Of a stretch of DNA of 64,000 nt, positions 1 through 64,000 are shown piece after piece. Position 1 is the stretch's first letter. Every line of letters starts with the position of its first letter. The position numbers were made by a program, and so were the translations under genes. Source of the stretch: Vitis vinifera (lineage: Eukaryota; Streptophyta; Magnoliopsida; Vitales; Vitaceae); contig NC_081810.1 of the NCBI RefSeq assembly GCF_030704535.1, positions 6,644,501 through 6,708,500 on the forward strand, in the 5' to 3' direction. The notes beneath the pieces were generated by a model that saw only the letters and a program-made list of their open reading frames with translations, did no database searches and was not told the DNA's origin.

Positions 1-1240
1 AATAATCATTACTATTTATCCAAAATTATAGGTTTGACAATCCTAAAATTTTAGGTATTCAAATTAATGTTTTTAATTATGAAAGATAATTTAATCTATT
101 CATATTTTAGAAAAATTAATAAATTTATAATTCATAGAAAACTTAAATTTTATTTTCAATTTATTTATTAGGACACAACATAATTTAATTAAACTACAAT
201 TTATTATACTAATTAAATGTTATGCTACTTATTAACTTAACATTTATCATTGATCTAAGTATAATACTTTAAATTTAACTAATTTGTAATTCACCTCTTT
301 TTTAATTTATACTTAATTTATTCTATCATTTTCATATTTTTCCAAACACAACTACCATAACAACCTTCACACAACTACCAATATAAAATATTTAAATAAA
401 TAAAACATCCACCTACTCACACATACCTCTTTATTAATATTAATATTATCATTTTCTCCTCATTTTCCACACGCATGCATTCTTTTTTTTTTTTTAAAGG
501 CCATTGCGCATACTATCTCAAAACCTATTTATTATTATTATACACTTTTAGAAATCACCCAATACATTAAAATCTTATAATTGTTTTTAATATTTTCCAA
601 TCCCTTAAGCCACATATAATCATATTTTTATTTACTCGTTTAATTTTATGAAATTTCATTGCTTAGATCTATTCATTTAAGAAATTTTGAATTTCCCTAT
701 TTTTATCAATAGAACAACCTATATTCATAATTTCAATATTTTGACCTAAAAGTTTTAAATAAATTAACTATAGCCTAAATCAAAATCTTCCAAAGAATCC
801 CATTTTTTTCTTTCATCTAAAAACTTAAGATTTCCTAATTTCCAACAATAAATCAACCCAAAATCTCAAATTTCCTATATTTTGATATTAAAACGAATTA
901 AAAAAAGAGTAAACTAACCCTAATCTAAATTAAAATATTTTCAAAAAATATCTAGCGTGTTCAAAACTAACTGACGAATATAATATATTAATTTAGTTTT
1001 AGAATCTTACCTGGAAAATTTGAACTTCAAACTCCGAACCTCTAACCCTTAAGCCCTAGGATCTCAAATACTCTAATTTTGGTTAATAGGGTTTTCTGAA
1101 TAAAGAAGGCAAAAGGAAGATCTAATTTATACCTTAGATTATCAATTGTAAAATGACTCTTTCACCCTTAATGAGTTTAATTAATTAATTAATTACTTTA
1201 TAAATTACTATTTTGCCCTTAGAGTAAATTTTGGGGTGTT
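1..1240 (-). mobile_element. AT-rich LTR-like remnant (tentative)
   Basis: No open reading frame of note. Read on the minus strand, the segment ending at 1240 begins TGTAACACCCCAAAATTTAC, a terminus seen in many plant Ty3/gypsy LTRs, and it carries CCCTAA-like short motifs and mixed AT tracts. The far end lies outside the window or is not recognisable, and no target-site duplication was found. It could equally be an unrelated AT-rich spacer. Confidence 0.3.
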
Positions 1241-3477
1241 ACAGTCAAGATCAAGGTTCGAGTCATCAACAGAAGATTTCGGGTTTACGAGACTTTTGCG
1301 ATTTCAATCTTCATCTTCACCATGTGGATTTGATTCAGGAACATCCAAATATAAGGTATGGTTTTTGTTAGCCTTTTCTAAATCCTTTTGAAGTATAAAA
1401 ATGTTATTTTTCCGTTGTGCATAAGGTTTAGAAAAAGTTTAAGATAGTTATGCATGTTCTTAACTTGATCCAGACTTGGGAAACAGAGAGATCTAGGTTT
1501 TTCCCATCAGAAAGATGTTGTGTCGAGTGACTAGAATCCTTTGAAGTCAGTTGAACATGATGACAATTTACAAAATATGATGGGCAAAGCTACTAGCTTG
1601 AAATGAGGTTAATCCGTAACATCAACTGTAAAAGAATGAGGTTCGAGTTGATGAACAGGAGAAGGCCACACGGCCCAGCCACTCTCATTACAGTTCCGTC
1701 GCTTTACCACCTTAGTGCAATCAAAGAAGCTCAATTTTTTGTGTGGTTGTGAGCTGTGGGTTTATTAAATATTATTAATAATTTTTGTAATTTTCATGGC
1801 TCAAATCCTTTTTTTTTTTTTGGTTGTAGGCAACTCAAATCCATTTATTAGTTTAACATTTAAGTTTTTGTTTTTGAGCTTTAATATTTAATATTTTTAT
1901 CTTTTATGTTTAATATTTAATAATTTAATTTTTTGTTGATTTGTACTTTTTGTTTATTAAAATTTGTTATCCTCATTTATGTATTGCATATTAAAATTTC
2001 AATTTATTGAAATTTCTGTTAATTTATTTATTGCAATTGAAATTTGAATTATTTCAATATTTTATTTGTTTTTAAAAAAAAATTAACTTTTAATAATATA
2101 TAAAATATATATTTTTTACGTCACTAGTTCTACTACAGTTTGATCGTCGATCCAACCAGTGAATCATGAACATGTAACTTTTTTGGTTCAATGACTAGTC
2201 CGATTCTAAAAATATTGACCCCAACTCAATGTGGGTTGGGCTTGGGCCAAAGCTCAAGCAACCTAAGCCTTCGAGTTTTAATATTTCTATAATATTTATA
2301 ATGTATATTATCTTATATAATAGTATTCATTTTCTTTTTAAAAATTTAAAGAAAAAAAATCAAATGATATTATATCATATACTTTTTTTAAATGTATATA
2401 AATTTATGCTTATTTTTTTGTTTCTATCTTGAAATTTTGTCATATTTGCTATTAAAATTTTATATAAATATATAGATTTAAAAAAAAAAAAAACTTATAG
2501 ACGGATTTTGAATTGTGCAACCCAACCAACCTGAACTCAATCCGAACTTAGAGAAATGGGTTTGAATTGAGTACATTGGGTTGGGTTGAGTTTAGGTTGA
2601 TTGTTTTTTAATTTGTGTTAAGTTTGGATTAATCATCAATCCAACCAACCTATCCAAATTGCAGCCATAAGCATTAGTATATATAAAAAACCATATTTCT
2701 TTGGATCTATAGATAAGTTTAAGGATAAAAACATTAATGATTTTGTTATCTTTGAGTTCTTTGTTCATTAATGTCAAATCAACTTTTAGTAAATCTCAAT
2801 TTTGGTGATTATAAAATAAGGTATAGGACTAACAATTATATTTCAAGTGTGATTCTGTAAGATTTTTTTAAAGCAACAATCAATCACACATTAAGTTAAA
2901 AATGGAATATATAAAAAAAAAAAAGAATTTAAAGGGATGGTATTTGAAGTTTTATTTATTTATTTAAGATTTCTATATGTTTGACTGTGATCACAATAAA
3001 AGCACGGCATTAATAATATCATAAGATAAGCAATAAAAATATACTAAATATTAGACATATATAATTTAATAAAAAAAAACATGTTTTAAAATCTTGTATC
3101 CCAAAATATCTTTACATATATAATTTCGACTATTCAATTTATCTTTAGGATTTATTTAACATCTTGTATCATAAAAATAAAAAGACAAAATTTCATTCAT
3201 ACCCTCTAAGATTTTGTATAAATTCATTCAACCACGGTTTCGTACAACAACTACTACTATAGATGTAATTTGTTTATAAAATTTATTTTTTAGAGTATTG
3301 TTAAACTCACTTACCTCAAATTTTTCTATTTAAATATTTCTAAAAAATAAATTTAGAAAATGAATTACGTCTATAGTAGTAATTATTATGTCAACAGAAA
3401 CTTTAATACAAATAATATTAGTTAAAAAGTACAAAAATAAAAACAATTCATACAAAAATGCAAAATGTTTTAACATG
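1241..3477. other. AT-rich intergenic DNA, no gene seen
   Basis: Only short random frames are present. Around 2219-2246 and 2567-2650 there are related GGTTGGG/CCAACC-rich stretches, partly in inverted orientation, that may mark the ends of a decayed small transposon. Homopolymer A and T runs are common. Nothing here supports a functional gene. Confidence 0.5.
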
Positions 3478-3711
3478 GTTCAACCAACCATACTTACATT
3501 TACAAACGATAGAGAATCATTTTACTATACATAAAGAATATTACAATAACACAAATCAAATACAACTATTGAATTATCAAACATCCTATGTTTTTTTTTG
3601 TATCTACACCCTAAATCATGTGTCATTTTCTCCATCGGGTATCTCCTATTTTTCTTCATATCTCTATCAATTCCGTATAGATTTTATAAACTCGTTTTTA
3701 TTTTATAACAT
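3478..3711 (+). repeat. Tandem duplicate unit that preserves the empty insertion site
   Basis: A unit of about 234 bp begins at 3478 and restarts at 3712: both starts run through a TTTACAAACGA block to AAAGAATATTA. In unit 1 the sequence continues unbroken through ATTAC at 3540-3544. In unit 2 it stops at ATTAT (3776-3780), where the LTR element begins. The missing second part of unit 2 reappears after the element: 11769-11847 resembles 3611-3688 in direct orientation. Unit 1 therefore acts as an internal record of the site before insertion. Confidence 0.65.
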
Positions 3712-3780
3712 GGTTTGGCCAATCACATCTATATTTACAAACGAGAGAAAACCAATCCATTATACCATAAAGAATATTAT

Positions 3781-3937
3781 TGTAGACATAAAAAAAATTA
3801 GTGGATTAAATTACCACTAATTTGGTCTTCAAAATGAATAAATTTAAAAACAAAAATAAAATAAAATAAAATCCTTTTATGGATAAGTTTCCCTAATCTC
3901 CAACTATAAAAATGATAATAATAATAATAATAAGAAA

Positions 3938-3975
<38 letters not shown>

Positions 3976-4541
3976 CTTGTTGGTAAAACCTTCCGAAAAA
4001 TAAAATTTGCTAAAATTAAGGAACTAAATCCCTTGAATTAAGCAACTAAAATTCAAGAATATGAAATTCAAATTCTCTATCTTCACCTATAAATAAAGGT
4101 GTCTTCTATCAAGAATAGGGGATAAGAAATTTAGAAATCAGAAAAATCCAGAAAAGAAAATCATAAGGAGAAAATCCAAAGGTAACTTCGTATGGGAAAA
4201 TTTGCTTCACCAAAAAAAAAAAAATTCATCAAATCTTTCTGCAAGTTCAGTAAACGCAAAAAAAAATTGTTATATGCGTTCTTCGTCATTCAATAAGGTC
4301 ATTTGGGAATAAGCCACTTGTGGCCCTCAATTGATCTTCGAAATCAAGAAAACGTCATTGTCATCTTCCAAAGTGTGATCAAGGCAAAAGAATCAGAGGA
4401 GAAATATTCTTTTGGAAAGAATATTATTTTTGAGATTGTACCCACAATATTTTTAATTTCAATAAATATTTTGTTCGCATTATTTTCCTATTTTGTTTGG
4501 CTAATTTCGTAGGACCAACATTTTACGAAATTGTGGGTACA
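3781..4541 (+). repeat. Left LTR (about 761 bp)
   Basis: It starts TGTAGACATA and ends GTGGGTACA, the usual TG...CA form. It holds an imperfect palindrome near 3798-3822 (TTAGTGG...CCACTAA) and an ATT/AAT microsatellite at about 3915-3975. The same sequence appears inverted at 10963-11695, including the palindrome, the microsatellite and the block around CATTCAATAAGGTCATTTG. The short open frame at 4303-4512 lies wholly within the LTR and is not a gene. Confidence 0.7.
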
Positions 4542-6626
4542 AATTTTTGGCACATCCGATGGGACGTCTCTGCCTCTCATATCTTTTGTTAGAAGATTGA
4601 TCTCTACTACGTCGATGACACCTAAAAGAACTCAAGTTGTGCATGTCAACAAGGGCAATGACAAGATCGTCATTGCACAATCAACACACGATGCCGCTAC
4701 GAGCCCCATGACTCGTAGCAAAGCAAAATCAACATCTTCACTCTCAACAAAACAAACAAGTGAGTTTGCCTATTTGCTAAAACCAGTAAGAACACATGAT
4801 GAGCACCAACCACTCATCACCTGGGCCTCTCTGGGGGCAAAGAGCCATAGTCCTCGTAGGAAGAGAAAACTCTCTTCAACACTAAGAGACTTTGGGGATA
4901 AATCTCCTTGCTCGATTACCGATGCCAACTCTAGCACCAGATCGCCAACTAGAATGTCAAAGGAGGAAAACTACTCCAATCGTTTCAACTCTTTTACTTC
5001 TCATTTCTCGATGACTATGCCGGTAATGGAAAACGACACTACATCCGTAAAGGAACAATTAATAGAGATGGCTCGTGCCATCGCCAAACTCACTAAAACA
5101 ATTGAGGAGAAGGATATGCAGATAGCCTCCATCGTAAACAAGGTTGAGACACAAGTACAAAATACGGGTGAGTCAAGTCAAAGACTCAACCACCTTTCGA
5201 ATATTGCATCTCATCTCAATGATGTACCACATACGTATAGGACAATGCAAGTCGAGAGACAATCGGCGAAATCTGCCTCAGTGGTGTCATTATCTGTCCA
5301 ACAACTTCAAGACATGATAACTAACACCATTAGAGCGTAGTATGGTGGACCCTCACAGAGTACGCTCATGTACTTTAAACCTTACACTAAGAGGATTGAT
5401 AACCTACATATGCCTGTGGGTTATCAACCTTTAAAATTTCAATCATTTGACGGGAAAGGAAATCCACAACAACATGTTGCCCATTTCGTTGAAACTTGTA
5501 ACAATGTAGGTACAGATGGTGACTTATTAGTTAAACAATTCGTTCGTTCTCTCCGAGTGAATGCTTTCAATTGGTACATAGACCTTGAACCTGAGTGTAT
5601 CAATAGTTGGGACCAAATGGAACGTGAATTCCTCAACTGTTTCTATAGCACCCAACAAACTGTAAGTATGATGGAATTACTACTAGTAATCAATGGAAAG
5701 ATGAGCTAGTTGTAGACTATATCAACAGTTGGCGTTCCTTAAGCCTTGAGTGCAAAGATAGATTATCTGAGGTATCAGCCGTGGAGATGTGCATTCAAGG
5801 AATGCATTAGGGTCTCCTATACATTCTTCAAGGGATACGACCTCGTACCTTTGAAGAATTAGCTACTCGAGCACATGACATGGAGCTCAACATAACCAAC
5901 CATGGTGCTAAAAAGGACCTTATCATTGACCAACAAAGAGAAAGACACAATGGGAAAGCAAGTGATAAGAATTCAATAAAACCCATCCAGGAGTCAATGA
6001 CAGTAAATGCGACTCCTATCAAAATCTCAGCACGAGATAAAAAGAAAGAAGTAAAAGAGGCTAGACCAACCTAGGAAAATGAGAGGTGTTGGTTCACCTT
6101 GAAGAAATTAGAGGAGAAAAAGTATCATTTTCATGACTCCGATGTGCCTAGCATGTTGGAAGACTTGCTACAGAAAAAGGTTATTGAGCTACCTGAGTGT
6201 AAGCGTCCAGAATAAATGGGTCGTGTTAATGATCCGAACTATTGTCATTACCATCGAATCGTTAGTCACCCGGTAGAGAAATGTTTCATCTTAAAAGATC
6301 TCATAATGAAACTTGCAAAACAAGGAAGAATCCATTTGAATTTTGATGAAGTAGTAGAGTCAAATCATGCTACAGTCATATTTGGGTCTCTCGATCCTGT
6401 TTCGTTACATGTTCCACCTAAGACATTGGGAGCATGCGTTGGTACTATCCAATGCAAGTCACTGAAACCAAAGCAAACACAAGTGTCATGTCAAGACAAC
6501 CTTCTTCACTTCAATTTTGATAATGAATCAATGTCGTATAACGAAGGAGGTTGGACATCGGTAACACGAAGAAGACCTTGTGAGAAGCAAGAATCTCATC
6601 CATACACAAATCTTCATAGAAAATAA
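4531..6626 (+). pseudogene. Ty3/gypsy gag polyprotein remnant
   Basis: The reading starts just after the LTR. An N-terminal part contains a coiled-coil-like stretch (about 5065-5160, MARAIAKLTKTIEEKD), followed by a retrotransposon gag core at 5368-5700 with the family pattern of a short Gln-His-Val block, an aromatic-rich NWYIDLEP stretch and W..M..EF..CFY. It continues after a frameshift near 5690 to [17 protein letters not shown] (about 5842) and a Cys-His motif near 6240 (C-x2-H-x4-H-x4-C). In-frame stops occur near 5338, 5808, 6072 and 6213. The protein would package element RNA and cannot be made intact. The region after 6630 continues to about 7050 as a spacer-like frame that is also present in the second copy at 10111-10961. 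Confidence 0.8.
4548..4565 (+). other. Primer-binding-site-like sequence
   Basis: TGGCACATCCGATGGGAC lies six bases after the proposed LTR end. Plant Ty3/gypsy elements commonly have TGGC-starting tRNA-complementary sites at this position. The match to a particular tRNA 3' end is degenerate, so only the position and the TGGC start support it. Confidence 0.4.
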
Positions 6627-7014
6627 CAACATAAGTAAAATATTCATCGACATGCGAAGAAAAAAACAAGAAAATAAACCTAAAAAAAAAACAAGCGATT
6701 GTACAGGTTGATAACCTATTGGTACAAAAGCTCATCACCCCTATCACCTTAGGAGAATACTTCCCTCCGAAGTTCGTCAATAAAGGAATGGTGACATCAA
6801 CTCATATGGTCTCTTGTCATGAGATTTTGGAAGAAGATGAGTTAGGTAAGGTTGAAGAAAACGTTTTTGGTGCAGAGCCAAGCAAAACCAAGGAAGATGA
6901 TGAAGTAGTAGCAAACCTACAGTGCTTACCCTCGCTCTTCAATATCCATGAAATGTTACAACTTCTTGAGCAAACACGAATTGCATTAATTCAGATACAT
7001 AGAAATCCATCACT

Positions 7015-8487
7015 CTATGCCATAAAAATAAATGGGGCAAAACAATTTTGAAGTAGTAGTAAGAACTTCCTTACTAGGATTACGCACTCTGATCCACCAA
7101 TCACATAAGCCTTGGTGACTAAAAACTCTTCAAGACTATGATAGTCTGGTATAGTAACTTTAGAGTAGGTACCAAGTTTGGCGCATGACTCCCAATGTTG
7201 ATACACCGTCTCTAAAGTTCCAATGCGAAAAATCTCTGGCAAACCCCTTGGAAGGTCTTGAGGATACCCAAACTGCCTAGAAAACCGATGAGGATAATAT
7301 GGTTGGATCACCTGATGGTTACCTTATTGCAAAGATAAATAACTAGAGTGAAAACTTATGAGATAAGAAGTTTTGGTAACACTAATAGATTCATTATCAG
7401 TCTGCACACGCTCCTTGTGGTGCAATGCTAAGTGGTCCAATTTTACGCTTTTGCAAGACATTATCAAAGCCTGAGCTTGCAAATCATCAAAACACTTAGC
7501 AGAAAACTCGCCAACGTAATAAGTCATCCGTGGGGGATGGTTCCAAGAAGGAAAAATGAAATGGGTGTCGAAATATTCACCTAACCATTCGTACAAGTAA
7601 TGAATAGGAAAAATAGATGCATTAGTCTCAGGTTTCGAAGAACAAGCGATTTTATTTAAGCCGTTGTAAATGCTTGCCAACACCGGAATAGCAAGGCTAA
7701 ATGTCTTGCATTGAGCCATTCTACTAGCTACTTTGAAGACTTCAGGACAAATTAAATTGACATCCCCAAGGAAAAACAAACTTACATAACCAACATGCTA
7801 AGAAAGTAGCTAAGTAAGTCTCTTTAACATCTGTCTCAGCTATGCCAAGGTTGTCAAAAACTTCCATCTCCGACTGAGTACGAGATTTAATAGGATCAAT
7901 TTCCCCGGAGGGGTTATGAGTCTCCTTAGGCCTCTGCACCTTATTCCTTGTACTTTTCTTTGGAGGTTTTGCATACTTCATAGAGCCTTTGTACCAAAAT
8001 GATACCCAAGAGGCTAACTTGACTGAAGACTTTTCTTTCGTCTTAAAAAAAATTCAATGATATACAAGGAATAAGTTTCGACAACATGGTGGGAGTGAGG
8101 ACTTTGTTGCATCATTAGATAACTCTTCCACGCTCGGTACCATCTCATCATAAAAAAATCCACTGATGGGTAGTCCAACAATACAATACAAGTCCCAAAG
8201 AGAGATGGAAACCTCTCCAATGGAAGTATGCAAGGTGTTAGTGGTAGGACACCAACGTTCACAAAAGACCCTAATCATAGAGGCATGATGATTATAGTTG
8301 AATAAGGATGCGAAAATAGCTTCATAAAGCTTACATCCTTTAAGAAATGGTCTATGCCGACCCAATACCTTCTCAACCCATTCCCAATATCCTTCAGTAA
8401 AGAAAAAATTCCCAAGTACTTTGTATGAGCTTCCTCATTTGGCTTCTCTGTCACGAACACGAGAACCCAACAATCCAAATTCATCAT
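7015..8487 (-). pseudogene. Antisense ORF with plant mobile domain (PMD-like), broken
   Basis: On the strand opposite to gag, fragments in three frames line up as one protein. First (8365-8054) comes a segment with FCERWCPTTNTLH, a GEVSISLWDLYCIVGLPISG block and a downstream acidic stretch. Next (7981-7742) is a basic linker and LATFLACWLCKFVFP. Then (7779-7324) comes a segment with PEVFKVASRMAQ, FSLAIPVLASIYNGLN and a HYLYEWLGEYF block, and finally (7311-7015) YPHRFSRQFGYPQD. This order matches the plant mobile domain found in MAIL1/MAIN-type proteins and in antisense ORFs of some LTR elements. Frameshifts near 8040 and 7760 and a stop near 7325 inactivate it. The role of such ORFs in retrotransposons is unknown. 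Confidence 0.7.
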
Positions 8488-8826
8488 GAACTTCAGTAGT
8501 AGTTGGGTGAGAATAATTCAACAGTAGAACATCAGAAACAGATTTCACCTTATTAAGTTTTGAATTGCTAATATTTGTAAGCTTGCAAGATGCGACTCGG
8601 GACTAGGAAGAAATGTGTAATGGGTTATTTGTCATTGGCAATGACAAAAATTGAAGGTCAGTAAGTGACTTATGCACTGACAAGGTAGTCCTTCAAAATC
8701 TTCACTATCATCCTCAAGAATGATTACGGTCTTCTCCTTGAAACATTTGAAGAACGCCATCCTACACAAAAAAAAAAAGGTAAAAAGATAGATGAATAAA
8801 ATATGAGTCTAAGTTTTTAGATGTTA

Positions 8827-9451
8827 CTATGCATTTAAGTCAGACCAATTCGCATGGGTGAAGACCTTAGCACTCAAGTCGTATTAACTATTAAGTGTTG
8901 AAAGTACAACACCGTGTAGCATCAGGGTCATAACTTGTTTGCATAGATACCAATTATTATTCTGATTTTAATTAAATGTTAAAACTTGAATATCACTATG
9001 CATTCAAGTCAAACCAATTTACATGAGTGAAGACTTTAGCACATAAGTGTCAAAATACAACACCGCGTAGCATCAGGGCTATAACTTGTTTACATAGATA
9101 CCAAATATTATTGCAAGTTTTAATTAAATATTAGAACTTGAATACCATTATGCATTCAAGTCAAGCCAATTTGCATGAGTGAAGACTTTAGCACATAAGT
9201 GTTGAAAATACAACACTGCGTAACATTAGGGCTATAGCTTGTTTGCATAGATACCAAGTATTATTATGGTTTTAATTAAATATTAAAACTTGAACACCAC
9301 TATGCATTCAAGTCAAGCCAATTTGCATGGGTGAAGACTTTAGCACATAAATGTCGAAAATACGACACCGCTTCGCGTCAGGGCTACGACTTGATTACAC
9401 GAGGGTCAAATTTCAAATATTCATATTTTTTATGGATATTTAATTTTATTA
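8827..9451 (+). repeat. Minisatellite, four units of about 152 bp
   Basis: Units start at 8827, 8996, 9148 and 9300, each with a form of CTATGCATTCAAGTCAAGCC. Each continues with a GTGAAGACTTTAGCAC block, a block beginning ACACCG and ending CATCAGGG, and CTTGTTTGCATAGATACCAA. Spacing is 169, 152 and 152 bp, and the last unit decays after about 9400. There is no coding potential. It lies after the antisense ORF, where Tat/Ogre-like elements often carry variable tandem repeats. Confidence 0.85.
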
Positions 9452-9506
9452 AAGATTCCCCTCAAGTATTAAGGTAATTTTAAAAATTAATTAATTAATT
9501 AATTAA

Positions 9507-10107
9507 TTAACTCTTTCGCGCTCTATACCATCTCATCACAAAAAAATCCAATGATGGGTAGTCCAGCAATACAATACAAGTCCCAAAGGGAGATGGAAAC
9601 CTCTCCATTGGAAGTATGCAAGGTGTTAGTGATAGGACACCAACGTTCGCAAAAGGCCCTAAAAACTTAGACCCATATTTTATTCATCTCTCTTTCTATC
9701 TTTTTTTTTTTGTGTAGAATAGCGTTCTTCAAATGTTTCAAGGAGAACTATAACTCACCATTCAATAAGGTCATTTGAGAATAAGTCACTTGTGGCCCTT
9801 GATTGATCTTCGAAATCATGTATATAGGGACGACAAATTGGAAGAGGACTGAAAGTTTAAAGCAATAAGGAAAACGAATTAGAAGATGATTCAAAGTGTA
9901 CAACAAGTATGAAAACAAAGTGGAATTTGAAAAAAAAGTCGTAAAGAAATATTTTTTTGGAAATTGTTGGACAAATAATGATACCACTGAGGCAGATTCC
10001 GCCATTTGTCTCTCAACTTGCATTGTCCTATATGCATGTGGTGCATCATCGAAAGAAGATGCAACATTCGAAAGGTGGTTGAGTCCTTGACTTGACTCAC
10101 CCGTATT
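9507..10107. repeat. Scrambled block of copied element segments
   Basis: Four pieces of the same element are joined end to end. 9507-9662 copies 8120-8274 (antisense ORF) in direct orientation. 9659-9748 is the reverse complement of 8732-8820. 9759-9818 copies part of the left LTR (4287-4346) in direct orientation. 9961-10107 is the reverse complement of gag bases 5161-5309. About 140 bp between 9819 and 9960 matches nothing else I noticed. All pieces are diverged by scattered substitutions. Open frames here come from the mixed pieces. Confidence 0.75.
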
Positions 10108-10110
10108 TTG

Positions 10111-10961
10111 TTAAAAAATCTTATAATGAAACTTGCAAAACAAGGAATAATCCATGTGGATTTGGATGAAGTAGTAGAGTCAAATTATGTTATAGTCACA
10201 TTTGGGTCTCTCGATCCTATTTCGTTACATATTCCACCTAAGACATTGGAGGCATGGGTCAGTACTATCCAATGCAAGTCACAGAAATCAAAACAAACAC
10301 AAGTGTCATGTTAAGACACCCTTCTTCACTTCTATTTTGATAATGAATCAATGTCGTATAACGAAGGAGGTTGGACAATAGCGACACGAAGAAAACCTTA
10401 TAAGAAGCAAGAATCTCATCCAGACACAAATGTTCCTAGAAATGAACAACGTAAGCAAAATATTCATCGACATGCGAAGAAAACAATGAATAAAATAAAC
10501 CTAAAATAAAACAAGCGATTGAACAGGTTGATGACCTACTGGTACAAAAGTTCATCACCCCTATCACCTTAGGAGAATACTTCCCTCCGGAGTTCTTTAA
10601 TAGAGGGATTGTGACATCAACTCATATGGTCTCTTGTCATAAGATTTTGGAAGAAGAAGAGTCAGGTAAGGTTGAAGAAAATGTTTTTAGTGCAGAGCCA
10701 AGCAAAACCAAAGAAGATGATGAGGTAGTAGCAAGCCTACAGTGCTTACCCTCGCTCTTCAATATTCATGAAATGTTACAACTTCTTGAGGAAACATGAA
10801 TTGCATTGATCCAGATACATAGGAATCCATCACTCTATGCCACAAAAATAGAGAGGGCAAAATGATTTTGGAGCAATAGTAAGAATTTCCTTACCAGGAT
10901 TACGCACTCTGATCCACCAATCCGCATAAGCCTTGGTGACTGAAAACTCTTCAAGACTATG
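10111..10961 (+). pseudogene. Second copy of 3' gag region and gag/antisense-ORF junction
   Basis: It is collinear with 6291-7136: the shared run begins TTAAAAGATC/TTAAAAAATC followed by TATAATGAAACTTGCAAAAC and ends at the TTCAAGACTAT block. It carries the same transition from gag-side sequence into the end of the antisense ORF near 7050-7080. The frame holds MKLAKQG, LDEVVESN and PPKTLEAW as in copy one, with new stops. It is cut off at 10961, where the inverted LTR begins. Confidence 0.8.
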
Positions 10962-10962
10962 C

Positions 10963-11695
10963 GTACAAATTTCGTATATTTTGGTCCTACAAAATTAGTA
11001 AAACAAAATAGGAAAATAATGCGAACAAAATATTTATTGAAATTAAAAATATTGTTGGTACAATCTAAAAAATAATAATATTCTTTCCAAAATAATATTT
11101 TCCCTTTGATTATTTTGCCTTGATCATACTTTGGAAAATGACGATGATGTTTCTTAATTTCGAAAATCAATCGAGGGCCACAAGTGACTTATTCCCGAAT
11201 GACCTTATTCAATGACAAAGAACATGTGTAGCAGTTCTTTTGTCGTTTACCGAACTTGTAGGGAGATTTGATAATGCTCTTTTGTTTGTTATGAAACCAT
11301 TTTTCCCGAACGAAATTACCTTTAGATTTTCTCCTTAGGATTTTTCCTTTTTGAATTTTTTCTGATTTTTGAATTTCTTTTTCCCTATTCTTGATAGAAG
11401 ACACCCTGAGTGAAGATAGGGAATTTGAATTTCAAATTCTCGAATGTTAGTTGCTTAATTCAAGGGATTTAGTTCCTTGATTTTAGTAAATTTTCTTCTC
11501 CAGAAGGTTTTACCAACAAGATAATAATAATAATAATAATAACTTTCTTATTATGATTATTATTATTATCCTTTTTATAGTTGGAGATTAGGGAAACTTA
11601 TCCATAAGAGGATTTTATTTTTTTTATTTTTAAATTTATTCATTTTGAAGACCAAATTAGTGGTAATTTAATCCATTAATTTTTTTATGTCTACA
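10963..11695 (-). repeat. Right LTR, inverted relative to the left
   Basis: The reverse complement aligns with 3781-4541 over its whole length, from TGTAGACATA to a GTAC-containing U5 end. It includes the block around ATTATTTTCCTATTTTG, the TTCAATAAGGTCATT run (here CGGGAATAAG after it) and the AAT/ATT microsatellite (11521-11568). The outer end is the U3 end, as in the left LTR. Two minus-strand open frames inside it are translations of the LTR, not genes. Confidence 0.75.
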
Positions 11696-11867
11696 ATTAC
11701 ATAAGACAAAAACTATATATAAGTTCAAAAAACATCTTATATTTCTTAACTCCTTATATTTACATTACAAATCACGAGTCATTTGCTCAACCAGGTATCT
11801 GTTATTCTTCTTCGTATCTTTATCTATCTTGTATAATGATTATAAGCCGATCTCCATCTTATAATTT

Positions 11868-14800
11868 TTTTCCCTCATATCATAAAATATTTATAGAAAT
11901 ATTTCCAATAACTTTTTGTATTCCATAAATATATCATCCATAAATATAAATATATAAAATATTTTCTACAATATCATTTCAAAAATGAAGCTATGTTAAT
12001 TAGGAATTTAGTACATTTTCTAATATTACTAACACATCAAATTTGAAAAATTAATTACAGCTAGTTATATTATAGAGAAACCTACATCAATATTTCTGTC
12101 AACATATATACACTTTGAGTTTATGGATGTCTTTGAAAACTATTTTGAAAAATAATTTTTTATTTTAAATAATCTAAAATAATTATTTTTAAAATCTTCT
12201 ATTAAAAATTTTATTTATTGAAATCATTTTAAAAAATAAAACACAATATGTTCTAAAATTAGTCACGTTACATAGTTGAATTAACATTATAAAAAAATGA
12301 GACCACTCATAGGGTAAATATGTACAATTTTTATATCTTAATCTCATGTTTTATATCCTTATTTTGTATGATTTTTTTATTATTATTTTAGGCAGATTTA
12401 TTTATATTATAATTCAATAATTCTATAATTTTTATTCTAAGAATTTTAATCTATAATTTTGTATTTTTTTTTAATGAAATAAATGTGCTGTCCATAAATG
12501 TGCTGTCCAACCACTAAAGAGATGAGTAAATTACCCATCTGCTCTGGAAAATTGTACCAACCTGACTCGTTATTTCCTCTTTTTATGCTTTCTCTGAGGC
12601 TGTTCAATGCGAACCGACAAGTTACAGCTGCCTTCCCATCTGCCGTGGCATGTTGATAGATAAGTTTGAACCAACTAATTGATTAGCATATAAGGTAAAT
12701 CCTAGCACATGTTTTAAAAGCTCAAGATAATACAAATGAAAAATAGGATTGAGGGTGGCATATCGGATAGTTGCAACTAATGGTCTAAATGCACTTCAAC
12801 AAGGTGTTGAAAGCCTTTTAGATTGATAATGATTTTATGAATGGCAGTGCCACAAGTGTTTTCTGGTTCCACGTACTCCTTGTCACCCCATATCATCTTG
12901 ATTATATATATATAATTAAATTTTAAAAAAATTAATTTAATTTTTTAAAAATTACTTTTCACTAAAATAAGTTAAAAATTTGTAATTTTGTAAGTATCTA
13001 TATAATATATTTATTTTTAATGTAATTGAAACTTTTTAAATTTCATTTTTTTCATAAAAAGTTTTAATTTTTTTATTTTTTTAAAAATAGATAGAGCACG
13101 GTTTAATGGGAACGGAAATTATTTTGAATAAATTGGACAAAATGGAGGTGGGGATGACCCGACCTAAAACCGCATCATTGTCATCTCTATACAATTATTT
13201 TTGCACTAAAAACTTAAATCAGTTATCATGCCTAATTCTCAAATTGTTAACCTTGGTGGTTAATAGGTGAGCTAGCCATTTGGAGAGTGATCCGCCCGAT
13301 GGACAGGCTTGATTGGTCGAGTTTACAGCTCAACCAACGACTACTACCAAAATGATGCTAATTTTGACCTCAAAATAAAGGAAAACAAAGGCTAAACACC
13401 TACGCACCTTTTTGAAAAGAAAAAAATTAAATTGATTAGGACCACTTTAGGATTAGGTGTTTCCTTAAAATTTATAATAATTTATTTCAATTATGAAAAT
13501 ATTTTGGATTAATATAGGTGCTTAATATGCATAAAAGAATATATAACCCTAAGAAGTCTTCGTACCATTGAAGTTTTTATGTTCTTATTTAAAAACTGTT
13601 TTTGAAAATAATTTTTTAAAAATTGTTGTATAATTTTTTGTAAAATAAAAGTTTGTTTGAAAATTTAAAATATTTTTAATTCGTTTTTTATATCTTTAAA
13701 TATATTTTAAAAATAACTTTTATATATAGCGCATTATTTTTAATTCATACGTGTTTGTATATGTTTTTTAAAATAACTATAAAAAAAACTATTTAAAAAA
13801 TGTTTTTTTTAAACACCATATTTTTTGCTCATAATAACAAAAAATATAAAACATTTTTTTAGTTATCAAATATATTTTTCTATTTTTTTATTTTAAATAA
13901 TAACAAACCGTTTTAAAAAATAACTGTCAAATAAACCTTATATTTCCATCTAAGTCTTCATTTGACTCTTGGCTTCATAATTTTCCTTAAAGACGGAAAA
14001 ATAAATCATCAATTAACTTCCAAGTTAATAATCAATCACATGAATAATTTCATAATTCAATATTATTTAATATTTTCACATACAAGAAGTGAGTCATGTT
14101 TTCTTATCATTGTAATATAACATGTTATTGAATCTTATATCCTAAGATATCAGATAAAATCTTATATCATAAGATGTGCAATAAAATCTACTATAGATTT
14201 GAATTTCATATGATGTGACATTTTTTTAAAAATGGAATAAAGGCGCTCCTTGATAAGTGTGAAGGACACGGCCCGTCGATGGGGCATTGACTGGTTGTTT
14301 GCTTAATGAGATGATATAATAAAATTGGAAAATAGAGAGATATTATATTCACGGGACTAAGCATATTACATGACATTCATGCCATATCAAGGGAAGAGGC
14401 TTGGGTCACACTTTGACACATGAAATATTCATGCTCTTGTATTCCTCAACGACAAGTTTCCTTCTCCTCCACATGACAAGACCAATGACAAGAAATTTAT
14501 TCCTTTAGTTATCGCTAGTAAAATTTAATATTTATTATATAATTTAATTTGATTTTAAGTTAAATTATATTTAAGTTGTTAGTTTAAAACTTATTATTTA
14601 ATTATTAAAATTATTTGATAAAATTAATTTAAAATATATTTTAAATCATCATATATTTATTTTTATAAATTATAATTAAAACATAAAAGGTTGAGGATCA
14701 ATAAAGGTGGTGAAGTAAAGGAGATCTTGAAAATAATTAGGACAAATGAAAGTTACGTTAATTGGTTTTACTTATTACTTAAAGTCATTTTTTATTTTAA

Positions 14801-16600
14801 GTCATACCATTAAACTATTTTGCCAAATATACGTAATTTAGTTGATAATTTAAATTAAGTTATTAAATTGATTTACCAAACATCCACTTAATTTGAGTCT
14901 ATTACTTTGTATTTTTTTGAACTTATTTATTTATTTATGATCAAATTTATTTGTTAATCTAACATGTTTGTATTTAGATTTCATCGTATATTTTTAAGGA
15001 TTGAAATTATATATCTAAGAATTAAAAAAAATGTAAGATAAAATCAATGTTTTGCATTGATGTTATATTGTATCCACTTTCTCCAATACATGATATATCG
15101 TCGATATATCCCCATAATTTCGTCAATGGGTACAAGAGTAATTGAAATAAAGGAAATTAATTAGTTATTACTTATTTGTCAATGTTTTATTTATTCAGTG
15201 ACTAGAATTAGACGAAGATATATAGTTGATAAACATAAAACAAAAATTCATTTATTTATATAAAACCTTTGAATAACTCATTCAAAACTTACTCGTAAGA
15301 CAATTATAAATTTGGTTTTGACCAGTCAAGATAAAAATCAATAGAAAATAGATTTTCGTCGTTCATGGATCACTCAGATAAATGAGTAATTTATAAGAAT
15401 GGGGCATCTTATAGTTATAACATATCAATACACAAGTTGTACAAGAGACATCGTAAAATACTTTAACAAATAGCCATATTCAATAGGAATTGTTTTTTTT
15501 CTTGTTTGAATTGTTTTTTTGCTTGTTTTTTTTCCTTTTACGATTTCCAATGAGATCATAAAATAAAGAGATTGTAAATAATTAATTGAAATGATTTAAT
15601 GATTTAAATAAACAAAGTTATTTGGAAATTAAACTCCAAGAAGGTAAATTTTAAATTAGTAAAATAAAATATGATAAAGTTGTCAAAATGAAAGGATACG
15701 TTCAATAAAAAAGAAAATGATTTATTCTTTTTTCGGATTGTTTTTAAAAACATATTAATTACTTGATATTAAAAATAATAGGATAAGTTTGAAAATAACA
15801 ACATTTACAATATCATTTACACGTTATGAATATCTAAGCACTTAACAAATTCGTAATGTTTCTTCCTCTAGAGGGTTAACAAAAAAAAGAAGACGAAACA
15901 AACAGAATTATTTGAATTCAATAACAAAATAATAGTACAAGTTGAATATTTACTGATTAAGCAAATGTTACGATTAAACAAAGTCACAACTGTAAGTAAA
16001 GATTAAAAGATAATAAATTATTATCATAAGGCAACACTCCCAACATGCAATATGAAAAGGAAAAAAAGAAAAAAAGAAAATCGCCTACGAAACAAGAAAA
16101 AAAATACAAATCATATAGCGGGATGATATTCTCAATCATAGCATAAGTACATGTCAAATGTTGCAAAAAGGATAATAATATTTTTGTGAATAGCTTAATT
16201 TACACAATAAGATAGACAATCGAGAACCTTAGGATTTTAGTGTTGTCTTGGAAGCAATAAAACTTAAAATCGACTTGAAAGTGATAAAATATTTTAATAT
16301 TTTTCAAAATTATATATATATATTTTTTTTCAGATGAATATAATACTTTTGACACGTCATCAACTTGGAATAAATTATATGAACAGTATATCGTAATTTA
16401 TTTTTTTATATTTTGATTTTGACTTTTATAAATAATAAAAATAAAATGTATGAAGAATTTTATTGATTCTCCAAATTCTTAAACACCCACAACAATTTAT
16501 TTTAATTTTTAATTTTTTTGAATATAAAAAACTAAAAATAAAAAAATAAAAGTACATTAAATTGTTCAAATAATAAAATCCTATTTTTTTACAGAGTGGA
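11868..16600. other. AT-rich intergenic DNA with decayed repeats
   Basis: No coding region can be supported. The stretches at about 12120-12250 and 13590-13930 are rich in TTTTTAAAAATAA-type runs with CAAATAAACC-like edges, like AT-rich MITE remains elsewhere in the window. A 196-bp repeat at 12506-12701 is listed separately. The rest is low-complexity AT sequence leading to the ceramidase promoter. Confidence 0.55.
12506..12701. repeat. Dispersed repeat copy A (partner in ENO3 intron)
   Basis: This segment is clearly similar to 30503-30704 over its whole length, sharing TAAATTACCCATCTGCTCTG, TTTCTGAGGCTGTTCAAT, TAGATAAGTTTGAACCAACT and GCATATAAGGTAAATC. Flanking bases do not match. On the minus strand both copies can be read as a short open segment with GKAA and LNSLR in common, so a fragment of a gene may have been captured. 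I do not recognise the protein. Confidence 0.75.
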
Positions 16601-16652
16601 ATGAAAAAATTGTACTGAAGTGGCACGGAGGTTCCATGTACCCGAGGGGATG

Positions 16653-16661
16653 CTATATAAA
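16653..16661 (+). promoter_or_regulatory. TATA box of the neutral ceramidase gene
   Basis: CTATATAAAG lies in a short less AT-rich stretch about 90 bp upstream of the first ATG of the transcript leader. A start of transcription near 16685 would be expected from this spacing. Confidence 0.6.
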
Positions 16662-16742
16662 GGGCTTGGACAAGACAGCCATGAACGGTCATTAGCCTTT
16701 GCTTCTTCGTAACTCAGCTCTTTTTCTTCACTCTGACTCCAA

Positions 16743-17624
16743 ATGGGCCAAAAGTCTGGCATACTCCTCGCCTGTCTCTCTTCAAGCTGCGTTCAGATTA
16801 TCTCTTCTTGTGAGTCTGATATCTTCACTACAATTTTTCAGTTTCTTGTTTTGATCATTCATTTATGCCGTGTCTGGTTGCGCAGAATCGGGAGGAAATT
16901 GAGCACCTAATTTTTGGCCAATCATTTTATGCCGTATACCAATTTGAAAATTTTGATCTAAGCTGTTTCGGTTAAAAATGAAAGTTTCGCTTTAACGAGT
17001 TCAGTTGACTTGTTTTTTGGTTTGCTTGTTAGAAAATAATTGAGAATCAAACTCTTAGATTTTTGAATTTTTTTTCTTCGTTTCAGTGGCCAAGCGGCGA
17101 GGGGTTAGGGTTTTTGAGATTTTGATGATTGAGTGAATCTATGGGCTTGGGGCTTGGTGTTGTGTGTTGCTTTGTGGTTACTGCTACCGATTTCTCTAGC
17201 CGATCAGTTGTCTGAGAATTACCGAAATGACTGGTCAAAATTTTTGTGGGAATTGGAGATAACAGAGAGTGTTTACTGTTCACCGTTTGATTATATTTGT
17301 TCCTCAAGAGGGTATTTAAATATTTTTCATGTTCTTTTCATTTTTGTTCATCTCGGCGTCTCCTATGAAATTCAACAATTTGTTGGGTTTTCCCCCTAAA
17401 ATTGATGGATAGTACAGAGTTGTAACCAAAAGCACCTATGATGCAGCTTTTGGACTTTTATTAAACAGATGATGTACATTTCAGTCCCTCTGTGTGATGC
17501 ATGGACATGTTTTTAGTACTATTATTTATATTTTATCACTGACTGCAGTTGTTTTCTGATTGTAAATTTATAATTATTTAACTTGGTTTTTTCCTCTGAT
17601 CTGGAACATGGTTGCAGCTGTTTA
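16743..17624 (+). promoter_or_regulatory. Upstream ORF in the ceramidase 5' leader, split by an intron
   Basis: A first non-coding exon ends at 16809 at a clear donor (TTCTT|GTGAGT), and the next exon begins at 17618 after TTGCAG. An ATG at 16743 opens a 24-codon frame (MGQKSGILLACL...) that crosses the splice and stops at 17622-17624, nine bases before the main ATG at 17634. Such short frames often lower translation of the main frame in plants; that role is inference. If the intron is kept, the frame runs on and also ends before the ceramidase start. Confidence 0.45.
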
Positions 17625-17633
17625 AAATCTCTG

Positions 17634-20600
17634 ATGCGATCATTTGGTGGAGCCATGATGGGCTTTTTTCATTTTAATCTCAATAAGAGGAGACCATGTG
17701 CAAATATATGTTTCTGGATTTTTCTTGTACTCTTGCTGCAAAATAGCAGAGGAACATTATCAGTTTCCAATTACTTAGTTGGACTTGGAAGCTATGACAT
17801 CACGGGACCTGCAGCCGATGTTAATATGATGGGATATGCCAATACAGAGCAGATCGCATCTGGTGTGCATTTCAGGTTGCGAGCTCGCACATTTATTGTA
17901 GCAGAACCTCAGGGGAACCGGGTTGCGTTTGTCAATCTTGATGCTTGCATGGCCTCACAACTTGTGACAATTAAGGTGCTTGAGAGGTTGAAGGCAAGGT
18001 AGTTGTTATATTATATCTCAAGCTTTGATTTTAATTTTTTAATACATTAAGCAACATCTTGTTTGAGAGTAAGGTTAATGAGACATGTAGAGCCTACTCT
18101 TCCAGAGATTAGAAGCACAATATCACAAAATTGCAGGATATGGAAACGAATGTGTTTCTTTGTTCTAATATCTATAGAACTCCTCATAATAATTTGGTCA
18201 TTTTCCTTTTCCTATCAAAAAAGAAAAAAGAAAAAAGAATTCATAATAATTTGGTGCCAAGAGCTTTTGAAATGAATGAATTTGAATTGACTCTCACTCA
18301 TAGCTACTGTTTAAAATCCTAGTGGTGTTTTAATTGTTATCAATCAACTGATGAAATTATATCATGTTGCCTTCTGGCAGGTATGGGAACCTTTATACTG
18401 AAAATAATGTCGCTATTAGTGGTATTCACACCCATGCAGGCCCTGGGGGTTATCTCCAATATGTTGTTTATATTGTGACATCTCTTGGATTTGTACGTCA
18501 GTCATTTGATGTCATTGTTGATGGCATTGAGAAAAGCATCATACAAGCTCATGAAAGTCTCCGACCAGGATCAATTTTTGTGAATAAAGGTATGGGAGAG
18601 GATTCTTACTCTCACTGCATTATTTTGCTGCATGTTAATATGACCAAATGTGTTTAAGACTAGGTGAGATTCACGTGTCCGGGAAGCAGCACAAGATCCC
18701 TGTGTTTATGGGCAAAGTAGAAACATAGTTGCTTGTGTTTTGTTTTGTGTGGTAGAATTTGGTATCTTGGACAGACATTACTAGGTTGAAAAACTCAAAC
18801 ATGGCAATCTATCTGCCTTTTTTGTTATGTTATTTCCCTTTTTTTTCCCTTTATGGTATTAGAATTACGCATTTTAGAGTTTGGCTCCTTCAGGTGCTTT
18901 TTCTTTTTTTGCCACATAAGAAGTGGCTCAAACTTTATATTTGAAATCGGAGTCTGAAGACTCTGAACTAGATGCCCGAGCTCTTATTAGTGTTCTAAAA
19001 GGGTTATAGCCTATATCTCCAGGCTCCTCTCAAGGAAATCAACTTTTTACCTGTCCTTTGAAGATCACTTTCAAAACTCTGGTTCACATAAAATTGTTAT
19101 GTACTACATGCTTAAGGGATTTGATGCCATAGCTCTTCAAATGCAGCCTTTGTGATAAATTTTTGCAGCCATTTTTTGGAATTGAAGTTTGAAATTTTGT
19201 TGCAATGCCAGTTTCCTTTTTATATGATGGGAAAGGCATTGTTATATTTCTAATTTTTTTTAGCATACTTGATCTTAATTCGAATATTTCTGCACATTTT
19301 CTCATTGATAATTAAATTTATGAGTTAAAAAATGAGTATGTCATGCTTTGAGGGATTCTCAATGCATTAAGGTCCTAAGGTTCCCCTTATGCACTTTTCT
19401 TTTGAAGTACTGCTTCTTGCTTAGTTAGATCCATTTCTGTTGATATGCAGTGAATTCCATCAATGTTTTAAAAGGTTAAAGGTGGTTTTGATATGTTTTT
19501 CCCAATTGAGGTAAGACATAATCCTCAAGGCAAAACAAGATGTTAGCCTCAACTTAAACCAATAAATAAGAAAGTACTCAAAATAAAAAACATAATAACA
19601 TTACATAAAAAACCTAATAAAGTTACATGAAATCTGAATGATAAGAAAACCATACAATTCATAGTAACCGAATCATTTGTTTGTCATCATCAATTCTAAA
19701 ATCCAATTCTCTTTCATGGCTTCATCAAATAATCTATTGCATTGCCATTGCTATCACTATTAGGATTATCCAAGGAATCATAATCATATTCAATTGCTTA
19801 ATTATCCTCTACATTAGTGTTAATGTTTACATATTCCTCTTCTTCATTCATCAATTGTTGTGGCATTTTCCCTTTATTTATAAATGGTATGAGATTAATT
19901 ATGTATGAGTTCATTCATTACAATGGCCAACAACTCCTTATTTCTTCTTCTCAATCTGTTGCTTTCCTTTCCTTTTAAAGAAGTTATTAGTAACTAACTA
20001 GGCTCTTACTTTATAAAAGATATAACTTTGGTCTTTTTTTTTTTTTTCTTTTTCTTTTTCTTTTTGATAGGCAAAACTGGATACATATTAATAGTGTCTA
20101 AGAAAAGGGTGCATCAGAATACGCATGATTTATACAATAAGTACAGCAGGTAAGCAAAAAGGAAAAGAGAAAACAAAAAACAAGCTCTCTCTCCTTCCTT
20201 AGCGCTAAGTCAATCAGCAAATCCTATCATGGTCTTTGAATGATCATATATGTACACTCTTACCCTAGTCTTGAACGCAAAACAAATCTTATAAATCTAT
20301 ACCAAAACCTCGAAAAAGTACAATTCATTAAAACTGTTGAGTATTGAGACTTAAACATCTTATAAAATTTGTATTAAAATCCCATAAAGACCCTAAATCC
20401 ATTACAACATTGTGAATATTTGAGCCTTAAGTATAACGTCAAGGCTGTACGCCTCAACTGGGTGAGACTTAAAACTCGATTACCCTATATTGAGGCTATA
20501 ACCTCAAGGCAGAAGCCTCATTGGCCTTTTAAAACAGTAAACACTATTACTGACTGTATGTAAGCTAGCAGATCTCTTGATATTGCAATAGTTGCCCTAG

Positions 20601-23600
20601 TTTATTTGGTCTGTATGCATTTCATCTTTTCATAGCTGTGCTCCCTTGTTGGACTTATAAGGTTGGTGTTAAAGAGATACTTAACCGGACAAATAGTGGG
20701 CTTGGACAGACCTCAAACTCCAACATGTCAAACTGGAAATAATACATTGGTGTCATCTCGCAATGCCCTATGCTGCTCCTATGCTTCTATGGTTATGTTT
20801 ATTCTTTGTTTGGTTTTCATTTTTCATATCATGGCTTTGGCCTTCAACTCACAGGAGAGCTCTTAGATGCTGGCATAAACCGCAGTCCAAGTGCATATCT
20901 CAATAATCCTGCTGCTGAACGTGGTAAATACAAGTTTGATGTTGACAAAGAAATGACCCTTCTGAAGTTTGTAGATGATGAGTGGGGACCAGTGGGTAGC
21001 TTTAATTGGTTTGCCACTCATGGAACTTCTATGAGTCGGACAAACTCATTGATAAGTGGGGACAACAAAGGAGCTGCTGCCCGATTTATGGAGGACTGGT
21101 TTGAGGAGAATGGTGGTGGACAAGCATATTCTGATAGCTTACAAGTTGATGGAGTTCCCCGGAGAGTCTCAAATATAATTCATAACCTCCATGAAAATTG
21201 TAAGTTATTTCCAACTCTTCCTACTCTATGACAATAGAGCAATCTGAAAATGGTTTATGAAAAACTGAATTAACTTAATGGCAATACATTGATCTGAAAA
21301 TGAAGATGTTTTATGACAATATGACTTAGGTTACATTTATTTAATTTCACTTCATCGATGATCTATGTTCAGTCATGAAATAAAATTGTCTTTAACACCA
21401 TGCAAGATGTGATTTCAACATATCCATGTGCCAGAACCCTTTGGAAAACCCTGAGTATCCTGTATTAACTGACAAATGTTAGGAGCATGGAATCCATGCC
21501 TGGAGATGAGTTAGATCCTGTATACTATAATATATTATGGTCAATGGTATTGAATTAATTTTAAGAATTGAACAAAATTATAATAAAAGTCGTGGAATAT
21601 CTAAAAGACAAAATCGACTCCATTGGGATTAGACTTTCCATAGATAAGTGGTAGATGATGGGAGTCACTGGGAACATGAAACTAAATGACTGAAATTAGG
21701 GCCCAATTATATATATCAAACAACCCTGCCGCCTTTCCCAATGGTTGAGGTTGTGCTTGGCTGACACCTTGACTTATGTGGTTGTCTGGATTGTTGTAAT
21801 AGAGCAAAAACAACTAATAAGCTGAAAATTTTATTTCCCTAGCAACTAATAAGCTCAAATGTTCTAATTGTTATGAATCTTTAAATTGTTATATTACTTC
21901 TTGAACTCTCATCTGTTAAATTGTATATGTTGTTTTCTTTAATATGTATATTATTACTTGTTTTATTATTTCAGAGAGTTTTTTTTTTTTAGAATACTTC
22001 TATAAGTTTTGATCAATTTTTGTTTTGCTAATATTTTTTTCTAAATTTCTGTATGATATTTTCCTGATATTTTTGTAAAATCTGACCAGTGATATTTTTG
22101 CATTTTCTGATATTTTGATCCTTTCTTAGAAGTTGTATGTTCAACTAGGAATATCCACCTAAAAATTTTGAATAATTGGATAGATTTCAATGTCTATTAA
22201 AGCAATCAACCTATATCCACTATCTATTTTTTTATAGGTAATTTTTTTCCCCATTGGGACATGAACCTGAAACCTCCCATGAACCATCCTCAACCCTTTG
22301 ACACTTGAGCAAGGCCTCAAAGGCAAACTATATCAACTATGTGAATTATATTGCTTGTATGGCGATATCTAGTAAATGTAGTAATATTTAACTATAGAAG
22401 TAAAATGGCGGTGAGCTTGTAACATGATTTCCATTAAAAGAAAATAACTTGGAGCATGAGAAATAAAAGAATCAGTTGGAAAATCTCAACAGATCTAGAA
22501 TGTACAACATGAAGGGATCTAATATGGATCCTATACCCACACTTCTGTCATGACCAGTTGTCTCAGGCATGGCAAGGACTATGAGCAATTTGGATGGCAC
22601 TGTATCATATCAAGGAAAAAACTGAGTAGTCTGTCAGGATAAGGTGAGATAAAAAGCCTCCTGCATATTTTGAATTTTTTGAGATCTATGTGATGCAGAT
22701 GATGAGTTACGGGAACTTGCTGCCTCCTTCCAGTCCACTCCTGGTAGACCAGCAACCAGGTTTTTAAGTGTTGCACGACGTGTCAGGAACCCTCTCAGGC
22801 AGGCTGATAAGCCTGGATTTGTTTCTGCATTTTGCCAAACAAACTGTGGTGATGTTAGCCCTAATGTGCTTGGAGCATTCTGTACTGACACTGGGCAACC
22901 TTGTGACTTCAATCACAGTACCTGTGGTGGGAAGAATGAGTTGTGCTATGGCCGAGGACCAGGGTATTTATTGATTTGCCTTTTAAAAGTTTGAAAATAT
23001 ATTTTACTAGTATCTGATCTATATGTGAATATTAAACTACATATCTTACCTACCTGGTAGGCACCCTGATGAATTTGAAAGTACACGTATCATCGGAGAT
23101 AGGCAATTCAGAAAGGCTGTGGATCTTTTCAATAAAGCAACAGAACAGTTGAAAGGGAAGATTGATTACCGTCACACCTATTTGGACTTCTCCAAGCTTA
23201 GTGTGACACTTCCTAAACAAGGAGGAGGTTCTGAGGTAGTAAAAACATGTCCCGCCGCAATGGGGTTTGCATTTGCTGCAGGAACAACTGATGGTCCTGG
23301 AGCTTTTGACTTCAAGCAAGGAGATGATCAGGTAACAAGAATTTCAATTCTTTATGGATTCCATATTATTTTTATAAGAATTATGGATTCCACATTTTAT
23401 GTGCTATTTGTTGTAATGCATGGCCTTCCTGTGAGATAATTTTTTTCTATGGTGTTATTCAGGGGAATCCTTTCTGGAGATTGGTCCGCAACGTACTTAA
23501 GACACCAGATAAGGTGCAAATGGATTGTCATCATCCAAAGCCAATCCTCCTTGATACTGGAGAAATGACAAAACCATATGATTGGGCGGTGAGTCACAAT

Positions 23601-26040
23601 CTTGTTGGAACATATCTTGAAAAATACTGTAATTAAAAAATACAGAGTTTCTAAACCAGAAAAGTTGCATATAGTGTTTCCCAAATTAAATAACCTGAAA
23701 TTTGCTATCTGTTTCTGTAGAACTATCTCAATTCTTATAGAATATCATTTATAATGATACCTTGGTGTGTGCCTTGGAGATTTAGATGTGCAAGTCTTTG
23801 TCAATGTGCCATAATCTATTCCAAGAATTTGTGAATTCACATAGCCCATCTGTATAATTTTTAAAAAACAAAACAATAGTAAATTAAAAGTAGAGTTTCT
23901 AGACATTGACTGTTGAGCTGTGTTCTGTGTGTTAAACCATCTAAAACTCGGTAGTTATATGGCTATATTAGCTCTTAGAGAAGGCGTGAATTCTGCTGAC
24001 CTGTGTTTTGTGTGATAAAAAATTAATTTTCTTATTATGAATTTTATTGATTTCTTATTATTCTACTTTTATGTAGTTTTTTTTGCATTTTTCTTTCAAA
24101 ATTTTGAGTTTTTTTGGGTTTTTTTAGTTGAGGTTTACCTTCGTTCTACCTTGAGGCTTATGCCTCACCTTATTTGAGCAAAATGCCGTAAGTTCATCTT
24201 TAATGTTTTTAAACATTTGTTAAATGGTTTGTCTACCTCCTTTTATAAGGTCGTATTTTGTTCTGCTGTTTATAAAGGTAATTTTCAAAGCAAAATTAAA
24301 ATCCCTTTATGCCTTTAGTGGTTCCCCTAGTCATATCTATTGGTGACTGTAAAACAACTTGCGGATATTTCTACATCCACTATTAAGCTGTTTCATTATT
24401 GCCTACAGGTTTGATAGTTAATATATTTTCTAATGATTCCTGCAGCCTTCGATACTTCCAATTCAGATCCTCCGGATTGGGCAACTAGTTATTCTCAGTG
24501 TACCTGGAGGTATTCACTTGCCTTACTGTGTTCTCTTCTTTTCCTGTATGGTTAATGACCTTGTTAAAAAAGCCTATATTTCATTTCCTCCAATGATATT
24601 TAAAGCTTAATAATACAAAGATTATGAAAATGTGTCTTTTTTTTTTCCAATCATATATTTGTTTTAAAACATGGCTCTATTCAGTTTTTGAACCAATCTA
24701 TCATGACAAGCAGCTTTGCTTTGTCATCACCAGGGGTGGAAATCAGGCTGGATGACTGAGGTCTGCCTGAGCTCTGTCTATTTTATATACTTGAGAGAAG
24801 GGCTGGGGTTTAAGCTGGTTTTAACTGCCCTATTCACGTTTAATATGAATGTGATATGCTCAAAAGTGTGGCCAAGCACAAGATATAGCTATTAGAACTA
24901 AAATCAGTAACATGCCAGCATATCTCGTTGAAGTTTCTAATGTCCACTTACATTCCATGGAGAATATGCATGAATTTTGCAATAGAAATGATTCAGTCGG
25001 AAACTGTTCTTACCTGAAGGGTGCTTGTAGATGTGCCCTAAACGTAGACTCCTTGATTTTTCACAAGCCTCATGAAATTTTCTATTTGTGTTGTTCTCCG
25101 CAGAATTCACAACAATGGCTGGGAGGCGTCTGCGCGATGCTCTGAAGACTGCACTCATAAGTGGAGGTAGTAAAGAATTCAAAAACGTTCATGTTGTCAT
25201 AGCAGGGTTAACAAATACATATTCTCAATACGTGACTACTTTTGAGGAGTACCAGGTGCAGAGATATGAGGTTGGTGGAAAGCTTATTCATTCAGAAAAT
25301 GACACTGACACAGTAGTTTCTTCAACATGAATAACCTATTTTCTGTTCCTGCTTGAGTAGTGTCTGGTTTGAATTGTGTTTTAATGCTGAAAACCTCGAT
25401 CATAATCGGTCAGCAACACTGATCGTACTCTTTCTTCTATGTCAATGTTAATTCTGTAGTACTAATTCATGGCTGGTGTCATACTTCTCAGGGTGCCTCC
25501 ACACTATATGGTCCACACACACTCAGTGCTTACATCCAGGAGTTCAAGAAGCTTGCAACTGCTCTTGTCACTAGCTCTACCATTGAGCCAGGCCTGCAAC
25601 CTCCAGATCTACTTGACCAGCAAATAAGCCTTCTACCACCAGTGGTGCTGGACGGGACCCCTCCTGGTGTAAAATTCGGAGACCTCCAGTTTGATGTACC
25701 TATGAACTCCACCTTCAAGAGAGGTGGGATGGTGAATGTCACTTTCTGGTCAGCTTGCCCCAGGAATGATCTCATGACTGAAGGCACATTCGCCCTCGTC
25801 GAAATTCTCCATGGAAAGGATTCTTGGGTTCCAGCTTACGATGACGATGATTTCTGCCTCCGGTTCAAGTGGTCAAGACCTGCAAAGCTGAGCCCCAGAA
25901 GCTACGCAACCATAGAGTGGAGAATTCCAGAGTCGGCAGCTGCAGGTGTGTACAGAATAAGGCATTTCGGTGCCTCAAAGTCCCTTTTTGGATCCATCAG
26001 CCATTTCACAGGCACATCCAGTGCTTTTGTGGTGGCCTAA
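17634..26040 (+). CDS. NCER: Neutral ceramidase
   Basis: Hydrolyses the amide bond of ceramide to sphingosine and fatty acid in the secretory/endomembrane system. Coding exons: 17634-17998, 18381-18589, 20855-21199, 22699-22963, 23061-23331, 23463-23588, 24446-24509, 25104-25270 and 25492-26040. All have GT-AG borders and consistent phase, giving 786 aa, the usual plant length. A hydrophobic segment near residues 24-36 could be a signal peptide or anchor. NYLVGLGSYDITGPA opens the alkaline-ceramidase domain. Zn-site histidines lie in GIHTHAGPGG (His138, His140) and NWFATHGTSM (His247). The catalytic hexapeptide GDVSPN is at residues 357-362, with Ser360 as nucleophile. A C-terminal Ig-like domain (last exon) ends in FTGTSSAFVVA. 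No break was found, so the gene looks functional. Introns 3 and 4 are long and hold transposon remains. Confidence 0.93.
19465..20535. mobile_element. TIR element remnant in ceramidase intron 3
   Basis: The ends GTTTTAAAAGG (19465) and CCTTTTAAAAC (ending 20535) are perfect 11-bp inverted repeats. Sub-terminal GAGGT/CCTCAAGGC motifs recur at 19508-19545 and 20440-20520. No transposase is visible and no clear 8-bp target duplication remains. Similar GTTTTAAAAGGC termini occur in plant hAT-type elements, so hAT is the likely class. A T-rich tract near 20030-20065 with flanking sequence may be a nested insertion. Sequence at about 24125-24190 in intron 7 shows related motifs (TTGAGGTTTACC, CCTTGAGGCTTATGCCTCA). 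Confidence 0.5.
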
Positions 26041-26969
26041 CATTTGAAGTTTTATCATTTATGTGCACACCACACATGTTGTTCCTATTGGAATATTTAT
26101 GTCTTCCTTGAAAAGCTAGTGATTAAACTGGGTTCTAAATTCAGCGTTGTAATTATCAGTTCCTTCATCTTTTGGCAGAATGGCAGTTAATCTGAAGTTG
26201 CATGTTTTTTGTTTTAGAACATTCTCTAATTTGATTGTGAACTTTATTTTATTGTTTTTTGTTTTAGAAAACAGAAAATTATTTTAAAATACAATTACCA
26301 AACTGGGCTTTAGTAGGAGAATGGATTCCAAACTGTTTTTAATAATAATTTTTTAAAATAGTGCGTTTGTTGTTTTTAGAAATAAAATTATATTTGGTAA
26401 TGTAAGCATGAAAAATAGTTTTCTTTTTAATCTTCTGCCATAGAAGCTGAAATCTCTTTCTTACTGTCATGCCCAAAACCATTCATATGACAGTCATTTC
26501 ACTTTTAAATTATGGTTTTACCCCTAAATTGGGTTTAGGGCATCACACTTACCATTCCGAAGGTTTGAGTCTTAAGATGAAAATTTCAGCATATACTAGA
26601 AGTTTCATAAAATTTTACAATTTAAAAAGTCACTTAAGTGATTTTTGAACTATTCCAAACATCTCTTTTTGGTAAAACATGGTCAAATAGCAATGTAACT
26701 TAAGAACAGTTTAAGGAGAACATTTAACTTCAAAAAAAAGAAAAAAGTCCAAACATGCCCAGTGTACAAAATATTTAAAACAGGGCAAAAGCAGCCGCTC
26801 GCAACGACGTCGTTCCAATCCGGAAACAGGGCCTCTACTCTTTCGCGAGCCTGAGCTACTGAGCACGAACCAGTACGAAGATTTGATTTTGGATTCAAAA
26901 GCCTCTTCGGAAAATTTTCATTTTCCTGAGAGAGAGAAAAGAAGTAGCAAACACAGTGATCAGTAGAAA
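26041..26969. other. Ceramidase 3' flank and ENO3 promoter/leader
   Basis: 26041 to about 26300 is the ceramidase 3' untranslated region and downstream sequence, and 26340-26700 is AT-rich. From 26790 to 26969 base composition turns GC-richer with CG dinucleotides (ACGACGTCGTT) and ends in a GAGAGAGAAAAG purine stretch just before the ENO3 ATG, as expected for a TATA-less housekeeping promoter and leader. No separate gene was seen. Confidence 0.5.
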
Positions 26970-29900
26970 ATGTCAGTGCAAGATTATCTCGACAAGCACA
27001 TGCTTTCTCGCAAAATCGAAGACGCCGTCAATGCTGCTGTTAGGGCCAAGACTTCCGATCCCGTTCTCTTCATCGTAGGCACTTCTCTTCTCCTCATATC
27101 CTTCTGTTTGGTTGCCGAAAAAATTAGGAAAAAGGCGAGAAAATTTCGAATCTGGTGTGTTGTGTGACGTTGTCTCGGGAACCAGACGGAGGTTTTCTGA
27201 TTTTGGATTGTTTGATTCTTGAGTTTGGATTTGTGTTCTGATGTTTTGGTGTTCTGATTTTTTTTGTTTTGGATTTAGTCGAATCATATGAAGAAAGCGG
27301 TTTCATCCGTGATCACGAGGGTGAAGGCGAGGCAGATTCTTGATAGCAGGGGAATTCCTACTGTTGAAGTGGATTTGTACACCAATAAAGGAATGTTCCG
27401 TGCTTCAGTTCCTAGTGGTACTCCTATTGGAATGTAAAGCTCTTCACATTTCTAATTTTTTCCATTTCAAGTTTCCTTTGTGAGCGTTTGATTGCCCAGA
27501 AAATTGGGAAAATAAAAAGAACAAAATTAATAAAAGGATGCTTCTCTTTGGGTGGCCTTATCCCAGTAACTGAAAGGATTGTGCATTTCATAAACTGTAA
27601 TGCTCTTTGGATTCTCTCTCTCACATATAATTATCCCTCTTTGCCACTATGTCCTTTCTCACTCTATTATACAGTAGCTCTCGAGAAGTTTTCTTCATAT
27701 TTTAGGTTGTGAATCACAGAGTTCAAGTACCATGTAACCGGTTATTATTGGTCCCAGGTATGAAGCTGTTGAATTACGGGATGGGGACAAGGGAACATAT
27801 CTTGGAAATGGTGTGACCAGAGCTGTTAGGAATGTCAATGAAAAAATATCTGAAGCTTTGATTGGTATGGATCCTACACTTCAGTCCCAAATTGATCAAG
27901 TAATGATAGACCTGGACAAAACTGAAAAGAAGGTAATTCACTTTTTTTTTTTTTTTTTTTTTAGTGAATTGGCCTCTACTAGTATGCATCCATCAACATC
28001 TAAGATGGGTCTTTTTATTCCTATTCTTTTAAGAGTTTATACTGCTTTCAAATCCTATGAGCTATTAGGTTTCTTTCTTTTCATTTTGCAGGGTGAACTT
28101 GGAGCAAATGCTATTTTAGCTGTATCAATTGCTGCTTGCAAAGCTGGGGCTGCTGAAAAAGAGGCATTTTTTTTTTCCCAATCTGGCATTTTCATATATT
28201 TACACAGTTATTCTACTAATGGTTCTGGATAATTATCTTTGATTTTGGGGAAAAAATGAATTTCAGGTTCCACTTTACAAGCACATTGCTGATCTTTCCG
28301 GCCAAAGCAACTTGTTTCTCCCTGTTCCTGCCTTCACAGTTATAAGTGGCGGAAAACATGCTGGGAATACTTTGGCTGCTCAGGTATGTAGTTAGCTTTC
28401 TGAATAAGTTTTCATTATTTTGTTTGAAGATATTTATTGGAGACACTTAATAGCCTTTATTATAAGCACAGTTGATTGCAAATTCATGGAGAAGGGTCAT
28501 ATATTTGGTATCACACCATCAGATAGTTGTTTTTTTCATTCTGTATCTTGATGTTATGATCACTACCTCATACTAAGAGTTTAGAATTGATAAAGGACTT
28601 TACCTATTGGAGGTATGTATTACAAAACATCACCATATGGCATTCTAAGGGAGGGGAATTCTCAGTTTGGGGCTGGTGTACTTTGGTGAGCTTAAGCCTT
28701 TCCGTTTTGTACCACCCTTTTCTCTCTCTCTCTCTCTCTATATAATATTATTTTCTGGTTGCTTATTAAAAAAAAAAAAAAAAAAAATCAGTGCGGGACT
28801 CCTAATGTCTTCTTCCCTTTTATTTAGTATTGAAATGAGCTTACCACTCCAAAGATGTCATAACCATCCCTTCAAATATGGATCACTTTAATATTGTTAA
28901 CTTTTTTATATTTGTCCAATCAGTAGCTGAAAATTGTTCTTTAAAGCTCTCTTTCTTCTTTTTGGTCTGCTTCTCCCTCTCTTTGGTGGTAATCTAGGAT
29001 TGAATCCAGAATATTGTGATTATGGGGCAGTTTCAAGTTTTGTGGTACTGAATGCATTTCAGGGTTAGCTGGGTTTGGATCCATGACCCTCCATTGGTTA
29101 TAGAATGCATTGGATGGTTGGACTATCGAACCTAAAAGAAATAATTTAGAGAGAAAGCTTGCATCTATAATAAGTGCAAATTAAAGATCATATCATCAGT
29201 GCGATGTGAACTTGTTAGCTGCTCCCAGCCGAATGCGACTTCTGCGATCGGCATCACATCCAAATTATGATTTTAACATAGATCCATCTCCATCTTCATC
29301 ATGTTACAGTGAAGGGAAATGAAATTTTATGCCTGGATTCATTTCTTGAAATGGTGTCACTCATTTTGATTGTTCTAAATTATTGGGTTGTAACTCACAT
29401 GAAGGATTCCACTTACTTTTGTTTTTGACATTCATATGTTAAGGAGACAAATCTTCTTTAATAGTCGCCGTTTCTTATTCTATCACACACCTGCATTCTT
29501 TGGCTGCATAGTTAGTGAGGATCTTGCTCATATTTTACCTTGTCTTTGAGGTGTATGGAGGCAAATGATTTGCTTAGTAAATATCTCATGTTTCTTTCTT
29601 TAAATTTATATTCATGCCTACTTTAGCTGTACAGGCAGTAATTCAACTTCTTCCAGATGTTAAAACTTTCTGATGTTTATTCTTGTTAGACGATCACTTA
29701 CACTAAATTGATGGTGGAAATATTATTAGGAAATTATGATTCTCCCAATTGGAGCAACTAGATTCGAGGAGGCATTGCAAATGGGCGCTGAGACCTATCA
29801 TCACTTAAAGGTGAGTTTGTTCAAATGAGTTGTTTAGTTTTAATGTACATGTTTCTTATCTCTATTGTGCGACAAGTCTTGCAACAATTTGAGTTGGCTA

Positions 29901-32900
29901 TCCAAAAAAAGAAAAAAGAAAAAGTGATACAATTATTTGTGAATTTAAATTTTAATGTTTTAAGAAGTAATGAACCTCTATGGAAAATAAATCTCTATGA
30001 TACACTAAAGAGTTTCTTTGCCTATTAAAAAATAAAAAACTAAAGAGTTTCTCTTTCTTTTCTTTACTTTTGTTTCCATGGTTTACTATTTCTGTTCCAA
30101 ATCCAAATTGTGTGTATAAAAAACTTGTCTTCAAGATTGAATAATATTAATGCTCATGACATAATATCACTTTGTGTAACTTTAACTTTGATAATTCTGA
30201 AAGTATTCTGGGTTTTCAGTGTTTCCGTGTCTAAATGCTACATACACTTCAAGGATTGAAAGGTTAATGAAGTATTAGAAATAGGATGTAGTGTGGGAAC
30301 TTTAAATTTGGAAATTTGTGTTATGATTACATGATGTTATAGCTTGAAGCTCCTCCTAGGAGTTCATACTTTATAGGAAGTTCCTTGATCTCAAATCAAT
30401 GTTTGTAAAAATTAAGTCGCATAAACTGAGGGAACAGTCTGAAAATAACAAATAACCATTTGAGGAATTTAATTGATTTCATGTTGATATTTATTAGATA
30501 TTTCCAACCAATTAACAGATAAGTAAATTACCCATCTGCTCTGGGAAATTGTACCAACTTGACTTGCTGTTGCCTCTGTTTTATACTTTCTGAGGCTGTT
30601 CAATACGAGCTCACCAATTGTAGCTGCCTTCCCACCTGTCATGGCATATGGCATATTGATAGATAAGTTTGAACCAACTAATTTGTTAGCATATAAGGTA
30701 AATCATTTGGCTGAAATGGTCAGTGAAATATTCGGTTATTACTGGCTTAATTATCCTACTCTGTTGTCTCAGCTAAACTCATATCAGCATTATATTTTTC
30801 TACCTAATTCTATATTGAAACCATGGATGGTAAAATGGCTATGTATCTGTTGCTCCCCAGCCATGCTTCTACTCATTTATTGGTTGTAATTTCTGTTAAA
30901 CAAAAAGAGCAGGCTGTTATTACAGAAAAATATGGTGCCCATGGGTGTCATGTTGGTGAGGATGGTGGGCTTGCTCCAAACATCTCCAGGCAAGTTTTTC
31001 TTCTTCTTCTTCACCGGATCTTGCTCATCTGCCCATTTTAGTAACAAACCCATCATACTGTTTGAGGATATATATTTTAGATAGAAGCTGCAATCTGCAT
31101 AACTCATAAATCCATTTTTATATGTTAGTTAAATATGGTTGAGGTCTGGCTGCATTTGTATCCAGACCTGTGGAAACATGATAAAATTTCTCTAAGAGTG
31201 GTTGGTATTAATATTTGATTATCTTTTATTTCTGCTGGCAGCATTAGAGAAGGTTTGGATCTAGTAAAAGAAGCTATCGGCAGAACAGGATATAATGAGA
31301 AAATAAAGATTGCAATCGATGTCGCTGCTACTGATTTCTGCATAGGTGATGAGTTCTTTCCTGTTAAATGCTTTTATGCTATTACTTCAGAACCATGTTG
31401 GCACCATTATATAATAACAATTGGAGGATGTCACTTGGAACAATATTAGTGATTGTACTCGATTTTATGGATACGGATTTCTGTAGCCACAATCAAAAGC
31501 ATTTCCATCATTCCCATCAAGGGCATAGTGATATTGATCATGCATGTATGCTTTAGTTGGGATGCATTATGCAGTGGTTAAGGCTATGTGTCTGGACATG
31601 TATATTCCTTGCTTATGAATGATGAGGTTTGGCTCTGATGCAGGTGCAAAGTATGATTTGGACTTCAAATCCCCAAACAAATCAGGGCAAAATTTTAAGT
31701 CGGGAGAGGATATGATTGAGATGTACAAAGAACTTTGTAATGGTATATCACCCTTTCTTTACATGTTTTTTATTGTCTTTTGCTGCATCATGTTTTGAGT
31801 CATGCATCAAACAGGTTTAATAACCTTATTGTTGTCTCTTCTTTTTTTTTTTTTTTTTTTCCTTGTTCCTTCTTTTTGGTGGGGATGGGGTACTTAGACT
31901 ACCCAATTGTATCAATTGAAGATCCATTTGACAAAGAGGACTGGGAACATATCAGGAATTTTTGTGGTCTTGGAATTTGCCAGGTGTGTCGCATATACCT
32001 TATTTCTTGCTATTTTGGCATCAATCTGTTTGCAGTTTCTATCCAGATTAACTTCCTCTTTAGAAGGCATGAATGCTGAAATACAGGTTTCCCCAAGTTG
32101 ATGGCCTATAATTTGCAAAAATAAAATGACCAAACATGGAATCCTAAGATGATTTCTTGTCCATCACTTTGAAGGGTTCAAATTGTAAGTGGGGTAACTG
32201 GAGTACAGTTAAGTGATTGTCTGATTACGCTCATTTAGTGGAGTTGCCTCTTGACTAGTACGGGTCTCAAGAGGATCAATGGCCATATAACTTATCCAGA
32301 ACTGCAGCTTGACCCTTAGATGCAATTGGGAGCTTTTCTGCCTTTTTGTGTCTGTCCTTTATGATCAGACAGATTTATTTAGGAGAGCTGTTTTGCAGGT
32401 TGTTGGCGATGACTTGTTGATGTCAAATCCTAAACGTATTGAGAGAGCAAGACGTGAATCCACTTGCAATGCTCTTCTTCTCAAGGTATCTTGCTGATCT
32501 TTGGATGAACTTTATGGCTTTCTTTGTCAATGTTCTTTTTTTGATAATGTATTGCCATGTGAACTGGTTTTATCTTTGAATTTCTGTCCACATATTGTTC
32601 ATCAAATCATACCTTCTTTGTAAGAAAATAAGAAATTGAATTAGTGTTATAGAAATACAGGTGTCCTATTCAAATCATTGCCCTTTTCAAAGAGCAGGAC
32701 AACCCTTTTGGCACAAAGACAACTATTTACTTCCCAAACCTTGTTTTTCTCAGTGAAGAATTAGTAATTCATAGTCTTTGCTGCTTCTGTTTTTCTGGAT
32801 GTAAAGGTTAAGAATGTTTAATAACCACCCTGCAGGTATTGTTAAGAAGGAAATCTCAATGATGTATGTGTTAAGCTGATCTAATCTTTACTGAACATAA

Positions 32901-34040
32901 AAATAAAAACAGAATATTAAAGAATCCTTTTTTTTTTCAGTGCTTTTAGTAAGTAGAGTTTGTTGATTAGTTAGAGCTTTGCTCTGAAATCAGTTTTTGC
33001 CATTTTTTCATTAAATTGTGCAAAATTTCTTTGGATGGAAAAATTTGCATTCAATGGACCTTCAATTCTTCCCTGATAATTCTTTTCATGGCACAGTAAT
33101 TTTGTTCCTAATTTCTGCATCCAATCCTTTGCTGTGCACCTGAAACAAATTTGTAGCAATCCTGTATGACTGAAAATTTCTGGATCTTTTTTTTGTTAGC
33201 ATTAAGATCTTTTTGAGGATTGAGTTCATATTATAATAGAAACCTTGTGAATTCAAAGAATCTGAAACTAGAAATGGTGGTACAAAATTCACCAGCTACC
33301 TTCCAAAGTCTGATAATTTTAGTTGCCCTAATTAGGTGAATCAGGTTGGAACTGTGACCGAAGCCATTGAAGTGGTGAAGCTGGCAAAGGATGCCCATTG
33401 GGGAGTGGTGACATCTCATAGATGTGGAGAAACAGAAGATTCTTTTTTAGCCGATCTATCTGTTGGCCTTGCTACTGGTCAGATCAAAGCAGGTGCACCT
33501 TGCAGAGGAGAGCGGCTTGCAAAGTACAACCAGGTTCATTTATCCTCACTATGCAGATTCACTTTCTTTTATAGTGTTTGCTAAGGTTTTTTATTCCTAA
33601 AATTTATCTTTTCAACAGCTGCATCATTCAAATAGACTTAAGAAGTACCAATACCTGGTAAATAGATATGCAGATGCATGTCTGGTCCCTGTTTCCTATT
33701 TTTGTTGAATTTCATGTCTTTTAAAATTATCCTGATTTTGTTTCTCCCTAGTCATTATTCTAGTATACATTCGTGAATCACCGACTCCTGAACAAAAAAA
33801 ATCGCATAAAACCCCAAAACTCAGCTCTTTCATGATCCTTTAGTCTTTTAGCTAATGCAGTCAACAGTTGGAAAAGTCTTTAGCTTTTGATCACAAACGC
33901 AAGTTTGTGAAATCATGTGGTTTAGATGTACAGCAAGGAAGATATGAAATTAACTGCTGAGTTTCTTTCAGTTGATTCGGATTGAAGAAGAGCTTGGGGA
34001 TCAAGCGGTTTATGCTGGCGAAGATTGGAGACAGTCGTGA
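26970..34040 (+). CDS. ENO3: Enolase, ENO3 type
   Basis: Enolase family (2-phosphoglycerate to phosphoenolpyruvate). Exons: 26970-27074, 27279-27433, 27758-27932, 28092-28163, 28267-28383, 29730-29810, 30913-30989, 31242-31345, 31644-31742, 31898-31983, 32399-32485, 33336-33533 and 33972-34040, giving 474 aa. The N-terminal extension of about 45 residues ([20 protein letters not shown]) is typical of the plant ENO3 clade and replaces the short start of ordinary cytosolic enolase. Conserved: [10 protein letters not shown], His200 (GGKHAGN), Glu209, Mg ligands Asp287, SIEDPF and [20 protein letters not shown] and QIKAGAP. Changed: the catalytic loop reads SGTPIG instead of SGASTG, and VGEDGG stands where enolases have VGDEGG. 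Introns 4 and 7 have GC donors. The frame is open and conserved, so a protein is probably made; full enolase activity is uncertain. Confidence 0.92.
30503..30704. repeat. Dispersed repeat copy B inside ENO3 intron 6
   Basis: Partner of 12506-12701, similar end to end, and lying wholly within the intron between 29811 and 30912. It is not needed for the enolase frame. The minus strand is open at 30469-30654 (contains [18 protein letters not shown]), the same segment that is partly open in copy A. Confidence 0.75.
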
Positions 34041-35516
34041 TCATTCTTTCCAGGTCTTTATACCCACATTTTTTTCCCTTCTGGTTCCTTTTTGAATATG
34101 TGAAGCTATACTCAGCAACTAGGTCATTCCAGATTCCAATGCAAAGTTTTGCATCGCTTCCCTTTTTTTTCCTTTTTGATTTAATTAATGATTGTTTTCC
34201 TCTGGTAATAGAGAGACATGTCTGAGGTGTGTTGAACAGAGTTGTCTGTTTTTATGATGGATGGGATTTGTAGTTTTTCTATATTGGCAATACTAGGAAT
34301 TTGTAACCGAATTTCCAAACTTTCAATGGATGATCATTTAGAGAAAATTCCAGACCCTGAAATTATTTCGGTTTGGATGAACATGCTCTTCTTTCTTTAG
34401 GGTCTTTTGGGGTCTGACTAGTGAGCCAGGCAGGAACAAAGTGATGAAAGTCTCCGCAATTGTACTAATGATAGTTCAACATCTCCAAACGAGTCAGAGT
34501 AGTGAAAATCACCGAGTGAAAGCTTTCTCGTGAACTAGGGTCAAATAAATAAATGGATCGCCCTTGTCAGACTTAACGGGATCTGGGTCCTTATCTGGTT
34601 GCTGTTCCACATCTTCAAAAGGCATAACCAAATCAAACGCCCCTTCGGTTCCAGCAAACAATCTTTGGTAAGAAAGTATGCAGGCCCATACCATAGCTCC
34701 ACTTTCGGTGATTATAAAATTCGCTTGTACTCTATGGGAATCCAACGCCCAGTGCTTTTTTTTGTGCCGAGGACATTAGTAGATGCTCGGCGAAGGACTA
34801 GGGCATTGTTCGAAGAGTTAGCAGGTCGCCCTATTGAAGTACCAAAGGTGTGCTCCGTCCTGTGACTAAGAAATAAATTGGTTTGTAGATCATGAAAAGT
34901 TCGAGGGAAAGAAAATATGATGGCTTAGAAAGTAAGAAGGAAAAAGTTAATAAGAAATAAAAATGGAATAGAAGCAAAAATTAAGTTTAAGGTCAGTAAT
35001 TGTTTTCTTACCACGATTTTTGAATTTTTAATCTTTTTTATTGATTGGGTAATTAATTTTAAAATGTTTGTTTTAAATTTTCATATATTTCTTTTTCCCG
35101 AGAAAATTTGAGTGTTTTTCTTTTCTTTCTTTCTTTTTCCCTAGTACTTCTCAAGAAGGAAAGGGATGTTATAACTGCATATGAAGGTTACAGGGGGCTC
35201 TGCCTTGAATCAATCCCAAAGGCAAGGAGTCAAAAACTGTTAATGAAAAGCCTAAAGCAATGCTAGCTACATTTGCAGCATTGCAAAAATTCCTAAAAGA
35301 AAATGCAAAGGAACCAGAGTGTATGCATCAAAATCCAAATCTGAATGGTTGAATATGTATGGTGCGATTTATCATTTATGACTACAAGGTATAAATAAAT
35401 GAGAATAAGGTATAATGGTATTGACAAATAAAATTATAATATAAATGATGGGATTTGAACATATATACATGATACCATTTTAAATGGATGGACTCAATCC
35501 TGAAATACAAGATTAA
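34041..35516. other. ENO3 3' flank with an unidentified coding-like stretch
   Basis: 34041-34480 is the 3' flank of ENO3. 34500-34866 is less AT-rich than its surroundings and open on both strands. The plus frame (34599-34865) ends LVDARRRTRALFEELAGRP followed by IEVPK; the minus frame (34745-34509) contains LFAGTEGAFDLVMPFEDVEQ. I do not recognise either. It may be a fragment of a transposon or of a captured gene. 34870-35516 is AT-rich with no gene. Confidence 0.35.
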
Positions 35517-35767
35517 GGTGGTGTTTGTTTTTTTGGCTTTTTGTTGAAAGCAATTTGTTTTCAAAATTTAGGTTGTTTTTCATAACTTATTATAAACTTT
35601 TTACTAAATAAAAAAAAACAAAATATGTAGTTTTTTCTAAATAAAAAAAATAATACATTGATATATTTTTTTTACTTTTTAATACTTAATAAAAATAAAA
35701 TACTAAAAAAACAAACAACCTAATATTTAAGTTTTATTTAGAATTAAGTAAAAAAATAAACACCACC
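35517..35767 (+). mobile_element. Tourist-like MITE, copy 1 (251 bp)
   Basis: The ends are GGTGGTGTTTGTTTTTTT and its complement AAAATAAACACCACC, flanked by TAA on both sides (35514-35516 and 35768-35770), the 3-bp target duplication of PIF/Harbinger elements. The AT-rich interior holds a second inverted pair (AGGTTGTTT near 35570; AACAACCTAA near 35715). No coding capacity. A related copy lies at 48190-48465. Confidence 0.75.
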
Positions 35768-36328
35768 TAAGATTCTACAACAAGCTCCATAATACAAATA
35801 TGTTTCTAATCTTACCCAAAAATTTGATATTATGTCACTCAATGGGTTGGTTTGCAAGGGATTTGCTTGACCGTGTTTCATAAAAGATAGTTTTTAGATA
35901 ACCATTTTTAATGTTAGTTTTTTCATGATTTTATGATTAAAATTTTATTTAAAGGATTAAATATAGAACATAATTATTATTATTTTTAAAATAAAAGTTA
36001 TTTTAATTAAATTTTATTAAAATAAATTAGAAAACTATTTTATATTTTAAAATAGAAAAGAATAGTTTCTAAAGAGTAAAGGCCCATTAAAAAATGTGTC
36101 ATTTTCACAGGACATGTAATTCTGAAGTGCAGGTTGGTACTAGCACGAAAGCTTGAATGGGAACATCACCATTTGTCCAAGCTTTTAGTTGGGATAATAA
36201 CGGCTATGATTCTTTCACCTAAACATTGGGACCATCTCAAGTTCTATCAGGCGCCTCTTTAATTGAATGGTGTTTTTTTACTCCAAATTGGAAATAAAAA
36301 ATTGAGTCCAGTACTTCAATTATATGTT

Positions 36329-37190
36329 AGGGAAATTCTTTATTAAGGTCCCCAATGTAGGGACCCCTCCCTTTGGAAAACACGTGACACGAATCTTACA
36401 GTGACACATGGCACATGTCATCAATCAGACCATTATCATCCGAATCATCATCATCCGGATTCCCCTAAGGATACGCATGATGCAGTTCTCCTATCCGGAC
36501 CACCTCAAGGAAAAGCAAATGACGTTTTAGCTTCTCCTATCCAAGGAAGAGCAAACGTCGCTGGCAGAGCACAGACATCTAGACAACCTTCATAATGCAT
36601 CCGCTCCACAATACATCCGGGTAATCAGCATGTGCCATCCGGGTATAATCGTCTGGATCATCAATTAAAGTAAAGCGAGTCTTACACGCTATCACAACAA
36701 ACAGCCATGACCCACATCCCATCACCTGCAGAGTGAGAAGACAAGATGAAGTGACAACAAGTCACTTCCCACGATCATTCTACATAATCACTTCCCACGA
36801 TATCTGACAGCCGCATCACGTACCATGGTTTCTGACAGCCGCTCGTAGGGTGATGATGCTCCTACTGACGCCTATCATCATCATAACAACATAAAATATC
36901 TCCTCACCATTAATGAAGAGGAACAGTACCCCTGAAGCTGTATATATAGGCCTTCACACGAAGAGAATGAGATCCCCTGATAATCTCCTAATACCTGGTA
37001 AAAGGCCAACTGATTTATATCCTTCTCTCTGACCATGGCTAACAAAACCATCGGAGGGTGCGTCCGGACACCCTGTCCGGATGCCTTCTTGTAGGTATAA
37101 CGACTGGATCAAGAACCTTTATGAGTTGAAATCACGTGTCCATCCATCTGGCAACTACGTGGATCATCAAAGACGCGAGGTAGCAACACC
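36329..37190 (+). mobile_element. Probable solo LTR (about 860 bp)
   Basis: GC-richer than its surroundings, with no long frame. It starts near TGTTAGGGAAATTC. TCCGGAT/ATCCGGA-type motifs recur at about 36435, 36453, 36495, 36615, 36638 and 37065-37080. A TATATATAGG box lies near 36948, followed by a leader-like stretch with ACCATGG, as expected for U3-R-U5 order. An imperfect pair of TTTCTGACAGCCGC-like blocks (36805 and 36828) is present. No second LTR or internal region is nearby, and no target duplication was found, so the ends are approximate. Confidence 0.45.
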
Positions 37191-38028
37191 CAACTCTCGT
37201 TAGAATTTTCCTTTCCATTTTACTGACTATATTAGATATTTTGAAAAATTAAAACATTAAAATTATTATTATTATTATTATTATTTAATTTTGAAACATT
37301 AAATTAATTTTATTCTTTATTAAAAATACATAGGATTAGAAAAGAAATAATTAGCTTCAAAAACTTTTTATTTTTTTTTATGTTTCTAATTTACTTACCA
37401 TTTCCAACGTTCAAAACAAATTTGAGACCAAACTCCCACTTCCTAAAATATTTTGTTTTCATTTTTTAGAATTCATGATAATTACAATCGACGCAGGTCA
37501 AACTTTTCCATTTTCATGGCCAAAATTACGACAATTATCCACACGGGAAAAAAAATGTCAAAAAGGCCAAAAACTAACCGACCAACTGTCATTTCCCAAG
37601 ATCCCAATCCCCTCCTCCGTGTATGTAATAGAAACTATACTCTCATGCAGTTTCCGCCTCTCAAGTGAAGACAAACAAGCGCGATAATGTAACAGCGCTT
37701 CACCAAATCTCACCCTCACCGACAAATTGAATCTTCTCCTGGATGGCGGTCACAGTGACACCAACATAATACAACAAAATCTCCTCCTCCTCCTTCCTCT
37801 CTCACTCTCTCTGCAATCGCCTCCTAGCCCTCCGATCTCGCGTCGTGTCTGCAATTCTCTCTCAATGCTTGTTCGCAGTTCTCAGAAGTCAGATCCATTA
37901 GAAGAAAAACCCTAACTCAGTGAGTCAACTCGCTGATCAAGATCTGCATTGGGTTTTGTTTATTGGTGGTTCAGCGTCTACATCCATGTGAGTCTACTCG
38001 GTTTTCTCTCGGAAACCTTAGCATTTCG

Positions 38029-40494
38029 ATGGGATCGAGCCGGTGGTTCACGATCGGGCTCATCACGTCTTGGTACGCATCGAACATTGGGGTTCTGTTA
38101 CTGAACAAGTACTTGCTCAGCAACTATGGGTTCAGGTATCCGATTTTCCTCACCTTGTGCCACATGCTCGCGTGTTCACTGCTCAGCTACGCCGCCATAG
38201 CGTGGCTGAAGGTGGTGCCGAGGCAGAATGTGCGATCGCGGGCTCAGTTCGTGAAGATTTCGGTGCTCAGTCTTGTTTTCTGTGCGTCGGTGGTTAGCGG
38301 TAACGTGTCGCTTCGATTTCTTCCGGTGTCGTTCAACCAGGCGATTGGCGCAACGACACCATTTTTCACGGCGGTTTTTGCGTGTATAATGACTAGGAGG
38401 AGGGAGGCTCTGCTCACCTACTTCGCTCTTATTCCTGTTGTTGCCGGAGTTATCATTGCCAGTGGAGTACTAGCTCAATTCTCTGTTTTCTTATTGAATT
38501 TATTGATTTTTTTTTAAACGGTTGTGTTCTATGTGATTTCTTTCTATATTTTGCTATGGACGTGATATCTTATTATTTAGATTATTTCCTTTGAATTCTG
38601 AGCTGAGGAAACAATTATGAACAGTCAATGATTTTCCATTTTTCTTTCTTTTGAGTTTTGGTACTTTGTGGTTTTGTTGAATCTGTTGAGACTGGCGGCC
38701 AATTTACTTTTTCATCCACCATGAAAAGAATCCCTGAACCGAAATATTGATTTTTCGTGTACTGGTAACTGAGTGCACAGTGTAAGGGAAAAAGGTTGTG
38801 CTGGGTTTAGTATGTCTTCTGACATTGCTGGGCTTATTAATACTGTAATTGGCATGGATGATTGAAACTTTGTCTGTCAGTGTGGATGGTAGCAATGTAA
38901 ATTGAGAAAACCCCTCTGTTTGGGCTGAGACAAATTTTTCAAAGTTTTAATAAGGCTTCTATTTGCTAGGCATCACTATCTGTTGGTAAAATGTCAGGAA
39001 ATGGGATCTAATTAGACTGAGTTTGTATATAAAATTATTGGTATGCAAAAGTTAAGTCCTGATTCTTGTTATTTTTGTCATTGTATGGCTGAAGGGAGAA
39101 CCAAGCTTTCATCTGTTTGGATTTATAATATGTATTGCTGCTACTGCCGCACGGGCGCTCAAGTCAGTACTTCAAGGAATTTTGCTGTCCTCAGAGGGGT
39201 AATAAATCCATTTCTATTTACTAAAACATTGTTTCTGGTAAAGTTAATACGATAAATGAATAGGTTAGCATTTAAAATTTTTTTAAAGTAGACCTGGGAA
39301 CTACACTGAAATAATTATCACATTTTTCCAGGGAAAAGCTTAATTCTATGAACCTCCTTATGTACATGGCTCCAGTGGCAGTTGCATTCCTTCTTCCTGC
39401 AGCACTCCTGATGGAGGAAAATGTGGTTAACATTACACTAGCACTTGCAAGAGATGATGTCAGGATCCTATGGTATCTGATCTTCAATTCTGCATTGGCA
39501 TATTTAGTAAACTTGACCAATTTTTTGGTCACTAAACACACAAGTGCCTTGACTCTCCAGGTATGCACCCCAGTTCCAATGCATGCATTTGTCTGCATTT
39601 ACTGATATGCACAATTGGTCTCAAATTCTGGTCTTTTATTTTTTTTAAATTCATTTCTCTGTCAAATTGTCAGCTTCTCTTGTTTACAAAGAGGAACTAA
39701 AGAAAACAAAAGCAGGGAAAGTAAATTCTGAAACAGGTTCTGTTCTAATATTATTACCAGAAAATATGATGTGGAATATACGAATGTGAAGAAACTTCTG
39801 CATATTTGGTGTCTTCTTATTGGTTCTGTTTGTCTGCTTGCCTTACATGGGATCATCACTTATCACATGACAATTGTTTTCTCATGTTCTACACAATGAT
39901 TTCTTACGGGCTACTCAGTAATCAATCTTAGGATAATGCTATCACCGAAATTTATGGAAATTTTTGTGAAGACTTGCATAAGTTCATTCAGAATTAATAA
40001 TTTGGCAGATTGACATGAGTACTTGAGGTATGCTTTCAAATACTGAATTTGTCATATGGTTGACAATTTTATGAGTGAACTACTTATTAACTGCTGCATG
40101 GTTTGATTAATCGACTTTTACACCACTTTTGGTGGGTACCAGATGGCCAATGTATACATTATTTGAAATGTTAATACCTGCATGGAAAAATTAGTTCATG
40201 TTAGATGGGGGTTAGCCATGTCCTCATAAAACTCATTTGAGTAAAAGATAAACTATGTGCATCTATTCATCACTACTGTTATGCTTTTATTGCTGTCACT
40301 TGAGTTGCTGGACCTGCTCTGAGATTAGGGAATGTTGGCTATTCCAGGTGCTGGGAAACGCAAAAGGAGCTGTAGCTGTGGTTGTCTCAATTTTAATTTT
40401 TAGGAATCCTGTATCCATAACTGGGATGCTCGGTTATAGTCTCACATTAATTGGTGTTGTCCTCTACAGTGAAGCTAAGAAACGGAGCAAATGA
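38029..40494 (+). CDS. Golgi nucleotide-sugar transporter, UUAT/TPT family
   Basis: Membrane antiporter of the plant triose-phosphate/nucleotide-sugar transporter superfamily. It is most like the Arabidopsis At3g11320/At5g05820 pair in the UDP-uronic-acid transporter clade (from memory). Exons: 38029-38466, 39095-39198, 39332-39560 and 40348-40494, giving 305 aa, full length. Start chosen at [10 protein letters not shown]; no in-frame ATG precedes it in the leader. About ten membrane segments are apparent. Conserved blocks include [87 protein letters not shown] and a dibasic C-terminus (AKKRSK), which suits Golgi residence. The leader is CT-rich (37770-37830). The exact sugar cannot be read from the sequence. 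Frame intact. Confidence 0.9.
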
Positions 40495-42259
40495 AACTCC
40501 TTGAGAAGATACATGCATGATTTTAGCCTACTACTTGTATTGTTTTGTTTATCTGGGCTCAGCCGCAAGGTTCTTGGATCAAAGGCCGAACAACTTCTCC
40601 CGGGAGATGTTATATATATGCATCCTGTAAGTTATTTCTTCTCAGAGACTGGAAAGACGGTTTGTGCTTGTAACAGAAATGGCCAGCACAGCCAAAAGTT
40701 GAGTAATCTCAATTAAAGGACATAGCATTCTGTTATTTCCCAACTTTGGGTGACACGAGAGTATATGTTATTCTCTAGGTAAAGGTAGCTTAAGATTTTT
40801 TTTATTTTAATTTTTTTAATTTATATATATATATATGTAAAAAATTGTTGTTATATACTATCATTTTTTCATTAATTAAATGAAAGATGATATGATAATT
40901 TGGTTTTATGGCTTGTTAGATCATCCTGAAAGCTTTATATCACTTCCTAGGTGATATGTGTCGGTGGGATGTGATCCGTCCATCCCCAGTGTCTTCCAGT
41001 CTGGATAGAGGATGATATGATGTGAACTGAAAACAAATCCAAGGCAGGTAAAAAAGATGCCTGCTTTTCTGGGGTCATTTCCAAAAGGTTTTAAAGGTAG
41101 ACCGAAGACATGGGGTTGATCATCTTAGCTTCTTGTGTGCAATCCTCCAAATTAGAACGGAATCTGGTTTCACATCACATGGTGCAAGGGCCCCCTTTAT
41201 TAGCATTTTAGAAATGGAATAGACAGCCTCTACTCGTCACTTTCGGTGGCAAAACAAAGCGTTTCTTTGCCTACGCAATATTTGGCAAGGCCAACTCAAC
41301 CTTGTTTTTTTGCTTCAACAGGATTTAGTGGTTGTTTGGGAAAGTTTAATATTTATTAATTGATTTCAAGTTAGATTAATTTTAAATTCTTAATTTAAAA
41401 TTTATTACTTTAAGTATTAATTTTATTCTAAATTATCAAATTAAAACATTTACCCACATCCCTATTCATCCTAGCTCATATTCATTTTTATTAATTTTAA
41501 GTAATAAATTTATATTCATATTTAAAATATTGTAAATATAGAATAATCATAAAATTTTTATTATAAAAATTAAGTCATAAATATAAAATCATAAATTCTT
41601 AAATATTCTTTCATTAATATGGACAAATGAAATAAAAATATTTAAAATTAAAAATAAATTAACCATTTTAACCTAAAATTTAAAATGTAACATTAAATTA
41701 TTAAATCAATTTCCCAAACATGCCCTTAATCTCAATTCTAAAGCACGACTTGAAACCTTCGTCACTAGAATTGGGAAGAATAGGCTTGGGCTACCAAGCA
41801 AATGTTGACGAAACTCTCAATTGGCAGGCCCACATCCGAAACCCCCCAAATGTTACAAGCTAAATACAAGATTTTTGGATAAATTTCACTGACCTTTCTG
41901 AGCTAACACTAAACTAGTTTGAAATTTCATTCATCATTAGCTTGAAGTGAAAATGAAATTTACCTCAAACAGATCAATCAAACCTGCAACATTCAATAAA
42001 AGCTTCTATCCAAGTTGAGTTCAGAATGAAAAAAGCAGGGGGATGAAGCTCTTGTAATAGTCATACTCACAAGCGAAAAAACAAAAACTAACCACCACAT
42101 CACTTTTTCTAAAAGCAAATATAACACTTGCCTACATTGATAATATCCCCAGAAAATTTATAAGCAACATCCTCTCAACATGAAGTTTAGGGAAGTGTCC
42201 GTCTTGAGGAAAAGAGGAATAGAAATAGGAATGTAGAATTTGCTGGAAATGCTGAGGAA
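40495..42259. other. Intergenic DNA between transporter and PCNA (tail to tail)
   Basis: 40495 to about 40730 is the transporter 3' untranslated region. 40800-41720 contains AT-rich, repeat-like sequence with a TA run at 40822-40836. About 41880-42259 is probably the 3' untranslated region of the minus-strand PCNA gene. The short open frames here show no family features. Confidence 0.5.
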
Positions 42260-43840
<1,581 letters not shown>

Positions 43841-43910
43841 CTACGGTCTAGGGTTAGGGTTTTGAAAGAGAGGAAAAAGAGTGGGAAAGTGAGGAAAACA
43901 GAGGAATTAG

Positions 43911-43975
43911 TTATTATATAATGGGTGTAGGTTGTGATTGGCGGGAAGGTTTGGAAGTGACTTTTAGTTCCCGCC
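43911..43975 (-). promoter_or_regulatory. PCNA promoter: TATA box and two E2F-type sites
   Basis: On the gene strand, an ATTATATAAT-like TATA stretch covers 43911-43922, about 95-105 bp before the ATG. Upstream lie TTCCCGCC (43947-43940) and, in the opposite orientation, GGCGGGAA (43975-43968), 21 bp apart. TTCCCGCC-type sites bind E2F/DP, and paired E2F sites drive S-phase expression of plant PCNA genes. Confidence 0.7.
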
Positions 43976-45609
43976 ACGTTTCTGGAAAACCCTTGGCTTC
44001 CCCCTCAATCTTCATCCTCTCTTTTTGAATTTTTATTTAAATTTTTTTTATAATAAAATGAAAATAGAAGAAATTTTAAATTTATATCATCAAATAAGTA
44101 AACACTAGTACTATTTATTTTTATTTCTTTACAACAATATAAAGATGTAAGTTTACCATAAAATAATGAAAAATAATAATAATAATTAGATAAAAATTTA
44201 CATATTTTTATTTAATCTTTGTAAAAATAATTTATTAAATTTAAATATATATTTTTGTTTTTTATTTCCTTTTATTTTTTATTTCTATTTTCTTTCCAAA
44301 TTATTTTAATTTGAAATTTTCAATAGCCAAAATCAAATGTAGGGTCAATAAATAATATAAAATTTTTCCAAAAAGTTTCCTAATTACTTAAAATCATAAC
44401 CTAAAACGTAACTAATTTACATTTAATAGATTATTTACAAAAGTTCAAAAAAAAAAATAATGATTGGTATGAGCTCCCATCAATTTTGAACAAAAAGAAA
44501 CTCTGCCTTTATTAGTCTAGAGTTTTTTTTTTTTGAAAATTTGAGGTAAATGATTTTGGGAAATTTTATAAGAAAATAATGAAAAAACAAAAAAATACAA
44601 AAATTTATTTGATTATAAAAAAAAAATTGATTATTGAAAAACACACTTCTTTTCAAAACTTTCTCACATATTTAAAAATAATAATTTAGGGAAATTTTTT
44701 AATATTTTCTTCATTTTTTTTCCTTAATTTTTTCTAGCTTCCATCGTTTTCATGTTGTCAAATTTTTTTTTAAATGAAATAAAATAAAATAAAATAATTA
44801 ATTTTATTAACATTTTTACCATTTGTTTGCTACTTTCCTCGGAATCAATTTGGCTAAATGTATAGACTATTTGCGGATTAATATTTTCTCTTCCACTTCG
44901 ATGATTAAAGCGTCCTTACTTCACAATTTAATCTTCATGCGGAACTGGGCCTAGTTCATTAATTTATTTTGGGCCCATGCCCGGGTAAGGTTGAATAGTA
45001 ATTAGAGAATTTACTTTGTGAAAGCCGTATGGTTTCTGTTCTTGGCTTTTGTAATTTAAAGACCACAATTTGTGGGTCTCTATGATAACTATTATGAAAA
45101 AATAGAAAAAAAAAAATTGTTTCCAATGAAAAATAGAAAAAAAAAATTGTTTCCAAATAACATCTTTTACTGTGTCTTCAATTTTAATAATTATTTAAAA
45201 ATATAATTATATAAATATAAAAAATATTAAAAATAAAACACTATATTTAAAATTATTTAAAATAATAATAATTTTCAAAAAATGTTTTTCAAAACACTTT
45301 CCAAACAAAATTTATATTTTTATTCTCAAATATCTAAATTTATTTCCATAAAATTCTATTTGCTCCATTGCAGAGGCCCTTCCTTGTTTATTATTCTAAA
45401 CCTAAAGTGAATACAATTAGATGGAAACAATATATTTGGGTATAAAAACTAATAGATGATGGGTTGTGAACATGTAAGACTATAATGGATTGAATACAAT
45501 TTCCAATTTGAAAATTAAAAATACAACTAAAAAAATAAAATTCTATTTTCATTAAGATTATGATTCAGAAATTTTTATTTAATTAGAATAATTTTCAAAT
45601 AAATCTAAT
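43976..45609. other. AT-rich spacer between the PCNA copies
   Basis: No gene. It contains a short duplicated stretch at about 45096-45150 (a GAAAAAATAGAAAAAAAAAATT block followed by GTTTCCAA, twice), and AT-rich runs with TTCCAAACAAAATTTAT-like MITE edges near 45290-45320. The region ends at the stop codon of the second PCNA copy. Confidence 0.5.
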
Positions 45610-47200
<1,591 letters not shown>

Positions 47201-47238
47201 TTATTTATAGAGTGGGTGTAGGTTGTGATTCGCGGGAA
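47201..47238 (-). promoter_or_regulatory. Promoter of the PCNA-like copy: TATA box and one E2F-type site
   Basis: On the gene strand, CTATAAATAA is at 47210-47201 and TTCCCGCG at 47238-47231, in the same layout as the functional gene. The sequence diverges just beyond (about 47250), so the second E2F-type site of the neighbour is missing. The duplication therefore included only the proximal promoter. Confidence 0.6.
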
Positions 47239-47289
47239 GGTTTTGAAATCAGTTATTAACTTTCTAAAGGAGATATTTTTGCCAAAATC

Positions 47290-50200
47290 CTATTTATTGC
47301 CTCCTATCTAAGTAGATTATTTCCTTTCCTTTAATAATTTAATTAATATCTTATTTAAATACTACTTATATATATATTTTTTATATTAATATTTTTAATA
47401 TTTTTTTATTTTTTTTATCATAACTCTAAATATCAAATTTATAGAATATTTAAGATTTAATATTTCAAAAAAAAAAAATTATTATGTTAGATCAAAATTG
47501 AAACTTACACATTATTTTTTATAGTGACTTAAAATTTTCTTCCTATTATTACTATAACAAATTGGAAGAATAATATTTAATATTTGAAATATATATTTTT
47601 TCATTATATTTGATGAAAACTCTTACATGTATTTGTTATTTATATTTATCTTTTAGTTTTTTGCTTTCAAATTTATTATGATAATTCTAAATATTAAAAT
47701 TTTAAAATATTAATTATTTAATATTTAAATTATTAATTTCTATTAATTAATAATGATTAGTAACATATCTCCTAATCTTTCTCAATGAAATTACTTTTTT
47801 AACAAGAATTATGAATTTTTATTTTATTTATTGTTAATAATTATTTGAAAATTTAAATTTACAAGTCGTAAAGGTAAAAAGCTTTGAATCGAAATAGATA
47901 AGTTTCTAAAAGCAATAAACAAATTATTTTTTAGTTATAAAGTAATTTAAATTAAATTTAGGAGTTGCCTCTCTCTCTATATATATATAATTTAACTTAT
48001 TTTAAATAACTTAAAATTAACTAACATAATATATAAAATGACAAATTTAAAACACGATATTAATTAATAAATGATATTTATAAATAAATAAATCAAATAT
48101 GTTATATTAATAGATAACATATTATAATAATATAATATTATTTTTTACTTTCTTTAAATAAATTATATTTTTTATAATTAAGTCACTAAGGTGGTGTTTG
48201 TTTTTTTACTTAATTCTAAATAAAACTTTAATGTTTAATAGTCCTAAATATTAAGTTGTTTGTTTTTATATTATTTTATTTCTATTAAGTGTTAAAAAGT
48301 ATAAAAAAATCAATATGTTATTTTTTTTATTTAGAAAAAGTTACATATTTTGACTTTTTTTATTTAGTGAAAAGTTTATAATAAGTCATGAAAAAGTAGA
48401 AAAACAAACAACCTAAATTCTAAAAACGAATTATTTTCAGCAAAAAGTCAAAAAAACAAACACTGTAATTTTTATATGTGTTATAGGTTACATGTATTTT
48501 ATTTAAATTATCTTAATTTAAAACAATGGATATTTTTTTTAGAAGTCAAAGAAACTAGTATTTATCTAAATATTTTTTTTGAATAAAATAATTATCACTT
48601 CTTTTAGATAGGAACAATATATTTGACTATAAAAAACCTATATGAGTAATAATTCTAACCCTAAAGGGTTGTGAACAAGTAAGACTATAATATTGAAACA
48701 CATCATTCATCAATTGAGTTCAATTCTCATTTTGATATAATAAATGCACTGTAATATTGAAATAGAGAACGAAAATAAAAAATTAATTATATTTTTCATT
48801 AGTTGAAGTGTTTTGATTTTTTTTAATATAAAAAAAATTTAAAATTAAACTCTATTTTCATCATAATTTTGATTCATTTTTTAAGGAGATGAATTAGTGC
48901 ATTTAAAAAAATTTAATATAAGAGTTTAAATTTTATACTCAATTGCTCATTTAAAATATTAAAATAACTAAAATCAACTCTCCAAGGTGAGACAATGGAT
49001 TTTATGTGAAAATTTGACAATTTCAGGATCGAACACTCAAGTAGGTTTAACCACCACTTGAGTGCTTTGAGTCATTAAATAAGTGTTTGAGCATTGACTT
49101 CAAAGTTAAAGCGATTTGGTTTGCTCCTACAAATATTCAAACACATTTTAATTCAATTTTAAAACTTCTAATCTTTCATACATTTTCAAAAACTAACTTA
49201 CTTTTACCCAATTTTTTTTTTTCAAACTTACCATGTTGATTAATTGACAACCTCGAATCTTCAATTAAAAATAAATTACTATCTAATAATGCTATTTAAA
49301 TTACTATCTAATAACACTTAATAGCACGTTGTCTTTTGAACATAGTTATCACAATATATTTTTTATTAATTAGAATAATTTTAAAATATAACCCATGATA
49401 AAAAATAAAAAGCGAAAAAATAATTATTTATATTTCTACTTGTTTCATTATTAAATACCCAATGAATGAATTTGTAATAATTTCTACTTTTGACTACATT
49501 GATAATTTAGGTTGGTAGGTGGGAGGTCACTACTTGGCCCTTATATCACTTTATTATTATTATTCCAAACTTCGTAAAAAATAAAAAAAAAGAAACAATG
49601 TGATAGGGCTTTAACCTAGGTCCATTTGATGTTCATAATTGATCATTTTCCTAATTGCCCTGACAACTAATATATAGAAAGAATTTAATATTATTATTTT
49701 TTGATATTTTTTTGTCCGCGCTATGTTAAGTTATCAAAAAAATATTAAAAAAAGAAAAAATATTAAAAAAATAATTTTATTTTGTTTGGATTCAATATGA
49801 AAAATACAAAAAAAAAATCATATATAATTAAAATTAATTATTATTATTATTATATATATTTAAATTATTTAATTCTTTTTATAAAAAAATAAGCAAAATA
49901 AATTTAAAATTACATATAAAAATAATTTATTAATTTTAAATTTATTATTATAATTTTTTTTTAATATTTTATTTCTCATAAATTTTTTCTTACATTTTCT
50001 AAGAATGAAATATAGTCCAAGGGAAAGTGAAAATTTTAATAAAATAAAAAATAGAAGGATTAAAATATACAAATACAAAATTTATTTTTCTTCGTACTTT
50101 TGCCATTTAATATTAAGTAAAATTTAGTCATATGGTAATGGTAATTACTTCAATTTTGCTGCTAAACATGGAAATTAAACACTACTCCAAAGAAAGCTTG

Positions 50201-50400
50201 AAAGGGTTCAAATAGAAAAGGACAAGGAAAAAAAAATCAATTTTCTATGTCTGAAAAAAATTGAGGTTTTTCTGAACTCTATTTTAATAAAAATAAATAT
50301 AGGATTCCAGATCTAAGGGAAAATCCAACCAACTAACGACCTCAACTTTGGTGGGAGGAGCAGAGCAGCAGATGCAGGTGACCCCATCACAGCCATTTCT
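47290..50400. other. AT-rich intergenic DNA
   Basis: Very AT-rich with long A, T and TA runs (for example TATATATATAATTTAACTTA near 47980). Apart from the MITE at 48190-48465, no gene or clear element is visible. The minus-strand frame at 49869-50078 is low-complexity translation. From about 50340 the sequence becomes less AT-rich, leading into the UCP leader. Confidence 0.5.
48190..48465 (-). mobile_element. Tourist-like MITE, copy 2 (276 bp)
   Basis: It begins GGTGGTGTTTGTTTTTTTAC and ends with a decayed CAAACACTG, flanked by TAA on both sides (48187-48189 and 48466-48468). The interior matches 35517-35767 in inverted orientation, for example TTAATTCTAAATAAAACTT here against AAGTTTTATTTAGAATTAA there. 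Non-coding. Confidence 0.65.
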
Positions 50401-50538
50401 CATCTGCCCTTTTCTTCTTAATTACTCTTCACCAACTCATTCTCTATTCACATTTCCATGAAACCCTAATAATTTCTCTCTATCTCTTTGTCCATAGATT
50501 TGGCTGCCTTCTATTCAGCCATTTTCCTGCAGCTTCCG

Positions 50539-53500
50539 ATGTCAGATCTCAAGCATGCAACTGAAATTTCATTCGCCGGAACCTTCGCCTGCAGTGCTTT
50601 CAGTGCTTGTTTCGCTGAGGTACTGAGGATCTTCGTCTGTGTGTTTGTTTCATTGTGTGAATCGTCGTTTTCAGTCTTCTGTTTTGTTCAGCAATGACAT
50701 TTTTTTTTTGTTGTATTTGGTGTTTTGTGAGAAGTAAACGTTGGAACTGATACTAGGAAAAATGCCCAATTGCTGATCTTGCAGTGTACCGTCATTGCCT
50801 CATGCTGATTTTGCTCTGGAATTTGTTGTTAGCTCAATGGTGCATTTGCTTGATTATACCCTTTTGTTTGTTTTTTTTTTTCCTTTTTCTTTTTCTCTGT
50901 TTTGAATTTTCTACTAGTTGGGAGAATTTTGGTGTATTTGAAAGTCGTGTCTGAGCTCCTTAATGGTGGTCAGATCTTAAATTATAGAATAGATATTGGG
51001 ATTTTGAATGAGAAAGAGAAGCATCTTTTTTGGTTTGGGGAATGGATAGGTCTGAATCCGGGCTGCCTAAGCATGGTATGAGGGACTTTAGGCCAAGAAC
51101 TGAACCAGCTGGATCCAGTATTTATGCTGGAATGATAAGTATTAGTTTGGCTTTCTCCTTTGTGAGGTTGGCCAATTGGTGTAAGCTTGAAAATTCATTA
51201 AGAATCAGAAAGGTGAAGGTCAATCTCAATCTTGAATATGTGAAACAATTTGGCATGATTTTTACCGAGATATTAGCATACTTGAGAACATGTACGAGAA
51301 CCTGTATTTCAGTGTGCATAATATGGTCACTAATTTTTTATGATGCTCGCATTTGTTCAATGTATTGCTTTACTTCTGAGTTGCTTAGTAGCATCTGGCA
51401 TATATGAAATCAATTTTTATAATTATTGTAGATTTTCTGTGACATTATAGAACATTTTCTGTGCAGCTCTGTACCATTCCCTTGGACACTGCCAAAGTAA
51501 GGCTTCAGCTCCAAAAGAAAGGGTCTACAAATGAAGCGGGTTTACCTAAATACAGGGGCATGTTGGGTACTGTTGTTACTATTGCTTTGGAAGAGGGTTT
51601 GGTAGCACTTTGGAAGGGCATTGTACCGGGGTTGCATCGCCAATGTCTATATGGAGGTTTAAGAATTGGGTTGTATGATCCTGTAAGTTTTGAACTTTTT
51701 TCCTTCAATGAATGTAATTTGATCTTTATTATTATTATTGTTATTATTATTTCCTTGTTCCTGTGATTCATTAACATGTATGCACAACAGGTTAAGATCT
51801 TTTTTGTGGGCAATGATTTTGTTGGTGATGTCCCTTTATTCAAGAAAGTACTTGCTGCACTGATAACTGGTCAGTTACATTTGGTTACCATCCTTTTGGT
51901 TGATGCATGATGAATTTAGATAACAACTGTACTAGCATACTGTTTTTCCCATATAAAGAGTCAAATAAACTATCTCCAGTGATTCTTTGCTTCAAAATAA
52001 GTTAAATTGGTGTTTCTTTCCTAACAGGAGCAATAGCAATTGCAGTCGCAAATCCTACTGATCTTGTAAAAGTTCGGCTTCAAGCTGAAGGAAAATTGCC
52101 ACCTGGGGTTCCAAGGCGTTACACTGGAGCTTTGGATGCTTATTATACAATAGTGAGACAGGTCATTTTTCTAAAATGCAATGTGTCGATTAAATTTTTT
52201 CATCATGTTCTAAATTCATTTGGAAACATAGGAAGGCCTAGCAGCTCTATGGACGGGGCTTGGCCCTAATATTGCCCGGAATGCTATCATAAATGCTGCT
52301 GAGCTAGCCAGTTATGATCAAATAAAACAGGTAAATGTATATATATTGACTCTCAGATGAGATGCTTGCTTGTGCTTTAATTTGTGAATTGTTGATATAT
52401 CTAATATTTGAATCCAACGATTTCCATGTTTTTTCTATACACATGCAGACGATTTTAAAAATTTCAGGGTTCACAGATAATTTATTAACTCATCTCCTAG
52501 CCGGCCTAGGTGCAGGTTTTTTTGCGGTCTGTATTGGTTCTCCCGTTGATGTGGTAAGCATTCTATATCCATTTCCCATTCTTTTCATGATTAGTTAACT
52601 CAGGATTATAATTACCGCAAGTTAAAGGATTGGGAAGGGTTTGTGGGAGGTTCTGGATTAGGGAAAGAAAAATTATCTATAAAAAAAATCCTCTAACTAT
52701 TATTCATCATCTTCTTCATCTCAAGGCTTCAGGTTTGTACTTGTGTATAGACATATTCTCCAAATTGGAATTTGTTCTAAAAGGGTACTATAGCAGTGTC
52801 TATGGCATTTCTGAACCAGCACAGCATATGAAATAATATTGAAAGTTAGGGAATATTTTATGAGGCCATTAAACTAGCAATTTAGATATTCAGGCGTCCA
52901 ATCTAACCATTTTGCATCTGAATTGGACAGCATAAATATCAAATACAAGGTGAAAATATCTGCACTGTCCATTTCATTTTAACCTTGCTACCCTAGCACC
53001 TTCAACAATACCAACATATCTTCAAGGGTGCTACCATCTGCCAACTTTTACTGTATTTCAATTTCCTCAACTAGTATTCAACTTCCATTGTTACCTAATG
53101 AAGCTGAGTTTGAGGTTCTCTGAAATGCATTCCTCACGACCTCTATTTTATCCAGTTAGTCAGATCTTATTTATTCTAACACTTGCACGTAAACATTTCA
53201 TAGCATCTAGGTGATCCAATTTTCCACTTAAAAAATTGTGATGTTTCTGTTGTTATATTCTTATTGTTTCAAGTGTGAATTTCATGGTATCACATGACAC
53301 ATTGGTTGCTTACTAGTTTGTTAGCTTTTAGTCTTCTCTTATGGATAACATTTTCATTCACTAGCACTTTATGGATTATTAAACTGAGGCAACTTGCTTT
53401 ATTGGCACTTAAATTTTATGATCACCCATCTAGTTTAGAATTCATGGTAAATTTTCATGAACTTTTTCTAGTTTTTCGATTCAGAAATCAGACCTGGAGT

Positions 53501-56500
53501 CAGCTCTTCATTAATAGCTTTTGCCTTTTCTTTCAGAAACAACATACATCGAGTATGTAATGTACTTAGTGTGGCCAAGCAGCAAAAAACTTCACCGTGT
53601 TGTTGATTTTGGTATACATATGATTGAATTAGCAGTATGAGCAGACTTGCACTGTAAGCTACTGTGGCTTGTCAGTTAAATAACATCATCAAGTCCCATA
53701 ACACTCTAAAGATCATGAGACCAGGGTACCATATGATAATGAGTCAATGACAACAATAATGACAAAAAGAAGAGGATGAGCAGAAGGAGCAACAATGAAA
53801 TTAGTAAATGCATACCCCATTATTTCATCATAAATAAATTTAGGGTTGTTCTCTTTTGTTTATTTTTGGATTTTCACTAATTATTGGTCTTGGTTATATT
53901 ATTTGTTGAATAATCTGTGAGTAATTCACTGCAGGCCATATTATAGCTCCATCAGATTGATTATGATATATTAATTGATTTTATTTGAATTTCTATGGAT
54001 GAGTTAGTCACTCAATTTTGGATTGGCTATTGTGCATGTTGTGATACAGGTGAAATCTAGAATGATGGGTGATTCAACCTACAAAAGCACTTTCGATTGT
54101 TTCTTCAAGACTTTGAAGAATGAGGTTGATTTTCTTTTAATTCTTTTAGCCCTCTTATGATAGTTTACCATATTGATATTATCGTGCTTCAACATTTTAA
54201 TGTTTTGACTGGCAAACTTGTTAAAAGTTCTAATTCAGGAGTTATCTAATGGTGGAGATAAGTTTTAGTTGCTCGAGGTTTTATAAGTTGTTGCCAAGGG
54301 ATTGAATTTCATGCTTCATGGAAAAAATATGCCTTTTTGTTTTAAATATCTCACATCTATTCTGCCTCTGACAACAAATCCCCTATGTGAGCTCTTTTGA
54401 TAACCGACTTCAAAAATCCTGCTGCTTGTGTATTGGCTTTAGGCCATTCATTCTGTTTACAAATTTTTGTGACAATGAGTCGATGTCCCCTCGCTTCTCA
54501 AAATAACATCTCATATGCTGATTTATCCACCAGGCAATGCTGCTGCATAAATACTTTGGAAAGTATTGATTCCACAGTTACCTTTTCTTTTCATGCATTT
54601 TAAGGTACATATATAACCATTTAGAAGGTTTGGAGTAAAATGAAAAATAGTTGTGCAACACATTTTTTGTTGCTCAGCCTGTTTCTAAATACCACTTCAA
54701 GCATATCTTCCCTGACAAGTGGGCACTCCCAACTAAAATTTATGTTCCTTACAGATATACTTCTAGTTCTGGGAATCTGTTTCTTGTTAGTCAATTTAAC
54801 ATCTCATGTCAGCTGCTAATTTTGGCATCCTGGTGGCCTTATAATGATATGATTGATCTTTAAGAGGATTTTACATATGTTTTATCTTGAATGAAGTATT
54901 GGTATTTTGTTGGGCGGGGGGGGATGTTGTGGGCGGGGGCAGGGGGACTCATCTAATATAACTGCTGATGTTTTGCAGGGACCTTTTGCATTTTATAAGG
55001 GGTTCTTTCCAAATTTTGGGCGACTCGGATCTTGGAACGCGATCATGTTTCTAACTCTGGAGCAAGTAAGATTTACAAACTACACATTTGGTATTTAACC
55101 ATAAGTTTGGCAACCTAACCAATTTTGGGCAGCTACGTTGAAATGGACTGAAAATTTTCACCTGTTGTCTTGGCCTATAATACATGGACACTTCATGATC
55201 CATAAAGTATCCATGTTGAACATACTGTGACAAAGGTTTGGGTATGGGTATGAGATATGTGTCCAACATCCTGATGATAAGATTTTGATAGTATTTTTAG
55301 AAATATTTCTAGTAATAGAAAGTGTTTGTGGATAAAAATAAAATGTTTTGCAAAATTTAGAAAATCACTTATTGTATTTCATGAATAAACATCTGAAAAG
55401 TGATTCTATTAAAACCTTTTTTTTGAGAAAATACTTAAACTAAGAGTTTATTTGGTAGTAATTTTAGGAAACTCTTTTAGAGCCCGTTTGGTATTTGATT
55501 CTACAAAGTGCTTTTAACATTTCTAATACTGAAATTTTTTTATTATTCAAGTGTTAGAAATGTTAGAAACATTTTTTAAAATCATTCCCAAACACACTCT
55601 TAGTCTTTCTAATACTTGAAAAAACTCTTTCAAGTGTTTCTTAAAATCACTTCCAAACTGGCTCTAAAACTACTTAAAATGAAAACACTTTCAAAAACAT
55701 CAGAATGTTTAACAAAAAAGAAAATAAGTTCCTCTTTCATCGTAAGTATCCTCAGGTCCATGTTGGGCATTCTATCGCTTTTATACACTTTCTATTTGGT
55801 CTAGCGAGAGGAAATAAGAATTGGATTCTTTAGGCAATGTCCTTATATTCTAAGATCCAGGAATTGAACAAAACTGACACTTAGACACTTACCCGCACCC
55901 ACCCAACACTTGGATCCGAGCCCACGCAACATATGCCTTGGGTAACAAATTGAACCTCATTTTTGGTTCATTAATGGGAGCCTTTTCCCAAAAGCTCCAA
56001 GTTAGGGGCCTTAATTCAGGTCCATTTATCGGAACCTTCCACAGTAGTCATGCTTGGGCTTGTGGAGGGCCATTTATGTCCTTTTCAAAACCCTTTCAAC
56101 CTAATTCTCCCTTCTTTTGACCTCCATGTCAGGCCAAAATTTTTTTCAGGAGGGGGGTAGCATAGAATCACTTTTCCAAGTTTAAGTGTTGGCATAACCG
56201 AAGACAACAGCTTTTGCTTGTGATTGCCTCCACCACAGTTGAAGATTTTTTTTCAGAGAGGATAAGACATTGTTTCCTGCCATTCTTCTTTTCCATGCTC
56301 CGTTTCATAGGTAAATTATTGTCTTTTAAAACTGTCGGTAGTTTCCTACGAAGTCAGAATCATTTGAATACCTATCAAAAAATACACCCATTTGTGGGGA
56401 TACAAGCTCTTCATCGCATCCCTGACGTTACTATTTCATAATCCTTTTGTATCATCTATATGTATTCAATAGTTCTTTCATGATGATTACATGGCATTTT

Positions 56501-56694
56501 GGTTGCTTGATCCTCTATTTTAGCTTGAAATTGGACAGAAGATTAAACCAAGGATAATTGCTTTCCTTGATCTTCCTACCAATCTGCTTTTAATTAGAGA
56601 GATTTTTGAAAAAGCATTGAGTTTACTTAAGCTTATAATAAAAATTGGATCTAACTTCATGTTTTTGCAGTCTGGTACCTTAAAAGAAAGATAA
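50539..56694 (+). CDS. UCP2: Mitochondrial uncoupling protein, UCP2 type
   Basis: Inner mitochondrial membrane carrier of the plant UCP/PUMP group. Exons: 50539-50619, 51467-51682, 51791-51869, 52028-52161, 52232-52330, 52449-52553, 54050-54124, 54979-55065 and a proposed last exon 56671-56694, giving 299 aa. Three carrier repeats carry P-x-D-x-x-K motifs: PLDTAK (32-37), PTDLVK (135-140) and PVDVVK (235-240). Clade-typical blocks include [37 protein letters not shown] and [32 protein letters not shown] is closer to UCP2 than UCP1. The last exon gives only SGTLKER, unlike the usual VKK-containing tail; it rests on a good acceptor (TTTTTGCAG) and an early stop, so the C-terminus is tentative. 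Converges on GIL1. Confidence 0.88.
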
Positions 56695-56774
56695 ATCATA
56701 ACCCAAATCCAAACTACGAGCATAATATTTAGTCGAACCTAGTCCGGAATAAGTTCAAATGTCCACACATCCAT

Positions 56775-58397
56775 TCAACTCCTGGATACAAGATAGACTC
56801 TGGCTTTGATGACTGACCCGTTTCCAAGCTTGAACCCGGGACTCACCGGAATTCCAACGATCTGATCCGCCGGAACCCGGCCACCGGATAATCTGATGAC
56901 GCTTTCCATATACTGAGGGTGGAAGTCAGCTCCCCGACTCGCTTCAAAATGACCTGGGGGAGGATCTAGCGAAAATGCCAACAAGTGAAGTAACCAAACC
57001 GCCTTGGCCAAACCCAGAAACTCGCTGTAGAAATGACTTCTGGGGTGATTTCCGGCCAAGACTTGCCGGCGATGCTCCAGGTCCCCGAACAGCGACTCCT
57101 CCATTTTTGGGTGGACGATGGCGAGGTACTTCTTGGTGCAGAATTTTCCGAAGTGGCAAGTGGGTAAGATTCCGAGAAGCTCCACAGGGTCCATGGCTTT
57201 CATGTCGCGGTACTGGGCGAAGCAGTCTCGGCGGTACTGATCTGGGTGGAGCAGCGACGAGAGGCTGCCATCCATATAGAACGTTTCGTGGTCGAAGCCC
57301 TGGAAGATTTTTCGGCACACGTAGGACTCCAGAGCGTACTTCGCGTGGTGAGATCCCACTACGGAAATGGCGGTGTCCGCGGTAGCGCCGGTCACGGCCG
57401 TGGCCGCTTCTATGGATCTAACTGCCGCTGCGATGTCCCAGTGTGCTGAGCGCATGAGCGAGAGCAGCAATGCCGTGAAGGACTTCGACGCCTCCTTTAC
57501 TACACCCATCGTCCCTTCGAATAAGTCCGGTGCCGGCAACGCTGCAACTGCCATCACAATCGCCGGTCAGATTCGTAAGATGACCATAATGACCTCGATC
57601 ACAAACAATTTAAAGAATATAATCAACAAAATTTCACTCATCGTGTCTCCATACGATTGGGTCTCATTCACGGTTGGGTTCACGCTACCAATAAGAACCT
57701 GCCACGTAGTATTTTATAAATAAAATGGATGTAGAGAGAGACAGGATTGTGTACCTTGACCTTGACTACAGCTGACTTTCTTCTTTGACTGAAACCTCCC
57801 TTTCTTGCCACTGCTGTTGAGGCTTGTGGCGCTCTTGAGCTTCTCCTTCAAGTTCTCAACCTCTACTTCTCTGGCCTTCACCGCCCTCTTCAGCTCCTCC
57901 ACCGCCGCCTCGTACGGCGCCACCACCTCCCTCAGTGTCGCCGCCACCGGACCACGACCGCCGCTGCCTCGTCCTCCCCTCCCAACCCTCCTCCTGAACC
58001 TCTCCCTCAACACCCCGAGCCGCCTGAGCTCCGACACCACCGCCACGTCGGCCATCCTCATTTTGTCCGAGTCCCAAGGACAATGCGCCTCCTGGAGGCT
58101 AACGTACGCCCTCTTCATCGCCGACACCGTCTCGAACACCTCACCCATCAGCAACTCCATCTCCATCACTCTCTCCGCTCTCCCCTCCCCCTGGCTCTCC
58201 TCCCAAACCCTAAGCCCCTCCCGCTCTTCGTCTTCCTCCTCTTCTTCGGAGTCGAACACATCGTATGCCTCCTGCTCCGCCGCTCGATTCCCCGGTGCTT
58301 CATCGGCATCGTGGCGCCCAGCGGCGAGCGGATGTAGCAAACAAGAAGCTGCAACTCGTTGAATCAGATCGGAGAAATTGGAGACCTTGTTCGCCAT
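56775..58397 (-). CDS. GIL1: GRAVITROPIC IN THE LIGHT 1 (DUF641 family)
   Basis: Plant-specific protein needed for light-dependent loss of hypocotyl gravitropism downstream of phytochrome; molecular activity unknown. Exons 58397-57755 and 57547-56775 with GT-AG borders give 471 aa, the usual length. The start MANKVSNFSDLIQRVAASCL matches the family; an upstream in-frame ATG at 58499 lies before a CT-repeat leader and is unlikely. The N-terminal domain has an acidic stretch (DSEEEEEDEE), MEMELLMGEVFETVSAMKRA and an EELKRAVKAREVEVENLKEK coiled coil. The C-terminal domain contains KYALESYVCRKIFQGFDHET, ILPTCHFGKFC, AGNHPRSHFYSEFLGLAKAV and ends SVIKARVYLVSRS. GC-rich codons create long antisense frames that are not genes. 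Stop codon about 80 bp from the proposed UCP stop. Confidence 0.93.
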
Positions 58398-58435
58398 TTC
58401 TCGCTTCCTCTTTGAATCGACTCCTTCGTGTCTGC

Positions 58436-58456
58436 AGAGAGAGAGAGAGAGAGAGA
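58436..58456 (-). repeat. CT microsatellite in the GIL1 leader
   Basis: (GA)10 on the plus strand, reading as (CT)10 in the GIL1 leader about 40-60 nt before the ATG. CT-rich leaders are common in plant genes. No other function can be claimed. Confidence 0.7.
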
Positions 58457-58599
58457 TCAAAAGATCAGATGAAGCTACAGCATGACCAGTGTAAATCAAT
58501 GGGCGGGTTTTTGTTGGACTTTATTATATTCTCCTTTGAGACTCCCAGCGAGTGTCTAGAGAGAGAGTGTGGTGGAGTGAAGGGTGCGTAGGATAACGA

Positions 58600-61500
58600 T
58601 AGGCCACGAGGGTTGAGGATAACAAAATCCCTCCCTATTTTTTTCTTTCTTATGTTCCAAATGGTTCCGTTTGGGTGCTTGAAAATTCCCTCACAAGACG
58701 AAAATATATAACATACAACAAAGAAAGAGAAACAGAAACAGAATTGAATCTTCGACTTCTCATTGTTTGGAAGCGCCCGAATTGAATCATGCGAACTTCT
58801 CAATCATTGGAAAACAGTTATAATTTTTCAGCATGTCAAGAAATCTGTCTACTTTCTTCTTATTCGTATATTCATTTGTTCTTACAAAATCATTCTAGTC
58901 TCAAATCTTCATGAAAAGTCTTCAATAAAATTTTTAAACGATTAAATGTTTAATTAAACTATACACTCCCCAAAATTTGAAAGTGGGAATCAATGTGTAT
59001 ATGTATATCCTTTTAAATATCCGCTTTTAAAGAAAAGTAAAATTCGTAATTATATTTTATTATTTTCTCTTTCATTATTTAAATTAAAATGTTCACATTT
59101 TTAATCGAAAACCAGTGCGTTAATTATTGATTATTTGTCTCCTAATTCTTCTAGTTTTTTTTTTTTCCAGAACAACCTCATTTTCACTACAAGCCATGCA
59201 ACATCTCATCTTTATGTGATTTGAATATTTGATAGAAAATTTTAATCATCCAAAGAGGTCTTTTTTTGTTTTCTCGGCAACCAAACAGAGACATAATCAA
59301 CAAAAAATATTCAGATTCAAAAGAACGAACTTGTCTGACCTGTTGAAGTTGTCGGATCTCAATGTGAACCTCGGCGTTTGCTTCTCCGCCGAATCTCTGT
59401 TGAACGCCACAAAGTACCGCAGATGTAGATCCTCCGACTCCGACTCCGCCGCCTCCACCTTCCTCCTGCTAATCTTCTTTCTCCTGTGTCACCGCAATAA
59501 CACCTGTCAGTGTCAGAAATCTGTACATTGCACTATTAAACCACTTCTTAGCGGACGCTGTTATCACTCAACAGTGAAGACGAGAGATGGTTGTATGCAA
59601 ACTCATCGCGTGTGATGCACGCGGGTGTCTGCTGGGTTAAGATTCACGGAGATCCTCTGTGCGACAGCTGTACGGTAGGGATAGCGAGTTCATAATTTTA
59701 AATCTGGATAACCATGAAAAAGTAGGAATATTCATTGAATTCAGCAACAGTGGTCGTGGAGATCACGTGGAGGGCCGCTTAATGGTACAAACTACGAACT
59801 ACAAAGGTTCTTCCTAATTTTTCCTTCAAATTAGCTTTGTGCTTTGCCAGGTGTGTATTTTCTTTTTCAAAATTATGATAATTATCTGATATAAAAAATA
59901 TTTTTTATAAAATTGGAAAATCATGGAAGGTGTTAGACAAAAAGGAAAGGAAATACAATTTTGTTTTATTACCTTTCATTTTCTTCCTTTATTTATTTTA
60001 TTTTATTTTTATAATTTTCTATTTGAAAACCATAAACAATTTTTTGATTTTTAATAATAATTAAAAATATAAAAAATATTTTCAAAATTTTTATATTGTT
60101 GATCTTCATTTAAGAAAGTAAAAAAAAAAAAATTATTTTTTGTGAAGACAACTCTAAATATTTTAAAATTCAAGTGTAGTCCATGACAAGGCTGTTTCTA
60201 AGCATTGAATAGGCATGGACCATTGAAGTGTCTGGAACCTAAGCTCTTCACTTGCTATTTTCAGAAAGTGATGATGGCTCCTAAACTGGTCCCCCAACCA
60301 TCTTGAGAAAACTGAGAGGTACCGAACAGCACAAAAATATGGCAAATGAAGTGTTATTAGGTTGGCTTAAGCTTTTACGATTGTGGTGTTCTTGCTTTTC
60401 CTAGCAAGTCAGGAGCAGTAAGCCATACTCGAAGGACTCGAGACTTTTCTAAAGTTTCTAGTTTTAAGCTTGGGCTACTCTGCAGGCACTCGAAGTCCAC
60501 CTTCACAAATATGAGGGCTACTAGGCACATGGGAGGAGTAAAGGGCTCTCACTGCCCACATCAAAGCTACCTAAAGTTTTCGGGTTATTGAGAAATGAAA
60601 CTCTCATCCTACTTGGGGTAGTAACCAAATCAGTACAAATGATACGCTTAGGAAAGAAAATACAGAAGAATTCAGTATCAGTCCGAGAAAATGAGAAACA
60701 TGGACCTCAAATGTGGTCATGGATAAAAGGATTGGAGTCATATGAGGAAGGGTTGTTGATTGTTACCTGTCCGTTTGGAAGGGGCGAAGCAGGATGTTGG
60801 GCAACATGGTTTATCCTTGAGAGTGAGAGATCTAGCTTTTCAGAATCACTGCCTTCGTAATTCCAACTGATGAGAATATACCAAGAAAGATTGAATATTT
60901 AAAGATCTTGAAACATGGTGTTATATAATATCCAAGCGAAGTCAGCTGAGGAAAAGGACATAAGAAGGGTGTTGGATTGAAAAAGAGAAGAAAAAGGATA
61001 ACACCTTATTATCAGACAACTTGAATTTCGATCTGGACAGGCCGAGGATAGAGAGACAAAGAGAAGCATTCACTAGGAAAAACCAAGAACCCGTGCTTTG
61101 TTTAGCCGGGAATAACTCAAATTTTGGAGAATTTCAGCTTTCTAAAGAAGGAATATTCACTGATTAAATCATGATTAAAAACCCCAGAGCGTAGCTGGAA
61201 GTTCTTTGTTTTTCTCTTTGTAAGCATCCCAATGGTGAATCATGGATATATGGAGCCGTAGAAGTATCTTCCTCAGGTTCATGACCCTTGCTTTACTTCG
61301 TAAACGACGAGAGAAGCCACGCTATTTTTTTGGCAATCTTAGGCTGTTCATTCTAGAGAAAAAAGGGACTGTACCCAAAAGGAAAAATCTCTTTCTCAAA
61401 ACTCATTGTCTCCACATGGTGAATGCAGTTCACTATGGAGCTGCATGCTTTGGATATGTAGTTGTCTTTTCAATGTACTTTTGTGAATATCTACCGTGAA

Positions 61501-64000
61501 AAAGGAGAGAGAGGGAGCAGGTGTAGGGTTATGACAATCCATGTCAACTAGTATATGAGTGATGAATCCTTTGGCATCAACACTATTTTTGCTTTGGCTG
61601 AGGTGTTTGGAATGTAATCCTTTTACCAGACAGCTTGGCCCGGCTTAAAGATGAGACAGTAGGTAGTATGCTGCAAGAATACTTCTCATCTACTAAGAGA
61701 GCATGAAGCAACAGCTAGCAGGAAGCCTTCTGTTAAGAAAAAAGTACTGACGTTTTCATCTTCAAGACCAAGCCACATGCCAGTTAATTCTATTGTTTCC
61801 TTATAAGGTTAATTACTTCATCAACAAGGGCCCTGTCAAATTTAGTTATATGGCATACTATTCTATGTATTTAGTTAAACAATTAAGGGCCTTTGTGCAT
61901 TATAGGAAGCCAGGGAATCAGCTTTTAAGTCTTATGCAGTGTTAGGTTTTGTTGGAAATTTATGCTTTGTTTGAACAAAGTTTACAAGGGAATGGAAATG
62001 AATTGAGTTTCTTGTTCTCTCTCTCTTTTCTCACATCCTCTTCATCCTCATACTCATATCCTTTCAAATTCCCTTCCGATTCTTTTTCATTATATATGAA
62101 TTCTGTTGCGCTTATTCAATTGAATTCTGATTCATTTCCTCTTCACTTCAAATCCCTTTATAAAGCTACATGCTTAATTGCATACTTCTGCTTGCAAAAG
62201 GACAGCCCTACATGCGCTATCACAGACAACAAAATCCACCCTACAGCCACATTATAAACTATAATGTCCAAATGAAAGTATATGTAGCAATTGCAATACT
62301 CTAGTTTTAATCGCCAAGCCACTTGTCAACTTGACAAGCACCTGTCAACTCTTTCCGTCCGTTGCCTCCACCACTGCTTGACAGAATAAAGCAAGAGAGA
62401 AACAAAAAATCTGGCCTTCCTAGCGGTACACATTCATCATAGAGCCACAGTTTTAAGTTCCTTGCGTGAACTGGCAATCGTCTGATGAAGATTTCTTTGT
62501 CCTAGCACATGAAGCCTAACTTTAGGTGAGAAATTGGGTGGCAGTCATCTTCATTTACATTGTCCCGTATATGTTTTGGCCCGAGTATTTGGATGGTACC
62601 TATGATTGAAAGGAGATCGCCTCAATGATGATGGGGTTAAGGTATGGGCCTATGTGGTCAGAAAATGATGTTCAGCACAGCTGGGTGCGGACGCCTAGTG
62701 AGCACAACGCATAGTATCTGACCACAGCTGGATGCTGCCGGTCGGATGCATCCAGCATTCTATGGAACTTCTGAAATTGTATAATCTGCATCTTCATATT
62801 GAAATTAAAAGGGAAGTATTGCCTTCGGTGACACAATCATAAACTCCATCAAGGGACAAGGTTCCTCATCATCACCTCAATAATTCTTCTACTGAAGCCC
62901 ATGTGGATTTCCAATCTGTAAACTAAACCCCATTGTATTGTTTTTCCATGACCTTGAAATCTCAAGGATTAAAAAAGTTCATGCAAGGAAGTGAAGTTGT
63001 ATTATTCAATCAACTGCTTCATTTTTGTATAATTTGGTTACAAGTAGACTTCGAAATATGAAGATTTGGAAGTTCCGCCATAGGCCTTTGTAAATGCTTT
63101 AGATTGACAATTCCGGATCAAAATTCCTATATATACTCTCAACTTGATACTTTTAAATCCTCCATTGGATGGATTGCCTGATTTGTCAATGATCATTGTC
63201 CCTATCCAAGTTGGCAAAAAGGCAATGGTAAGTGGTTCAAGGTGTGGATGGTTATGAAATTGATCAACTGGATTTTTCAAATTTGTATGTTTTGTGGTTA
63301 AAATCATGTCGTAAACTTGAAGGGTATGACTCTTAAAAAACCAGTTCATTTGCCTTAGTGGGCTACTGATCCAACCTTAAGTATCATCCATCCATCTTAA
63401 AAACAAAGATATGCAAAGTAATTAAAATATTTATCTGTCTTGATCAAAGTTCTATCAATTTGAATTAGGCAAAATTAAAAAATGAATTGGTTAATTCAGT
63501 TCTATTGTCCATTCGCTCAACACAAGTGAGGATATTTCTAAACAAAATTGGTTAATTTAGTTCTATTTTCCATTCCTTCTCTTTGCTTCTATATATTGTG
63601 GAACAACTAAGTTTTTTCTTCTTATTTGGGTACTAAAAGAGGCCGAGATAGAGTATGATAGTGATTTTAAGCGTGCTCTATATGAAGATGATATAATGGT
63701 GAAGTTCGAAAGGTGCTAAACAAGTAGTCTAGGAGATGTTTGTAGGTCTTAAACTAGGTAAAACCTTATACTTAATGTTAAAGTGGATTTTGTAATTATT
63801 GAGCCATGTTTGTTTTTTTTTTTGTAATCTTTTTACAAATGGATTTTGTAATTTGCTTAATGAGGTTTATGAGTTTCCTACATGTAAGTATGAGCTTTGA
63901 AGTGCATTTATGAATAAGAGAACTTGAATATTCAATGAACTACCAACCAAAAATTCTCATTAAGTCTTGTTGATTGCATTCAATCTAAATAATATGCAAT
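58600..64000. other. No supportable gene; mixed spacer
   Basis: 58600-59220 is the GIL1 upstream flank and AT-rich DNA. 59330-59510 is a GC-richer island, open on the minus strand for about 48 codons with the segment DLHLRYFVAFNRDSAEKQTP; it may be an exon fragment but has no start and I cannot name it. 59860-60140 is AT-rich. 60150-61700 has fairly balanced composition and several short plus frames (60588-60860, 61242-61499) without recognisable motifs; it could be a decayed gene, transposon or non-coding transcript. 61700-64000 shows nothing further. Confidence 0.4.

Follow-up and report, generated by a model that had tools for sequence, protein, structure and literature searches.

An integrated grapevine LTR retrotransposon copy with inverted LTRs and U3 termini at both outer ends

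Complex LTR retrotransposons attributed to template switching have been described from Triticeae, rice, and maize (Sabot and Schulman, 2007; PMC1950507): these have three LTRs, the outer ones highly similar, and two internal regions. In Arabidopsis, the Onsen burst is reported to have produced new copies that combine sequence from different family members, usually two at a time, a pattern credited to the presence of two RNAs per particle (PMC5668417); the word “inverted” is absent from that paper's main text. Inverted LTRs occur in the inversion circles produced by Ty1 and retrovirus autointegration, which form before chromosomal integration (PMC4751563 and PMC2644782), and are normal in the DIRS-1 tyrosine-recombinase retrotransposons, together with an internal complementary region (PMC5633606). 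Among the open-licence literature matches listed, in which authors' wording may differ, none described an LTR insertion in a plant that carries U3 at both ends. Olsen and Swanstrom (1985) reportedly found that plus-strand strong-stop DNA had jumped to a wrong internal site in defective retrovirus DNA, with U5 joined to internal sequence without a PBS, as it is in the grapevine copy described here.

The window (the whole 64,000-nt stretch of Vitis vinifera DNA analyzed) contains a natural case, with empty site and target duplication (TSD), of an integrated LTR element with U3 at both outer ends. It is an old copy of what appears to be a non-autonomous LTR retrotransposon; no pol domain of its own was found in the ORFs tested. 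By BLAST, 3779-4532 (plus strand) aligns with 11697-10968 (minus strand), and the left LTR (3781-4541, plus) matches the right (10963-11695, minus) in inverted orientation with 87.3% identity over 727 ungapped columns. The outer terminus is TGTAGACATA at both element ends, and U3 stands at both integration junctions rather than U3 at one and U5 at the other. On these points, the opposite LTR orientations and the two outward U3 ends, the preliminary description was correct.

The left LTR is followed by a PBS-like motif, as in the family's other 5′ LTRs. The right LTR is whole apart from some 4 nt at the end of U5: its inner border lies at ~10962, where it has either lost those 4 nt or has 1-3 nt in common with its neighbor, and the piece thus stops at, or no more than ~4 nt from, both natural LTR termini. 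On its U5 side there is internal DNA without a PBS, and on its U3 side target sequence in place of the family PPT. TGTA/TACA is common to the U3 and U5 termini. The copy has the LTR ends (TGTAGACATA...TACA) and the PBS-like motif after the 5′ LTR that are typical of its family, but has no directly oriented 3′ LTR with the family PPT in front of it; it is a rearranged member. Unlike the LTRs of DIRS-1, those of this family (72 places collected in a survey) are mostly direct, in 14 of 16 neighboring pairs within 15 kb, with two inverted, and this copy has a 5-bp TSD; inverted LTRs are thus not a family-wide trait. A scanned subset of the ORFs, 7 in the window and 10 in relatives, gave no Pfam match to a tyrosine recombinase. 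The locus is a rare accident, not a new element type.

The flank match ATTAT/ATTAC (3776-3780 and 11696-11700, plus strand) is weak TSD evidence when taken alone; the chance of a match at 4 or more of 5 positions in these flanks is 4.0%. The case is now strong, because three further observations agree with it. A tandem copy of the target repeat (3465-3699, plus), a local empty-site paralogue, is uninterrupted where the element sits and aligns straight through the insertion point (3465-3543 matches 3700-3779 at 77.5%, and 3546-3708 matches 11696-11864 at 67%). When the genome was searched with the two flanks joined together and 40 of the 310 candidates were scored, two proved to be the window's own flanks, and all 38 scored places elsewhere align across the junction; of three further partial rows, one stops before it. 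The closest empty site among those scored (C17:3337099-3337444, 91%) reads GAAT-ATTAC-ATAAGAC, holding ATTAC exactly once, as does the tandem unit. With a single ATTAC in this paralogous site, both TSD copies must have begun as ATTAC, the left one having mutated to ATTAT. The near-perfect 5-bp duplication originally reported is therefore upheld, and the whole insertion is one integration with a 5-bp TSD. Among direct-LTR family copies, a TSD was readable by eye in six of the seven fetched, five being perfect over 5 bp and one matching at 4 of 5.

Given the frequency of family LTRs at the 72 places collected, one might think of two independent insertions in opposite orientations fused by a deletion, or of an assembly error. 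This is hardly credible: at the empty site the flanks adjoin each other and share a single TSD sequence, and the copies are 85-93% alike rather than identical as in a misjoin, with no N characters anywhere in the 64-kb window. Two neighboring insertions, or a solo LTR, were likewise rejected by the empty site; the 5 nt at the U5 side do not match ATTAC.

The first part of the interior is collinear with other copies. A PBS-like start and decayed gag region (4542-7048, plus) includes ORFs at 4531-5340, 5368-5709, and 6216-6626; the second has a Pfam Retrotrans_gag match (E 2e-4) below the cut-off, and gag matches above it were found in two other family copies. An internal deletion junction follows (7048-7051, plus), at which other copies are longer: three hold ~2.3-3 kb here and one ~6.9 kb. 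None of the 38 places scored elsewhere aligns more than 19 nt beyond this junction, as the window's own two copies of it do. Next comes a decayed antisense gene with a plant mobile domain (PMD; 7324-8365, minus), represented by ORFs 7324-7779 and 8054-8365 with Pfam matches of E 3e-4 (below the cut-off) and 4.4e-11, and by a longer match in a relative. The gag and antisense PMD regions stand in the order usual for the family. A 152-bp tandem array of 3.3 copies (8892-9399, plus) is also present in relatives.

From 9502 to the right LTR, in contrast to this collinear part, sequence matches reveal pieces of the family pasted together, some direct and some inverted, a scrambling that the preliminary description had missed. 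Patch p1 (9502-9662, plus) is a copy of 8114-8274 (91.3%), joined with ~4 nt of microhomology to p2 (9659-9747, minus), an inverted copy of 8732-8820 (93.3%). After ~7-11 nt of filler of unexplained source (~9748-9754) comes p3 (9755-9818, plus), a 64-nt fragment of the LTR (4283-4346) and the only internal LTR sequence. It is followed by ordinary family 3′ region in normal orientation (9818-9963, plus), matching positions upstream of the 3′ LTR elsewhere; by p4 (9960-10111, minus), an inverted copy of 5157-5308 (89.5%); and by p5 (10111-10961, plus), a direct copy of 6291-7140 (~850 bp, 90.3%) that includes the 7048/7051 deletion junction and adjoins the right LTR. By eye, the pieces overlap by 0-6 nt at their joins.

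Patch p5 groups with the window's own 6291-7140 as its sister (support 100/98), and its template had the same deletion as the left part. Its divergence (9.7%) is statistically indistinguishable from that of the pooled LTRs of intact copies (8.3%; P 0.20, with difference counts derived from alignment identities), which fits copying around the time of insertion; the divergences of the LTR pair and of p5 differ only at P 0.064. Patches p1-p4 are too short for tracing to a source copy. Ranked by closeness, the window's own sequence comes 2nd of 6 for p1, 4th of 8 for p2, 3rd of 30 for p3, 9th of 14 for p4, and 13th of 30 for the right LTR, so that for each of these some other copies are equally close or closer.

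A palindromic cDNA, formed by snap-back of one molecule, was the origin first suggested for this insertion. It would give inverted LTRs, outward U3 ends, and a TSD, and agrees with the pairing of the two LTRs, weakly supported (48/74), in an ML tree. However, of the element ends only the LTRs mirror each other: beside the right LTR there is no inverted PBS or gag but the direct piece p5, and a palindrome was rejected on the ground that the inverted repetition does not continue inward. The two LTRs are also no more alike than LTRs of unrelated family copies. Their 87.3% identity compares with 90.7-92.6% in the six intact pairs tested, and their kinship excess by distance is -0.002 (95% bootstrap interval -0.016 to 0.015), against positive values in all six intact pairs (0.020 to 0.041). 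Two templates for the two LTRs are therefore likely, and snap-back is very improbable, since a one-molecule origin does not predict LTR kinship at background level. Shared derived sites number 5 in the LTR pair and 3-10 in intact pairs (background mean 2.1, 95th percentile 5). The long LTR branches could reflect faster mutation or an older insertion.

What does stand from the preliminary description is the aberrant cDNA itself, as the easiest explanation for one integration event that has U3 at both ends and a 5-bp TSD. Probably, template switching or fragment joining at the cDNA stage, with what were probably two co-packaged templates, placed a nearly complete LTR in reverse at the right end, and integrase used two U3 ends. 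The cDNA would have been scrambled before integration, inside a particle that had packaged two distinct family RNAs. One template's plus-strand strong-stop DNA (U3-R-U5) would have failed to transfer to the PBS, and its 3′ end would instead have been lengthened along plus-sense element sequence near 7140 or joined to it. Several more template switches, or joins between cDNA fragments, would have followed, and then a run along the other template to its own U3 end, yielding a product with U3 termini at both ends that integrase, supplied in trans, would have inserted normally. The precise empty site and the 5-bp TSD favor this cDNA reading, as do the shared deletion and divergence of p5 and the short overlaps at the joins, and the strong-stop step is favored by a right LTR piece bounded by both natural termini, as a strong-stop LTR would be. 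Against the cDNA reading, the filler could equally have arisen by end joining or by reverse transcription, the two LTRs may be sisters under the weakly supported ML tree, the count of shared derived sites, at the background 95th percentile, is compatible with kinship or its absence, and the LTR-pair and p5 divergences are hardly separable. The date of the scrambling relative to insertion is, like the strong-stop step, one that we infer.

The complex elements of Sabot and Schulman (2007; PMC1950507) likewise show one integration, a 5-bp TSD, and a fusion of more than one template, for which switching between co-packaged RNAs was invoked. Here, by contrast, the two LTRs are inverted, similar only at background level, and end outward in U3, and the interior holds short patches, some direct and some inverted, without a full third LTR (only the 64-nt fragment). 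The Onsen recombinants resemble this copy in being mosaics of family members.

The main rival is repair after integration. A copy inserted normally, by U3 and U5, would later have suffered a double-strand break in its 3′ part, repaired by multi-invasion or microhomology-mediated copying of dispersed family copies; the last piece would be the LTR in inverted orientation, its end rejoined through the TACA that both termini share. The microhomology and filler at the joins speak for this, as does the closeness of other copies to p1-p4 and the right LTR. The preliminary description had reasoned that a later inversion would have had to break exactly at the LTR/target border: this argument holds, yet a repair event within the LTR could have come later, because the two termini share TGTA/TACA, and a join within these 4 nt would spare the TSD. 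We nevertheless consider repair unlikely: the copied tract must start no more than ~4 nt from U5 and end no more than ~5 nt from the LTR/target border, and p5, whose template had the element's own deletion, is about as diverged as intact-copy LTRs and not younger, a comparison with those copies rather than with the age of this insertion itself.

Self-integration, with a U5 end attacking the element's own interior and the rearranged product opening and integrating afterward, would account for a nearly complete U5 end joined to internal sequence, and inverted two-LTR forms are said to result from it (PMC4751563). We give it very little credence: the products described there are non-productive circles, whereas this one is linear and integrated, with a TSD and two U3 ends, and six further joins and the two LTR sources are left unexplained.

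If the cDNA reading is true, integrase in a plant cell is able to join a pair of U3 ends to the target, and a failed second strand transfer can still lead to an integrated product. That plant retrotransposon particles can make U3-U3 cDNA when the plus-strand strong-stop DNA of one packaged RNA misses the PBS and is lengthened along plus-sense element sequence, with normal insertion by integrase, is a more doubtful proposition. Annotation that assumes direct LTRs would overlook such copies, and LTR divergence is not a safe basis for dating them, since their two LTRs may derive from different molecules.

The scrambled junctions of this copy were absent from the 38 places scored elsewhere, which together with the window's own two copies made up the 40 scored out of 577 candidates; there is thus no sign that this form was copied on, and a replicating subfamily with this arrangement was rejected. 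The proposed U3-U3 cDNA route may have operated on more than one occasion in the family: 2 of the 16 LTR pairs are inverted, and both carry U3 at the right outer end. The second pair lies on C19. The rest of its left U3 and a TSD were not found in ~7 kb leftward, and in a search with its joined flanks (40 of 128 candidates scored, two being its own flanks) 38 places match the left flank only, stopping at query positions 210-251 (border at 250); the missing end has probably been overwritten by another repeat. The C19 arms are 92.5% alike on the family alignment, and a single-molecule origin is not claimed for them because copy L013 matches one of the arms more closely (93.9%).

The window element (3781-11695) is one copy from a family of LTR retrotransposons that carry gag and, on the opposite strand, a plant mobile domain (PMD) gene. 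Its left LTR (3781-4541) lies in plus and its right LTR (10963-11695) in minus orientation; aligned with the reverse complement of the right, the left is 87.3% identical over 727 columns, and TGTAGACATA forms the outer end of both. The inverted arrangement proposed in the preliminary description, with the U3 terminus outermost on both sides, is borne out by this comparison and by these ends. In this family, a PBS-like AATTTYTGGCAC... motif comes after 5′ LTRs, and ...CTTGAAGTGGGGGCATT, or a sequence close to it, comes before 3′ LTRs. Next to the left window LTR the PBS-like motif is present, as expected for a family 5′ LTR; inspection of the sequence adjoining the right LTR found neither this motif nor a CTTGAAGTGGGGGCATT-type sequence at its side. 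At its U5 end, the right LTR either is about 4 nt short or overlaps the neighboring piece (p5, below) by 1-3 nt.

The element is flanked by ATTAT (3776-3780) and ATTAC (11696-11700). A match of at least 4/5 between these AT-rich flanks has a chance probability of 0.040, so the bare target-site duplication (TSD) is weak evidence. The flanks are, however, part of a repeat, whose adjoining unit (3465-3699) runs from the left part into the sequence now at 11696. The joined flanks were searched against the genome (495.6 Mb assembled into 21 contigs), which gave 310 candidates, 40 of them scored; all 38 scored places besides the window's own two flanks align across the junction, and one of three further partial rows stops before it. 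The closest scored match (C17:3337099-3337444, 91%) reads GAAT-ATTAC-ATAAGAC. From the flank repeat and this reading, the target held ATTAC once and the window now holds it twice; given the single ATTAC on C17, the left ATTAT is one C-to-T change. The near-perfect 5-bp duplication claimed earlier, weak by itself, therefore stands on the C17 site and unit 3465-3699, and the element integrated in one event. Seven direct-LTR copies were retrieved for comparison. By eye, a TSD is legible in six, of which five have identical 5-bp repeats and one agrees at 4/5 positions; copy C10b, which lacks the end of its 5′ LTR, has no legible TSD.

The AT-rich target repeat (window 3465-3780 and 11696-11903, and the C17 site) is dispersed and in part tandemly arrayed; outside the window, 38 copies are among the 40 of 310 candidates scored, with one matching at 91% and the rest at about 69-73%. 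The left flank also contains an imperfect palindrome of about 140 bp (3246-3387, 71% self-complementary). Beyond the right flank, 12506-12701 and 30503-30704 form a direct repeat of about 200 bp (83% identity, 18 kb apart).

The left 5.7 kb of the element is collinear with other copies, save for a deletion at 7048/7051. By comparison with other family copies, scrambling begins at 9502, with a copy of 8114-8274 (p1, 9502-9662), followed by inverted 8732-8820 (p2, 9659-9747), about 7-11 nt of filler, 64 nt of LTR (p3, 9755-9818), ordinary family 3′ region (9818-9963), inverted 5157-5308 (p4, 9960-10111), a direct copy of 6291-7140 (p5, 10111-10961) and, last, the inverted right LTR. The joins have overlaps of 0-6 nt, by eye.

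The 7048/7051 deletion is also present within p5. In a search across this junction (40 of 577 candidates scored), the window's own two copies run through, while none of the 38 other places extends more than 19 nt past it. The window's own 6291-7140 copy and p5 are sisters (100/98 in a tree of 8 rows), differing by 9.7%. The short pieces p1-p4 are not traceable to a source, since the window's own copy ranks 2/6, 4/8, 3/30 and 9/14 in closeness to them, respectively.

LTR kinship was measured as pair distance against mean distance to other family LTRs, with bootstrap intervals. All six intact pairs tested (the truncated seventh pair, C7, was excluded) are nearer than background, with an excess of 0.020 to 0.041 whose intervals stay above zero. 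No such closeness is seen in the window pair (excess -0.002, interval -0.016 to 0.015). Divergence is 12.7% for the window pair versus 8.3% for the pooled intact pairs (Fisher P 0.0002). Two sources for the window LTRs are thus likely, if unproven. Arguments against are that an ML tree puts these two LTRs together, with weak support (48/74), and that the divergence gap between the LTRs and p5 reaches only P 0.064. Among the intact pairs, bootstrap support is at least 86 in five of six; in C3a, the remaining one, the two LTRs do not group together in the free ML tree. Shared derived sites number 5 in the window pair, 3-10 in intact pairs and on average 2.1 in the background (95th percentile 5).

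Read from the right end, the lower strand runs U3-R-U5, antisense 7140 to 6291, further pieces, and the left part back to its own U3, the order expected for strong-stop DNA that missed PBS transfer. An aberrant cDNA formed before integration is the probable origin. On top of this we infer a strong-stop route: plus-strand strong-stop DNA, reaching from the U3 terminus almost to that of U5, would have missed its usual transfer to the PBS and would instead have been elongated along plus-sense element sequence or become joined to it; further switches would have added the remaining pieces, giving a product with two U3 ends, both used by integrase. Joining of cDNA fragments end to end would fit these data as well as strong-stop extension does. 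A normal insertion that suffered a later break, filled in from dispersed copies, would also account for the mixed pieces, and the TGTA/TACA common to both termini makes an exact outer repair end less improbable than it seems; we consider this unlikely, as repair would have had to start and finish at almost the precise positions of the two natural LTR termini.

In grasses, complex elements formed by template switching and flanked by TSDs have been described (PMC1950507). The window element shares the TSDs, but the grass elements have three LTRs, the outer ones similar, which it does not. Other reports describe mosaic progeny from co-packaged RNAs in Onsen (PMC5668417), inverted circles from autointegration in Ty1 and retroviruses (PMC4751563, PMC2644782), and inverted LTRs as the normal form in DIRS-1 (PMC5633606). 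No plant insertion with two U3 ends was among the matches listed from open-licence literature. The window element is a real, single, aberrant insertion, and a variant, previously undescribed within the searched literature, of template-switching retrotransposon insertions.

Recurrence was examined with four LTR queries (the left and right window LTRs and two family LTRs from elsewhere, L011 and L028), with 40 scored of 476-533 candidates each; short rows were left out, except for a 368-nt arm on C19. At least 72 LTR places were gathered, with 16 neighboring pairs no more than 15 kb apart, 14 direct and 2 inverted, a sample that is not neutral because the window LTRs supplied half of the queries. 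The second inverted pair (L038, C19:27106981-27108401) has arms at 27106981(+) and 27108034(-), about 0.4 kb apart, with 93.8% identity over 289 nt when aligned as a pair. Within the family alignment their identity is 92.5% (background median 89.0%, 95th percentile 92.0%), and one arm is nearer to another family LTR, L013 (93.9%), than to its partner. On the right, the pair ends precisely at a U3 terminus; on the left, the arm stops at U3 nt 104, next to a different dispersed repeat that probably truncated it. No TSD is legible. Three near-identical LTR copies on C13 (L027, L026 and L029, at 7911670, 7949231 and 7986786), two of them identical over the LTR, are spaced by about 37.5 kb and are probably a recent tandem segmental duplication.

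In a domain scan of 10 ORFs from 3 family copies, two matched gag and two PMD above the cut-off, one PMD below it, and one reverse transcriptase; four had no match above the cut-off. The reverse-transcriptase ORF (L031:3456-3920, Pfam RVT_1, E 2.5e-17) is inside a family member, in a stretch (L031:2430-6052), possibly a nested insertion, to which nothing in the window element corresponds. It is on this limited scan that the family is termed non-autonomous. Plant LTR elements relatively often carry additional antisense ORFs (PMC7264820). In the region matching window 6291-7048, the gag end of two family members, L034 and L040, is about 21-25% diverged from the other compared copies, which suggests a distinct subfamily or a recombinant.
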